NCBI GenBank assembly: GCA_001600175.1
Contig: BCJC01000005.1
Location: 1,902,471 to 1,966,470 of the forward strand
Reading direction: 5' to 3'
Source: Erythrobasidium yunnanense
Lineage: Eukaryota > Basidiomycota > Cystobasidiomycetes > Erythrobasidiales > Erythrobasidiaceae
DNA length: 64,000 bases
Every line of letters starts with the position of its first letter. Position 1 is the stretch's first letter. The position numbers were made by a program, and so were the translations under genes. Below the pieces are notes generated by a model. That model ran no database searches, was not told the origin of the DNA, and was given only the letters and a program-made list of their open reading frames with translations. Shown here one piece after another: positions 1 to 64,000 of the stretch.

Positions 1-3000
1 CAACTGCACCGAAGATGGCCTCATAGAATGGGCAACTGCGACGGTCACACATCCAGCAAGCGCAAAGACTATCAAAGACTACTCGGGTGTCACGCAACGC
101 TCGAATGAATACAACGATGAGATGGATGTGCCTTGTTCCGGAGTCGGTGGGTGCTTTTCTTGCCAGGGCTAAATTCTAGATTGCGCTGACGGTACACGCG
201 TGTTCGCAGGCTTCGTCAAATTCTACACTCATGAAGACGCACTCGCTTTTATCGATATAGTTAAAGGGGAGAAGGGCATGCAGGCATGTCTCGCGAAGGT
301 TGGTTCACACCATCTTGACTTGCGTTAAAGAATCTAGCTGAGTGCGATATGAACATACAGGAAACGATGCAAGGGCAGATGGAGCGCGCATCTGATCCCT
401 CCTCTACCAATCTATACATCTCGCACGTAAGGCCTGCTCCTGCTCAGACGCGTCCTTTCCCGCTGATCTTGCCTCCTCAGCTACCTCTCCACTTCACAGA
501 ACAAGACATCCTATCACTCTTCCCACCTCCTACCTATCTCATCGCCTCCATCCGTCTCCTAAAAACAGGTGATCAGCCCGGCCGTCGTTCGCGGGATCCT
601 AATCCTCAATTCAAAGGCGCAGCTTTTGCGCGTTTCGAGACAAGAGAAATGGCCATGCGTGCTATTGCGGAATATAATGGAAAACACCTGCTGAATCAGC
701 ATGATAATGGTACAGGTGGAGGAAAGAAAATGACGCTCCAGTTGCGGTTTGCGGACTCGGAGGGGCAGAAAATGTTGAAGAAACAGGAGAGATATGCGAG
801 CAATGCGGTACAGCTGCAGCAAGGTTGTTTGACACAACCGTATCAGCGCATCGACGTCGTCACGAACGCTATCGAGCAGGGCACCGAGAGGCATCAGAAA
901 AAGCTTGAAATAGAGTACGGACAGGCTGATTATAGCAAGACCACATCTCCTTCTTCAGGAGAAAGCAGTCCGATTATGCACCTTGGCCCTTTTCCTGTGA
1001 CTACTTTCGCTCCTCCACCGCCTTCTTCCTTTCCTCAGCCTGCAGCAACCTACGCTGCACCTTCTATCGGCGGAAGTCTACCTTCTGTACCCTACAACAC
1101 GCTTCCTCCTCCTATTGTCGACAGGTTCGACGCAATACCGCCGCCCACCACAACTTTCCCCTCCTTTTCTTCGCCAAGTCTTCCTCCATTGCAGACTTGG
1201 CTTCCACAGCCTAAGCAGGCATATTATGGAGACAGCTTCACCGCATCGCTGTCGCACGCCAGTACAATGGGCTATCCGCCTACCAATCTACTCCCGCTTC
1301 CGGCCGCATCGTACCCAGACATCAGCGCCAACGCTTCATACAGCAGCAGCAGCAACAACTCGTTCACATCGGCTATACCAAACGCTATCCTTCTTCCTGA
1401 TCCTGCAGCTTCAGCACAAATTGCGGAGCCTATTCCTAGTATTTTAAGCTCAGCTGCAGCAGCCGAAAAAGCCGCACAAGCAGCCACCTATCTCCAACAA
1501 TATCTCGGGAGTCTAGGATACACAAAAGATGCACTACTCAACCTTCCACCCTTACTTAGTCTTCCAGGCCTGAGCACATCGTTCACCAATAGTGCGGCTT
1601 CTTTGCCGCCTATGCCGGCTTTCAAACCTCCTCTTCCTCTCGCTACCACTTCGTCTTCAGCGAGACCTTCTTTACCAGCCATATTTCCCTCGTTGGGCAC
1701 CTATCCAAATTATCCGCCATCGGACAGTACTCGGGATACATTCAAGTTTGAAAACAGTTATCAGAGCTTGCAGGCTTCTCCTCTCGAAGTAGAGAACGCC
1801 AGAAATGCTGAGCTGCAGCAGAAGATACAGGCACTGCAGATCCAGCACGAGAATCTGATTGAACAGACACGAAGCTTGCAAGCGAAGATGACGGCGAATA
1901 CCAATACACAGCTCACTCAAGAGCAAAATGGAAGTGGCGAGATGAGCCAGAGAAGACAGTCTGTATCGCCCTCTGTCGCTCTTAACGCCTATCGCTTCGG
2001 TAACTCTTGGCAAGACCCGATGCTCAACGTAGAGTCCGTGGACGAGCAGGAAACAGCAGATACATCCCCTCTTTCTACCCCGATCAGGACTCGATCCATG
2101 ACTACTCATCATATGACCACTAAACCCTCGATGAGCTTGCTACCTCCCGCTTCTGCTCTCGCTAGACGAAGCAGCGCCTTCGAAGCTAGAGATAGTAAAG
2201 CCTTACAGGAACAGCAGCAGAAGAGTATAGTAGAGGAAAGAAGAGGATCTGCATCGAGCGAGACTTACGGCACGGAGAGAAGGGCTTCTACATCTATCTA
2301 TATTCCACCTCATGCTCGAGAGCGCGAAAGCAGTCCGGTATTCACTACGCCCGCTTCTTCAGCACGAGGCTCACTTTCATCAGATACACACTTCACACGA
2401 CGCGGTTCTCTGGGCACAGCCTACTCCACACCAGCTTCTATGGTCGACACGTCCGTAGCTTCTTTCTTCGAACGAAGAAAGTCCTTATCGCCCGAAGTAC
2501 CTCTTTCAGCCAATGCACCCCCTCCGGGTCTTGAGCACATCGTTCCGAAGGAAAAGATTATACTGCCTTTCGACAAAGCGCTTCGCAGCTTTTCGACAGC
2601 GGGACTGGAAACGTACGCTTCGAAAGCTGCTTCTGCAACGATTAGTGGAATGCCTTCGTTAGAAGCTGAGGTGGAGGAAGATAAGAAAACGATGGATCTT
2701 GTCAAAGATTTCTTTAGCAGGAGAGGCTCGCAGCAAGTTCCCCTGGTCTCGTCAGAAATCCGCACGATGCCCAATAGACAGGCGTCGAGTAGTACCAACA
2801 ATACCCACACCATCAATAATAGCAATACTAACAGTACAAACCCCAAACGAGCTGGAATAACGAGAAGGAACAGCTCATTCCTCAGGCTCAAGAGTTCCTT
2901 CGAGTCAGTCAAGGAGCTCAATGAAAGCTCACCTTCTCCACTTAGCAAAGTCTGGCCTGGCGATTCTCATCTACAAGCAACTGGAGCCACTCCAGGGAAC

Positions 3001-3282
3001 AACAGCGGTAGTAATCAACCGCAATTGACACAGATCACACCGCACTTCACTTTCGGAGTCTCGCACGCTCCAATCGATAAGGAAAGGCTCACCCCATCAA
3101 ATGTAATGGCAGCACATACCGATGTGCGCGGCCAGAGCGCAGAATTGGACACCCTTCTCACTCCTCTGGTCAGACCTGGCCTACAGGAACGCATAAAGTC
3201 TGATGCGAGCGAAGATGTCGTCGAGCAGTACATGGAGAGTAAAGCTGCAGGACCTAAAGCTGGACTTCGCAACTGGCAATAA
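1..3282 (+). CDS. RBMS/MSSP-like tandem-RRM RNA-binding protein (5' partial)
   Basis: Exons <1-146, 210-298 and 361-3282; the N-terminus lies before the window. The end of a first RRM is visible (GFVKFYTHEDALAF, then GMQACLAK), followed by a second RRM starting TNLYISHVRP and ending LQLRFADSEGQKMLKKQ. This spacing and the FADSEGQK ending match single-stranded nucleic-acid-binding RBMS/MSSP proteins. A segment of about 800 residues, rich in Pro, Ser and Gln, follows in one large exon. It carries eight R-R-x-S sites, a Q-rich coiled-coil-like stretch (LQQKIQALQIQHENLIEQ) and an IYIPPHARE motif. Likely a post-transcriptional regulator in cytoplasm or nucleus. The RRM assignment is firm; targets are unknown. 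Confidence 0.85.
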
Positions 3283-3620
3283 ATCGAAGAGGATACTCTG
3301 GGCAGATTAGTGGTATCTGGAATTATATTGTTTCGCAGCGAGCAACTTCAGCGCAGTCGGATATTCACACAGTCATCAAGCAGAACGCAACAAATCAGCA
3401 GATCTCGTTCTCAAAGGCTTCGTAAATTACCCAAATCGTTAGCTTTCCATGCAGCCCTCACTTTTCCCACTTCATTTATGTAGCTATACTTTCTGTGTAT
3501 CATACGCAATGCTATGCTATGCTATCCTGCTTTGGCTTCCTGCTTGCTCCGAGATAAACCCCCTATTTTCACGGCTATCTAGTCGAAGCGTGTCCACCAT
3601 TCTCTTGCTCGCACCACAAG
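3283..3620. other. intergenic, gene 1 3' side and thioesterase promoter
   Basis: No gene recognised. Short open frames here are not supported by codon pattern or homology. It holds the 3' flank of the RNA-binding protein and the promoter of the next gene, with a repeated ATGCTATGCTATGCT tract near 3508-3524. Confidence 0.6.
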
Positions 3621-5574
3621 ATGCTAATACAGACTTCTGCACGCCGTCTAGCTGCTCGACGCTCCACCTCTTGCTCAGTCTGCTCCTGCTTGACCTTCTC
3701 GACCTCTTCCCTTGCAAGACAAGCAGATCTCGCGACAACGCGTCCCATCAATGCACCTGATCCCAATGTCGCTCCTCTGCCTATACGAACTACAGAAGCT
3801 CCTAGGAAAGAATCCGATGCTGTTAGAACACTGGACCGCCTCGCTTCTGCTTTGCGAAAGGAACAAGATGGTTCAATGAAAGTAAAGCTGTCGCGGCTGA
3901 GAGGAGGGTCAGTATATTCAATCTCGGCATCATCGTGATGATTAGTATAATTGAAGCCTTGTGCGAACAGAGGCTTCTGGGCCGATCGTCAATTACCCAG
4001 TACGAGTGCTGTAACGAAAGAAGATGCAGCATCGATGGGCAAGTCGCAAGGACATATAGAACTTCCAGAGACATGCTCCATGTCAGATTCGTACATCGAA
4101 GTAGACCTTCCCTTCGAGTCGGATCCGCCTTTATTGGAGGTAACTCTACAGACGTACATAGCTTGCCTACTACTTTAGACTAACAGACTATCCCTAGGTT
4201 TATATCGGGGCTTTTACGTCTGTCCGTGTGGGCAGAATCATGGAAGGTAAGCTCGATTTGCCAGAGTACGCTACACTCGCTGACTCCTTGCGTTAGATCT
4301 GGACAGTTTGGCCGGATCTATAGCATGGAAGCATGTACTTCCAGACGGAGCGAGCTCTTCAGATGCCGCCAAAAGCGGGTTATACATAGTCACAGCGAGC
4401 GTGGATAGGCTCGACATGCTTCGGCCACTATCAAACAGTGATCCCGAAGATCTTCGTTTGTCAGGGCATGTCTACTCTACTGGAAACTCGACGATGGAGA
4501 TCACTGTCCGCTTACAGTCAGTGTCGAAATCACGAGGCATGGATAAGAATCCCGAGACGATACTATTAGGAAGATTCACGATGGCATGTAGGGATTCCAG
4601 TACTGGAAAAGCAAAGAAAGTGCCTCAATTAGTCACGGAAGGCGAAGATGAGAAGCGGCTGGAAAGTATGGGAAAAGAACAAAGAGCAAAGAAGATGAGT
4701 CTCCTTAAGACGAACTTGCAGAATACGCCACCGAATGAGGAAGAGAGTGCCATGCTGCATAACGTCTTTACGAAATACGCGAAATACTACCAGCCGGGAG
4801 CATCTGTGCCGGAAGAGATTGTCTGGATGAAGAAGGGAACGCAGTTGTCGAGTATCTTGATGTGTCATCCTCAAGAACGTAATGTACATGGTGAGCATAG
4901 TATGAGAAGCATTCCAGAGTGCTAAGCTAATCTCCCTTCTCACCAGGCAATATCTTCGTAAGCCTGTCCTTATACAATGCTGTTAGCCTAGACTGACAAC
5001 GCCAATCGATAGGGAGGCTATCTTATGCGGCTGTGAGTCATGCTCTCAGGCAGATCTCCATGTACTGAAACAGTGTGTCCGTCAGAGCATACGAGGCAGC
5101 ATATGCGACTGGCTGTCTATTTGCAGATGGACCCGTCATCTTCCTGGCACTAGAGTGAGCTCGGTCGCTTCAGGCTCCTATCACACATATCGCTCATTCT
5201 TCCTTCATAGTGAATTAGCCTTCAAGAATCCCGTTACCGTGGGCTCGCTCCTCCAGCTCACGACAGCCGTGACGTTCTCGCCAATTCAGCACTATGAGCA
5301 ACGTATGTCCCGTTACTCCCTTGCGAAGAGCAGACTGACTTAGTCGCCTTTCCTTACAGACAAATCCTTCCAAGTCAGCGTCGAAGCCGCAACGATCAGT
5401 CTTCACACGGGTGAACGACTAGTCACGAATGTGTTCCACTATACTTTCGCGTCACAGAGTCCATTGAAGAAGTTTGTGCTGCCCGAAGACTATCTGGATG
5501 GCGTGAGGTGGTTGGAAAGTATGCGGAGACGAGAGACGGGACGAGAGCTGAGAAAACTGTATGCGGGTGCTTAG
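3621..5574 (+). CDS. mitochondrial acyl-CoA thioesterase, ACOT9 type
   Basis: Nine exons: 3621-3907, 3971-4139, 4198-4246, 4297-4890, 4947-4957, 5013-5032, 5086-5154, 5211-5302, 5360-5574; 501 aa. It hydrolyses acyl-CoA to free acid and CoA. The Arg/Ser-rich start (LIQTSARRLAARRST) is a mitochondrial presequence. First hotdog half: DSYIEVDLPF, then VGRIMEDLDSLAGSIAW. Second half: GNIFGGYLMRLAYEAAY, then DELAFKNPVTVGSLLQL, both typical of ACOT9. Exons 5 and 6 are only 11 and 20 nt and together write the conserved NIFGGYLMR core. In exon 7 the acceptor giving LAYEAAY is preferred over one 13 nt earlier because it matches the family. Confidence 0.9.
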
Positions 5575-5820
5575 TAGTATGGCGGTCCTTCGGTTGTCAC
5601 GATTATTTGGGCGAAGGCGAAAGAGTACTGATCTAACCCGTGAAGAGACGAAAGCTGATCAACAGGGTAGGGGACTCAGCAACCCGACAACGATATATAG
5701 GCACGCTGATCTGCAGAAGGAGAGAAGATAGGAGGAAAAATGACCGTGGCGCTCTGGGCGCTCCATAAAAAAGCGAATTTCTGGAGGCCGCATGCGGCAC
5801 GCTGTGCTAGTGCGACCGCC

Positions 5821-7248
5821 TCATGCGTTCTCGACGTTGCCGTTGAGAGGGACGCCAGTGGTAGTGATGGAAGTGCCATCCTGGAAGATGGTCTTGACAG
5901 TATAAGGACCGGCTCCGAGGCCAGATCTGCTCAGTAAACGAAGTCAGTCATCGGTCGCATCCTGGCATAAGCGAAGGAAGGGAACTCACTCGGCAAGGAA
6001 GTAGTTGTAGTCTTGTCGAAGTAGGGTCTTTCCTCCGATCTCGACAGACTTGATAGGTTTGCCAGCTCCGCGAACTTGGATACCAGCCCAGTACTGCGAA
6101 GAACCGCTCTTCCTGCATGATCACGGAGCATATGTCAGTATGATGAGTACAGAAACCAAGATAAAGAATGGCGCACCAGAAGAAACTGAGCTCGCCATTC
6201 TCGAGACCGACGGCCGTGCAGTCTACAAACTTCCATGAAATGGGTCCGACACCGGAGGTGCTGACGATCTTATCTAAGTTGAGAAACTATCTAAGTTATG
6301 TCGACTGGTCGCTGGATCAGGACCTACTGAAAGCGGCTGTGCTCAAATCGAGATTTCCTGCTGGGCACTGTAGTGCGAGAAAACTGTGATCAGGAACTAC
6401 CGATTGCGTATGATCCATAATTCTGCTTACCTCTGGGCTGCATGGAGGTAGATCGAGGAAAAAAATCGAAGGGATTAGTCTAGATGTGTTATTCGCCGCG
6501 CATGACGATCTCGACGTACCACTGTACGGAGAGGGAAAAGTCAGTATCGATCACAGAAGGGTTACGCACTGAAGGCTTACCTTGTTTGTGATCTGGACGT
6601 TGACTGTGCCCCTATCGCCCTTGACTTGCAGACAAGCGCCTATCAAGGCGAATCAGCCAAATGAAACCGGAGCGATCGAATATGGCTGACTTACCACAGT
6701 ACTCTGACGACTTCCATTGCGCACCGGGCCATGCTACGAACATCTGCATGGCCAAAGCGTCAGGTCTCGATCTCGTATGAACGGGCGACTTATACGCAAC
6801 CTACCAAGTCTGATCTGGCTGGCAGCTTGCAGTTACCGCCAGTGCCATCATTTCCGTAGACTAGGTAGGCAATGTCAGCGATGTCTTACTCTTCGCGAGG
6901 ATATAGCTTACAAGTGGCAGTTCCGGATGTAGGGCCAGTGTAGGTAGTCGTGATACCTGAAGGCACAGCTGAAGTTGGTGCAGCCGCAGCTGATGACCTG
7001 GTGCTGGAAGTCGGCGCCCTTGAGCTGGATGCAGCTTTGCTGCTGGATTTCGGCGAGGGTACGACGACAGCGGCATTTCCAACGGTTCTGTATACGGTCG
7101 CAAGTACGGTTTTGGTCACTGTCGATGGTTTAAGCGTTGAGCACGCTCGCTTCTCGTGGACGAAACCTTGATGAGCAGCACCACCGCTGCCGAGAGCGAG
7201 AGCTGAAGAAGCTACGCAGAGAGATGCGGCGATGAGGGAGAAGCGCAT
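5821..7248 (-). CDS. expansin-like secreted protein A (DPBB plus CBM63-like domain)
   Basis: Ten exons in transcript order: 7248-6912, 6860-6805, 6743-6695, 6639-6581, 6521-6520, 6437-6431, 6367-6328, 6273-6177, 6112-5990, 5926-5821; 291 aa. Signal peptide MRFSLIAASLCVASSALA, a Ser/Ala/Thr linker to about residue 105, then a double-psi beta-barrel (FYGNDGTGGNCKLP, FVAWPGAQWKSSEYCGACLQ, VQITNKCPECPAGNLDL) and a C-terminal expansin domain (ISWKFVDCTAVGLENGELSF, QYWAGIQVRGAGKPIKSVEI). Expansins loosen polysaccharide walls without hydrolysis; fungal members act on plant or own cell walls. Exons of 2 and 7 nt encode the join across CPEC. Skipping both also keeps frame but deletes three conserved residues and leaves a 213-nt intron. 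A tandem paralogue lies upstream in transcription at 7881-8722. Confidence 0.88.
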
Positions 7249-7880
7249 GGTGTGGGCTGCAGAGATCAAATAGCTATAGGGAGCGTGGATGCAGAGTGTG
7301 ATGCAGACGAGACGAGACCGCTGCGGGGTCTAGGAGCGAGATTGGGATTAGGATGAAGAAGAGAAGGACAATATTTCAAGTTGAGCAGACGAAACAGCTT
7401 CGGAGAATTGCTGGGATCGTTCCTTCGAGGTGATGTGCTCTGTGTGGACTGCGGTCGCCATGGCAGCAGGCAAGTCAGCAGCAGCGAGGATCAGCAGCTT
7501 ATCGTGCTGTGGATCTCCGGTATATCTCTCGAAGGCACGTCGCGAATGTTAGGTCTTATGGCTTACCTTTCGTTTCGCGAGCTGATTGACCGGTTTCTCA
7601 GGTTGGCTTTCGCCAGCTCGATAGCGGTGTTTCGCGGCATTCTTTCTGCTATTGCGGTATCTCGTGTTGATCGTCTACTGGACGTCTTTCTCTATCTCGA
7701 CGCGTCGTCAGTCGTTGTGCAAGGGACCCGCATCGAAGCTGTCCGGAACGACCTGGTTCTGAACCCTCTAATGCCTTACTATACAACAACTATATGATGC
7801 GGAAAGAGCGAGAAACCTTGATCTCGCCAGCTGGCGCAACGCCAGGCCATACAGCACCTTCTCAGGAAATCCGAAACGTT
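7249..7880. other. intergenic between two expansin-like genes
   Basis: Promoter of expansin-like gene A and 3' flank of gene B, both on the minus strand. An open frame on the plus strand at 7381-7797 has no recognisable domain or splice partner and is left uncalled. No repeats or RNA gene seen. Confidence 0.5.
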
Positions 7881-8722
7881 TCAGCCCTGACCCATCTGAT
7901 GGTTGAGCGCGACCTCGGAGACAGGCGAGACACTGCCATCGTGATAAGTGACGCGAACCTGGAATGGACCTGGCCCAAGGTCTGCAAGCGAAACGTGAGA
8001 CTGAAATACTCAAGAATACTGTTTCTACGCCTACCTCTCTGTTCAAAGTAGTTGTAGTCTTGACGAACAAGCGCAATCCAATCTTGCGAACCAGGCTTCT
8101 GGACTTCCAATGATCTGACAGGCAGGGCAGCTCCTCGGACTTGAAGACTGGCCCACGTAGGACCAGTGCCGGTCTTCCAGTAGTATTCCAGATTACCAGA
8201 CTCCAAGCCTGCATCTTTGCAGTCGACAAACATGAATGAGACTTGACCTTCGCCTGATACGTGACCATCTTTAGATGAGCCTGTAAGGATGGAATCGAAA
8301 GCTTTGTCGGAGAAATCGAGATCGCCAGGTCGACCTTCGGGGTACTTGTTGGTAATCTGAACATAGGTAGACCCCTTGTCGCCAGTCACGCGGAGACAGG
8401 CTCCTGCGCACGGCAGACCTGATTAGCTGGGCTCCTAGTAGTCCACCTAGACTGATGACCCTCACCGCAGTATAGAGCCGACTCCCAAGCTGCTCCAGGC
8501 CAAGCGACGTACATCTGCATGACTATGCTCAGCTCACTGCCCTGACATGCAGTCGTTTCCGCAACTCACCATGTCGGCTCGAGGCGCCAGCATGCAAGTA
8601 CCACCCGTGGCGTCCATTCCATACGGAGTGCCTTTACCAGATACAGGTCCCAGATACGCTGTTTCAATAGCTGATTGTCTAATAGCCAGAGCGGCGTGTG
8701 CATAAGCGAGTGGGAGACGCAT
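7881..8722 (-). CDS. expansin-like protein B (tandem paralogue of A)
   Basis: Exons 8722-8570, 8514-8466, 8403-8035, 7981-7881; 223 aa. It aligns with gene A throughout: TPYGMDATGGTCMLAPRAD, MYVAWPGAAWESALYCGACL, VQITNKYPEGRPGDLDF, VSFMFVDCKDAGLESGNLEY, TWASLQVRGAALPVRSLEV, RQDYNYF. It lacks gene A's long linker, and both cysteines of CPEC are replaced (YPEG), so one disulfide is probably lost. Exon 2 is 49 nt with the same phase as exon 3 of gene A, while the region split into six exons in A is continuous here. The N-terminus (MRLPLAYAHAALAI) is a weak signal peptide; an upstream exon cannot be excluded. Probably secreted, wall-binding; activity uncertain. Confidence 0.85.
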
Positions 8723-9238
8723 GATCTGCAGTCGGGGATGCGATTGAGCAGGGAGTGTGTGGTGAGGAGACAGCTAGAGAAAGCACAAGACGACCAGACG
8801 TAGTAGGACTAATCTAACGAAGGCTAGATTGGGTCGGAGCTGGCAGGACACGTATGCTGGCTCGCGCCCGTATCTGCCGGCTGAGGCGCCGTGAATCCGA
8901 AACAGCAGCTAAGGAGCGGACTGAGGGGAGGGCGTTGATCGGGCAGTGTGCAGCGACAGAGTGAGAAGTGCAGTAAAAGACCTTGCTATGGTTGTCGTTG
9001 CTGATGCTATGCGAGGCAAAGCAGGTCGCATAGCCCAGTCGCCTGCCCAAAGGTTGAGCACACAACTCACAGAGCGCGGTTTAGAGACGCGACGCAACAG
9101 GCTCTCCTGGAATGCAGCAAGAAAGGAAACGGGAGTATCGTAAGTCTAGGAGGCAGCGGTAGTTTTTGGGTTCAAACGGTAGTGGAGCAGACGATGCACG
9201 TTCTTGGTGGATGAGGATACAGCAAACCACAAAACAGA
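8723..9238. other. intergenic, promoter of expansin-like gene B
   Basis: No gene supported. Open frames of 60-83 codons on both strands lack homology or splice context. It holds the upstream region of expansin-like gene B and the 3' flank of the next minus-strand gene. Confidence 0.5.
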
Positions 9239-9697
9239 TTATACAGCATGGTCATTAAACAAAGTCTTGGAAGGGGAAGCAGGAGACTTCAGAGCAGTTG
9301 TAGAAGCATTGGCTTCATCAAAGACAGCCAGCATGGATGGGAGAGGTGAGACAGGAGTGAATGGGTAGGCTCGAGTCGGCTTGTCGTGAGCTTTGCGAGT
9401 AAAGGTAGGAGATCGCGGCATCATCTTGTTTGCGAGGGAACCATGCTTGTTCTTTGAAGCAGTAGATGGGTGATGGCGCATCATAGGCGAAATGGGCGAG
9501 TGAGGGTATGCTCGTTCGGCTTTGCTTTGTCGGAAAGCGATCGTAGGGCTGCGAGGCAGCAGCTTGCGATGGACAGTTGCTTCGGAAGTAGGTGTGCGAG
9601 GTACTATCACAGTGACTTCCTTGAACAGCTCAGGATCGTAAGACATGCCTTCCGTCTTCTCCTGTAGCTTTAGTGCTGCAAAGAGTGGCATGATCAT
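9239..9697 (-). CDS. small hypothetical S/T-P-rich protein with internal repeat
   Basis: Single open frame of 152 aa; product not recognised. It is basic and rich in Ser-Pro/Thr-Pro sites and contains two copies of a module of about 25 residues: PRSPTIAF...RAYPHSPISP and PRSPTFTR...RAYPFTPVSP. The dense S/T-P sites suggest a substrate of proline-directed kinases (inference). No signal peptide or membrane segment. An additional 5' exon is possible. The internal repeat is the main reason to accept it as coding. Confidence 0.55.
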   Translation of the reverse strand: MIMPLFAALKLQEKTEGMSYDPELFKEVTVIVPRTPTSEATVHRKLLPRSPTIAFRQSKAERAYPHSPISPMMRHHPSTASKNKHGSLANKMMPRSPTFTRKAHDKPTRAYPFTPVSPLPSMLAVFDEANASTTALKSPASPSKTLFNDHAV

Positions 9698-10074
9698 TCT
9701 TGGTGAGGCGCCAGGCTTTAGACTGTCGAATGAGGATCTGCTGTAGACTGTTCAGCGGATCGTTAAGGCATGATTTAGTCTAACGGACCTAGAGTTGTCG
9801 AGGTTCCGTTGTCGGTGGGTGGAAGAGCAGTGTTGCAACGGATCTACAAGTTCAAAAGCTGGCTTTGATGCTACCGTTGTTGATCAAGAGCTGCACCAAT
9901 CATACGGAAGCGAGGCGGCTTCGTCAGTCAGCCGAACCAAAGACAGTTACGTCGGTCGATCAGGGGAGGAATACGTCGGTAGTGATTGAGTCTGCCGTTT
10001 AACAAGTAACGACAATTTATAGCGGTCTGATCCGCCAGTCTGCACCGACAATATGTGAGCCTTGTGGGCGATTT
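9698..10074. other. intergenic
   Basis: No gene recognised. A 64-codon open frame on the plus strand at 9795-9989 has no visible domain and is not called. Lies between the 5' end of the S/T-P-rich gene and the 3' end of the CDF transporter, both on the minus strand. Confidence 0.5.
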
Positions 10075-11725
10075 TTACGAGCTAGACCCAGGCTCGGCAT
10101 CGAAGCGGACAACAACTTCTTTGATGACTGGGAACTTTGCTTTGACTAGGTCTGCCAGCTTGTCTGCCGTCTCTGAGGCCTCTTTGACTGTAGCAGGGCA
10201 AGACAGTTAGCTTGGTCAAATGATGGAGGACGTATTTTCCTTACCTGTAAGGTTTGGAGGGAAGCCAATGGCCATATCTACCATAGTGTATGTTCCAGAC
10301 TTGAAAGTTCGAACGCCTGATATCGAAAGAATGGGTAACTTTGGGAGAGGTTCGTCGTGGGTGTGGTCGTGGTCGTGATGCTCGTGATCATGCTGATGAG
10401 CAGGTGTCGTCTTTAGAGTAGAGCTGCTTGCATCACCCTTCAAGCTCATAACGAAATCTTCGATCTTCTCGGTGAGTTCTGGATCGACGACATAGTCCAC
10501 CAACTCCTTCGCTGCGTTCAAGCCGATCTCACTGCCTTGCTTGATGATCATTCCAGCGACTAGCAGTCCTCCTACGGGGTCCAACATTGGGAAACCCAGA
10601 CTGGATCCAATAATCGCTACTCCGGCCAAACAGCCTGAAAAGACATCGCTTCGGTGATGCAGTGCATTCGCTTCCAGCACATTCGAGCCTTCTTCTTTTG
10701 CGACTTTGAGCGTCGCCCGGTACATCCATTCTTTGATGATGACCGAAGCTAGAGCTATCCAGGCTGCATTAGGATCAAGCGCGTGTGCGTGCTCGTGACC
10801 GTGTTCGCCGAGCGAGCCGAGCCATGACGTGCTGTTTGAAAGCATTGTATGAGCTGCGTGAGCTAGTTCCGGAGCACTCGCTGATGCTGCCGTTGACAGT
10901 GCTTGCAGGAAAAGGAAGTAGGAATGGACACCTGAACGTTCCGACGCACAAGAAGATGAGTAAATCTAGATACTGAGCAATGACACATCAGTACTTACCA
11001 ATGCCTAACGCGCCTCCTACCAGCAGGGTCGCGACCAGCAGAGATCCGAGAGCTTCGAACTTGCCTGGAGGAAGAGACGCGTCAGTTCCGTCTAGACATG
11101 CTGAAGGACATGTATACATACCATAGCCATACTGGAAAGCTCTACTCGCCGGCCGCCTGCTGAGTTTCCAGCTGAAGAGCACGACCAGATCGCCCAACAG
11201 GTCCGAGAGTGAATGTCCTGCATCCGCAAGTAGCGATGCGGAATGTAGCATAACGCCTCCCAGTCCTTTCGCAACAGTAAGAGCTACATTGCTAGCTAGT
11301 CCCCAGAGGATGATCCTAGATCCTTTGTCGCCTGCACCGCTGAAGGCCGCAGCCAATGCAGCTGCTTCTTCGGTGTCTCCGGAATGGCTATGCGTGTGCG
11401 AGTGTCCACCGAATGGACTATGCGAATGCGAGTGCCCATGATGCGAGCCAGGGCTATTTGAGCTCGCGCGTTTCCCGCTGGCGGCCTCTGTTGCTTTGCC
11501 AGCGTTTCTCTGCCGCAGATTTGACGCCGCAGACATTGAGGGTAATAGTAAAGGTTGTGCTGAAGTAGAAAAAGGATGTAAATGTAGAGGTTTCGCGCTT
11601 TTGTAGTCTGGAGCTGAGCGATGAAGAAGCTTGAAGGAGCCAGAAAGGCTGTAAGTTGGCGATACAGGTAGGTGTATAGGCAGCTTCAATGCGGTATAAT
11701 GTGTACGAAAGAGCCTAAAGCTCAT
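10075..11725 (-). CDS. MMT1: CDF metal transporter, MMT1/MMT2 mitochondrial type
   Basis: Exons 11725-11122, 11064-10999, 10931-10245, 10187-10075; 489 aa. Cation diffusion facilitator with ASNVALTVAKGLGGV, the HSASLLADAGHSLSDLLGD helix carrying the metal-binding D..H..D site, and the second site ALHHRSDVFSG. The C-terminal cytoplasmic-type domain follows (LSISGVRTFKSGTYTMVDM, then VVVRFDAEPGSS). Three His-rich stretches are present (SHHGHSHSHSPFGGHSHTHS; EHGHEHAH; HQHDHEHHDHDHTHDE). The N-terminus has a presequence-like stretch ending FSTSAQ, fitting yeast MMT1/MMT2, mitochondrial iron/metal transporters. A second Met at 11536 would remove it. The gene is divergent from QNS1 with only 85 bp between start codons. 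Confidence 0.85.
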
Positions 11726-11810
11726 TGCATGGCGCTTGAAAAGGTCAAACGAAAGAAGAAAGACAGCAACAAGCTTGAAACAGGACTAACTCCGACTGAC
11801 ACTGACAGGT
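11726..11810. promoter_or_regulatory. 85-bp divergent intergenic region, MMT1-like and QNS1
   Basis: The two start codons face away from each other across 85 bp, so one short region must serve both genes unless either uses an internal start or a 5' exon elsewhere. The sequence just before the QNS1 ATG (CTAAC...CTGACACTGACAG) looks like an intron 3' end, so a 5'-UTR intron running into the MMT1-like gene is possible. Confidence 0.5.
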
Positions 11811-14757
11811 ATGGGCCATCTAATCACGGTTTCTACTTGCAGGTACATCCAAGGAAGACCTTATGCTGCATGCCTTAATGCGATCTTAATGCCTTGAATG
11901 CTCGACAGTCTGAATCAATGGTCCCTCGACTTTGACGGCAATCTCCAGCGGATCCTAGAGAGCATTCGCATCGCAAAAGAACGCGGATCAAAGCTGCGCG
12001 TTGGGCCAGAACTTGAGATAACGTATGTCTGTCGATGAGATTACCCTATCCGGGCTGACCGGTCACTTCGTGTCGCATCACCTGCAGCGGATATGGCTGC
12101 ATGGATCACTTCCTTGAGGGTACGCGGAAAGCTCGTTTGCGAGGCGCGTAGCTGACGATGTACCTCAGGCGATACGGTTCTCCATTCATGGGAGGTACTC
12201 GCGCAGATCTTGGCAAATCCAGAGACGTATGGCATAGTATGCGATATAGGAATGCCTATCAATCACAAGAATGTCATCTACAATTGCCGGGTTATCATTT
12301 TTGACGGGAAGATCCTCCTTATCCGACCTAAGATGTGGCTCGCAAACGATGGAAACTACCGCGAGCTGCGCTTCTTCACACCTTGGACAAAGCATAGACA
12401 GACGGAAGAGTACTTCTTGCCCCGCATGATCAAAGAGATGACTGGACAGACGACAGTGCCATTCGGAGATGCGGTCATATCGACATACGATACTTGTATA
12501 GGTATCGAACTTTGCGAAGAGCTATTCACACCTAATAGGTACGACTTCCCTGCACCGAGTAATATACAATCGCTGACGTGCGCACAGTCCGCATATCTTG
12601 ATGGGGTTAGACGGTGTCGAAATATTTACCAATTCTAGCGGAAGTCATCACGAGCTGCGAAAGCTTCATAAGCGAATAGAGCTGATTAAAGAGGCCACGC
12701 AAAAGGTTAGTCAGAAATCCGAAGCAGCATGCTAGCCGCTGACAAGTACGCATAGTCTGGCGGTATCTATCTGTACGCGAATCAACAAGGCTGTGACGGC
12801 GACCGCCTATACTACGACGGCTGCGCGCTCATCGCCGTGAACGGCGATATCGTAGCACAAGGCTCCCAGTTCTCCTTGAACGATGTAGAAGTCGTCACAG
12901 CTACAATCGACCTTGAAGATGTCCGTAGCCATCGATCAAGGAGTAGCAGATCCTTCCAAGCGGCTGTCAGCGAAAGCTATCCAAGATTTAGGGTTGAGAC
13001 GGCTTTGAGTACGGGCAAGCCTGATGACTTGGTCGAGCTGGAAGTCAGCAAGAAGCAGGAGCCTAGGTACCATCAAGCAGAAGAAGAGATTGCGTCAGTA
13101 CTGCTCTTCCTCTTGAACGTTCACTCATGCTGATATATGGGTAATCTAGCCTCGGTCCTGCATGCTGGATGTGGGATTACCTGCGTCGCTGCCGTGCTCA
13201 AGGATACTTTGTACCCCTCAGCGGCGGTATTGACAGCTGTGCGACTGCAGTCATCACATACTCGATGTGTGTCCAAGTGTGCAAAGCTGCAGCAGAAGGC
13301 AGTAAGCAACACCTCATCCAAGGCGAAAAGCTGTAATGCTGAGTTGCAGACTAGATCAGCAAGTTATAGCCGACGCCAGGCGGATGACGGGCGAACCTGA
13401 AGACTCTGACTATATACCCGAAGACCCGAAGGAATTCTGCAGCAGGATCTTCCATACTTGCTATATGGGCACCGAGAACTCCTCCGCTGAAACAAGGAAG
13501 AGGGCCAAAGATCTTGCGAAAGCTATTGGAGCGTGAGCACTATCCTCGTCTCATCCGCGGCTTTCTCGTACTGATTGTGCTCGCCGCCTTCATGCAGCTA
13601 TCATACCGAGTGAGCAGTCTACATTGATCTCACGCTTCTTGCCAAGCTGATTAGCTTGCCAGCCTGAACATGGACGCAGTAGTCACGTCGATACGAGATC
13701 TTTTCGCTTTCGTGACAAGCAGGAAACCAATCTTCAAGGTACATGGCGGAACTTCCGCCGAGAATCTAGCCCTCCAGAATATCCAAGCTCGACTTCGCAT
13801 GTTGCTAGCCTACTTCTTCGCACAGCTATTACCTTGGGTACGAGGCAAGACTGGAGCCCTGCTGGTCCTTGGAAGCGCGAATGTGGATGAGAGGTATACT
13901 TTGTGGTTTTCTGAGAAGAGCAATGAAGCTGATATTCGATATAGTCTGAGGGGCTACCTTACAAAGTACGACTGCAGCTCAGCTGATATCAATCCCATCG
14001 GATCAATTAGCAAGACCGACTTGAAACGCTTCATTGCATATGCAGAGACAGCTCTTGACCTGCCTATACTCCAAGAGTAAGTGACATGTTCTCCAACCGC
14101 AAAAGACTGCTTGCTCACCCTTTTCCGTATACAGCTTCCTGGATGCCACACCTACAGCGGAGTTGGAGCCGATTACGGCAGACTATGTCCAAGCCGACGA
14201 AGCAGATATGGGCATGACGTACGAAGAGCTGTCCATTTTTGGTCGACTGAGGAAGAACGATAAATGCGGGCCTTATTCAATGTTCACGAAGCTTGTCGCC
14301 GAATGGGGTACTGCTTTGAGTCCGCTTCAAGTTGGTATATTCCAATCGCTAGCAGTATGGACGATTGACAGACATGGGCACTGCAGATCGCGGAGAAAGT
14401 CAAGCTCTTCTTTTTCGAATATGCTAGGAATCGGCACAAGATGACCACGCTCACGCCGTCGTATCACGCAGTAAGTTGGGGCTTGTAATTCGAGGGAACG
14501 AACACTGAAAGTGACATTGTTTGCAGGAGGCATACAGTCCTGATGACAACAGTATGCGGACCATTAATACCTATGACACGTTCACTAAACTGAGTAATCG
14601 CAGGATTCGACCTCCGTCCCTTCTTGTATCCTTCTCGCTTCCCTTGGCAGTTCCGGAAGATGTGAGCCTTGCCCTCTATTCAATCCAAACTCTTGTTCTG
14701 ACGATGATCTTCTTCACGTACAGCGATGAGCGAGCTGCGAATAGTCAGCACAGATGA
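11811..14757 (+). CDS. QNS1: glutamine-dependent NAD(+) synthetase
   Basis: Sixteen exons: 11811-11842, 11909-12022, 12088-12119, 12169-12538, 12588-12705, 12756-13092, 13149-13301, 13355-13532, 13598-13609, 13663-13893, 13945-14076, 14135-14330, 14387-14470, 14527-14551, 14604-14661, 14724-14757; 701 aa, close to the yeast enzyme. It makes NAD from deamido-NAD, ATP and glutamine. N-terminal nitrilase-type glutaminase: Glu in [12 protein letters not shown], Lys in [14 protein letters not shown], Cys in [12 protein letters not shown]-terminal synthetase: ATP-loop [10 protein letters not shown], then [26 protein letters not shown] and FPWQFRK near the end. Exon 9 is 12 nt. Cytosolic or nuclear housekeeping enzyme. 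Confidence 0.96.
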
Positions 14758-15070
14758 GCGCTCTAGGTAGACAAAGCTGATCTTTCTCATGCACAGTGCC
14801 CGATCGCAGCGAGCCCAACAAGAAGAAGGTAGACTGAAGGGTTTCATTTGTCTATATTTCAATTTGGCATGTGCGCTACATGATACGCTAGACTGCCACC
14901 ATGTATCACAAAGCATATTAAGGAGACCAGAACCCAGCCTGTCAATACTACCCACTGGCGACACGAAGGGAAAGCTATTATGGAGAGCGGGTAACCTATT
15001 ATAAGAGTGGTACGAAGACCAGAAAAATGGACGTAAGGTCCAGTCAAGGATAGAAAAGAGCGTGTGTAGC
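14758..15070. other. convergent intergenic region
   Basis: 3' flanks of QNS1 (plus) and the SLC35F-like gene (minus) meet here. No gene, RNA or repeat recognised. Confidence 0.6.
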
Positions 15071-16858
15071 TCAAAGAACGGAACCGAAGCCTCCCTTAGG
15101 GTCTCCAATAACTCTGTAATTTCCAGTGCGCTCCTCTCTTTCGAGCTGCTTGCCTCGGGAAACGACATTGATGACTGCGTGACCTTCGGGCGCTTTGGCT
15201 AAGAAGTAGGTGAGCAGACCAACGAGGACCATGGGGTAGCTATGAGAATCAGACTATATTAGCTTGACGAACCACGAAAGAGAAGAGTTGACTTACGCGA
15301 TGAAGTAGAGGAAGTAAGGCTTGTAGTGGAAGAGGAATAGCCCAAATAAGAGAGAGTAGAAATCCGAAGTCATGAGCGAGATGTTGTAGAATGGCGCGCT
15401 TGCGAATCGGAAGAGTAAGGGAGCGACAGAATAGAGAATGACCATTGCGCTGATGTAAGCGGCGAGGAGACCGACGTTGCGGCCTGTCCAGGCGCTTTCG
15501 TAGACTGTCGCGTGCTCATAACCACCGACGAGGATGCCGTTCACGATGAAGCCGACGAGACCGAGCTGTGATAGAAAGAGTTTAGATCCAAGGATCGGGA
15601 ATAAAGCGATGAGAAGACTTACGGCTCCGACAACTTCATAGTGGGGACGACCTCTGACGAGATACTCTTCGAAACCGTTACTAAGACCGTAGAGCGTTGC
15701 ACCAGCGATCATGAATGCATCACCCTTGCCTGAAATAGATCGCTCAGTGACTATCAAATGTGACTGGTTGCGACTGACTACATACCTTTGTTGGCATATC
15801 CCCAGTCTTTGCCAGTTCGGATATCACTAGCTACGAGGACGCCCAAGCCTCCGATGCAGATACAGACACCCGCAAGCTGGACCCAGGTGTAGCGAGCTTT
15901 CAGGAGGAAATAGGTAACGACCATTGATACGGGTGTAGACCAGGCTCCAAGCAAGAGGCAGGACAAAAGGTTGGTGTATCGGAAACCTGGGAAAGCGAGA
16001 TCGCATCAATAACTGAATGTACTGGGCGGAGGAAGGGATGCGCACCGAAAACAGTAAGGAAGTTTCCGAAGACATCCTATATGGAATAGAGATCAGCGGA
16101 ACAGCTTGTAATATAGTATCAAGAATTGAAATGCATACGATCGCTACACAAAAAATATCAGCCTGGCGCATCGAGCTTAGCATTAAGGAGCACACTCACT
16201 TCCTAGAATACCATACTTCCACCCATCGGTCTTGAGCATGTTTCCGTAAGCACCAATGCCATACTTGTAGATGGTGAGCGGGGTGTAGATGCTCATCAGG
16301 GCGACGTAGCTGGGAAACATGTCAGTCAGGCGGACTTCCGGTAGTAAAGGGGCCAGTCGCGCTTACACGAAGAATGTCTGGGTAGCTGGAAGAGACCATC
16401 CACCCATACCGAGCTCGGTCGTGACTACACTTGTGCAGGTGATGCAGAGGGATAGCAACTGACCGGCCTACTCGCGCTCGTCAGAACTTGACCAGAGCTG
16501 AATAATATTGGGAGAAGCCTACCACAAGACACAATGCAAGTCGCGGAGTCATCGAAACTGCAACTCTTTTGCCGAAGCTGCTGAAGAAGGCACCGACGCC
16601 ATTGTGGAAGTCGAGGTGAGGCAGCTCGGCTCTCGTCTTCTTAATGCTGTCTTCTCTAGCGTGTCCAGATTGAGGAAGTAGGTCTACATCGCTGAGCTTT
16701 GACGCTTCGGTACCGAACGAGTCGCCAGCTGGTTTTCCATCTTCCAAAGGAGTTTGGGGAGCTCTTGCACCGCCAGACATGGTCATCTCAGGCAGGACAG
16801 ACATCTCTTGCGAAGGTCTTGATGCAACGGCGCCGGTAGTAGCTGGGGCGTACGACAT
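15071..16858 (-). CDS. SLC35F1/F2-type membrane transporter (DMT superfamily)
   Basis: Exons 16858-16523, 16467-16367, 16309-16200, 16143-16139, 16076-16046, 15986-15786, 15729-15623, 15565-15297, 15239-15071; 442 aa. A cytosolic Ser-rich N-terminus of about 100 residues is followed by about ten hydrophobic helices. Family marks: AGQLLSLCITCTS, MLKTDGWKYGILGTIDVFGN, FRYTNLLSCLLLGAWSTPVS, GLGVLVASDI, TLYGLSNGFEEYLV. Substrate unknown; the family is loosely related to nucleotide-sugar and drug/metabolite transporters. Exon 4 is only 5 nt (cgatc) and writes TI in TIDVFGN; no other in-frame splice gives this conserved join. For exon 2 an alternative in-frame acceptor would remove AGQ. Confidence 0.88.
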
Positions 16859-17479
16859 GATGTACGGAGCAGGATTTTACTGACTGACAGCTGTCACGGA
16901 AAAGGAGGGGAAAGCGTTCTTCGTGTGTATAGCGGCAAGTGGTTAAGAACGCTTAGAGTCCCACTACCACTGGCTGAGTATGAATGAGGAGGTGTTGCGT
17001 AAAGAAATGAGAAAATCCTTCAATCCATCTTCACAAATTGCTTTTTACATCTCCGCCACGACTTGACGAGACGTGGGAGTAAAATCTGGCTAAGACTCTT
17101 TACACGGTCATGATGATGCTACATATGTATCCATCTGGACATCAAGTACGGCCTGCGAAGTTCCTGCGATTCCGTCTATCCAAGATCTGACAAGCGATAG
17201 CCGATGTGTTCTCTGGACGTCTAGACGTCTCGATTCGACCTTCGAGCGCTGCTGGCAGCTTGAACTCACTGCAAACTAACCTGACTAGCCTGCCATGCCT
17301 CCAATCACCCTACTCCTCGATCGCCTTTGTCTGCAATCTGCCTTTCTTCTGCAGTAGCGGCGATGCGTCTTGTCACACTAGCTTTCGCTCACGCTACTTC
17401 GACAGCAGCACCTCTTGGTTCCACTCATATCAAGCAAAATCCGCCTGCACCTAGTACTGTAGAGCAACAGCTACCACAC
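16859..17479. promoter_or_regulatory. divergent intergenic region; right half duplicated upstream of third family member
   Basis: Separates the SLC35F-like gene (minus) from the first unknown-family gene (plus). From about 17090 the sequence resembles 19944-20365. Examples are ATCTGGACATCAAGT/CCTGGACACCAAGT and, just before the genes, CGGCGATGCGTCTTGTCACA/CGGCGATGCAGCTCGTCACA. An in-frame Met at 17363 would add 39 residues (MRLVTLAFAHATSTAAP) to the downstream protein. Confidence 0.55.
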
Positions 17480-18325
17480 ATGCCAAGCCAACATCCTTCC
17501 AGAGATACGAGGCAGTCCTCTGGCGTATCCAAGGCTCAAACGAACACACCTCCGACCTCTTCAGCTCGCTCCGAGAGCATGAACAAGGGACCGCAACCCC
17601 AGATACCTATGTACAGCTCTCCGCGCTCTATCGCTAGACCTAAGATCGCCAGGAAACGTACTCATCCACCTTCTTCTTCGTCCCAATCCGCTACTTCCGA
17701 CCCATCTCTCGCGTCCGTAAATCCAAGCAAAGAGAGGGCTCCCATGCTACAAGAGCATATTCTCCAAATTTTGGAAAGAGAACAGGCATACTGGACCAAA
17801 AAGCGCACCAGCTCTACAGCTTCGGCTTCTTCCAGTGTCTTTGCGGACATCAATGATCTGACACAAAAGGAACTGCCGTCTCGACAGTACATGCTTGAAG
17901 AGCTCAAGACCCCTAGTAAGGACCTCGAAACGATACTCCTTTGGATGATGAAACGTGATCCGAACACTACGTGGACTATGCCCTCGTTCAAAAAGTATGC
18001 AGAAGACGCCGAGACCTGCATATCGAGTGCCCTCAAATACCAGTCACTACAACAACAATCTTCTGTAAACTACTGGTCAAACGGTATCAGCGTCGACACC
18101 CCCGAGGCGATAATCCGTCAGCTCCAAGGTGAGGTGCTGCTACTCAAATTACTTCCCAAAATCCGACAGGATCGAGCCGAAGTACAGGAGGCGCTGCTCG
18201 AATTACAAACTTGCAAAGATGTCGCATATCTGGAAAGGGTGCGCACGCTTATAGCCAAGAAGCGCGCACACATGGACAAGATCAATCGAAGTGCAATCAT
18301 CCGGCAAGCTCTGTCGATCTGCTAG
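17480..18325 (+). CDS. unknown tandem family, member 1
   Basis: One exon, 281 aa from the Met conserved among the three copies (MPSQHPSRDTRQSSGVSK); a Met at 17363 would give 320 aa. No known domain recognised. Layout: Ser/Thr/Pro-rich basic N-terminus, then the family core QAYWTKKRTSSTASASSSV followed by FADI, a helical middle (DLETILLWMMKRDP), and a C-terminal helical block LLKLLPKIRQDRAEVQEALL, then TCKDVAYLERVRTLIAKK. Members 2 and 3 follow on the same strand. Soluble and probably intracellular (no clear signal peptide from the conserved Met). Function unknown. Confidence 0.72.
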   Translation: MPSQHPSRDTRQSSGVSKAQTNTPPTSSARSESMNKGPQPQIPMYSSPRSIARPKIARKRTHPPSSSSQSATSDPSLASVNPSKERAPMLQEHILQILEREQAYWTKKRTSSTASASSSVFADINDLTQKELPSRQYMLEELKTPSKDLETILLWMMKRDPNTTWTMPSFKKYAEDAETCISSALKYQSLQQQSSVNYWSNGISVDTPEAIIRQLQGEVLLLKLLPKIRQDRAEVQEALLELQTCKDVAYLERVRTLIAKKRAHMDKINRSAIIRQALSIC

Positions 18326-18739
18326 GATGGCGTCACATGCTAACAAAGGTGGCTACTTCGTCAGCTGTCATGCTCTGTGCTTGTTTCAACAATTGCAACT
18401 ATCCCCTTAAGCTCTTTCGATGTCTGCGGGCTATTTGTGCTGAGCGGAGTGGTTCAGTTTCATCCAGCATTACAACGACGCTTGGCTTGGCCGTCACACG
18501 CTGAACTGGCTCTCCAAAAGCTTTCGTCGCGGACTTTCATACCACCCGTCTCTCCTTCAATCAATCGCTCATGAGGTCTAACACCTTTGTCCTGCACAAA
18601 GTCAGTCAACACGTCATGGCTATGCACTAACTTGTTTTCAGTATTTTAGCAGCGATGGAGCGAAATCGTCTGTTGGCTCCGCTTATATCTCATCGGTCCA
18701 TATCCGAAGTGTTTCACGCATCAACAAGATTGCTCAGAC
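18326..18739. other. intergenic within tandem family
   Basis: No gene recognised. Unlike the region before members 1 and 3, this stretch does not show the duplicated leader by eye. Confidence 0.5.
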
Positions 18740-19667
18740 ATGTCCCCTCAAGCATCACCCTTAGCTACCAGACGAAGCTCTGCCACCTCCAAAAAGAGCC
18801 GAGGGTCCAGTCAAGTCTCCGCCAGCTCACGCCATGGATCAAATCTTGACGGACCTGATAAGGAATCCCTCCTCAGGAGATCGGCTTCCTCTGGTAGCGA
18901 CTCCAGCTGGACTCCTGCGTCGTCGGTCCATTACGAGTCCTCGATGTCAAGCCTCTCTTCTGCAAAAGCTCCTGCCTCGATCTCGTCAAGTAAAAGCAGC
19001 AAAGTCAAAAGGCTCAGAGCAGAAGTAGATCGATTGTACGACCAGGAGATAGCGCGCTGGTCTAAGCGTCAGGCCTCTCCTGCTCCGTCTGTCACATCCA
19101 GTGTCTTTGCAGATCTCCATGCCATAGAGAATGCACCGGACCTTTCCGATCAGCTCAAAGCCTTGGATAAAGAGCTCAGTCGACTCGTTCTATTCTTGGT
19201 AGACCAGTTTCTGCCTGAGGACCAGCCTCGAGTGTGCTCCATTCTTGTAGACCACGGTGCCAACAGCGAGTATGCAAAGATGGCAAAGGCGTATATGCAG
19301 GCTCTGCGCTCCGATTCACTTGAGGGCGTGACTGGTCAGTGGGTACAATGGACTGGTGTGGAGACAAGAAGCTGATTCGACGCCCGCTGCAGGGACCTCG
19401 AGCGTCGGCGCTACCAGCGGCATCAATGATAAGCGCTCCGATGCAAACTCCATGAAGCGCATGCTTCGCCGGCTCAAGGACGAGCGCGAAAGTGTACCAG
19501 GCATCTCAACAAACTTCAGACTGCTTGCGAAGTATCAAAAGGACCTCAAGGAGGTTCGCAGCGCACGCCGAGCCATTAAGACAGTCAAGGACCCTGCCTA
19601 TCTGGACGAAGTTCGAAGCCTGATCTCCAGAGTACGCAAACATATACAGGTTTTCACTCGGAGATAG
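18740..19667 (+). CDS. unknown tandem family, member 2
   Basis: Exons 18740-19334 and 19393-19667, joined by a 58-nt GT-AG intron (gtcagt...ctgcag); 289 aa. The intron is needed because the first frame stops at 19372 and the family C-terminus lies in the next frame. N-terminus MSPQASPLATRRSSATSKK aligns with member 1. The core is RWSKRQASPAPSVTSSVFAD. The C-terminal block is LLAKYQKDLKEVRSARRAIK, then TVKDPAYLDEVRSLISRVRK, closely matching member 1. Ser-rich, basic N-terminus and acidic/helical middle; no known domain. Confidence 0.75.
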
Positions 19668-20365
19668 GTAGTCGATGTCTAACTTTATGGTCCGCTCGAT
19701 GCCCGGTGGTGTACCCTACCCACATGATATTGCCCTCCCGAAACCTTTCCTGCACAATTTATAGCTGACTTGTGCGCGTGCCGCTGCCAGCCTACAACAC
19801 ACCACATATCAGCGCAGCTTTTATATACTGATGGCGGTAATGAGTCGTATCGGAAGAGGATCTCTATGCGAGATTTTACAAGAATCGGTCGTTCGCCGGT
19901 TGATTACCTTCCACAACTTGCACAAGGCCAGACAGCACTCCTCGGCTAGAGCTCTTTCCGTCATTCTTATTTTACATATATCTACCTGGACACCAAGTCA
20001 CGGCCCTGCGATGCATTGCGACGCTGCCTGTCGAAGACAGGTCATTTTTCGCTTGTACCGCGAGGTGATACCCAGGCTGCTCTCTGGACCTTCTCGCATG
20101 CCTCCAAGAGTTCTAGTGGCGGGCTTGTACTACCTGAGAGCTAGCCTGACTGGCGCTCGCTTATACGTCCACCCTCCTGGTTGTTATATAATCGTCCTTT
20201 GTCTGCAGCGTGCCTTTCTTCGCCAATCACGGCGATGCAGCTCGTCACACTAGGTAGCTCTGGTATCACTCCAACAGCTCTAGAGCAGCATCAACACTTG
20301 GTTCCGCTCGACCCGAACGAAGTCAGCCTGCAGGAGACACTTCAGCGCAACAAAACAACTAAGCA
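19668..20365. repeat. intergenic; right part is a diverged copy of the region before member 1
   Basis: From about 19944 to 20365 it resembles 17090-17479, including the sequence around the first ATG (20235 here, 17363 there). This indicates that member 3 arose by duplication of a block that included upstream DNA. No separate gene called. Confidence 0.55.
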
Positions 20366-21121
20366 ATGTCTCATCGTCCCTCGCCTACAACCCCGTGACG
20401 GTCCTCATCTGTACCTGGAACTCGACCGTCTCGACCGTCTGACTTACATGCCCGCTGCGACTCCATAAGCAGAACAGTCAGCACCAAAGAATCGTCTTCT
20501 AGTCCTCCTCGCCCCTCTGCGAAATCAAAGACCCCAGACATAACCGCAATATCATCTTGTTCTTCTTTAGAATCCTCCTCTGCCCACTCACGCCGTGCAT
20601 CCCGCCGAAATGTGCGCTGGTTCAAGAGAGAGATCTTGCCCACGTTCCAGATCATAGACAAAGGCCCCTCGAGCCGGTCGAAACGCAACGATAGTACGAG
20701 TTCGGCCACCTCAAGTATTTTCGCGGACATCGCTGAGTCTACAGACACCCTAACTCGAACGTATCTGCGCGAACAACTTGAAAAGATGGATATTGAGATA
20801 GTAGGGGCAATCCGCGCTATGTCTAAGTCGTTCCCCGAGCAAACGGGGCCTTTAAACTTGTCCCCCCATGACTTCGTTGAGCAGCTGAGTGCTCGCAAAC
20901 GACAGGAAATCTACGAGTATTTCTTGAAATATTCTTTGATGGCAAGGCTGATTTATAAGTTCAAGAAGGATCGCAACGAGATATCCTGCGCAATCAACCA
21001 CATAGAAACATCGAAGGCCATCGCAGACTTTGGCACAAGCTTTCAGCTCGTCCACAAGATCCAGACACATATTCAGGCCTTCGAGAATTGCGAAGTCATT
21101 CAGGATGCCTTGAAACGATAG
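20366..21121 (+). CDS. unknown tandem family, member 3 (possibly decayed)
   Basis: Best model: exons 20366-20394 and 20470-21121 (75-nt intron gtgacg...ataag), 226 aa. MSHRPSPTTP aligns with the starts of members 1 and 2. Without the intron a TGA at 20396 ends the frame where member 2 has Arg, so the alternative is a pseudogene. Core: RWFKREILPTFQ, then SSATSSIFADI. C-terminal block: KKDRNEISCAINHIETSKAI, then VHKIQTHIQAFENCEVIQDA, like members 1 and 2. The long uninterrupted second exon argues that it is, or was recently, translated. Confidence 0.55.
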
Positions 21122-21684
21122 CATCTTTGTCGTTCACCGATGATCACATACACTACACCTACTGTAGCGGATCTCATAGCAACAACTCCTTTAACGCATT
21201 CTTTACTTACAGCGCTGACGATACCTTGTTAATGCTTCGCCAGCGTAGCTACACGCGTCGTACAGAGCGTATCTCGACGAGAGCACTTGTACGACTGCAC
21301 TGAAAAAGCTATTGCTCCCGATCTCATCAAAATATCAAGACACTCACGCGATTGCTATGCTGCCCTAATCTCATCCGTTCTCTTCCCTAGAGTAGCCTCA
21401 GTTATGGACCGACAACTACATTCTCTCTATGAGGAATTAAGCATTCGCAACTCGCGTCGCATTCTTGGGCTGGATTCGACTTCAGACCTAGCCGCTGAAA
21501 ATGACCGCTTAACCTGGTCGGGAATGCCAATGTTTTCTTACTTGCATGTTGCAATGGCCCTACAAATAGCACCTCCCTGACTCACTCTCGGCTTCTTTCC
21601 TCACTCAACTCATCTAGTTACAGCTTCCCTCACAGCTTTTCCCCATTTATTTACATCACCAGACCCTTCATCAACATATTCATC
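21122..21684. promoter_or_regulatory. intergenic, hydrophobin promoter and pyrimidine-rich leader
   Basis: No gene supported; an open frame at 21287-21580 has no ATG at its start and no recognisable domain. The last 90 bases before the hydrophobin ATG are strongly C/T-rich with few G, a pattern common before highly expressed fungal genes. Confidence 0.45.
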
Positions 21685-22137
21685 ATGAGATCCTCCATCA
21701 TCGCCATCTCCGCTCTCCTCATCAGCAGCGCATCGGCATCTCCTCTCCTCTCGCGCGCCTCAAACGAGCTCGTCGAGCGCGACTTCTTCTGCGATGTCAA
21801 GAACGTCCAATGCTGCGACCAGATGATGACCAAAGCAGATGCTGCAAAGTCGTTCGGAAACTTGTTGGCTTTGCCAGATGGCCTTGTTGGTGGTGTTGGC
21901 CTAGGCTGCAGCGTAAGTCCCAGGATTTGTCACACAGACGGTCAGGTGGCTGAATCTTGAGCATTGGTACAGCCTGTTGGTATTGCTGTCGGTAGTAAAT
22001 GCAAAAGCACCCCGGTTTGTTGTTCGAGCGTCTCCCAGAGCGGACTCAGTAGGTCGTCCTTCCAGTCCGACTTTCGAGTGGTAGCTGAGAATCTCTGCTC
22101 AGTCAACGCTGGATGCTCTCCTGTCTCCGCCCTCTAG
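21685..22137 (+). CDS. hydrophobin
   Basis: Exons 21685-21912, 21973-22048, 22103-22137; 112 aa. Signal peptide MRSSIIAISALLISSASA, then the eight-cysteine hydrophobin pattern: C of DFFCDV, CC of VQCCDQ, C of GLGCS, C of GSKCK, CC of VCCSS and C of NAGCSP. Hydrophobins are secreted and self-assemble at air-water interfaces to coat hyphae and spores. Spacing between the third and fourth cysteines is short, so the class (I or II) is left open. Two small introns near the C-terminal half are usual for basidiomycete hydrophobins. Confidence 0.9.
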
Positions 22138-22317
22138 ACTCACCGTCCGGTCGACATCATCCTAGATTTCAGACTAGATCGCATTCACCTGCACCATACC
22201 TAGCATCTCTATACCATCAGCCATTAGTCATCAGCCATTGATTCCAGCACTTGTTGTACTAGCTTTCCTCCTTCTCTATACATATACTTCGCTTACAACA
22301 CGTCCCTTGAAGCCCTG

Positions 22318-24000
22318 CTAACTCTCTTCCATCTTGCTATCTTCGGTAGCAGCAGTATGACCATTCGCAGGTCTATTCTGCTGCACCGGCACCTCTGCCT
22401 GCTGGCTCTCCTGCATAGGCGGCTTCATAATCGCTTGTATATCTTCTTTTCTTCCCTCCACTTCTTCATCCGGCAAGAAGCTCTTTCCACCCAATGTGAC
22501 TTCGATACCACCCCAGTACTCCACTCCCAGATCTGAATAATCGTTTCGAGGCTCTCCTTTACGCGCACGACGTTTGCGAAGTAAAGTGTGGCCTGTAAGA
22601 GGGACGTAGTAGGCTGCTTTTTGTTGAGAAGAGGAGGGAGAAGTGGGGTGTTCGCCTTCGTCTAGATAGACGACGTATTCGCTGCGGACTTCGCGTCGGA
22701 TAGCATCGTAGTCGCGAATGAAGCGGAAGCCGTGCTGCGACAGGAAGAGCGTCAGTTCCCTTTCTAGCCTGAGGAACCATGTAGTCAAAGCCTACCTGAT
22801 CATCCTCCGTCACAACAGCAGTCTCGTCGCCCGTTTCATCTGCTTCATTGACAATATCCCAATCTACGCCCTTGCCCATGCGACGCTTATGTCCGTACTT
22901 CAGGGACGCTTCATCATCGTCCGGCAGGAAGTAGGCGATTCTGTTCGTGCCGTTCTCATCGAGCTCTGCCTCTAGTGGTCTGAAGAGCGCCATGTTGCCA
23001 GTATGTAAAGCAGGCAATGGCGTTTCGGACTGTAGAGACCGTCAGCATCGCATCCTCTGGAGCAGCCACAACGAAGAGACACGCACTCCACCAAGTCTTG
23101 CACCTTCGAATGGATTGTCCGCGAACTTGAACAAAGCATATTGATTTCCCCAGAGCGTCTCGTCGGGAAGGATGTCGAAAGATTCCACGGCCGTCAAGTG
23201 GGCTTTTGTAGGGTGTTTGATAGATTCGAGTGATGTTGTTTCTAATGCTGAGAAGGTGGATGTGATGGCTTCTAGCTGTTGTTCGATAGTGAGTTCGGCA
23301 GGCTGCGATGCAGTTTGGGCGGCCAGTCTGGAAGAAACCAGCAGCGTCAGCGGAGATTTTGCGTTAGTTGTACGATTGAGGCGCACTGATTCGCTGTAAC
23401 CTGTTTCTGCGCTGCTTGTGATGTTTGCGCGGCAATAGCCTGATCTGTCCTCTTCAACCAGGGCATCATCTGTTTCCTCCTATCCAGCGCCTGTGTCCCT
23501 CCATTTTGATTGTTCAATCTTCCATTCCCAATTATATCCAAGCTCGCTGTGCTCGTACTAGGCATCATTCCCGAGTTTGCAGGATTGACGCCTGGCGGAT
23601 CCACTAGCAGTGCGATATCCTCGTCGTCCAGCTCTACGTCCAGCGCATTGATATCAGGACACATCTTGCCATCTCTTCCTTGGTTCTTGCTGTCCCAGTA
23701 CCCTGGAACCAAGTTCTGGTCTAATGGCATACCGCCCTCGGCGTCCACGAGCATAGGGATAGGTCGTTCCATGAACAGAGGGACGAGGAAATCATAGCTT
23801 GCATAGCGCGAGGGATCAGTCTTGATGGTTAACAATTTCGGTGGGAAAGCTGGCGCTGGAAGTGGATTCTGAAACCGCTGCCGCACAAGCAAATCCGTCT
23901 TGCTGGAAGCACACAGTGATGAACATTCACATTAGCTTCTGATGAGTGTTCTGTGCTGCAAGCTTGAGCGAACAAAGCCTTACCTTTTCTTGGACGACAT
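22318..24000 (-). CDS. PAF1: PAF1, subunit of the Paf1 transcription elongation complex
   Basis: Exons 24000-23984, 23902-23387, 23327-23087, 23029-22796, 22734-22318; 474 aa. Nuclear; binds RNA polymerase II and supports elongation and histone modification. Family marks: DLLVRQRFQNPLPAPAFPPK, KTDPSRYASYDFLVPLFMER, DPPGVNP and PWLKRTDQ. Further on are ESFDILPDETLWGNQYALFK, ADNPFEGAR, RIAYFLPDDD and HGFRFIRDYDAIRREVRSEY. The C-terminus is acidic/Gln-rich. Exon 1 is 17 nt (MSSKK plus 2 nt). The donor after ANQ was chosen because it restores frame to LAAQTASQ. Confidence 0.92.
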
Positions 24001-24133
24001 GGCGGTCGTGTCGGTTGTTGGGCAAGGAGAACGTCTGTCTCACGAAGGGCAGGCATCACTTTCGTGTATATGTATTATTACATGTCTTTATTTTGATTAC
24101 GCTGCGATACAGCAGCCTAAAAGCTTTCTGTAT

Positions 24134-25362
24134 CTAGTTCTGCTTTCCGACGTCTGCTTTAGTGCTGTCTTCTCCCTTCTCCAAATCACTTGCAAATAGA
24201 GCTGCTCCAGCTGCGTTCGTGAATGAGAAGACTACATTGAGAACGGGAATGACTTGGAGCAGAAGAGCTGCCGTGCCCATTCCACTGCGAGAGAACAAAG
24301 AAACGTGCCGGATCAGCTGGGAACAAGGGGATAGAGGAGATGAGCGCACGTGTATGCTCCACGACGCTTGTTGACGAGCGCGTCCTTGTCTTGCTGGCTC
24401 ATCTTCTTGAGCTGGAAGTATCGGCCTGAAGGAGGATATTAGCGATAGATCTCCGACTAGTGTAATGCGACGTACTATGCAGACTTGGACCCTGCTTGGA
24501 ACCGTTGAGCAGGAAGCTGGATGTCACAATACGTCAGTTTTCGGACGCAAGTCGCTTCTTGCTGCCTTGGCGTACAAAATGACAGAACCGACTGCAAATC
24601 ACCAATCAGCATAAGATCTTAGCTACCTTAATAGTACATGCACTCACCGACTGGGATGAAGTTGAGGGGAAGTGTGAGGAGGTAGTATGCGACACTGCAA
24701 ACCTCATTTCAGCTTATTCCCTTCGCATGCGTGTAGACCAACACCCACTTTCCAGGCGAGAACCTTGCCAAAGGGCTAATCAAGACTTTTCCAAATTTCT
24801 TGGTAGTTCCCTCTTGCTGCACTTCTCTTCCATTCGCAACGAGAGTTTGCAGACCTCTTTGGAGGAGAACTCGGTCAAAGACCTCTGTTGTCAAGTTGTC
24901 GAGGATAAATGCTTTTGAAAGGGTTTGGAAGATCTGTTGCGGCACTCAGTAAGAGCTCTCTCCGGCTTGTAGATAATCCCGCTCACCAGGTATGCCTCGG
25001 ACAAGCAGCTGGCGACGTCAGACCACAAGTCAGCGCTAAGTATACAGAACAGATGGGAGAGCAGCGCACAGCGGGACAGCAGAGACGAATCCAATAGGAC
25101 CAAAGCTGATGATACTGAGGAAGGCGGCCTGAGGGAGATAGAGGAAGAAGAAGACACCTCCTAGGACAGCTACGGACAGCGCAAGCGCAGGTGGAAGAGC
25201 TTTGATGATTGGCCCCCAAGTGTTACGGTGAGTGCCTACGTAGACTATGCCTTTGAGAGGGTAGAGCCAGGCGTTGGAATGGACGGCATCCTTGGCGGTA
25301 GAAACTGCAAACTTGGACTGAGAGGACAGCTCCTGCTTGGTACGGTCGATGTAGTTGGACAT
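24134..25362 (-). CDS. EI24/RRT8-like multi-pass membrane protein
   Basis: Exons 25362-25070, 25008-24987, 24933-24749, 24694-24648, 24591-24576, 24516-24476, 24425-24350, 24284-24134; 276 aa. Four or more hydrophobic segments (LPPALALSVAVLGGVFFFLY, FLSIISFGPIGFVSAVPL, VAYYLLTLPLNFIPVVGSVI, LLLQVIPVLNVVFSFTNAA) resemble the fungal RRT8/LDS group of the EI24 family, lipid-droplet or spore-wall-linked membrane proteins in yeast. LHSRYFQLKKMSQQDKDALV and an acidic C-terminus follow. Exons of 22 and 16 nt interrupt membrane segments. Precise function unknown; the EI24 relation is by pattern, not computed. Confidence 0.75.
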
Positions 25363-25674
25363 GGTGACTCTACTTGATACTTTGAGATGGTTGAGGTGAA
25401 TGAAAAGAAGTAAAAAAGGAACTGACAAATTGTTGACGACGAAGTGCCTGACGAAGTTCCGACGTCATCAAGAAACGCGTGTGAGCAACAAGCGAGAAGC
25501 GCGCAAAGTGTCGGATCTTGCTGGACTGTCACTCTCTGGAAGGATATAGGATCGCTATTTCTTCTCAGTTGCGTTCCAGCTAATTGATACAACAGTTTGC
25601 CTTTTCATCCAGAGCACTTTTAGTTTTTGATACCCGCAGCAAAAGCAGCATAGATTGACCGTCTCGAAGGAATC

Positions 25675-26672
25675 TTACTGCTCCCACTTTCTTGCCAACA
25701 TCGAGTCGGGCGGTCTAGTCTCGACTTTGCCCTTTTTCACATCATCCCACGAAGTAGAGAGGGAAGTACCGTTACTCTCCTGCAATATCAGACACGCACA
25801 CACATTCAGCTCATGCCCTAAATCGCAGAAGAGCACAACTCACCTGATAGCTCTTCATCATAGCTTTCCTCTGGTCGTCCGTAGCGCCCGCATATAGTTT
25901 CTGGAACAGCTTGTTGAGCTCTCTATCCCCTCCTGCATTTTTATCCTTCTGGTCTTCAGGAATAGGCGTGTCTTCTTCTTTCTGGATCTCGGCAGCCATG
26001 GCATCCCAGTTCTTCTTGATCTTAGATGAGGAAGGGTAGGATGGGGTAGCTTTCGTAGTCGAGGAAGCTGTACATGAAACCATGCAGTCAGCGTAACACT
26101 CGATGAGGAGTGAGAGGGAAAGGAAGTGCACGCACCCATGGACGCGCCGGCGGTACTGCTTCCAGACTCTTCGTCTCCCTCAAGCTTGCCCCATCTTACG
26201 CCAGCAGCTTGTTTGACGAGCTTGATCTCAATTTTAGTGCTCATGACTCTGTATGAGCTAGCTTGCGGATCAATGTTTCTTGCAAGCGGGTCGAGGTCAA
26301 ACACGACATCTGCGCCGGAAGGGAGGGTGACGTTTAGAGAGACCTATCACGGAGGAAATATATGCATGCATTAGGCGGGTGTAGTAGGAAGAGATGGGTT
26401 GGGCCAAAGCACACCGATCGAGCAGCCAGGTCGACCTTGAGGTTTTCCTCTTTGACATTCTTGATGAATACAGAGAGGACTACCTGTAGACATGTTGTTA
26501 GTATATGTAGATTGAGACAGCCAGATGGCCAGGCCAGAATCAGATTAAGGCAGCACCTCGTTGTCAGACTGATACCATTCGTGCCTGTTCAACGTTCGCA
26601 AGTAAGGTCTAGCTATCAGTCCATAGCTATAGTTTCTACCTACCTGATCTTGGGTGCTGAAGCGTCTGCCAT
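25675..26672 (-). CDS. SGT1: SGT1-type co-chaperone (CS plus SGS domains, no TPR)
   Basis: Exons 26672-26644, 26584-26557, 26483-26415, 26343-26136, 26067-25844, 25779-25675; 220 aa. CS (p23-like) domain from residue 9: RHEWYQSDNEVVLSVFIKN, SVSLNVTLPSGADVVFDLDP, STKIEIKLVKQ. SGS domain: SKIKKNWDAMAAEI, LNKLFQKLYAGATDDQRKAM, KSYQESNGTSLSTSWDDV. SGT1 links HSP90 to SCF ligases and kinetochore assembly. Yeast and plant SGT1 start with three TPRs; here the first Met is nine residues before the CS domain, and only 236 bp separate it from the next gene, so no room for TPRs is visible. Animal-like layout. Confidence 0.9.
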
Positions 26673-26908
26673 CTTGCGAGGTAATGGTTCAGAGGCAAGG
26701 TGTGTCTGACGCGCTCACAGCATAAGCACGAGATTTTCTAGAACCTTTCTATGAGGCCAAACACCATGAGTGAGAACGGGAAAGACAGGTAGCTTTACTT
26801 TATACAATGACAACTGATCGTAATATAACATTTCCCAAGAAGTTTGCCCTTGATAGCGGTTTCTTTCATTCTTTCCGCCCCGCCGATGTTTCGTGCGTCC
26901 CTGTAGGC

Positions 26909-29100
26909 CTATCGCCCAGGACGCTCTCCCCAGTCTATACGACTCTCCTTCTTCTCTCCTAACCATCCTTCAAGTCTTTCCCTCAGTGCCCATTTCGCAG
27001 TCAGTCCGCTTAGAAGCTCTTCATTGGGATATTTATCCGACAGCATCTCCACGTATGCTGGGATAGAGGTAGGGCGCAAGACCTTCTTGAGCGCGGGTAG
27101 AGACCGTATGCCTGCTTTTTCCAGGAGCTCAGTGTAAGGGCTCAATAGGTCGACAGGCAAGGAGCCGTTCGCTTGTGCTTTGGCTTTCTTTGCGTTCGCG
27201 GTAGTTGGAGTCGTAGCTGGAGCAGGACCGCTGAGTCTGCTCAGGAGGGAGGCAGCACTTGATGATCCTGGGGCTGCAGTAGTGGGCGTTTCGACTATAG
27301 CTGCAGCTTTACTCGTCTGGTCTGCACCCTTGATACGCAGCCCAGAGTTTTTAATAATGTTCGCCTTCAAGATTTGGCCATCTGCTTGCATATTGCTGGG
27401 ATATCGAAGATCAATGAGAACCGACTTTTCAGTTGAGGCGAGATCTCGACCGACTTACTCTATTTTCCTGACTGCTTCTTCAGCGTCTTTCATCGAATTG
27501 AACGACACTTCGAAAATCCTACTTTCGGTATTGTCCGGATCGTCTGTAGACGAGACACCGAGGACCAATCCATAGTCACTGCAGAAGAACTGGATGGGCA
27601 AGAAGTCAGGCCAGTGAACTCCTCGGTCATTATTATTTGATGCTAGCTTCACCTGAATATCGCTGTGACTCGTTCCAGGCGCTAGGTTTCGGATAAGGAT
27701 TTTAGGCTTTTTCTTGAGGGTTTCTTGTGTATAGCCTTCTGCAAAATACGGCTCGTCCATAATCGGCGCTTCGCTGACTTCTTCTTCGACTGCTCGTGTG
27801 TCTTCGACTTCAGGTACGGCTTCCGGCTCGACAGGTTCTGGGACTTGCTCCACAACACGCGGGGGAGGTGTATTAGCTGAGAAGCCGGGTCAGCATATCT
27901 CGTATACTTGGTAGAAATATAGCTCGTACATCTCATCTCGACATCCTTGAGCAAGACCGGCTCCTCCAAAGTTCTTGAGAGATCGCTTCTGGCAGATTTA
28001 GGCGGAGGTGTATCTTCCTTCATTCGCTTAGTCTGGCGCGTATCCTCTTCTTTCCTGTCTTGTCTGCGGTCTCGAGCATCTGGCCTCTCTGAGTGGTCGT
28101 TCCGTTCGCTATCTCTACGCTCCCTCCGCCTGTCACTTCTTCCATTATCCCTCGTCTCTTCACGTTGCACTTTGGCTTCAACACCCGCTTCAGATCTTTC
28201 AGGCGTCCTTGCACGCTTGAGACTGCTTCGTCGGTCATCGCGGTCATCGTCTCGCCTTGAAGGCCTTTCACGAGGACTTGGATCGTCTCGATATTTGCGT
28301 CCATTGTCCCTATCTGATTTCTTGTCCGAGCTTCTATAGTTGTCGTCATCTTTCCTTCGAGCGTCCGACCGGCCTGAATCTCGTCTATCACCGTCGCGAC
28401 CTCGATCTCGGTCCCGTCTACTAATGTCATCCTTGCTTCTACGACTGTCGCCATCCCGATTTCTGTCCTGCTCCTTCTCTTTGGCCTTGTCTCTCGTGTC
28501 ACGTCCATCACTTCTGTCCCTGCTTCGACTGCGTTCGCGAGGTCGGTCGTCTCGCTTACCACGATTTGACCTGTCTTCTCTCTCGGGCTCTCGAGCAGGT
28601 TTAGGAGGAGGTGTCCCTACTCTACGGTCCTCATCACGATTGTGCTTTCTGTCTGGCTCGGTACGCCTTGCGCCATCTCTGTCTCTATTCAGATCTGGGC
28701 TTCGAGGTCTTGTACGACGGTCAGGGTTTGCATCTGAAGAAGGTCGCGAGGAAGGAGGAGGAGCATCTCGTGTACCATTTGCAGCGCCATTGCGCATGTT
28801 GAAAGGTTCCCGCTGCTGGTCTCCCCTCGAAAAGTTTCGCATAGCTACATCTGCTGATTTCGCTGGAGACGGGCCAGGATTTCTCGTTGTTGCAGATCTA
28901 TCGTCTCTTCCAGCATTGCGACTGTTCTTGTTGTTGTATGCATTTCGCCCAGCTTGGGATGACGGACCACTTCCGCGCCTGTCTGGCGAAACGCTTCCAC
29001 CGCGAGACGACAGCGCAACTCTCGCTTTGAAGGCTGATCCACCTTGCGCTACCGAGTCCTGCACTGGCTTCCAGTTGGCCCAGTCATCGTCAACGCCCAT
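26909..29100 (-). CDS. Arg/Asp-rich nuclear protein with C-terminal RRM
   Basis: Exons 29100-27930, 27876-27459, 27395-26909; 691 aa. Residues 100-370 are dominated by RD, RS and DR dipeptides (for example RRDRDRGRDGDRRDSGRSD), as in splicing-associated proteins. After an acidic linker comes an RRM-like fold: PKILIRNLAPGTSHSDIQ, DYGLVLGVSS, RIFEVSFNSMKDAEEAVRKI, ANIIKN. The C-terminus is a helical region (DLLSPYTELLEKAGIRSLPA, KWALRERLEGWL). Likely a nuclear RNA-processing factor; no exact orthologue recognised. The skewed base pattern creates long antisense open frames that are not genes. Confidence 0.8.
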
Positions 29101-29220
29101 GCTCGAGATCAAGCTGAAAGTATCGGCGAGAAAGTAACAGGCAACGCTTTACATGGCGTGTTTGACGTTCCCTCCCACGTCCAGTGTTTCGATTTCTTAC
29201 TCTAACTGTTCTAAGTACTT

Positions 29221-32200
29221 CTACACGGTACTATCTTTTGCGGCGTCCTCGTTGCCCGCTTCTTTCTCCTTCTGCCGTTGCCCTGCAATAGCTTGCTTTT
29301 GCTGCTTGACCTCCTCTTCCGTTTTCAAGATCGTCGCATTCGGAAAGAGTGCCTTCATCGACTGCTTGAAGCTGCTCAGCACCGAGGAGTCGGCCTGCAC
29401 TTCAGTCCGCAGGAGATCGAGAGCTGCTTGAATAGTCTGCAAGGACATGAATTAGCTTATTTCGGATTGAGAGAGTATGGCACATACAGCTAGTGACGCC
29501 TTGTTTTCTCTGTTACCCAGCTGCGATAGATTGTTCGCGACGCCAGCCTGGTCTTTCTCTTGCGAGATGTACCATTGTGCCTTCGCAGCAGCCAGTACGG
29601 CATTCGCATCGCCAGGATGCTGTTGCAGGTAGTCTGCGTTATATTTCTCGAGCGATGATGCTGCTTCTGAAGGAACGAAAGACTCGAGCTCTTTCGATAG
29701 GATGGGCTTCAGATCCTCCGAGATGCTCGACTCAGGCGATCGAACGATGGAAAGGAATTGTACGGCGAGACTATGTAGCAGAGGCGATGAAGAGTCTATA
29801 TTGTGTATGTTGTCCAGCGCGCGCAAGGCTTTCAGATATTGATCTGTCCATAAATCAGCTTGTGCGCTCTTTTGGTAATTTCTGGTCAGCTCACTTTGTC
29901 TGATCGCAACCTTGAAGATTAGTTCTTGAGCCTCAATGTTATCTTCGCCTAGCAAATCGAGGTGATCTAAGAAAGCGCGAGTCTGTTTGAGGGGTGTCAT
30001 CGTGCTAAGCAGCTTTTCGCCGTTCGGATCGTCATCTTCGGCTATTGTGTTATCGTCCTTGCTTGCCTTCTTGGCGTCTTCGGTATTGCTGTCTTCAGAC
30101 GTGCCGTTTGCTGGTGGGGATGGGAGTCAACGAAAACCTAATACAGTCGACGGATCAGACATACTATGATTGCCGTTCGGCTGCGACGCTGTATGAGGCT
30201 GTTTGTCTAGCTGCAAGTATATCTCAACAGCGCCTTGTGCAGCATGCAGAAATCCAGGATGCTTCCGTAAGGCGTTGTTTGAGCGAGTCATGCTGAGCGT
30301 AACTCCATCAGTACTATCGCCATTATGTTCTGTACGATGCGACGTACTTAACGCATGCTCGCAACGTGAATTTACGCATGCAGTATGCTTGGAAATCGAA
30401 TTCGTCCTCGTAGATTTCGGCGAAGATCTGCATAAATAGTAAGTCGCATCAGCTCTCCTGCCTGTAACAGTACGGTCTTTGTTTGTTTTAGAGCTTTCCC
30501 ACCTTCTCTATCTGATGATATCGCTTGAGCGCCAGGCCCAGCTTTCCTTGCCTCCTATACGAATCTCCTTCTGCCAACAAGAACCACAAGCACTGCATCT
30601 CCGTCAAGTCCGCCAATGGTGATTCCGCTCCATCTCTCGTAAACAACCCCGCCGTCTCTTCCGCTTTTTCCACTTCGTCTATCCTGAGAAGGTATTTCAT
30701 ATGCTTGCCGTTCAGGTATCGATCCTGGCCGTCCAGAGCACGAGCTTGTGCCATCGCTTCTTCTGCAGCTAGATAGTCGCCTGATCTCTTGAGTATGCGC
30801 GCTTTGATCATTGGTAGTTCGGGGAGGACGGGTGTGTGGGAAATGGCGAGGTCTACGAGTTCGAGACCTTTCGAAAGATCGCCAATATGTGCGTATGTCT
30901 GGGACAGGAAGTAGAGAAGCCAGATATAGGTCGAGGGCGCCTCTTCCGCCTCTTCGTCCTCATCCCCTTCGAGCGTCTTGCCAGTCTCTAAAAGCTGCTT
31001 GAACTCCTCTGTCAGACTCAAGATGATTTGGCATTTCTTTGAGTTATCCAGTAGGCGTTTTAGGTCGCTGAAGAGTGAAGGTATCCCTTTTGTCAAGCCG
31101 TCAATGATGTATGTCCGCACGCGTTTGCGGAACAGATCGCCAGCTGCCACATCCAGCACTGTCCGTCGTATCGTCCGTGAGCGAGGCAGGCGGTCCGTCA
31201 AGTCTGCTAGAGCTGCCAAAGCTTCTTGTCTATTGGATTCGTCTATCGTAGCTGCGGTTGGGCTGTCAGATCGGTCACAAGTCAGAAAGCTTGGAATAAG
31301 CCCACCGATGTCAATGCCTTTACAGCTCAGGTATTCCTTCACGTATCCCTTATGATCCGGGTTATCTTCCAGCAGTGCGACGTAGCTCAATTCAGCGGTC
31401 TTCATCTTTCCGAGGCTCTTCTGCAATTTGGCATTCAGTTCCTTCTTGGCGAGTAGGTCCACTATCCGTCTTCCCTCTTTCTCCAGTAACTCTGCACCTT
31501 CTTTGTATTTTCCAGCTTCGATGTACACTTGTATTCTGTACAGTACGAATTCCGAATAGTCGAAATCGTGCGCGGGCACAGATTCAACCATGTCGGAATA
31601 CGCTTTCAGGTACTCGAGCGCTTTCTCGTAGTTCCCAGCTAGGTGATAGGCGACAGCAACGGATGTCCAGTTGTAGCGGATCCGAGGCTGGAGTCGCAAT
31701 AGATGGAGCCGAGAAGCAGCTGCTGCGTCGTACTTCCGCAGATGTAGTTGAAGATTGATCATGTCTCGTAGGATGTTTAGGTCATTCTGCGATAGTCCAG
31801 AGACATACACTCATCAGCACAATTATTTGGGCTGCATCCTACAGCGTACAGACTCACCGGCTCGATGCGGTTCCCTTGGGTATAGCACTTCAAAGCTTCT
31901 ACGTATTCTCTGTCTGCACGGTGAATGAGAGCATTGACGTGCCAGCATACATGGCTCTTGAGGTCCAGTGCAAGTCCCTGTTTCGCCAATGCTTTGCCGT
32001 CTTCGCGCTTGCCCATATTGTACGTGCTTAAGCCCTTCATACATGTCGTTTCTGAGTAACATCATTCGTGTCAGCATTGCTCTTTGCGTTTCTCCCTTTG
32101 TCTCTCGCATCCAAGCTTTTTGCGCGCAACTCACGAGCGTTCTGAGGGTATTTCTTAAGCAGTTCATCTGCAGTCTTCACGCTCTCTGCATACTTCTTCT

Positions 32201-32345
32201 CCTCGTACTGCTGGAACACCTGCGCCAGCAAAGGCGCATCTTTTGGTCCGATAAATTGCGGATCCTTCGACGCTTCGTCCGCTACGGCGTTCTTGATGGG
32301 AGGAGCAGACTTCCCACGGACGTTCTTCGCTAGACGAGGTGCCAT
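29221..32345 (-). CDS. NAT1: NatA auxiliary subunit NAT1/NAA15
   Basis: Exons 32345-32135, 32051-31858, 31786-30503, 30427-30348, 30292-30165, 30110-29895, 29843-29488, 29436-29221; 894 aa. TPR scaffold that anchors the N-terminal acetyltransferase NatA on ribosomes. Marks: KGLSTYNMGKREDGKALAKQ, GLALDLKSHVCWHVNAL, EPNDLNILRDMINLQLHLRK and LRLQPRIRYNWTSVAVAYHL. Later come DEFDFQAYCMRKFTLRACVN, FLHAAQGAVEIYLQL and an acidic insert before TPLKQTRAFLDHLDLL. The 51-nt intron 29844-29894 is a multiple of three with no stop; splicing it gives FKVAIRQNQYLKALRALDNI, which aligns gap-free with animal NAA15. Confidence 0.93.
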
Positions 32346-32655
32346 CGTCGTATGAGAAGGCGAAGACTGAAATTGGAAGTAAGGGAGAGGCCAAGTCGTG
32401 CTTTGGATGAACGCAAGCCAAAAGTGCCTTTCATACACCCAAAGACATCCCTCTACAAGCTAGGCTAATCTACGTTGCTCTGGACTAATGCACCCTTCCC
32501 TTCGTCACTACACTTCCGCTATCGTCGACAAGCTACTGCCTTCATGCACTCTTCCCCGATTTCTGCGACATGCTAGACTGTCTCCAATCCCCTCTGAAGC
32601 CATACACTATACGTTCAAGCCAGAATCGAAAGCCCTGTCGAAAAAATACAAGTTC
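32346..32655. other. intergenic, NAT1 promoter
   Basis: Upstream region of NAT1 and 3' flank of the AYR1-like gene, both minus strand. No gene or RNA recognised. Confidence 0.55.
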
Positions 32656-33958
32656 TTAGCGATTCTTCTTCATCAAAATGTCCGCTTGGGAATTACCTAC
32701 CCTCGGTAGAAGCTGCAACAACCACCATATAGTGGAATATGGTCCAAAGCACATATATCTCGGCGGCGATCTTGCCGTAATCGCTCTCACGACTTTATCC
32801 GCAAAGACATCGAGGTCCATAGCTGTCCGTACCGCAAAACTAATCAACCACACCGCAGCATTAGTTAAATCGTTGCAAAGCAGCTCACGGTCATTTTCAG
32901 GCTTGAACGGATCAGATGCTCTTTTCTGAAGATGCCTCTTAAAGGAATCTACATGCGCGTAGACGCTACCTGGCCGAGGTGTCCAGGTCAAACCACTCTC
33001 GCCGGGTACGTTGAGGTGTGTCCCAATGACGCCTGGTTCTATGAGCATGATATGGACCCCGAGTGAATGCAATTCGTGCTGTAGACTCTCAGACCAGGAG
33101 CGCGTTGCGGCTTTCGATGCTGCGTAGCTTGATAGGCCGGGCTGAAACCTGGCTTGTGAGTCAAGCACGGGAGCCTGAAGATAAAGACTAACCTGACCGA
33201 GCCCTGACAACGCAGACCCGATGTTCACTATCATACCGGTCTCACACTTGATCATCGATGGAAGGACGGCGCGAGCTACTCTGGCCATGCCTAGCAGATT
33301 TGTTTGTATGACGAGCTCAAAGTCCTCGATCGGAGCATCTGCAAAGGGGTCCAGCTTGAGAATGCCTAAAGAGCATATCAGTAAAGTCATTCCCTAGCCT
33401 GGATCAAGCGGGGATGGATTTACCAGCATTGTTCACTCTGGCAGAAGCAGATCGTTAGAAGTGAGAAACGAAGCAGTCATAGACGCGCACAGAATGTCGA
33501 TATGGCCTCCTGTAGCTTCCAAGATTTCGTCAATTCCAGACTTGACCGACTTGTTGTCGAGGACGTCCATCTTGATGATAGTGCATCCTAGATCTACTGA
33601 CAGCCTATGAGCTACTTTGAAGAAGCCGCGAGGAAGTTATGGATGATGCACCAGACAGGTCGCCCGTCTTTTCGGGGCTTCTTGCAGTCGCGTAGACGTG
33701 AAGCCCGACCTGACGTAGTCATCTGTTAGAGCTGGCAGTTGTGAGGTGTGCCGTAACTGACTTTGGAGAAATGTTTCGCGAGCTTTGGACACCACGTGCA
33801 TGTACGACATGAGCTGTCATTGTCGCTTAAGAGCTGTCATCAAGCCAACGCACTGCGTAGCCTATCCCGCCAGTGGAGCAGCCTGTCACAACTGCTATCT
33901 TGCGAGATTGCGACATACTGTAGCTTGGATCATCTAGAGAAGAGCTTCGTGATCTCAT
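32656..33958 (-). CDS. AYR1: short-chain dehydrogenase, AYR1-like (1-acyl-DHAP reductase type)
   Basis: Exons 33958-33854, 33782-33762, 33709-33657, 33604-33491, 33437-33424, 33365-33193, 33141-32656; 321 aa (307 if Met at 33916). Classical SDR: cofactor loop VVTGCSTGGIGYALAKHFSK, HVYATAR, KMDVLDNKS, VNNAG, VNIGSALSG, and catalytic Y-x3-K in SSYAASKAATRSWSE. HIMLIEPGVIGTHLN follows, then a C-terminal hydrophobic stretch (STIWWLLQLLPRV) that could anchor it to ER or lipid droplets like yeast Ayr1, which reduces 1-acyl-dihydroxyacetone phosphate with NADPH. Exons of 21 and 14 nt encode the Rossmann helix and NNAG. Confidence 0.85.
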
Positions 33959-34403
33959 GATCAACTTGCATCAAGTCAGCAAACAACTTTGGACAATGTT
34001 CGCAGGATTTCAGACGCGTTACGACGACGTATTATAACATACTGCTTGTCATGTCGTATTATATTACCTTGCTCTTGGCTGCCTACCTATCTAGGCACCG
34101 TGCCCTGCTGCTAGTGGCGCATCACCAAACGGGCGGGCCTGTCACCTGTTTGTCTGTTGACTGAAACCAACAACATCCAGGGAATCACGCAGGTTGACTC
34201 TGCTCCAATTACATTCAATTCATACACAATGTTGTGAGTATCCTCGCGAAAGAACGGCCTCGAGATGTGACCCGTGGCCCAAGCTGATAGTACGGTCCAA
34301 CAGCGACGCAAACGATGACACGTCCATCTACAGCAGGGATAGCAGGTATTACGCACCATAGCACTGTCAGAGATGTATATCCAGGCTCACCGCATCCCGC
34401 AGA
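33959..34403. other. divergent intergenic region
   Basis: Between the AYR1-like gene (minus) and the Ser-rich gene (plus). An ATG at 34229 immediately followed by a donor-like gtgagt could be a first 5' exon of the Ser-rich gene, but this is not required by the frame. Nothing else recognised. Confidence 0.45.
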
Positions 34404-36117
34404 ATGCCCTCGCTGGTCATGGAGAATGGCCAAAGCATGCAAGACTACTATGCCCAGCTACAGGCGAATGGCGGCAGCAGCAGCAGTAAACCTGGTGCAA
34501 GACCTCGTAGAAACTCTGGTAGCTCAATCATGTAGGCGACCTCGCGCGTTTTGCTCTGGTCTCGAAGCAGGGCCCCTTTGTTGACGCCCTTGGTATATTG
34601 CAGGTCTGAGACTGAGCGCAAGTATGGATGGTCAGGCAGTAGAGGAGGAGTCAGCAATGAGAGTGCAGCTCCCAAATATCGCGTAAACAGCACGGGCCAG
34701 CTCGTACTTGCAGATTCATCCGACAAGACTGCGCCAGCAGCAACACAGCCTTCGCCATCATCGTCTTCAGGAGGAAGACCTACGCTTAAGAGTGCACTCA
34801 GCGATACTAGCACCAATGGCAGTGAGCGCCCGTTCCATTTACCCAAATTTATCACGTTGTTGAGCTAAGACTATCGATGCTTTCGCAGAACCAATGTACA
34901 GACCTGCCTTTGCGCCCTCTGCAGACTTACCGGCTTCAGAAGACGAGAACGACGAAGATCTCGACCGGGTAATCCAGCATGACTTGCCAACTACACGCAG
35001 TGTCAAACCTCGAACATCGCTCAAGCAGAAACTAGGCAGCTTGGTAGCGCGCGTAGGAAGTGTCAGGAAAGGTACTTCTCCACCTCCTCCCCTGCCTTCG
35101 GGTCCAAACGCTGCGAACGCAACTGGAGAGGGTGTACCTGCTGCCTCGACTGCTGCTCAGGGCGCGACTGTCAGGCGAGGAGTGACAGTTGGAGGAGGCG
35201 CAACTAGCAGCAATAGTAATGGTGGCAGCCCAGATAGACTAGCTCGACCCGCATTCACCAGAAAAGGTTCCAGCGCGCTCAGCCAGAGCACCATCAAAGA
35301 AGAGTCCTCCCTCACCTCTAATTCCGACAACGCACTTCGCCCCGTACCCACTCTGCGCTTCGATAGCGACAACGACGAGAATGTGATGCGTGATTCGGAG
35401 GGAGGTACTTATGCGGGAGGCTTTGTGGGCCTAGCTAGGAAGTTGAGTAGAAGAGCAACGACGGGAGGAGCGAGTGGACGTGGAAGATCATTGAGAGACG
35501 AGAGGGAGATCGCGGCTAATACAATCCAAGATAGGGAAGCTGCTGAAGCTATGCTGAGGGGTGCGTTTCGATCCTTTCCTGAATGTTAAGGTTTTTGAAT
35601 ACTGATGATGTATTGTGCAGACCTCGCGACTATACCACTGCACAAGCCACCTCGCTCAGCACATGTCCCGAATGCCAAACCACTCTCTTCCTTCCCACCC
35701 CGCGCGGCACTCCGTACCTCCACCGACAACACGCTCGCTAACGCACCTCGGTATTCCTACTATCAACGTCCTCTAAATACCGCCGACGGGCCTCGGAAGC
35801 GTGATAATGGCGTAGATCGTTCAAACACAATTGCTGCTGGGCCTACTTCCACTTCCTCTTCGAACGTAGACAAACAGCCAAGAGTATCGAGTAGAAGAGA
35901 TAGATCGGGCTCTACGCCCTCTACGTTCTCAACGAGCAGCTCTACAGGCCTTGTAAGTGGAGAGAAGAAGTCATCGTCAAAGATCCCGCCTGTCCCGCCT
36001 CTTCCGAAGATATTGGGTAATGAGGATGATGAAGAGAAAGAGAAATCAGAGGGAGAATGGACGACATTCAAGAATAGTGAAAGCTCTACGAGTTTGGCTG
36101 CTAAAGCACATGCTTGA
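34404..36117 (+). CDS. hypothetical Ser/Thr/Pro-rich basic protein
   Basis: Exons 34404-34531, 34604-34821, 34889-35560, 35621-36117; 504 aa. No domain recognised. Mostly disordered: Ser/Gly/Pro-rich with acidic DLPASEDENDEDLDRVIQ, a basic helix (SLKQKLGSLVARVGSVRK) and a predicted helix REIAANTIQDREAAEAML. Later come DLATIPLHKPPRSAHVP, the Pro-rich motif KIPPVPPLPKIL (SH3-ligand-like) and an acidic end EDDEEKEKSEGEWTTF. No signal peptide or membrane span. The SH3-type motif and charge blocks suggest a scaffold (inference). The start is the first in-frame Met; a small upstream exon is possible. Confidence 0.65.
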
Positions 36118-36317
36118 GCATATCTGTATATTCTGGTCTTGCAACCGTTATTAGTCATACTTCTCGCGTTCTGTGTAATGGCTCTCTCTTACATCGTAAT
36201 CTCGGCCTTGAGTTTGTTGTCTGTTGATAGTTTTATTTCCTTTGATCATGCATAGTCCGTATTGTCATTACCCGTGCCTGTACAACAACATAGTACATAA
36301 CTACGAATGAAGATCGT

Positions 36318-39300
36318 CTATGCTATGGGAGTCTTTTCTGATTGAGATTGTAAAAGAGCCGCTGCAAGCCGTTTGTAGTCCGCAAGCAGTATCGCCACGT
36401 CTTTCAGACGCAGATCATCGGCTTCGCAATCTAAGAAGCGTTGTATAGGCGGAGCGATGTCGATATTGGATGTATTGAGGGTTTGAGGAGTAGCCTTGCT
36501 CTTCTGCGAAGCTGGTCGAGGTGGTAGAAGAGGAGGCGAAGACATAGGATGTACAGCGATAGTTGGGGAGGATGGTAGATCAACTGACTTCTGTGAGCTC
36601 GCAGAGCTGGTAGGCAGTAGAGGAGAGGAAGTGAAAGCTGAGAACAGCCCGCCCGGCTTCCCGCCAGCGGGCGCAACTCGATCTAAAGCTGGAGAGCCGC
36701 TCAATCGAGAAAGTCCAGGTAGAGCAGCCAGTCTTGAGCTTATCGAAGTGCTTGCAGCCGAAGTGTTCGATTCGTTTGACAAGCTTACTTCGATATTCGG
36801 CGCTTTGGTTTCGGTACCCAGTTGGTGCGGCGCATCTAGCATCTCCGTTTCTTTGACCTCATCAGACCCGTTGGTCCGCAAAGACGGTACTACTGAGCTG
36901 AGGGTAGATCTCCGAAGTATTGTATCGCGTAATGAAGTAGGTTTAGATGCGCCGCCAGCCAGGACGCTCTGAACTTCTTCTATAGTCTGAGGCAGACGAG
37001 CTGCTTCAGCCGCAACTGGCGTACGCGCCAGCAGCCCGCCCAGTATCCGATATCCTCCAAGTCCAATATCTGCCGCCTGTCCAAGGACTTTCCCAGCTGA
37101 TCCAACCATATCAGCCGCACGGTGGCGCATGCGCGGAGCTTGTACAGCGAGGTCCTGAGTAGTCATTATCCTGTCTGTACCCAGGCCTAGCGTGCCGAGG
37201 TCGCAGCTCATCAAGAATGCCCGCACTGCATCCATGTTGCACAAACAGTATTCTCCTTCGCCTCTGATCAGGCTGTCTGCCCTGAAGCGCTGTATGTAGG
37301 ACAGGTGCGAGACAAGATGTGATGGATTGGCTTGCACCACTGAATAGATTAGAAGAGGAAGTATGGCATCTGCGCTCGTTGATGACTGCTTCTTCGGTGC
37401 AGCTGTACTGCTCTTTGATGCTCTCCTAGCGCGTTGAGCTTCTGATGTTGTTTCGGCAGCACCGTCTTCGACGAAGTCGCGCGAAGTCTTCAGGCCATAT
37501 GAATCCTGAAGTGACGCTTCTGGCAGCTTGATGGAAGGTAGCTCATTGCTATATGTCGAAAGAGGACGGGAAGTAGGCATCCTCGGAGTGCGCTCTGCAT
37601 TCTGTATATCATCCTCTGCGATCGCCAGTCCTAGACTCGACCTTCCGCCGAGCGACTTGGCGTCATCTGAAAGTTCATATTCGACTATGCTGTTACTGCG
37701 CGAGGCCGGTCTCTCTGAAAGTTGATCTTGCTTCAGTGGAACGGCAGGAAGCTGTTCTAGGGAGTCTACAATGATCTTGTGCACTTCGACCAGTATTTGT
37801 AGCTTTGCAGATGGACTCCGACAAGCAGGCTCGTTCAGCTGCGTGAAGTCTGCGAACAGAAGTCAGTATGGCTTGGTTTCAAGCGAGTCTTGGCATATCC
37901 GGAGCTTACGTTCTCCGCAGATTCTGGTGATGTCCTCGAGACCTTCACGCAGTACTTTTCGCTCATCGTCCCATTCCGCAGGACCACCCCCTGATGCTTC
38001 CACCTGTAATCCGAGGTGATCAAGCGTCAAATCCAACATATGTAGACCAGCAATCCTAGTGGCCAGACTCTCGTCGTCTCGTCTATCTGAAGCGCTTGGA
38101 GGTGAGAATATTCTGGCCAAACTGTATTAGTATGCTCAGACTGACTTGCTTGTATCTACTTACTTGTCGTATAGCATTTCGCAAACGAAAGCCTCTACTT
38201 TCTCCAGATCCTCGTCAACATCGACGATGCTAACTGCGCCAACCTTCTCATCTACATCTTTCCGAAGTGCATCCTCGCCAGCAAGCTTTTCCTGAGCAGC
38301 TTCTTCGAGTCTAGCTCGAACATCGTACCAGAGCTCCTGCAATGCACTTGTCACAGTGATGATGTCTGCATTGACCAAGGATCCGTCTGCCGTAGTATTG
38401 CTATTATCAATCTCTGTCGTAGGAGAGATGCCGCTGAGCTGCTTGAACGTTGGTTGGAATCGCCTCTGGAACTGCAAGACCATTCGAGAGACGCTCTCAT
38501 CCATGCCGTCCAAAGCGTCTTTCGTCCGCGTGTCGAAAGATGACTGTACGGCTTTGACCAGCTTCTTACGACTGAGCACCTTGTCTATCACGTAAGCCGG
38601 GCAGGAGACCATCGTTGAAGGAATCGTAGTGGCAGAAGGAGCCATTCCAAGCGCTTCTGGTCCTAGTACAGAGTTTCGAGGTGATTTATCCGGTGAACCG
38701 CTTGCTGGAGGCCGCTGTCCGCCAAAGAGACTGGCAAGTGACCGCTTGGGAACAGCTCTTGTGGACTTTGTCGGGGTACTGACTTGGAAAGGAGTCTGTC
38801 TAGGGATCTGGAGGTCCAGCTCGAGACCCAATACAATTGAGGGCTGCCCAGCTTCCACTTCTGCTGGAGTCGCAACAGGCACGAGTTCCATGATTGAGGA
38901 AGTAGAGAGATCGCCGCTTGAGACGACGCTAGTGAAGGATATAGATGAGCCCGTCTTTGTGCCTCTGACTCCGCTCAACGTTGAGCAATTCTGGCCGTCT
39001 TTCAGGATGATATGATCCTTTATGAGCTTCGGAGTGACATCGTGACCCGTCTCCTTCGGTAACAATAGGGCAGCCTGACGACAGGAGCTAAGTTAGAAAG
39101 CTCTCGGCCTCAATCAAGGACAGACCTACCTTCCCGCTCTTCAGCGCCGTGACTACAGTCTCCCACTCTGCATCCAGCTCTCCAGTAAGTCTCTGTATGA
39201 TAGCCCATCCTGTACTATCTTGACCAAGTCCTGCTTTCTGTGCCGTGGCCTGTAAGCTCTGCATCTGCAGCTTAGTGGTCACGCTCGATGGGCTGACAGG

Positions 39301-39588
39301 CGTGGCAGGTACCGTAGTCGCAGATGTCTGCGGTAGAGACATACTCCCCGTCGAAGGGGGTCTTTGACGCGGCTTATATGTCACAGCATATTGGCTTCTT
39401 GTCGCTGACGCTGCTGCGGACGACGAGACAGTTGAGGCTTGCTCATGCTTCTCTTCAGGGTCTCCTAGAGGATGTACAGACAGAGTTTCGTAGGATCTCA
39501 TAGCTTTGATGCGCCTGGAATTAGGTGAAACGGACCGCGAGCTTGACGGTGAGGCATCAGGCTCGTTCAAGCTGGCGGTTTCAGCCAT
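36318..39588 (-). CDS. VPS9-domain Rab5-type guanine nucleotide exchange factor
   Basis: Exons 39588-39130, 39074-38164, 38112-37910, 37849-36318; 1034 aa. VPS9 region: EKVEAFVCEMLYDKIFSP, DDESLATRIAGLHMLDLTLD and KLQILVEVHKIIVDSLEQL. Then, after a Ser-rich insert of roughly 110-120 residues, come SADAILPLLIYSVVQANPSH, LVSHLSYIQRFRADSLIRGE and EYCLCNMDAVRAFL. VPS9 proteins activate Rab5/Vps21 GTPases in endosome traffic. The N-terminal 430 residues are Ser/Thr/Pro-rich with no recognised domain; the C-terminus ends in a short acidic helix. Orthology (Vps9, Muk1 or RIN-like) not decided. Divergent from the MaoC gene with 158 bp between starts. Confidence 0.87.
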
Positions 39589-39746
39589 GGTGAGGAAGGT
39601 GTCGTATCAATCAGATCTATCGTAGAGTCTTGCATCGCGACTTTCAATCCATTGTGTAAAGTTTCACCTTCAAGGTCATCAGGGACAGAGCGTGCAAGGT
39701 TGCCGGGACAGCGATTTGTCGCCAGAACAAAGAAAGTAGACGCAAA
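39589..39746. promoter_or_regulatory. 158-bp divergent promoter, VPS9 GEF and MaoC hydratase
   Basis: The start codons at 39588 (minus) and 39747 (plus) are 158 bp apart, so this is a shared short promoter. No binding site can be named with confidence. Confidence 0.5.
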
Positions 39747-41131
39747 ATGGCACCCGAAATCAGCAAGGCAGTCGGCCACAAGGCGCCAGAGCAGCCTGTA
39801 GCTTGGAACCAGCGAGATCTGCTGCTTTATGTCGTCCGTAATCTCGAAAGAACCGGCAAGCAAGATCCAGCTGAATCGCGTCTGGATAGACTGGCATCGG
39901 AGCACGCGCAGATGAGCTACAACTGGCCTACGAACTCAACAAGGACTGGAAGCCATTCCCTACATACCCTCTGGTTCTCGCTCTCAGTATGCCGGTGTCC
40001 CGGATCTTTCACCAACTCAGCTGATTCGCCGGCCTTCGTGTCCAGAGGGAGCTTCGCAAGATGTAACCAACTTTGGTGAGATGCTGAAAGGCCGAGGCGG
40101 GCCTGCACCACCTGGCATGCCCAAGCTAGATCCTAACCGGTGAGGCCTCTTGTAGTATGGTTCGCAATCCCTGCTGATACATAGTATTAGAGTCGTACAT
40201 GCCGAGCAGACTATCAAGATCTTGCGCCCGCTACCCAAAGAAGCCAAACCCGAGCATGGCTTCAAGCTGGTTTCCAGCATTGGAGGAGTGCACGACAAGG
40301 GTGAGTACTATTACTTGAACCATTGTATACTCACTGAATCCTTGTGAAGGCAAGGGTCTGATCATTGAGAATGTCTCGACGCTGGTGTGCGTCAGCTTGC
40401 ATTGCTTGCGGAAGAGGTAGACTGAGATGCCCAACAACAGCGATGGCAAAGGCAATGAGTACTGCCACATGGTATCTTCCAGCTACAACTTTGGAAAATA
40501 CGATCTCGGTGGCTTCTCCAAGTCTGTCTCGCCAAAGCTTTCAGTCGAGACCCAGAAGACGGCACCCAAGAAAGATCCCGACTTCATCGCTGAAGACAAG
40601 ACAACAAAGGAGCAAGCGCTCTTGTACCGTTTGTCTGGGTGTGTGGATTTACTTGCGTTTTTCGTGCTTGTGGCTAACCTGCCTAACTTAGTGACTATAA
40701 CCCTTTGCACGCACGTCTAGTGTCACTTTAAATGCATTTAACGTTGTCTGACATTTTACCTTGCAGATCGATCCCGAGATCGGCTCGAAGCTAGGATTCG
40801 GCGGTACTATCCTACATGGGCTCTGCTTCTATGGCATTGTAAGCGACCCTCATATAGCTTCGAACATATACTAAACAAATTTCAGGCCGCTCGAGCGATT
40901 GTCAAGCACGTGGCCAAAGGGGACGGATCTCGCTTGAAGGAAATTGGCGGCCGCTTCACTTCTCCCGTCCTTCCAGGCCAGACTCTGGTAACACACATCT
41001 GGACACAGCCTGCTAAGAACAATGCTGGAGATATTCAGGTCGACTTCGCGCAGCAGATCAAGGAGACTGGAAAATGGAGCTTGGCTGGATGTGCCTTGAT
41101 TGCTGCTGAGGGTGGGAAGGCGAGGTTGTAA
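39747..41131 (+). CDS. peroxisomal MaoC-type enoyl-CoA hydratase 2
   Basis: Nine exons: 39747-39833, 39890-39986, 40046-40139, 40191-40300, 40350-40384, 40421-40638, 40692-40719, 40767-40838, 40886-41131; 328 aa. Double hotdog fold: WNQRDLLLYVTGIGARADEL, DWKPFPTYPLVLALKG, RVVHAEQTIKILRPLP. The catalytic hydratase 2 block is GDYNPLHARLIDPEIGSKLG followed by TILHGLCFYGIAAR. It hydrates trans-2-enoyl-CoA to (R)-3-hydroxyacyl-CoA in beta-oxidation. In many fungi this activity is the C-terminal part of a multifunctional enzyme; here it stands alone. The last three residues, ARL, fit a peroxisomal PTS1 signal. Exon 1's donor is gtccgt, chosen to give LLYVTGIGA. Confidence 0.9.
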
Positions 41132-41484
41132 GGTAGGTGAGTGAACGTGAGAGACAGGAAATGAACGAACAAGATCATCCGACTGGAATAGCATGTCAAT
41201 TATGTATAACGAGAAGCCATGCGAACACGCAAGGATGGGACAAATATACACCCTCCTATTCCAACCATATACCATCTCTCCCGATCCCTTCATGCGCTTC
41301 CCCTTCCTCGCTCATTTTCGTCCATGAAGGATCGTGCTCAACGGCTCTCTCGGGCTCTGTCCGAATAGGCTTGAAAAAAGCTTGACCTTGGGCACCCTTC
41401 GTTCTGCTCCAACTTCTGCGCTGATTGCCCTGCACTGCCTCGTACTTACTGATCGTACACATCACAATCGTACAGTGGACCATT
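41132..41484. other. intergenic
   Basis: 3' flank of the MaoC hydratase and promoter of the coiled-coil gene. No gene or RNA recognised. Confidence 0.5.
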
Positions 41485-42204
41485 ATGCAGGCCGCCCATC
41501 TCGCCGAGCTCACAATCGTGATGGAGGACGTCGAGAAAGCTGCCAAACAAACGGTCGACAATCTGAAAAAGATCAAAGCGAAGGCCGAAAGAATGTCAGA
41601 AGACGATTATATCCGTGCAATGCAGGAACAGTCTAGACAAGTACACTCGGAGAATCGCACGCTGAAGGAAGAGATTCACCAGCTCAAGCGGGCTGCCACT
41701 GAAGCCACACTCAAGAGAGCTACTGAGAAAGCGGAATATAATGCTCTGATGCACAAGTATCAAGCGTTGGGAGATGAGCAGAAAAAACTGAAGGAAAGGC
41801 TATTGGCAGACAAAGCAGCCTACAGGAAACAGTCCGACCTGCTAGCTACTGCAACAGAGATAGCCGCCATACGTAATGAGGCTATCTCGAAACTCAAGTC
41901 TGAGAACAAATGGCTGCGTGATGATATAGACGTCCTGGAATCGCGACTCGAAGAGTCCAAAAATTCGGTAAGTGACTTCACTATAGCTTCGCTATTTTGA
42001 AGTGGCTTACACGATTTGCAGAAAAAGCTCGAGAGAAAGGCGGACAACCTGGCCAAGGCGTTGGAATCGGGCTTACCCGCTCGTGCAGCTGAAGCGGTCA
42101 GTAGAGGGAAAAGATCCAAGGACGATTCTGAAGAACCCTCGGTAAAGAGAGTGAAGAGAAGCGTCCCGAAGAAGTACGGACCTGTCAGGGTCGTGATACA
42201 GTGA
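41485..42204 (+). CDS. coiled-coil protein A (paralogue of 47707-48496)
   Basis: Exons 41485-41967 and 42022-42204; 221 aa. Almost wholly helical heptad-rich coiled coil, with MQAAHLAELTIVMEDVEKAA, ERMSEDDYIRAMQEQSRQVH and SENRTLKEEIHQLKR, followed by a basic C-terminus (SRGKRSKDDSEEPSVKRVKR) that looks like a nuclear localisation signal. Family not recognised. The closest relative visible is the inverted gene at 47707-48496, with matching start, length and N-terminal half. The start is the Met that aligns with the paralogue's. Confidence 0.75.
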
Positions 42205-43001
42205 AGGGCGGCAGTTGTCAGCATAGCTAAAGAATAGATTTGGCAGCTGCATACGGTCGAGAGCGAACCGGGCACGTAGTCTCATGTCATCCTTCGAAGG
42301 TTCAGAAGTCACTTTACAATCACAGAGCTACAGGAGCGCAGTCTTTCCATGTATTGCAGAAGCCCAAGGACGCAGAGCGGCACTGTGAAGGCTACGATAG
42401 GCGGAGCTACAGGGCATTAGGACGTAGTGCTGCTGCAGAGGCTTTGCGAGACCTACGGTGCCAATATTGACACGAGCGCTCGAAGACCAGAAGCGAGATG
42501 CCAGACATCCGCCTCTGCATCAAGCCTGCGCCAGGCGAAGCTGCATTACTCGTCCTATAGATGCGCTTTCATGCAAATGCGCACCATCAGCACCCATGCC
42601 CGGTTAGGTTAGTTTCGCTTTTCCTTGCACCTTCATATACTCGTGTCTAACCCTCTCTCCGTTTCCAGCTCAGTCGGTAGAGCGTAAGCGCCCTTGCATC
42701 AAGTTCTCCCTCGAAGCCGGAATCAGGTGACCCCCCCTCATCCAGATCGGCCTCCGTTGCAAAAACCACCAGCTTGTCGGGGTGGTCCATCTGGGAAGTG
42801 TGTCGGCTTGTCGTGAGACTCCTTCAATGAAAAGAAGCATGCATTGATCTCCGGGAGCTGCGACGCTACCTGCTTCGATTGACATTAGGAAGGCCAGGAA
42901 TTTGAAGGAAGGACAACAATCTGAAAAACCGAAGAGACGAAGAGAGATAGTGTACATAGATTACTGGAGGAGTAGCCAAGACGAAGTATTGACGCGGTGC
43001 T
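42205..43001. other. convergent intergenic region with tRNA-like A-box fragment
   Basis: No protein gene recognised in nearly 800 bp. At 42668-42683 there is GCTCAGTCGGTAGAGC, a perfect tRNA D-arm/A-box, and at 42604-42612 TTAGGTTAG, the sequence that precedes the same D-arm in the tRNA-Lys-like gene at 47084-47167. No matching anticodon arm or T-arm follows, so no tRNA is called. Confidence 0.45.
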
Positions 43002-43560
43002 TCACCAACTCAGCTCCTCTGGGCCGTAGAGGTAGTATTTCGCCCTTGTTGTGACAACGCGAACGTGATCCGGTAGGTATGTTCTCCCCGCCCAGTAGAT
43101 GAGATACGATACAGCGATAAGCACTGCGTCTGTAGCGGAAAGGAGCGTCAGTTCGGCGATACGACATGAAGACGGAGCGCTGCTTGAAGGCTGAGAACCT
43201 TGACGTACGTATGAGTATACTCTCCCACTGTTGCAAATCTGAAAGTCAGCATGCTTCAAACAGGCTTGACTTCTCTTGCAGACTTGCCGTTTCCAGCATC
43301 GAAATAGCAAACGTCGCCTCGTATAGCTGCCATAGCCCTCGCGCATACTCCAAAGGACTTCCTAGCAGTGTAGGCGCTTTATATGTCGGCTGCTTCGATG
43401 CGAAGCGCTGCTGATCGCGAGATACGTTGTTGTTGCGGCCATTGTTTGCAGCTGCGAAGCTTGGATTCCGCGAATGCAGCGCAGGCGAAGAAGGAGCAGA
43501 GGAAGAAGATGTGCGTGAATGAAGGCCTGGCAACTTGCTGCTCTTGCGCTTGGTGACCAT
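43002..43560 (-). CDS. serine palmitoyltransferase small-subunit-like membrane protein
   Basis: Exons 43560-43288, 43227-43209, 43129-43002; 139 aa. A Ser-rich cytosolic N-terminus of 65 residues precedes LGSPLEYARGLWQLYEATFA, ISMLETWESILI, a hydrophobic span AVLIAVSYLIYWAGRTYLP and ARAKYYLYG-like RAKYYLYGPEEL. The layout Y-x2-Y..MLE-x-WE plus one membrane span is that of ssSPT proteins, which activate serine palmitoyltransferase in the ER, the first step of sphingolipid synthesis. Intron 1 uses a GC donor (gcaagt) with cag acceptor; this is the only choice that gives MLETWE. Exon 2 is 19 nt. Confidence 0.78.
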
Positions 43561-43632
43561 TTCTAAAATACTGGAGCAAAGGATAGGGGAAAGCGAGACA
43601 GCTGAACTTGACATTCTCTTCTCGCATTTCTA

Positions 43633-45259
43633 TCACAGCTTCGCTTTGACTATATCACTACATTCAACAGTACCATCCTCAACGAGTGCAGAAACGCTCC
43701 TATCATCCATACCGAGTTCCGCTAAGATAGCAGAAGTATCGCGTCCAGCTGGAAGGATCGCTTGCTTCAAGCTATAATCTTCTTCTCCAAGTGATCTTGC
43801 AGGCGTTCTTTCCAAATGCGGTGCCGGTAAAGGTGTACCTTCGGAACCTGCATCGGCTTCTGTCACCTCGTGCGGCTCCACGACTGGAGCTACGCAAGCA
43901 TCTGTTCCGTCGAAGATGCTTTCCCATTCTTTTCGACTTTTGGAGCGGAAAGAAGAATCGAGATAGGCTCTTAGAGCTGGCCAGGTCGACCGATCATGCT
44001 GGTCAGCTGCTTGAGGATGATTGGCAGACGCGCTTGATTGTTGCAGCAGTATGTGCCTGCAACAATAAGCTTAGGCCTGTGTTCTGCAGCAGATTATATG
44101 GAAGTAGCTTACAGGAAGGTTTGATAGAAGTGCGGCTCGAGACACCCGACCGAAACGTATTTGCCGTCTTTAGTCTCGTATACGCCATAGACTGTGAGCC
44201 GCATTCAGTCTAGATCTCACAGCACAGAAAATGTAAACACGTACAAGGTGCGCCGCCGTCTAGAAGGTTCTGGCCTGGAGCTTGTGCGAAATAGCCAGCA
44301 TCGTTGTATCGAGGCGTATGTAGAAGCGGAAAAGTCGAGAGGTATCGAACTCCAGTAACCTGACAGTAGGTTCGCTCAGCGATCGCTGAAAAACATGTGT
44401 ATGAAGCCGTCTCACCATATCAGCCTCGACCACCTGGCCACCTCCACTTTGAGCTCTTTCCAGGAGAGCCAGCAGTATGCCTTGTACGCATATCAATCCA
44501 CCTCCCGCAAAGTCTGTATAGATGAGGAGCTGGATTAGAAGTGAATCGATCTAGAAAGGCTTCGATACTTACCTGCGAGCAGATTTAAGGGAGGATAAGG
44601 TGTTCCTCCGTGCGGGCGCATCATCTGTGACATAACGAAGGCTCTAGTAGAGGTCATAAGTAGAGGAAACGTAGCACCGACGGAAAGGACGCCTGTTATG
44701 GCTAGGTAATTGATGTCGTGGCCTGCTGCCATAGCGAATTTGCCGGTTCGCCTGTAGCCTGTGATACGAGCATAGACGAGTTTCGGATTGCATTTGAGAC
44801 ACTCTTCTGGTCCAAGCTGTAGCTTCTCTAGGACTCCAGGTCGAAAGGGATCAATGAGGACGTCTGCTTGGGCAATGAGCTTCTTCACAATGTCTCGGCC
44901 GGCGGTAGACTTCAGAGACACGCTGATAGATCGCTTATTGCTTGTGGAAGAGGGAAGTCAGCGCCAAAAGTCAGCTGTAACCCTTCGGCCCGGACTACCA
45001 ACCGTGCAAGAACATCTGTCGAAAGTGGTGCATTTGGCCTGTCAATACGGACGACGCTATATGTAAATGTGGTTAGTGAGAGATGGTATTGCGGACCTGT
45101 CGAGCATACTCTGCGCCGAAGTCTGCCAGCACCACTGCAAGCTTTCTTTCAGCTTGATACCGACATCATCTTCTTGCGCTCACGACCGGCGAAAGGACCA
45201 GGCGCCAGACCAGCAAACTCTACGACTTTGATGCCAGCCAGTGGGAGCTTGTTAGGCAT
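43633..45259 (-). CDS. AMACR: CaiB/BaiF CoA-transferase family, alpha-methylacyl-CoA racemase type
   Basis: Exons 45259-45184, 45134-45110, 45056-45003, 44940-44573, 44513-44416, 44359-44245, 44191-44113, 44056-43633; 412 aa. Marks: [100 protein letters not shown] and EPHFYQTF. A late conserved stretch is [17 protein letters not shown]. The GHDINYLA histidine is a catalytic residue in the family. The enzyme inverts 2-methylacyl-CoA so that branched chains can enter beta-oxidation. The C-terminal AKL fits a PTS1 signal, hence peroxisomal, like the MaoC hydratase 2.5 kb away. Confidence 0.9.
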
Positions 45260-45329
45260 CTTTCATCCTTCTTCGAATCGGTAGCCGGATAGGGGTCACT
45301 TTCCCTCGTTGCGGTCAACTCGAATAGCT

Positions 45330-46413
45330 ATGAGTACTCAAGATGCAGATAGCATCTACGCGGAACTGCCTCCATCCTTGAAGCGCAGGGTACGTCCAAT
45401 GTGTCAGTGCCCGTTCGCGTCTAACGCCGGTCCTGCTAGATTGCTGGAAAAGCTACGGAAAGAACTGCTCAGCCATCAGACAGTGTTGAGAATGTATATG
45501 GACTCGTACCTGTGGTAGCCAGAAGCGCAGCCAAGACCAAGCTGGCCCATCCTCGACTGCCTCTCGAGAATCCAGCGAAAGAGTCTGATGAAACCAAGAA
45601 ACGCAAGGAAGCTGCAGTTGAAGAACGCAGGAGGCAGAAAGCTGCACGCAAACGCCGTAGGAGCGGCAGGATGGTAGTAGCGGATCTGAGTGAAGCGCAG
45701 AAGAAGGCCAAACACGACAGACCGCTGGTTCGCGGCAGAATGAGGTGGGCGCAAGCTCATATATGGTGACCCACGCTGACTTGTAGCAGCTACAATCTAT
45801 TGGAGCCTCTGCATCGACTTTGGCTGGGCTATATCTCAGAACTCCTTGGACTGTCTCTCCAGCATGCAGCTTCTCCTGAGCAGATAGCTAGTGGATCTGC
45901 CGCCTCTACGTCAAGGGGAGCGCTTTATGCCGGCCCATTAAATCGGGAAAGCGTCTCGATGCAACATGCCGGCTATTCGCTCAATACTGTGCAAGGATGG
46001 CAAAGCAAGCTCGTAAAAGCAGACTTTCATGGTGCTAAGCTGGAGGGTGAGCTAGCCAGTCTTTGGTGAGTGGCAGCGCTCACGCTTTGTCCAGTCACGA
46101 AAGCGAAACACCCGTCTCTAGTCGGCCTAGCAGGCATCGTGGTGCAAGAAACAGAAGGAACGCTTCGTATACTGACGGCGAAGAATGATGTGAAAGGTAG
46201 GCTGCTTGCCTTCGTCTTGAGGGTTCAGCTGACCGCTGTGCAGTTGTCCCAAAACCCTCAGTCACGTTCGCATGCTCCCTACCGCTGAACACGAATGATG
46301 GTACACAGAAATCAATTACTTTCGAACTCTATGGAGGCAACTTTGGCTTCAGAAGCGCAGATCGCGCTAGCAAGAAATTCAAGGCGAAGGGGACGAAGGG
46401 GCTGGATTATTGA
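45330..46413 (+). CDS. POP4: RNase P/MRP protein subunit POP4 (Rpp29)
   Basis: Exons 45330-45389, 45440-45744, 45790-46046, 46095-46196, 46244-46413; 297 aa. Nuclear ribonucleoprotein subunit for tRNA 5' processing and rRNA maturation. N-terminal basic helices (ETKKRKEAAVEERRRQKAAR, KRRRSGRM) lead to the Rpp29 domain: YNLLEPLHRLWLGYI, KLVKADFHGAKLEV, HPSLVGLAGIVVQETEGTLR and ILTAKNDVKVVPKPSVTFAC. It ends FELYGGNFGFRSADRASKKF and is of usual length. Divergent from AMACR with 70 bp between start codons. Confidence 0.9.
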
Positions 46414-47083
46414 ATGCATTTGTATGTACTCTTATGTTGTTGTGTCTATGCTAAATCATCAAGCGATTTCAGTAGGACCTGTTTCAAGGAGCCGCTTGAT
46501 ACTAGCGGCATTGACCTTTAGGCAGGAAGGCTGCCAGAAAAGGATGCCTCAACACTCATACTGCAGTTCCCTGACACACACGCCCGAGGCATCACCCAAA
46601 TTCGGATTGGCTCCAATAAGTCGAGGTCCAAACCGGGTTCAGGTCTCTGGAAGCTGTGCAGAGACGGGTAAAGGCTTGATAATGGAAATTTGGACCAGAT
46701 CGAAGTTGAAGAAGACGGACTGTGAGGTCAGCGCCTCGGGCACGCGAGGTCAGCCAAACTGCAACATCCCTCTGGATAGTACAAATCAGGTTCGCACCGG
46801 ATCTTCCTCGACAGATTCTGGCTAAATAGATCTGGATGCAACTACTAGTAATGCTTTGCGGACCCAGCATCTCGTTCACCCGAAGTCGGCTGGTAGCTCA
46901 AACCCTCTCTGGACGGCGCAAACAGGTTCGCACCGGATTTTACCTGACAACGCCTGAACGTGCATAGCTGTATGCACTCACTAGTCTTGGTCTGCTGCTT
47001 CCAGATGCCGATACGACTGAGATATCGGCCAAACAAAAAAGAAAGCTCGTAGGATGAGCTCGAGCAACAAAAACTGAACGTAG
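46414..47083. other. intergenic with short degenerate direct repeat
   Basis: No gene supported. Open frames on either strand are scattered and lack domains. A 16-base exact repeat with diverged flanks occurs at 46787-46802 and 46923-46938. A T5 run on the minus strand at 47069-47073 is a likely Pol III terminator for the adjacent tRNA-like gene. Confidence 0.5.
46787..46938. repeat. imperfect direct repeat, about 45 nt units
   Basis: CAGGTTCGCACCGGAT occurs at 46787-46802 and again at 46923-46938. Upstream flanks also match loosely (CCCTCTGGA/CCCTCTCTGGA), giving a unit of about 45 nt repeated after 136 nt. The origin is unknown. Confidence 0.5.
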
Positions 47084-47167
47084 AGCCCAATGGGGGGCTC
47101 GAACCCCCGACAATCAGATGCCGCAAGTGCTAAGAGTCTGATGCTCTGCCGACTGAGCTAACCTAAA
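47084..47167 (-). tRNA. tRNA-Lys(CTT)-like gene with 11-nt intron, unpaired acceptor stem
   Basis: On the minus strand: A-box TAGCTCAGTCGG, anticodon arm TCAGA-ct-CTT-a then TCTGA with an 11-nt intron (47120-47130) one base 3' of the anticodon, and T-arm GGGGG-TTCGAGC-CCCCC. Anticodon at 47132-47134. A T5 terminator lies 11 nt downstream. The D, anticodon and T arms match eukaryotic tRNA-Lys. However, the 7 nt 5' of T8 (tttaggt) do not pair with the 3' strand (attgggc), so the acceptor stem is broken as written. It may be a pseudogene, or its 5' end may be altered. Confidence 0.7.
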
Positions 47168-47706
47168 ACGAAGATATAAGTTTCGGTAGACCGCATAGGC
47201 GGAAAGAGAGGCGTACCGGGCCGAATGGATTGAACGAGAAGATTGATCAATGCATATATATACTTCTTGCTGCTAAAAGCCCTATTGCGCACAAAAATGC
47301 GCCCGCATAGGTAGTCCCGTGTCGTAGCCGCTCCCGTTTGGGCGCCGCTTGAAGCTGCTTGAAGCGCCCTTCGCAAATTCGGTAGGAAGCTCGATGATCG
47401 TAATGGATACTTGAGTAGCAGGCACTCCCATCGACTTGGCGGGAACGAGTCCGCAGGCCTGAACCGCTTGGGCGCAACTTTCTGCAACGAGCTAGTTAAT
47501 TACCGTCGAAACCGCTGGAGACATACTACGCTACTTTATACGAGACGACGCTTCTGTTGTGTTCTGCCAAGTGAACACATGCAACTGACCCTTCACCGCA
47601 GGCAAAGATCGGATTACCAGACCGGCATCTGAGCGCCTGCTTGCCAATGAAGGTCATTTGAGCCGACAGCCTTATCAATCAGGTCGCGTAGCGCCCAGGG
47701 AATCAT
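47168..47706. other. intergenic
   Basis: 5' flank of the tRNA-like gene and 3' flank of coiled-coil gene B. A 109-codon minus-strand frame at 47158-47487 overlaps the tRNA and is rejected. Nothing else recognised. Confidence 0.5.
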
Positions 47707-48496
47707 CTATTTCGATGTCCTGACTTTCTTTAAGGCGGGCCCCATCGTAAGAGCGGACCTGCTTTCGCACTCCTGCAAGCCCTAATGCATACCAGCGTCA
47801 GTCCACGATGAATAGCCACGTACTAATACTGTTGACTTACTCCTGAGTTTTGGGCGGAGTTATCCGGTGTACGCACGATGATTCTGCGTTTCACCTTGAA
47901 GTCTTCACCTGTGTCAACCTTCAGCCCTTTTGCCTTGTGAGGTATAATCGGCATATAATCTGAGACATACCGAAAAAATTCTTGCTATATGATGGCTCCC
48001 TCAACAGCAACTTCTGTGATTCCGCCAGAGCTTCCGACAGCTCGGTACACTTCTCTTTCAATTCCGCAGAGTCGCTTTGGTATATTGCGAGATCTGCTAA
48101 TCTGCTCTTGGCCTCCTTTCGCGCTTTGATGAACGCAGCCGAATACTGGTCTGTAGCTGCTCTGGCTTCCGCCAGCATTCTCTCCATCCGCTTCTCGCGT
48201 TCCTTGCCTTCAATTTGGCTAAGTTTCATAGCCTTGAGGTCAGCCGCATCTACTGCGACCTTACGCTGAGCAGCTGTCTCGTTGACAAGTGTCTTAAGCC
48301 GGCCCAGCTCTTCCTTAAGAACCTTATTCTCCTGATGCACTTTTCGCGATTGTTCTTGGGTCATACGGATGTACTTGTCTTCGGACAACTCTTCCATTAT
48401 GACTTTGGCCTGCTCAAATTTTTCACGCGCTTGTTTGGTTGCGCGGTCAACTTCGTCCATCGCGATTGACAGATCAGCCATATCCGGATTCTGCAT
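47707..48496 (-). CDS. coiled-coil protein B (paralogue of 41485-42204)
   Basis: Exons 48496-47971, 47908-47841, 47781-47707; 222 aa, one residue longer than protein A. N-terminal half aligns: MADLSIAMDEVDRATKQARE, MEELSEDKYIRMTQEQSRKV, HQENKVLKEELGRLK. The middle is continuous coiled coil (ERMLAEARAATDQYSAAFIK, AELKEKCTELSEALAES). The C-terminus is basic (EDFKVKRRIIVRTPDNSAQN, LKKVRTSK) but diverged from A. Function unknown; it may form homo- or heterodimers with A (inference). The start is the Met aligned with A; an upstream Met at 48574 is less likely. Confidence 0.75.
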
Positions 48497-48938
48497 AGTT
48501 TCACTTAGAGCGAGAGAGAGGAGGGTCGCCGGATAGGAGACAAGAGAGATGTCAGTCCGTTGGAGCAAAGCCAAAAGGCGTCCATGAAAAAAAGGGTTCG
48601 GATAGTCCCCGAAGACACTTGAGCACGGTCCATCGGCGGCGAAGGAAGTGGAGATGCAGAATTGGGGGAAAGGATGGGAAAGAGCCTACAGGAGGTGGTT
48701 AGAATGGAGAGGATTGACCACATTAGCGGGTCAGTGTGAGTGGCTCGTACCGATCGCGACAGCTGGGTCTACAATGCCAATTTCTAGTCAGCTTGTAATG
48801 CAACGGATCACATACCCAATAGCAAGTCACATTGATACTTCATAGTTGACGAGAGCTATTTGCCCAATCCCGTCCGTGACCCGATATCGCGCTTGCCCTC
48901 CTCTTTTCGTCCCCTCATTATGAAACTGACTGAACATC
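48497..48938. other. intergenic
   Basis: Upstream of coiled-coil gene B and 3' flank of the DJ-1/PfpI gene. No gene or RNA recognised. Confidence 0.5.
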
Positions 48939-49687
48939 TTACGCTTCATCAGCCTTCCATCTCCTCGCAAACGGATCCACCGTCGCATCCCTATTTCGAT
49001 GGTATTCGCTTCTATCAGCTATAAGCTGAGCCGTCTCTTCGCCAAACATCTCCGAGACGAAGGCATAGGTGACGTCCATCCCTGCTGATATGCCCGAAGA
49101 GGTCCAGCAGTTTCCATCTACTACCCATCGTGCTTCAGGTACCCATGTGACGTTGGGTCCTTGTGTTTTTACCTGCGGGCTTTGGGTCAGGTTTGTTTAC
49201 AGTAAAGGTAAAGTGAACCTACCCATCCGAAGCTCGCCTTGTTCGAAGTAGCTTTCTTGCCATCTAGCACGCCTACTTTGGCAACGAGAGCCGAGCCCGT
49301 GCAGACTGTAATCAGATAGCGCAGCTTCGGATAGATCTCTTTGACGAAAGCTCTTGCATCTTGAACATTTCCCTCATCTCTTACTCCCATTCCACCAGGG
49401 ACGAGAAGCACCTCTATATCGGATGGACAATCGCCGAACGCGTGTGTGGGCAGCCAACCTTGGTCGAACGAGGCGCCTTGTTGGGTGTAGACTGGTTTCA
49501 GATCAGAGGAGAGGATGTACAGCTTCATATCGGGATGGTCTCTTCGCAGTAAGCTGCAAGGAACCTTTAGTGGGGTATTGTCGTACATCTGATTCTTTAG
49601 CTACTTCAGGATGTCAAGTGGCCCAGCCACGTCCAACAGCTGGAAGCCAGGGAACAGTACGACGCCATAGACGAGAGGAGGAGCCAT
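48939..49687 (-). CDS. DJ-1/PfpI family protein
   Basis: Exons 49687-49605, 49553-49223, 49172-48939; 215 aa. Class I glutamine-amidotransferase-like fold: YGVVLFPGFQLLDVAGPLDI, DIEVLLVPGGMGVRD, and the nucleophile elbow YLITVCTGSALVAKVGVLDG with cysteine at the usual strand-helix turn, then KATSNKASFGWV and the WVVDGNCWTSSGISAGMD block. This subgroup resembles fungal and bacterial isonitrile-hydratase-like/ThiJ proteins. No signal peptide; cytosolic. Substrate not predictable from sequence. Confidence 0.88.
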
Positions 49688-49873
49688 TGGCAAGGTTGTC
49701 CGATGGATGATAGCCAAACTTGGGGAAGCGGTCGAGAGGAAAGATGAATCAGCAGGCTATGTTGCACCACAAGTACAACGAGACTGTTTATGCAGATGTA
49801 TAGAGCTACAGTATGACGAATACGGAAGTATGACTATAAATGCTTCTAGCGTCTATCGAAAGAAAGTGTCCAT

Positions 49874-51285
49874 TCACAGCAGAAGCGCCGCCAACAGCGG
49901 CAGCGCAAGTAGCACAGAGACACCAGCTACTGACGCTGTGCCTGCACTAGCAGCTGCGACCTGACCGGCCTGCAGCTCGCTAGTCGCCGGTAGAGAAGCG
50001 TTTGCAGGACAGTTCGATTGAACGCATAGCCATGTTCGAGGCAGCGACTTGCTAGGATCGATAGGTCCGGTACCTCCGTCGGACCAGCGGGGCTGTCCAA
50101 AAACGATAGCTTGCTCCGGATCTGATTCTGGGAGAGCTTGATTGCCCCATTTTCCAGTCTGCTGAAGGTAGCCTATCCCAGGAGGGCCATTCGCATGCGT
50201 AGAAGCGTTGCTTCCTCCTGCTGTGACAAAGCCGTCGACTTGGCTGTACCAGTATCCATTGTAATTCAAGGCTGTGTCCCACCGGTACCCTGCGGTTGTT
50301 TCATCTTGCAATAATCCGACTAGACCCTGCACTAGCTGGAAGGCGCCTGCAACAGGGTAGTTTGCATGTCCTCCATGAGCGACATACACTATGGGTCGCC
50401 CACTTCCATCTTTCTGTATAGCTTGCCATTCGTAGGCCTGACCATCCTGATGTTGCGAGAGAAACATGAAACGAGGTTCGCCGTTCAGGAACCGAATCAT
50501 CGTGTATTCGATATCGGATATCTGCATTTGACAGGTCAGCACACGTCTCCCTAGCTGAATATCGTACTATCGCTCACGTGGTTACCGTACGACTGCCCGC
50601 CGACATTGTCTCCCTCATTAAAGCTGTAGAGGTAGAAGTAGAAGATGTCGACATATCCAGGCGCTATACTGGCCGACTTGTTGACTGCAATGACAGTAAC
50701 ATTGGAGCCTGAGAAGCCATTCGCATCCGGCTTGCCGTAATCGGAGTAAAGCCACGCCGGTCGCGGTTCTTGTGTTGGATTGTCCATTGACAGGTACAAA
50801 GAGTAGCTGGTGGTGAAGTTGAGATTGTCGAGAGTGAGAGGGTTCGGGACGTTGTTGAGTGGCTGATAGTCCATCCATGGATAGACGTAGGCTGCAGATC
50901 TAGGTCAGCATACTTCCACGATTGAGTCTAGAGTATACTTACACAGATGCACGTCCCATGCTGATGGCCAGTAGCTCTCGTTCTCGTGCAAGTACATGAC
51001 TGGCGCATAATCGATCGCAAAGCTGGGCAAGCTCGGGTTCTGCCTTATAGGTGTCGATGGTATCCCACTCGCATTCTGGTAGCTTGTAGGCTGCGTCGGC
51101 GGAGCAGTGAAGCCCGATGGAAGTCTTGTTGAGCTCCTTGTCACCGCTGGGCCTACGCTCGATATCGATCCGAGGACAGTCCCCGATATCGACTGAATCA
51201 CAGATGTTGACTGGCTACCACCACCTTGTTGCGGTAATGCTGCTACGCTGCTTGCGAGCAGGCCCAGAAGAAGCGCCACGGACAT
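49874..51285 (-). CDS. secreted Vps62-family protein, probably GPI-anchored
   Basis: Exons 51285-50943, 50891-50578, 50521-49874; 434 aa. Signal peptide MSVALLLGLLASSVAALPQ, a Ser/Thr/Pro-rich segment, then the Vps62 domain: YAPVMYLHENESYWPSAWDV, PAWLYSDYG, VDIFYFYLYSFNEGDNVGGQ, YGNHISDIEYTMIRF, IVYVAHGGHANYP and WDTALNYN. The C-terminus ends in a small-residue region and a hydrophobic tail (AGVSVLLALPLLAALLL), typical of GPI attachment. Yeast Vps62 is linked to vacuolar sorting, but many fungal relatives are secreted; function unclear. Confidence 0.85.
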
Positions 51286-51815
51286 AAGGATGGCCTTTTT
51301 GAGAAGGTGATTTTGCAGGGAGAAGAAGAAGGTCGATAAGCCTAGGACGGCGCAGTATTGAAGTCTTGCTACTGCTGACTACTACTGTCCTCTTTGCTGT
51401 ACTGATTTGACTTGTTTTTGAGCAAAGCAGAACCACAACTTTCGACTTCGCGAGATTTCGAAAGCTGACAGATCGAGGGCCGCAAATGACGCTCGAAAGA
51501 GCGCTTCAACAGACAAGCGGGCTGGCGCAAAGGGACGTAGATGCATGGACATGTATACCAGACTATCTTACAGCTGTACTTCTGAAAAAGCTGAGCGAAA
51601 TGCCCGCAAAAAGCTGACGATTTGCGTGTAAATTGGCTCTTCTGTCGGATCAGCTTGTTCAGCTTTACGCTAATTGATCTTAGACACGTCCATTAGTCGA
51701 AGGCTGTCAGACGGAACGCATTCTACTCGTCGCAGCCGCCTATCCTCCTGCGCCATCTGAGCTCGTCCAGGGACTTGCCCGCAGCCAGTTATCCCCGTCG
51801 ATCATCACTTCGGCC
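51286..51815. promoter_or_regulatory. divergent promoter region
   Basis: 530 bp between the starts of the Vps62-like gene (minus) and the single-span membrane protein (plus). No gene recognised; holds both promoters. Confidence 0.5.
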
Positions 51816-52758
51816 ATGTCTTTTCATGCTTCAAAACGTTATCTGCTGCTGGCGACTCTGCTCACTCTGACTACTACTGCTATGGCTGCCTGTGGTGACA
51901 ATCCCGGAGACGATGTGAGCTCTTCTTGGGCGGCAAGTCTTGCATAGCCCGCTGATAAGTTATTCGATTTGCCTATCAGTGTGGAGGCCTGTCGTACATC
52001 TCATCTTCCATACATTTTCCTGTGCTTTTACTGATTGTCCCTGCAGCGAGTCTGACAAGATCTGGATTGGCGTAGGCATCGGTATGTCACCTGAGGTCCG
52101 GCTCGCTTCAAGTTGAAAGCCCTGCTGAACCCTGATATTGCGTTGCAGGCGCTGGCGCTCTTCTGTTGCTCGCCATCGGCGCAATCCTGCTACGCAGGCA
52201 CCTAAAGAAGAGACGCTCCAGACTACCTGGCGCACCAGGTGCTCGGACATACGAGACAGGCGAATATTGGCAGCAGAGATCTAGACACCTTCCAGGCTAT
52301 GTTCCACACAGTACTATGGCTCCGACCATCTCAAGATCAGCAAACGACCAACCTGTCATTCAGAACATCATGCCTACTGTGCAGCATCGACCGGCAGTCA
52401 TTCAAGACAACAACCTCGTTCCTCCTCCTATGTCAATCGGGAAAGGCAACAGACGATCTTTGGACAAGCCCACATCAGGAGGTCTGGCTCGAGCAACAAG
52501 CCGGTAAGTCCGCTTATCGCTTTTCATCTTCTACATCCCTGAGGTGGATATACTTTGCTGCTCTCTAGCGCGGGATCGCTACCTCCTCCAGCATACGGAA
52601 GCAACGAAGGCAGTTCCCTACCTCCTTGGCGGGCTGGGCGGGAACGAGTGCTCAGCGATTCCGAATCGCACACAACTTTGGTCGAACAGCCTGAAGAAGC
52701 AATGCACGTCACATCCGATGCTGAGACGAATGGTAGGATGGGCAGAGAAACCGTGTGA
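51816..52758 (+). CDS. signal-anchored single-span membrane protein with PPxY motif
   Basis: Exons 51816-51914, 51980-51990, 52047-52081, 52149-52503, 52569-52758; 229 aa. Signal peptide (KRYLLLATLLTLTTTAMA), a very short outer part (CGDNPGDDCGGLESD), one membrane span IWIGVGIGAGALLLLAIGAI, then a basic stop-transfer RRHLKKRRSR. The cytosolic tail is disordered, with LPPPAYG (PY motif, a ligand for WW-domain ubiquitin ligases such as Rsp5) and a Ser/acidic end. Exon 2 is 11 nt. No named family recognised; the layout suggests a ubiquitin-ligase adaptor or sensor (inference). Confidence 0.75.
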
Positions 52759-53024
52759 TCGGCTCGTCAAATAGGAAGCATCTAGGAAAAGGCCATCAGC
52801 AACAACCAACCAGTCAATGTGTTCTCGGGTCCGTAGTTTGTGCATATGAAGACTGTTTCTCCTGCAGATTCGTCAAATTTAGCTGTGGATCTGCAGAATC
52901 TGAATCTTGTCACGAAATTCTCTTTGTAGCTATTATACGGCAAAGGAGCACCGTGTACAACATAGAGAAGCCATGCCTATGTAACAATAGCAACAATCAC
53001 CTTTCCTTGGCTGCCCAATGGCTT

Positions 53025-54070
53025 TCAGTGTTTCTTCTTCTTGGCCTTGTTGATCGTGACCTTCACTTCGCATCCGTCTCTTGTCGTGAACCTCTCCGTA
53101 CTTGTATGTTTCGAGCTGTGCCTTTTGCCCTTCTTCTCTTTCTTCTTCTTCGAGGAAGAGGGATTAGATGGAAGACGTATGTAAGTCACGGAAGGCGCGC
53201 TGGAAGCATCGGTGGCAGAGTCCGATGACGACGAAGAAGAAGAGGATGCTGACGATGACGGCGGACTAGCGGAGAGAAAGGCGAACGTAGGTTTGGGACG
53301 TGATGGCTTGGGAGGCTTGGGAGGCTCTATCACGTACCGGCAGCGAAGATGAGGTGATCAGCCTTGTACGTTCTGAGGTGAGCAGAAAGCAACTAACCTG
53401 CGACGAACACGAACTTCGGCTTGCTCTTGCTTTTCGTGCCTTTTCGCTCTTTGTCAGCTCGTCGCAAACGCGCAGCCAGTGCAGCTTGAGTGGCTATTTT
53501 GATCCGCTCCTTCAACTCTCTTTCTCTACTACTATCTGATCTACGCCTCGAATGACGGAGTTCGCTGGCTCTCCGATCCGCTTTAGCTTTCCAGTACGCT
53601 ATGCCCTCCGCCAAATGCCTATCGCTCCTCGAGCCCTCCTCAAACAGATATTGAAAGTCTGGTTCCTCCAGTATGCTAATAGCACCTGAATCTTCAATCT
53701 CGCCATCCGACATGGGTCGCATGAAGTAGTAAAACCCGTCATCCGGATCCAAGTAGGGCGTAAAGCCATCTTTTGGCTTGGCCCGCATCACACCTCCGTA
53801 CATGCCTGTGTACTTCACGACGTCTTCAGGTGACATCGCTTTACGGAGATACCAGATGTAGGTCGAAGGGTCCAGGTACGGCATCAACTCGGCGTCGACT
53901 TGAGCAGCCATGTAGATGTGTCGCTTAGGTGCATCCTCTGCTCTTGGTCTTCGACGATGCGGGGAGCTACGACCTCGCCGTTGAGCAGCATCGCACGAGG
54001 AGCAGCTGGTCCCGCTTGACGAACTGCAGCAGCTTGCACAGCTGACATCGGAGCAGCTGCACCTTCTCAT
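53025..54070 (-). CDS. hypothetical protein, Cys/Ser-rich N-terminus and internal PYLDP repeat
   Basis: Exons 54070-53398 and 53326-53025; 324 aa. Residues 1-27 hold seven cysteines among serines (CSCSDVSCASCC). Residues 63-83 and 104-124 are copies of a 21-residue unit (MPYLDPSTYIWYLRKAMSPE and TPYLDPDDGFYYFMRPMSDG). Then a basic helical region, PPKPPKPSRPKP, a poly-Ser tract and a Lys-rich end. No family recognised. The acceptor of exon 2 (gtgatag) was chosen to give FVFVAEPPKPPKP. Probably intracellular, possibly nucleic-acid or scaffold related; function unknown. Confidence 0.65.
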
Positions 54071-54324
54071 GATATGTGGAAGCCGCCGAATTGGCAGCTT
54101 CGTAAGTTCAGGAAGGCCGTCTGCAATGATATAGGTTTTGTAGAGGACAAGTCGGAAAACTTCAGCACAGCCCTGACTGTCTGGCTGGATCGGTTGATTG
54201 ACAGAAGAGGTTAAGAGTGTACGCTATAGCAATGGAAATGTGTGCAACAAAGTTTTCGGCTTGATGGTATGTTACTAGGCGGATTGAGCGAGTTTGTGGT
54301 ACGCCCGATCGCGATAGCCAGCCT

Positions 54325-56100
54325 TTAGATTGCAGGATCGTAACGCTGACGCACTTTCTTGCTAGTGACTGTGATCCAACCAGAGTCATCTTTGTCTATC
54401 TGCTTGCGACCTTGTGGAGTGGGCGGAGAAGCCGAGTCTGCTATACCATGGCTTGTGCTACGACTCTGGCTGTCTGCGCCATGACTTCCAGGAGTATCGG
54501 AGCGATCTTCGTTGTCATGCGGAGGTTGCTCCTGGACGCTGCCGTTGTTCGATATCGAAAGAGCGATTGGAGAAGTATTCCTGCGAGCCTCGGGACCGAA
54601 GAGCTCCTTGCCAGCTTCCGCGTCCTTCTCAAGTCGCTTTGCAGTCTCATATCTGACTGGGTGCAACAGCTGCTCAATTGAAGACGAAGCCCCTGATTCG
54701 TTCAATATCGACTTGGGCTGATCAAAGATATTCTCCCTAGCGCTGCCGGTTATCGACCCGGCATTCTTGGACACATCATGGGATGTATGCTGATTGGCTT
54801 GGGTGAGCTTCTGAATTTGCGATGCGAATATGTCAAAGGGAGGTGGAGGATGGTTTGCAGGAGTAGGGGTTTGGAGAGGCGATGACATTGATGAGGAGGA
54901 CGAGGAGTCTACAGCTTCCGTTTGCATGTCCTGTTTATTCGCCTCCGAATCATCTTCCGTCTTCACAGCCGCGATAGAGGGCTCCTGCTTGACGAGTGTT
55001 TTTGCAGACTCGGTTTTTGCAGACTCGACAAGCTCGCTGACATGCCCGGTTGTGACTAGAGGATGAACAGCAGGAGGACGTGATGCTCCCTGACTGCCCT
55101 CCCCCGATGTAATCTTTTCCAGCCAAGCCTTCAACGCCTTAGCCTGCTCAGGAGGCATGGACGCTTCTGGCGCGGATGCTTGCTCATCTCCTTCATATGA
55201 GACGTTCTTTGCCGCCTCAAGTACACGCAGACGTAATTGAAGCTGATCTTGATGCTCGAGGAGGGTCTGCACTTCTCGCTGAAAAGCGATCACCAATGGT
55301 TGTGGCTGTCTCTCGGCAGAGGTCGAAGGCAGTATCAGCGCAGCTGCTGCCAAGGCGATGACGCCTATATTGCGATATGTGTATAGCTGGTCCGCGAGCT
55401 GCAAGAAAGCGAGAGTCAGAAGCGCTTGTTCATCGAGGTTGAATACCATACATACATTCGCAGTTCCGCTAGATGAGGTTCGCATTTCTGTTGTAGCTAC
55501 AATGTAGAGCTCGCCAGAAAAGCCAGCAGCTGTTGCGCATCCCAGCCAGTTCCGCATGCGAGGATTGCTGATACCGGCCAAAACGGCCACAATGGCATAT
55601 GCCTTGAGGAGAAGCAAAGCATGATAGAAGAAGTACTCTGATGGCTGATTGGGCTTGCACAAGCTCTGGCACCTGGTAAACGTGTGATGACCGAAATGCG
55701 TATACAGAAGTCTTGCGTCCAGCGAGGTCAGTTGAGGAAGGAGATGGCCGTACTGATCAGACAGCTGATGCCATTCTAGCAACGAGCTGAGCTTGCTGAT
55801 GGAAGCTGTAAGCGGAACATCGTCTAAAGACGTGAAGATGTTGAAAGGCCGCCGCCAGGTAATGGCGAGTAAGGAGCGTAGACACAGCACGACGGCCGTT
55901 AGATATCGAATCCTCTTCCTAAACAATGAAGCTTGATCCTTTGGCTGATGACCTGGGCCAGCCGATGCCGTCGGAGTTGGCGTGTTCTTCGCAGATTGAC
56001 GCGTCGACAGCAGCTGGAGAGCCCATCCAATGACCTTGGGCACTACAAACGGTGCGAAGAGAAGAATGATAGTCGACATATCGAAGGAAAGCCGGATCAT
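54325..56100 (-). CDS. multi-pass membrane protein with Ser/acidic C-terminal tail
   Basis: Exons 56100-55456 and 55398-54325, 572 aa. The intervening 57 nt (gtatgt...ctgac...cttgcag) look like an intron but are a multiple of three and open, so 591 aa is possible. Four to six hydrophobic segments in residues 1-260 (TIILLFAPFVVPKVIGWALQ, YLTAVVLCLRSLLAIT, ALLLLKAYAIVAVLAGI, NIGVIALAAAALIL), a coiled coil (EVQTLLEHQDQLQLRLRVLE), then a long disordered acidic/Ser tail. It ends in the conserved-looking SGWITVTSKKVRQRYDPAI. Resembles uncharacterised fungal membrane proteins; no function assigned. Confidence 0.75.
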   Translation of the reverse strand: MIRLSFDMSTIILLFAPFVVPKVIGWALQLLSTRQSAKNTPTPTASAGPGHQPKDQASLFRKRIRYLTAVVLCLRSLLAITWRRPFNIFTSLDDVPLTASISKLSSLLEWHQLSDQYGHLLPQLTSLDARLLYTHFGHHTFTRCQSLCKPNQPSEYFFYHALLLLKAYAIVAVLAGISNPRMRNWLGCATAAGFSGELYIVATTEMRTSSSGTANVCMVFNLDEQALLTLAFLQLADQLYTYRNIGVIALAAAALILPSTSAERQPQPLVIAFQREVQTLLEHQDQLQLRLRVLEAAKNVSYEGDEQASAPEASMPPEQAKALKAWLEKITSGEGSQGASRPPAVHPLVTTGHVSELVESAKTESAKTLVKQEPSIAAVKTEDDSEANKQDMQTEAVDSSSSSSMSSPLQTPTPANHPPPPFDIFASQIQKLTQANQHTSHDVSKNAGSITGSARENIFDQPKSILNESGASSSIEQLLHPVRYETAKRLEKDAEAGKELFGPEARRNTSPIALSISNNGSVQEQPPHDNEDRSDTPGSHGADSQSRSTSHGIADSASPPTPQGRKQIDKDDSGWITVTSKKVRQRYDPAI

Positions 56101-56376
56101 GGCGAAAGGTGATCAAGACTACGATGATGTCAAAAGTCGAAAGGCGAAAAGCGAACGTGATACTCAAGATACCTGGCGAGTAAACGCCTCATAACAAGCA
56201 AACTCAAGACTGAGTGGGAGAGAAGCAGCTCAAGATCGCAGGATGACTGCCGACACTTGGCTTTTTTGCATTTTAGTCTAGCAGTACACCAGTACTGACA
56301 CGGAAAGACAGTCCTGACTTCATTATAGATTTGCTAAATGTGAGAATAGATTGGAAGAACGACGCTGAATGACCAT

Positions 56377-59300
56377 CTATTTCTTGGGGTGAACCAAGAC
56401 TCGGTTTTGGGAGGCCAAATCGATGAAGATATCGTCAGCCGGATGACGGTAGAGAGGCTGCTTGAGCCTCTTCTGGTCGAGGTAGTGTCCGATGAATCCG
56501 ATAGATCTTCCGAGAACGAAGAGGGCGTTGAGGGTCCCGATCTGGAGGTACTCGGCAGCCTCATCAGGAGTGAAAGCTCCAGAGCATCTGAGGAGATCGC
56601 AGAAGCATGCGGCAACAGCTCCATCGACGTTGAGGATCAAGGTCTGATAGGATGATCAGCAGAGTCGGGTAAAGTAGGAACTAGATTAACATACATCCTT
56701 CTTGGCGCTAGTAACCTTCTCTACAGCGAGAGCATAATCCAAGTTGTCGGTAGTGGGGAATTCTTTCTTGGCGAAAGCCTTGACGAGCTCGACACGCTGG
56801 TCAGGGTTGTTGACGCTCTTGATCTTGTGTCCGATACCAGGAACTGCGACATCTCGTTAGCAGAGTATACGCTGAATAGCGTGGATGTACTTACTGAGCT
56901 TGTTAGCTTTGCGCATGGAGTCGACGAACTCTCTTGGACTAAGACCGGCTTCTTGAGCACGGGTGAGCTCACGAGCAGCACCGTCAAGAGCACCTCCGAA
57001 TCTGTCACCGATAGTGAGGAGACCAGATACGATTGAAGAAATGAGATCCTTTCCAGCTCGGGTGGTGATGATGGTGTTCATAGCACCAGATACGGCAGGA
57101 CCGTGATCTGCAGTGAGCTGGACGACCATCTCCAAGAACTTGCAAGCGTAGGCTGGTAGACGTCTCTTGAACCAGAGGAGAGAAATAACACCTCCGATAC
57201 CGATCTCCTCCTTGAAGACCTCAGAGATGGGCATGCCGGAGTAGAGAAGCTCTTGACCTCTCTCGTCGGAGATAGTGGAGATGAAGGAAGCTGGCTTTCG
57301 GATCATGCCGAGTTCCTGGGCCCACTTGTAGTCGACTGGGATAGAAGGAGCAGGCTTCTCGGGCTGAGGAGTGATAAGACCCTGCTTCACGAGCTGATCG
57401 TAGGTCTGCTTAATGACTTGAGGAAGCTCCTCGAATGTGTCGGGAACAATAATGCCAGCAGCCTTCATTGTTCGGTTCTTGGCCTCGGCAGTCTCCATGT
57501 CAGAGTTGGCCATGGATCCGGCGTGTCCGAACTGTACTTCAGATGTGAACATCTTGGCGCAAGTACCGATAGCCCAAGCAACAACGGGCTTCTTGATGAT
57601 TCCCTTCTTGACGGCATCGATGACTTTGTACTCCTCGATACCTCCAACCTCACCGAGAAGAACAAGCATCTTGACGTTGTCATCGGCCTCGTAGCGGAGG
57701 AGATGGTCAATGAAGGTTGTTCCTGGGTATCTGTCTCCTCCGATGGCGATACCTTCGTAGGTACCGTTTGTGGTGAGCGAGAGGATGTTGTTCAACTCGT
57801 TCGACATGCCTCCGGACTTGGAAACGTAGGCGACGGAACCAGCTCTGTAAAGCTTTGAAGCAAGGATGTTGTCCATCATTCCACCGGTGTTACCAATTCT
57901 GAAGCAGCCTGGCTTGATACCTCCGACGGTAGCAGGTCCGATGATGAGGACCTTCTTGGCGGTAGCGGCGTGAAGAATCTCACGAGCGTGTCGCTCAGGG
58001 ACACCTTCAGCGATCAGGGCAATAGCCTTAATTTGAGGGAACTCGAGGGTTTCGAGGGTGGAAGAGTAGACAGATCGGCATGATGCAAAGTTGACGAGAA
58101 CATCGGCATCAGGGCACTTCTTGACTGCCTCGGCGATAGATGTGAAGACGGGAAGGAGAGCTTCCTTTGTACCCCAGTAGAACCTGCAAGCGATAATCAC
58201 TTAGCTGATTCCTTACCAGGTAAAGGTATGGCTGACTTACTTTTGGACGTGGTGACCACCGAAGGGGTAAATCATAGCAGCGACTGAAGGAGCGGCACGA
58301 CCGCAAGCGAAGTCGAAGTCCAACATTCCCTGGATAGCTCTTGGCTGAAGACCGAAGACGAGAGACTTGGTGTCCTCATCGAAAGGTCTGTACCAAGGTC
58401 TCTCGACAGCGGATTGCTGAGCATCGAAGGTGACGGGCTCCTTGCTCTTGCTCTTGATCTGGTCTGCAGGAGTAGGGCTTGAAGCTCGGGATGGGACGAC
58501 AGAGCCGATTGGGCTAGCATCACCGTTTGTCTGAGGCTTGGTAGCCTGAGGAGCTAGGAGAGGTACAGCAGCGGCAGGAGCTGCAGGCCTGGTAACTCCC
58601 AGAGCGAGAGGTACAATCTCAGTGATGTGAGTGTCTGGTCCGAAGACCTGGATCTCAACACCGAGTGTCTCTCCGAGCAGACGCATAGCCTTGAGTCCTT
58701 CCTGGTAGTTGGGACCACCTCGTCGGACGAAGATGCGGACTTTGTGTGCTTGAAGAGCACTCTGGTACTGCTTAAGAGCACGGATGATACCCTTGAAGGT
58801 GGAAGCGACGTTGGTGAAGTTGGCAATACCTCCTCCAATGATGAGGATCTTGCCATCCTTTCTAGGCGCACCTCGGGTGATGAGGTCGACTGGAAGCGAC
58901 AAGCAGGATCAGCATTCGCTCTCTTAGAATATCGGTCATGAGTTATTCACTGATGGTCTTGGCGTACTCGTAGGTCTGACCCTCGGTAGGTGCACCAGAG
59001 TATTCACCGTAGTTGGCGAGCTCGTGTGCGTAGCCGTATGCAGCGATAGCATCTGAGTATACGACAGAAGCACCACCACCAGCGACCATAGTCCATACTC
59101 TTCCTTCAGGGTTGAGTACCGTTAACTTGAGGGAAGCACCAGTTGATCCATCGAGTTTCTGGATGTAGGCTTCTTCTTTCGTCAAGTCTCGTCCGAAAGG
59201 TGCAGGCCAAACCATAGGGGGACCGCGGTCAGCCTGGATCTTGGAGCTCGATGGTGCGGCACCGGAAGCGGAAGAAGCGTCTCTGGCAATAGCCCACTTG

Positions 59301-60559
59301 GGTCCGCAGATAAAGTCGGCGGTCTGATCGAGCTTGGCGGCCATGTCAAGGTAGTGGATTGCGGCAGGAGAGTTGGGAGTGGCATCAAGGCAGATAAGAG
59401 GGTTGATTTCAAGGTAGGCGAAGTGGAGGTCTGCAAGAAACGAACAGCTGTCAAGAACGGGTTCTCCAGGCTTGCAGAGGAAGAATGAGTAGGCTCACCG
59501 ACGTAGGCGCTGTACATTCTGATGAGGAAGTCGACGAGGACATCCTGCTTGTCGGCGGAGACGTGCGTCAAGAGGTTTGCCTTGATGTCTTCACGGGTTG
59601 GCAGGTCTGCGCCAACGGGGATGAGGAGCTTGAGAGCTTTGGCGTCAACATCACCGACGTCTACACCTCCCTCGTGTGTGAAGAGGATGTAGTCGCCATC
59701 TCTGACAGAGTTGATGCAGACGTAGAACTCGGTGTGCGAAGGATGGGGCAGGAAGGGCTCGACGATCTGGTGAGAGGAGAAACATCAGCAAATGTTCATA
59801 CACCTTAATAGCTTGCTACTATGCTTACGAATTTGTTCAGTCGTCCGGTTGTGCCCTCGACCTGAAGAAGCAGAAAAAGCGAGTCAGTTATGCGTTGTTG
59901 ACGTGGCTTGGTAGATTGTGGTCGCACAGTGACAGGCTTTCCAGCTCGCTCTTGGATCCACTGCTTTGCGTCTGCCCAGTTAGCGTTGAGCTTGAGCAGG
60001 CCGGCCTTTCCTCGTCGCTTGATGAGCTGATCACTGCGGTAGTCGCAACTATGTCAGCGTTGTTCATCATTGGAAGAGTGTGTATTGCGTACGGCTTGGC
60101 TACAAGCTTTTCAGTGAAGACCCATGATGGCAGAGCACTGTCGGGGGTGATAGAGTCGGTCTCGGGGTCCCACAGGATCTGGCAGCAGAACATGCAGCAT
60201 CAGCATACGTTCACTACTACTGAATACACCTCTCTCCCACTCCCAGCACCCTTCATGCGAGTTGCGAAGATAGGGGGGTGCCTGGGAGATTTTTTGGGAG
60301 TTGTTGAGGACCGGCAAGCAGAGTCTCACCTGTGCGACCTTGACGGGAGCCTGTACGTAAGAGTTGCCAGCTTTTGCAGTCTTTCCAAACGCTGGTGCGC
60401 GCTGCCGACACAAATTACATGTACATCAGCTTTTGACCTGCATTTTGTTGAGGACCTTTCTGCGGGACCAGGACCGCGAACAAACCGACGGGTACTCACG
60501 TCTAGGAAGTAGCTGAGAAGCAGCTTTGCATCGTACTCTGCAATAGGTTTCACCGACAT
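56377..60559 (-). CDS. ACL1: ATP-citrate lyase, fused single-chain form
   Basis: Eleven exons: 60559-60500, 60401-60330, 60178-60093, 60033-59928, 59861-59829, 59766-59499, 59430-58951, 58889-58241, 58183-56895, 56843-56695, 56643-56377; 1152 aa. It makes cytosolic acetyl-CoA and oxaloacetate from citrate, CoA and ATP, feeding lipid synthesis. N-terminal ATP-grasp/citrate-binding part ([47 protein letters not shown]). Then the CoA-binding part with the phospho-His loop ([14 protein letters not shown]). Last is the citrate-synthase-like part (FIPG-type [33 protein letters not shown]). Ascomycetes encode two subunits; the fused gene fits basidiomycetes and animals. Confidence 0.97.
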
Positions 60560-61635
60560 CTTGGCTGCTGTTGCTGCTTATCGGTCAGTCGCAAAGAGAT
60601 AGACTGCTCTAAAATTCGCAGGGAAAAAACGCGTGACTGTGGATAGTATTGATGCGGTGTAAGGTGGGAAGCAGAAGGAGCTGTGATGAAGAAGAAGAAG
60701 ATGTCCTTGATATTGTATTATCGTGAAGAAAGCTCTTGCTATATTTTCGAAATCGCACGAGGAAAGCTTTACCGGCGTTGAGCTCGGGTGTCCTCAACAC
60801 GATCATATGCTTTTGGTGAGGCTGAAAGGTTAGTGAATGTAAGTCGAGATACTCTGATACGGTAGTGCTACTCAGGCGCAGTAATGACGCGAAAAGCATT
60901 GCTGTTCTGACTTTCCAGGGGAGCACGCTGGCATTGCTGTTGGTCGGCGGTGTTCTGGGCTACATGCTGCAAGCGCGAGCATAAAACCTTGCGCACAGAG
61001 TAGTCGTGATAAGAACAGGCTTCTAAAGATTACTTTCACGCCGAACGCGCATCACGGAAGACCCGCGGGACCCACATCTTTCCGTCATTGCTTTTCACCG
61101 TTAAAAGCAAAGTCTGTGGTTTGTGTCTTGACATACATCAGCCTCTACATGGTAGCTGTCAGCCACTACGTGCGCGATGGCCTCGCATTCGCTCCAGCAA
61201 GATATCCGACCTGTCCTTACTTTTTCGCGCAGCTCTGTAGATGAACCCTACTGCCTTACCTGCTCCCTCTTTCCTATTCTTCGCAATCTATCCTCTAGTC
61301 TGCGACCCTGACTTTAGCAATCGACCTGAAGAGGCTCTACCAAGAGAGGTTCATCGATGGAGCTTTACTCTTTCCTCCCAAAAGCCTGCTGAAGTAGCTT
61401 TCCTTCCTATCATACTAATACCGACAGACAGTATCCTGCCTTCTTTCAATGAATGCCTTAGCCGCTACAGCCAGCCAGGACAATCTTGTGAGGAGACCAG
61501 AAAGCGGCCTTTCACTGTATTTTGAGCCCGGTCTGCTGCCTTCAAAGCAAAAGAATTCTGACCTCCAATGGATGCATTGCATACTAGGCTCGCGACCCCC
61601 TTAGAAGAATAGATCAGAAATTTAGAAGATTTAAA
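60560..61635. other. intergenic, longest gene-free stretch
   Basis: Over 1 kb between ATP-citrate lyase (minus) and the kinase-like gene (plus); a divergent promoter region. Open frames at 60609-60926 and 61241-61525 have no recognisable domains and are not called. No tRNA, repeat or transposon seen. Confidence 0.5.
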
Positions 61636-63053
61636 ATGCCTCACACGGGCCTATCAGCGTATCCGTCATCCACTACTCTGCGAGGGCATGAGGAATCAGA
61701 TGCTTCGAACCTCTGTTGTCCATCAATTCCCCTCCAGAAAGAGTCCGCACTGGATGCAGCGGGGGTTTGGCGATACAGTCAAAACAAACAGAGCGGCCGG
61801 GATCCGAAGCAAACGACATCGGTCACTGTCACCGTGGTCGTCGATGCTTCGCTCCTTGCCATCTTGTTACATGATGACAGGTCTGCCTCTGTGCGAAGAT
61901 GCGATACCGGCTGTCTTCCCACACAAATTTGGGTACGAGAGTCCAGTCACGGACGAAGCAGTGTGCTGATCCTTGATCACAGTCGGTATCGCTTACTCAA
62001 GTTCTTGGGACAAGGATGTATGCACAGGCATCGTCAACTCCTGGGCATGGCTGAATAGTTTCGATCGAAGGGGAGTCATGCGTCTATCTAGCCGCATTCT
62101 GGGATCCTGCCACGAAGCCTGAATACATGCCTTCGGCATTTGCACTTAAGCTGGCTGTGGACAGATCGCGGCTATACGTTCCAGAGACCGGCTGGCGGTC
62201 ACTTGAAGATCTGCAAGAAGCCTTCCTGCAGCAGCACGAGTTCGCGAGCCGCATACAGCATCCACTCATAGCGAGAGTATTCAGCGAAGTCACGCCTCAA
62301 GGGCAAAGATGCTACGAGCATGTCAGTGAAGCTGGCTTGCTGTCTCTCGCGAGGCTGCAGGAACTAGTGGGAAGTGGTGAAGCGGTGCAACAAGGAATTT
62401 CAGAAGGACTTGCAGTCCTTCATGACTACGAAGTACATGAAGGAATCATCGATAAAGCACGCAGCGGTGCTCTCCCCTTCGCAATGGTCAAATACCTCGC
62501 TGCTCAGCTCGTCACCGTGATGGACTTCCTGCATCAGAGCGATCAGTTTTGGGGCGATCCGACGCAGAATAACATTATCATAATGTCCGACTTCAGCATA
62601 AGGATTATCGATATGCATACATCCAAAGGTAATCCAAACCACAAGAAGCGGGATATCGAAATGCTTGCTGGACTGCTCTATAACCTGACAGTAGGTATAT
62701 CGTCCATATCTTCAGACAGTGCTAGCTGAATGTACTTACTTCGCCAGACTGGCGATCCCGATTTCCTCTGTAAGGATTCGGACTGGCTCTCGGCTCGCTT
62801 TCAAGAGCAGCATGCAGAGCGCCCTCTGTTCTATGACCTGCTCAAGAAGTTGCTGGCCGAACGCAGTTGCGCAAGCATCCGCTCGCATCCGTTCTGGTCC
62901 GCTGATACCGAGGCGGCTGGCGTAGACATGGCGACGCCGTGTGCAGAAAATATGTCTAAAGCTTTGCAGGAGCTGAAGGTTGCTGCCTGTAAGAGTGTGG
63001 ATGGAAGAGTGAGGGACGCCTTGACGGCTTTAGGGATCCGATATTTTTCCTAG
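61636..63053 (+). CDS. divergent protein-kinase-like protein
   Basis: Exons 61636-62017, 62059-62690, 62748-63053; 439 aa. After 110 residues without a known domain comes a kinase-like fold: SRYRLLKFLGQGFSIEGESC, VYLAAFWDPATKPEY, then FALKLAVD (candidate ATP-binding Lys), HPLIARVFSEV, VMDFLHQSDQFWGDPTQNNI, and IRIIDMHTS. The catalytic loop reads WGDPTQNN, keeping Asp and Asn but losing HRD, and DFG is reduced to IDM. It may be an atypical kinase or a pseudokinase. The first exon's start is the first Met of the open frame; a different 5' exon is possible. Confidence 0.65.
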
Positions 63054-63194
63054 ACAGCATCGGCTTGTGCATTATTTCATGCTAGAGCGGGAAAGGTTCT
63101 TCCAGGGTGATGTCTACATTCGCAAAGTCAGCAAATACACCCTAAGCAGAGAGTCCTGTTTTGTGTCGTATCGATCTTAGAATGAGTAAAGCCG

Positions 63195-64000
63195 ATGACC
63201 TCCATCAGACTTGAGCATCTGCAACTTGAAGGCAGTCCTAATGAGATACGGCGCTCTGGCAGCACATCTTCGCGGCAGTCTGCGCTGCTCCCCGCAGACC
63301 GCGGTAAGGCTGCATATCAGTTCCTATTGGCTTCCTTCCTCCTGGAGGTCTTCATATGGGGCTATGCATATTCCTTTACTACGACTCTGCTCTATCTGGA
63401 GGTGAGTAGGCAAGGCCAATGGATTGAAGGTCGCCGGCTATCGCTTTCGAGACCCGTCTCTGACCTTCCCTTTGCAGACACACGAGCCATGGAGCAGAGA
63501 GAGCACGACTCTACTAGCAGCAGTAGGCACTACACAACTCGGCTTGCAGTTCATTTTGCCGTATGCCGTAAAGTGTCGTCTCGCAATCTGGCCGATCCAT
63601 GGCTGAGAATCCTTGCGTTCCTAGAAGCGCTGTGATTTTCTTCTTTGCAAGACATCCTGAATGGATCAGAGCCGCTCTCTGGACCAGTATGGTCATTAGC
63701 TGCGCCAGTCAATTGGTCGCAAGTTGGGCGACAAAGGTGATGGAAACTACGCGTGCTTCGCAGCGGCTGTCACTTCTTGACTAAGGCTCACACACTGTCT
63801 CAGATTTGGCAGCTCATTGTCCTGCAAGGAGTCCTGTCTGGATCCGCCAATGCTGTCATCTTTACTCCAGTGTTCTACTGGCTAAGCCAGTGGTGGATGG
63901 TCAGACGCAGTACAGCTTACGGCTTAATATGTTCTGGTTAGTCTTATCCATTTTGAAGAGCTGCATTGCTCTGACAAACGGTTTCATTTTCCCTTAGGTA
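63195..64000 (+). CDS. MFS transporter, monocarboxylate-permease-like (3' partial)
   Basis: Exons 63195-63401, 63478-63572, 63625-63736, 63804-63936 and 63998 onward; runs off the window. Cytosolic N-terminus (residues 1-40), then TM1 FLLASFLLEVFIWGYAYSFT, TM2 LLAAVGTTQLGLQFILPYAV, TM3 IRAALWTSMVISCASQLVAS and TM4 IWQLIVLQGVLSGSANAVIF. VFYWLSQWWMVRRSTAYGLI follows, the MFS loop where short basic WW-x2-RR-x2-A-x-G is typical of fungal monocarboxylate-permease-like carriers. The donor gtgtcg after AVK was needed to keep frame into SAVIFFFARHPEW. Substrate unknown. Confidence 0.82.

Follow-up and report, generated by a model that had tools for sequence, protein, structure and literature searches.

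Exons as small as 1 nt, although very rare, are known from plant genes, where those of Arabidopsis APC11 (PMC4674806) and of VPS55 (PMC8831610) were tested experimentally, and for APC11 Guo and Liu favoured intron definition, with the introns removed one after the other (PMC4674806). A 1-nt exon is also described for the Fusarium CYP621A P450 genes, documented by SRA reads and 20 orthologues (PMC12940212), and its introduction refers to 2-5 bp exons from Arabidopsis, Drosophila and humans. Comparison with cDNA revealed micro-exons of 5 and 6 bp in bglA of basidiomycetous yeasts (PMC9142197), and the shortest exon reported for the Phanerochaete P450 genes is 6 bp. No 2-nt exon in a basidiomycete was found in the literature searched, which omits most subscription journals.

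The gene considered here, expansin-like gene A, codes for a protein of the cell-wall-loosening type and belongs to an intron-rich, basidiomycete-like genome of 20.9 Mb in 10 contigs and lies in the window, that is, the whole stretch of 64 kb of DNA that was analysed, with a G+C content of 51%. The coordinates of gene A and of the other features are given in Table 1. The N-terminal part of the gene A protein has a signal-peptide-like start followed by a Ser/Thr/Ala-rich linker, after which comes the EXLX1 domain. The domain part scores 167.4 bits with the profile NF041144 expansin_EXLX1 (cut-off 100), which makes gene A a member of the EXLX1 family, and the top PDB matches are solved proteins named expansin or cellulose-binding protein. 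When the genome was searched in six frames, all strong matches belonged to gene A and the upstream paralogue B, the two further places found being weak (E 0.007 and 0.017).

Table 1. Positions of gene A, its paralogue, the exons and introns around the CPEC site, and micro-exons elsewhere in the genome (numbering of the window, except where contig C1 is named)
Feature	Positions	Strand	Description
Expansin-like gene A	5821..7248	-	10 exons, nine GT-AG introns, 291 aa, frame open to the stop
Paralogue B	7881..8722	-	Upstream of gene A; 4 exons, EXLX1-type, NF041144 144 bits
Exon 4	6581..6639	-	End reads ...QITNK
Intron 4	6522..6580	-	59 nt, gtaagc...tactgac...tacag; score 17.5, 97th percentile
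Exon 5	6520..6521	-	Predicted 2-nt micro-exon TG, bases 1-2 of the first Cys codon of CPEC
Intron 5	6438..6519	-	82 nt, gtacgt...gactaat...tgcag; score 11.0, 24th percentile
Exon 6	6431..6437	-	Predicted 7-nt micro-exon CCCAGAG, Cys base 3, then Pro and Glu
Intron 6	6368..6430	-	63 nt, gtaagc...cctgatc...tacag; score 15.5, 82nd percentile
Exon 7	6328..6367	-	Start reads CPAGNLDLSTAAF
Intron 7	6274-6327	-	Total score 8.1, lowest of the gene A introns and below the threshold used for training; weakest acceptor
12-nt exon CTATCATACCGA	13598-13609	+	Glutamine-dependent NAD synthetase gene; YHTD with its neighbours (AYHTD)
14-nt exon AGTGAACAATGCTG	33424-33437	-	Short-chain dehydrogenase (SDR) gene; VNNAG signature
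9-nt exon TGGAAGCTA	contig C1 3,033,700-3,033,708		SKN1/KRE6 gene; LEA of EIDILEA

The preliminary description of this DNA had placed 213 nt between the exon ending in ITNK at 6581 and the exon starting with CPAGNLDL at 6367, with two tiny segments in between, cag-TG-gtacgt at 6521-6520 and cag-CCCAGAG-gtaagc at 6437-6431, and three resulting introns of 59, 82 and 63 nt, and on the minus strand all of these positions and lengths were recovered. The site thus has the layout AACAAG/gtaagc..tacag/TG/gtacgt..tgcag/CCCAGAG/gtaagc..tacag/TGCCCAGCAGG. TG and CCCAGAG are each bounded by AG and GT and are within the size of ultra-small exons (at most 15 nt). With the nine bases TGCCCAGAG gene A would read VQITNKCPECPAGNLDLS, i.e. 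K-CPE-CPAG, and without them ITNKCPAG. A CPEC-type motif, meaning here the motif seen in the homologues and not a curated EXLX1 criterion, is present at the aligned site of gene A only when both micro-exons are joined. The K-CPE-CPAG product proposed from the first reading is supported as the only GT-AG solution found with the motif spacing of the homologues, and the equal spacing claimed for the paralogue agrees with the local reading NKYPEGRPG in paralogue B, where the site (NKYPEGRPGDLDF) lies in a single exon without interruption. The three introns had also been called typical of the window. Outside this site, 19 introns located by homology in five genes span 51-65 nt; introns 4 and 6, with 59 and 63 nt, fall in this range, but intron 5, with 82 nt, is longer than all 19.

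The nearest homologue is an expansin-like protein of Glaciozyma antarctica (58% identity, with 96% of the query region aligned), which at the site reads VQITNKCPECPAGSLDLS and contains ITNKCPECPAG. CPEC was present in six of the seven homologues found and CPTC in the remaining one. Of the three solved relatives shown, CPEC occurs in one, and the other two carry CHGC with identical spacing. Protein P0007, from a 930-base contig of the source 'lgn', which we take to be Logan, i.e. assembled SRA data, reads VQITNKCPECAEGSLDLS with ITNKCPEC unbroken at the site; it looks like unspliced DNA of a relative, since it runs through introns elsewhere. Paralogue B has YPEG in place of CPEC, both cysteines being gone together with the EXLX1 profile match retained, and this paired loss suggests that the two cysteines of CPEC work as a pair.

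Removal of the 213 nt as a single intron, with both micro-exons skipped and ITNK-CPAGNLDL as the protein, is the alternative to be weighed most closely. The outer donor and acceptor score well and the join is in frame, making a K-CPAG protein possible that still reaches 157.6 bits with the NCBIfam EXLX1 profile. Both forms are above the EXLX1 cut-off, which by itself does not decide the splicing. The shorter form is even slightly better with Pfam Barwin, where it is listed at 20.5 bits, below the cut-off, and the full form is unlisted. The profile scores otherwise fall when the nine bases are left out, by 9.8 bits for EXLX1 (from 167.4) and by 8.5 bits for Pfam DPBB_1 with the whole protein (from 28.5 to 20.0, both below the cut-off of 28.8), and the three residues that would be lost are missing in none of the seven homologues. 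Such an intron would moreover be more than three times as long as the 51-65 nt of the 19 introns placed by homology, and the CPE spelled by way of two internal units, each with its acceptor, branch point and donor, would have to be an accident. Skipping of both micro-exons as the ordinary splicing of gene A is accordingly rated as distinctly unlikely.

Splice sites were scored by a model of donor, branch and acceptor, trained without supervision on 264 kb with 162 introns (selection score >9), a rough set that must still contain false introns. Introns 4, 5 and 6 are all outside this set, intron 9 being the only one of gene A's nine introns inside it, and their scores are within the range of the genome's own introns, with intron 5 the longest and weakest of the three. 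The join at the acceptor of intron 7, the lowest-scoring intron of gene A, agrees with P0128, a stretch of 51 residues on a 7,907-base JGI contig in which the relative's exon has DKIVSTSGVGP and 30 of 33 residues are identical over gene A exon 8. P0128 would be DNA of a close relative, since the homology ends where introns 7 and 8 of gene A begin, and a scan of viral contigs gave no match for this relative.

When introns of at least 40 nt and at most two internal exons of at most 30 nt were allowed, the 213-nt gap held 14 GT-AG structures, four of them in frame and free of stops, and a single one of the 14 adds 9 nt, which encode CPE. A CPE insert arose in one of 20,000 dinucleotide-preserving shuffles, and C.E or CPD in 10. 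When the outer sites were allowed to move by as much as 30 nt, CPEC resulted in 4 of 1,053 structures, all with the identical two micro-exons. The prediction of a 2-nt and a 7-nt exon in gene A is supported by this sequence evidence. That the motif might instead be encoded through differently arranged exons or non-canonical splicing, with no 2-nt exon, is very improbable: one- or two-intron structures yielded CPEC in frame in none of 2,061 GT-AG and none of 6,310 GT/GC-AG cases, and the one structure that does so among 38,189 with non-canonical sites brings an inserted VSLQCVTLL, which is absent from the aligned homologues.

Skipping TG alone leads to a stop at codon 184 and skipping CCCAGAG alone to a stop at codon 176, and the frame is kept when both are skipped, so that the pair acts as a nine-base unit, each member being needed for the frame or the conserved motif. 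Such a frame-locked cassette could be regulated, with CPEC when both are in and no CPE when both are out, and the cell could then switch the motif and its cysteine on or off through the splicing of a 2-nt exon; we consider this use of the micro-exons unlikely. Decay of gene A to a state with no working product would be compatible with the other readings, and both motif cysteines are gone in paralogue B, so the family is changing here; in addition, neither the 291-residue protein nor a 91-residue piece, used as queries in two protein searches, retrieved a transcript of gene A or a spliced protein nearly identical to its product. Against decay, the frame of 291 codons is open across 10 exons and P0128 from the relative has 30 of 33 residues unchanged in the part encoded by exon 8, and we hold it to be very doubtful. 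Least credible of all is a complex intron, either a [D] stwintron or a recursive splice site, with TG as a splicing relic absent from the mRNA. In its favour, introns 4 and 5 are two bases apart and intron 4 splits the exon-side part of the intron 5 donor, similar to the way in which donors are split by the internal introns of [D] stwintrons. Without TG, however, the frame is lost with a stop at codon 184 and the motif requires TG, so that two bases are needed where a [D] stwintron keeps none between its introns, and TG stands between AG and GT where a recursive splice site, as a zero-length exon, has AG immediately followed by GT and keeps no base.

On the preferred reading, which is very probably correct, the product of gene A is an EXLX1-type expansin, and three introns, removed sequentially by intron definition, divide the sequence for its CPEC as AAG/TG/CCCAGAG/TGC. 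Introns of 51-65 nt are in the size range thought to be recognised as units, and each short intron here would be recognised by the spliceosome in this way, by intron definition, and removed in turn. The footprint of U1 extends over roughly three bases of the exon and six of the intron. On the donor of the 2-nt exon U1 would overlap U2AF at the acceptor AG of the same exon, and the two could hardly be bound together, so that introns 4 and 5 would have to be removed in succession. Three positions before the donor there is a G either way, contributed by the cag of the intron or by the neighbouring AAG of exon 4, and the donor context is therefore unchanged whichever intron goes first. The mature mRNA would then read AACAAG-TG-CCCAGAG-TGCCCAGCA, translated as K-C-P-E-C-P-A-G; both the inclusion of the nine bases in the mRNA and the sequential order of removal are what we infer. 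The remark in the preliminary description that a 2-nt exon is far below the limit of exon definition was fair in itself, but with short introns, intron-defined splicing needs no exon definition.

As to the origin of this arrangement, paralogue B and P0007 are without an intron at the motif, suggesting that CPEC was once encoded without a break and that the three introns were gained later. For the tiny exon of the Fusarium genes, Nelson and Syed proposed the capture of a cryptic exon following base loss (PMC12940212). In gene A, insertion of introns into existing code appears more likely than such a capture, because capture would need nine exact bases to be met by chance. In 5 pairs compared, introns 4-6 resembled one another or intron 1 no more closely than shuffles did, and a DNA search of the genome gave no second copy of the 213-nt stretch; nothing thus points to a repeated intron element.

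Micro-exons were also found in other genes of this genome (Table 1). The AYHTD of the NAD synthetase gene matches a solved NAD synthetase in register, and EID[IVL][LIVFM]E, the motif to which the 9-nt exon contributes, is present in 109 of the 120 listed SKN1/KRE6 relatives. Protein P0008, from a 1,328-base contig likewise of the source 'lgn', is identical in 218 of 219 residues to the joined SKN1/KRE6 model across four introns. The corresponding coding stretch takes about 1,556 genomic bases, more than the contig holds, and the contig is therefore spliced and includes the 9-nt exon. From this match it follows that genuine micro-exons are detected by the method in this genome, and that public data include RNA from this strain or one nearly identical to it. 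In a SKN1 tree of 26 rows the sequence of this genome stands beside P0008 and P0009 and does not group with any named species, and the genome is therefore described here as basidiomycete-like only.

A de novo scan of 264 kb, directed at exons of 1-12 nt flanked by good introns, which needs 60 coding bases on each side and is for that reason blind to the micro-exon pair of gene A, gave the 12-nt and the 9-nt exon as its two strongest matches. At a score of at least 11, 16 candidates were in frame and 19 were not, weakly above the chance expectation of one-third, in a count where one micro-exon may be included on both sides through different outer sites. Four joined candidates were compared with Pfam: the dehydrogenase one and an 8-nt one had weak matches below the cut-off and two were without a match. 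A 2-nt candidate in the SKN1 gene was rejected as a false positive, its supposed first intron being an exon that resembles a membrane helix, and splice-like sites alone thus prove little. A 1-nt candidate in the short-chain dehydrogenase gene was likewise discarded, the exon being in fact the 14-nt AGTGAACAATGCTG with VNNAG.

If confirmed, the 2-nt exon of gene A would rank with the smallest exons known and, within the literature searched, would be the first of this size reported for a basidiomycete. Two adjoining ultra-small exons in one motif would offer a clean test of how far intron definition alone can reach, and for intron-rich genomes of this kind they imply that motif residues will be lost from annotations made without a search for tiny exons.

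The predicted 2-nt exon of gene A is an extreme case of the ultra-small exons, a kind already published from 1 nt upwards. As described for Fusarium CYP621A (PMC12940212), the tiny exon is located within a conserved motif of a fungal gene and missed by annotation, and in both cases it was deduced from an intronless homologue and an intron of excessive length, more than twice the median in CYP621A. The CYP621A exon has 1 nt and is covered by reads, whereas the predicted exon of gene A has 2 nt, stands beside a 7-nt exon and is deduced from the sequence of one gene in a basidiomycete-like genome. The exons of APC11 and VPS55 (PMC4674806, PMC8831610) share with that of gene A a size too small for exon definition, but they are from plants and come with experiments. 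With the bglA genes, whose mean intron is about 60-80 bp, gene A has the richness in introns and the very small exons in common, the smallest bglA exon reported there being, unlike that of gene A, 5 bp (PMC9142197). The [D] stwintrons, as characterised in PMC7138796, resemble the locus in having introns so close that one interrupts the donor region of the other and in their consecutive removal; in these the interrupted element belongs to the external intron, whereas in gene A the two bases would be kept as an exon.
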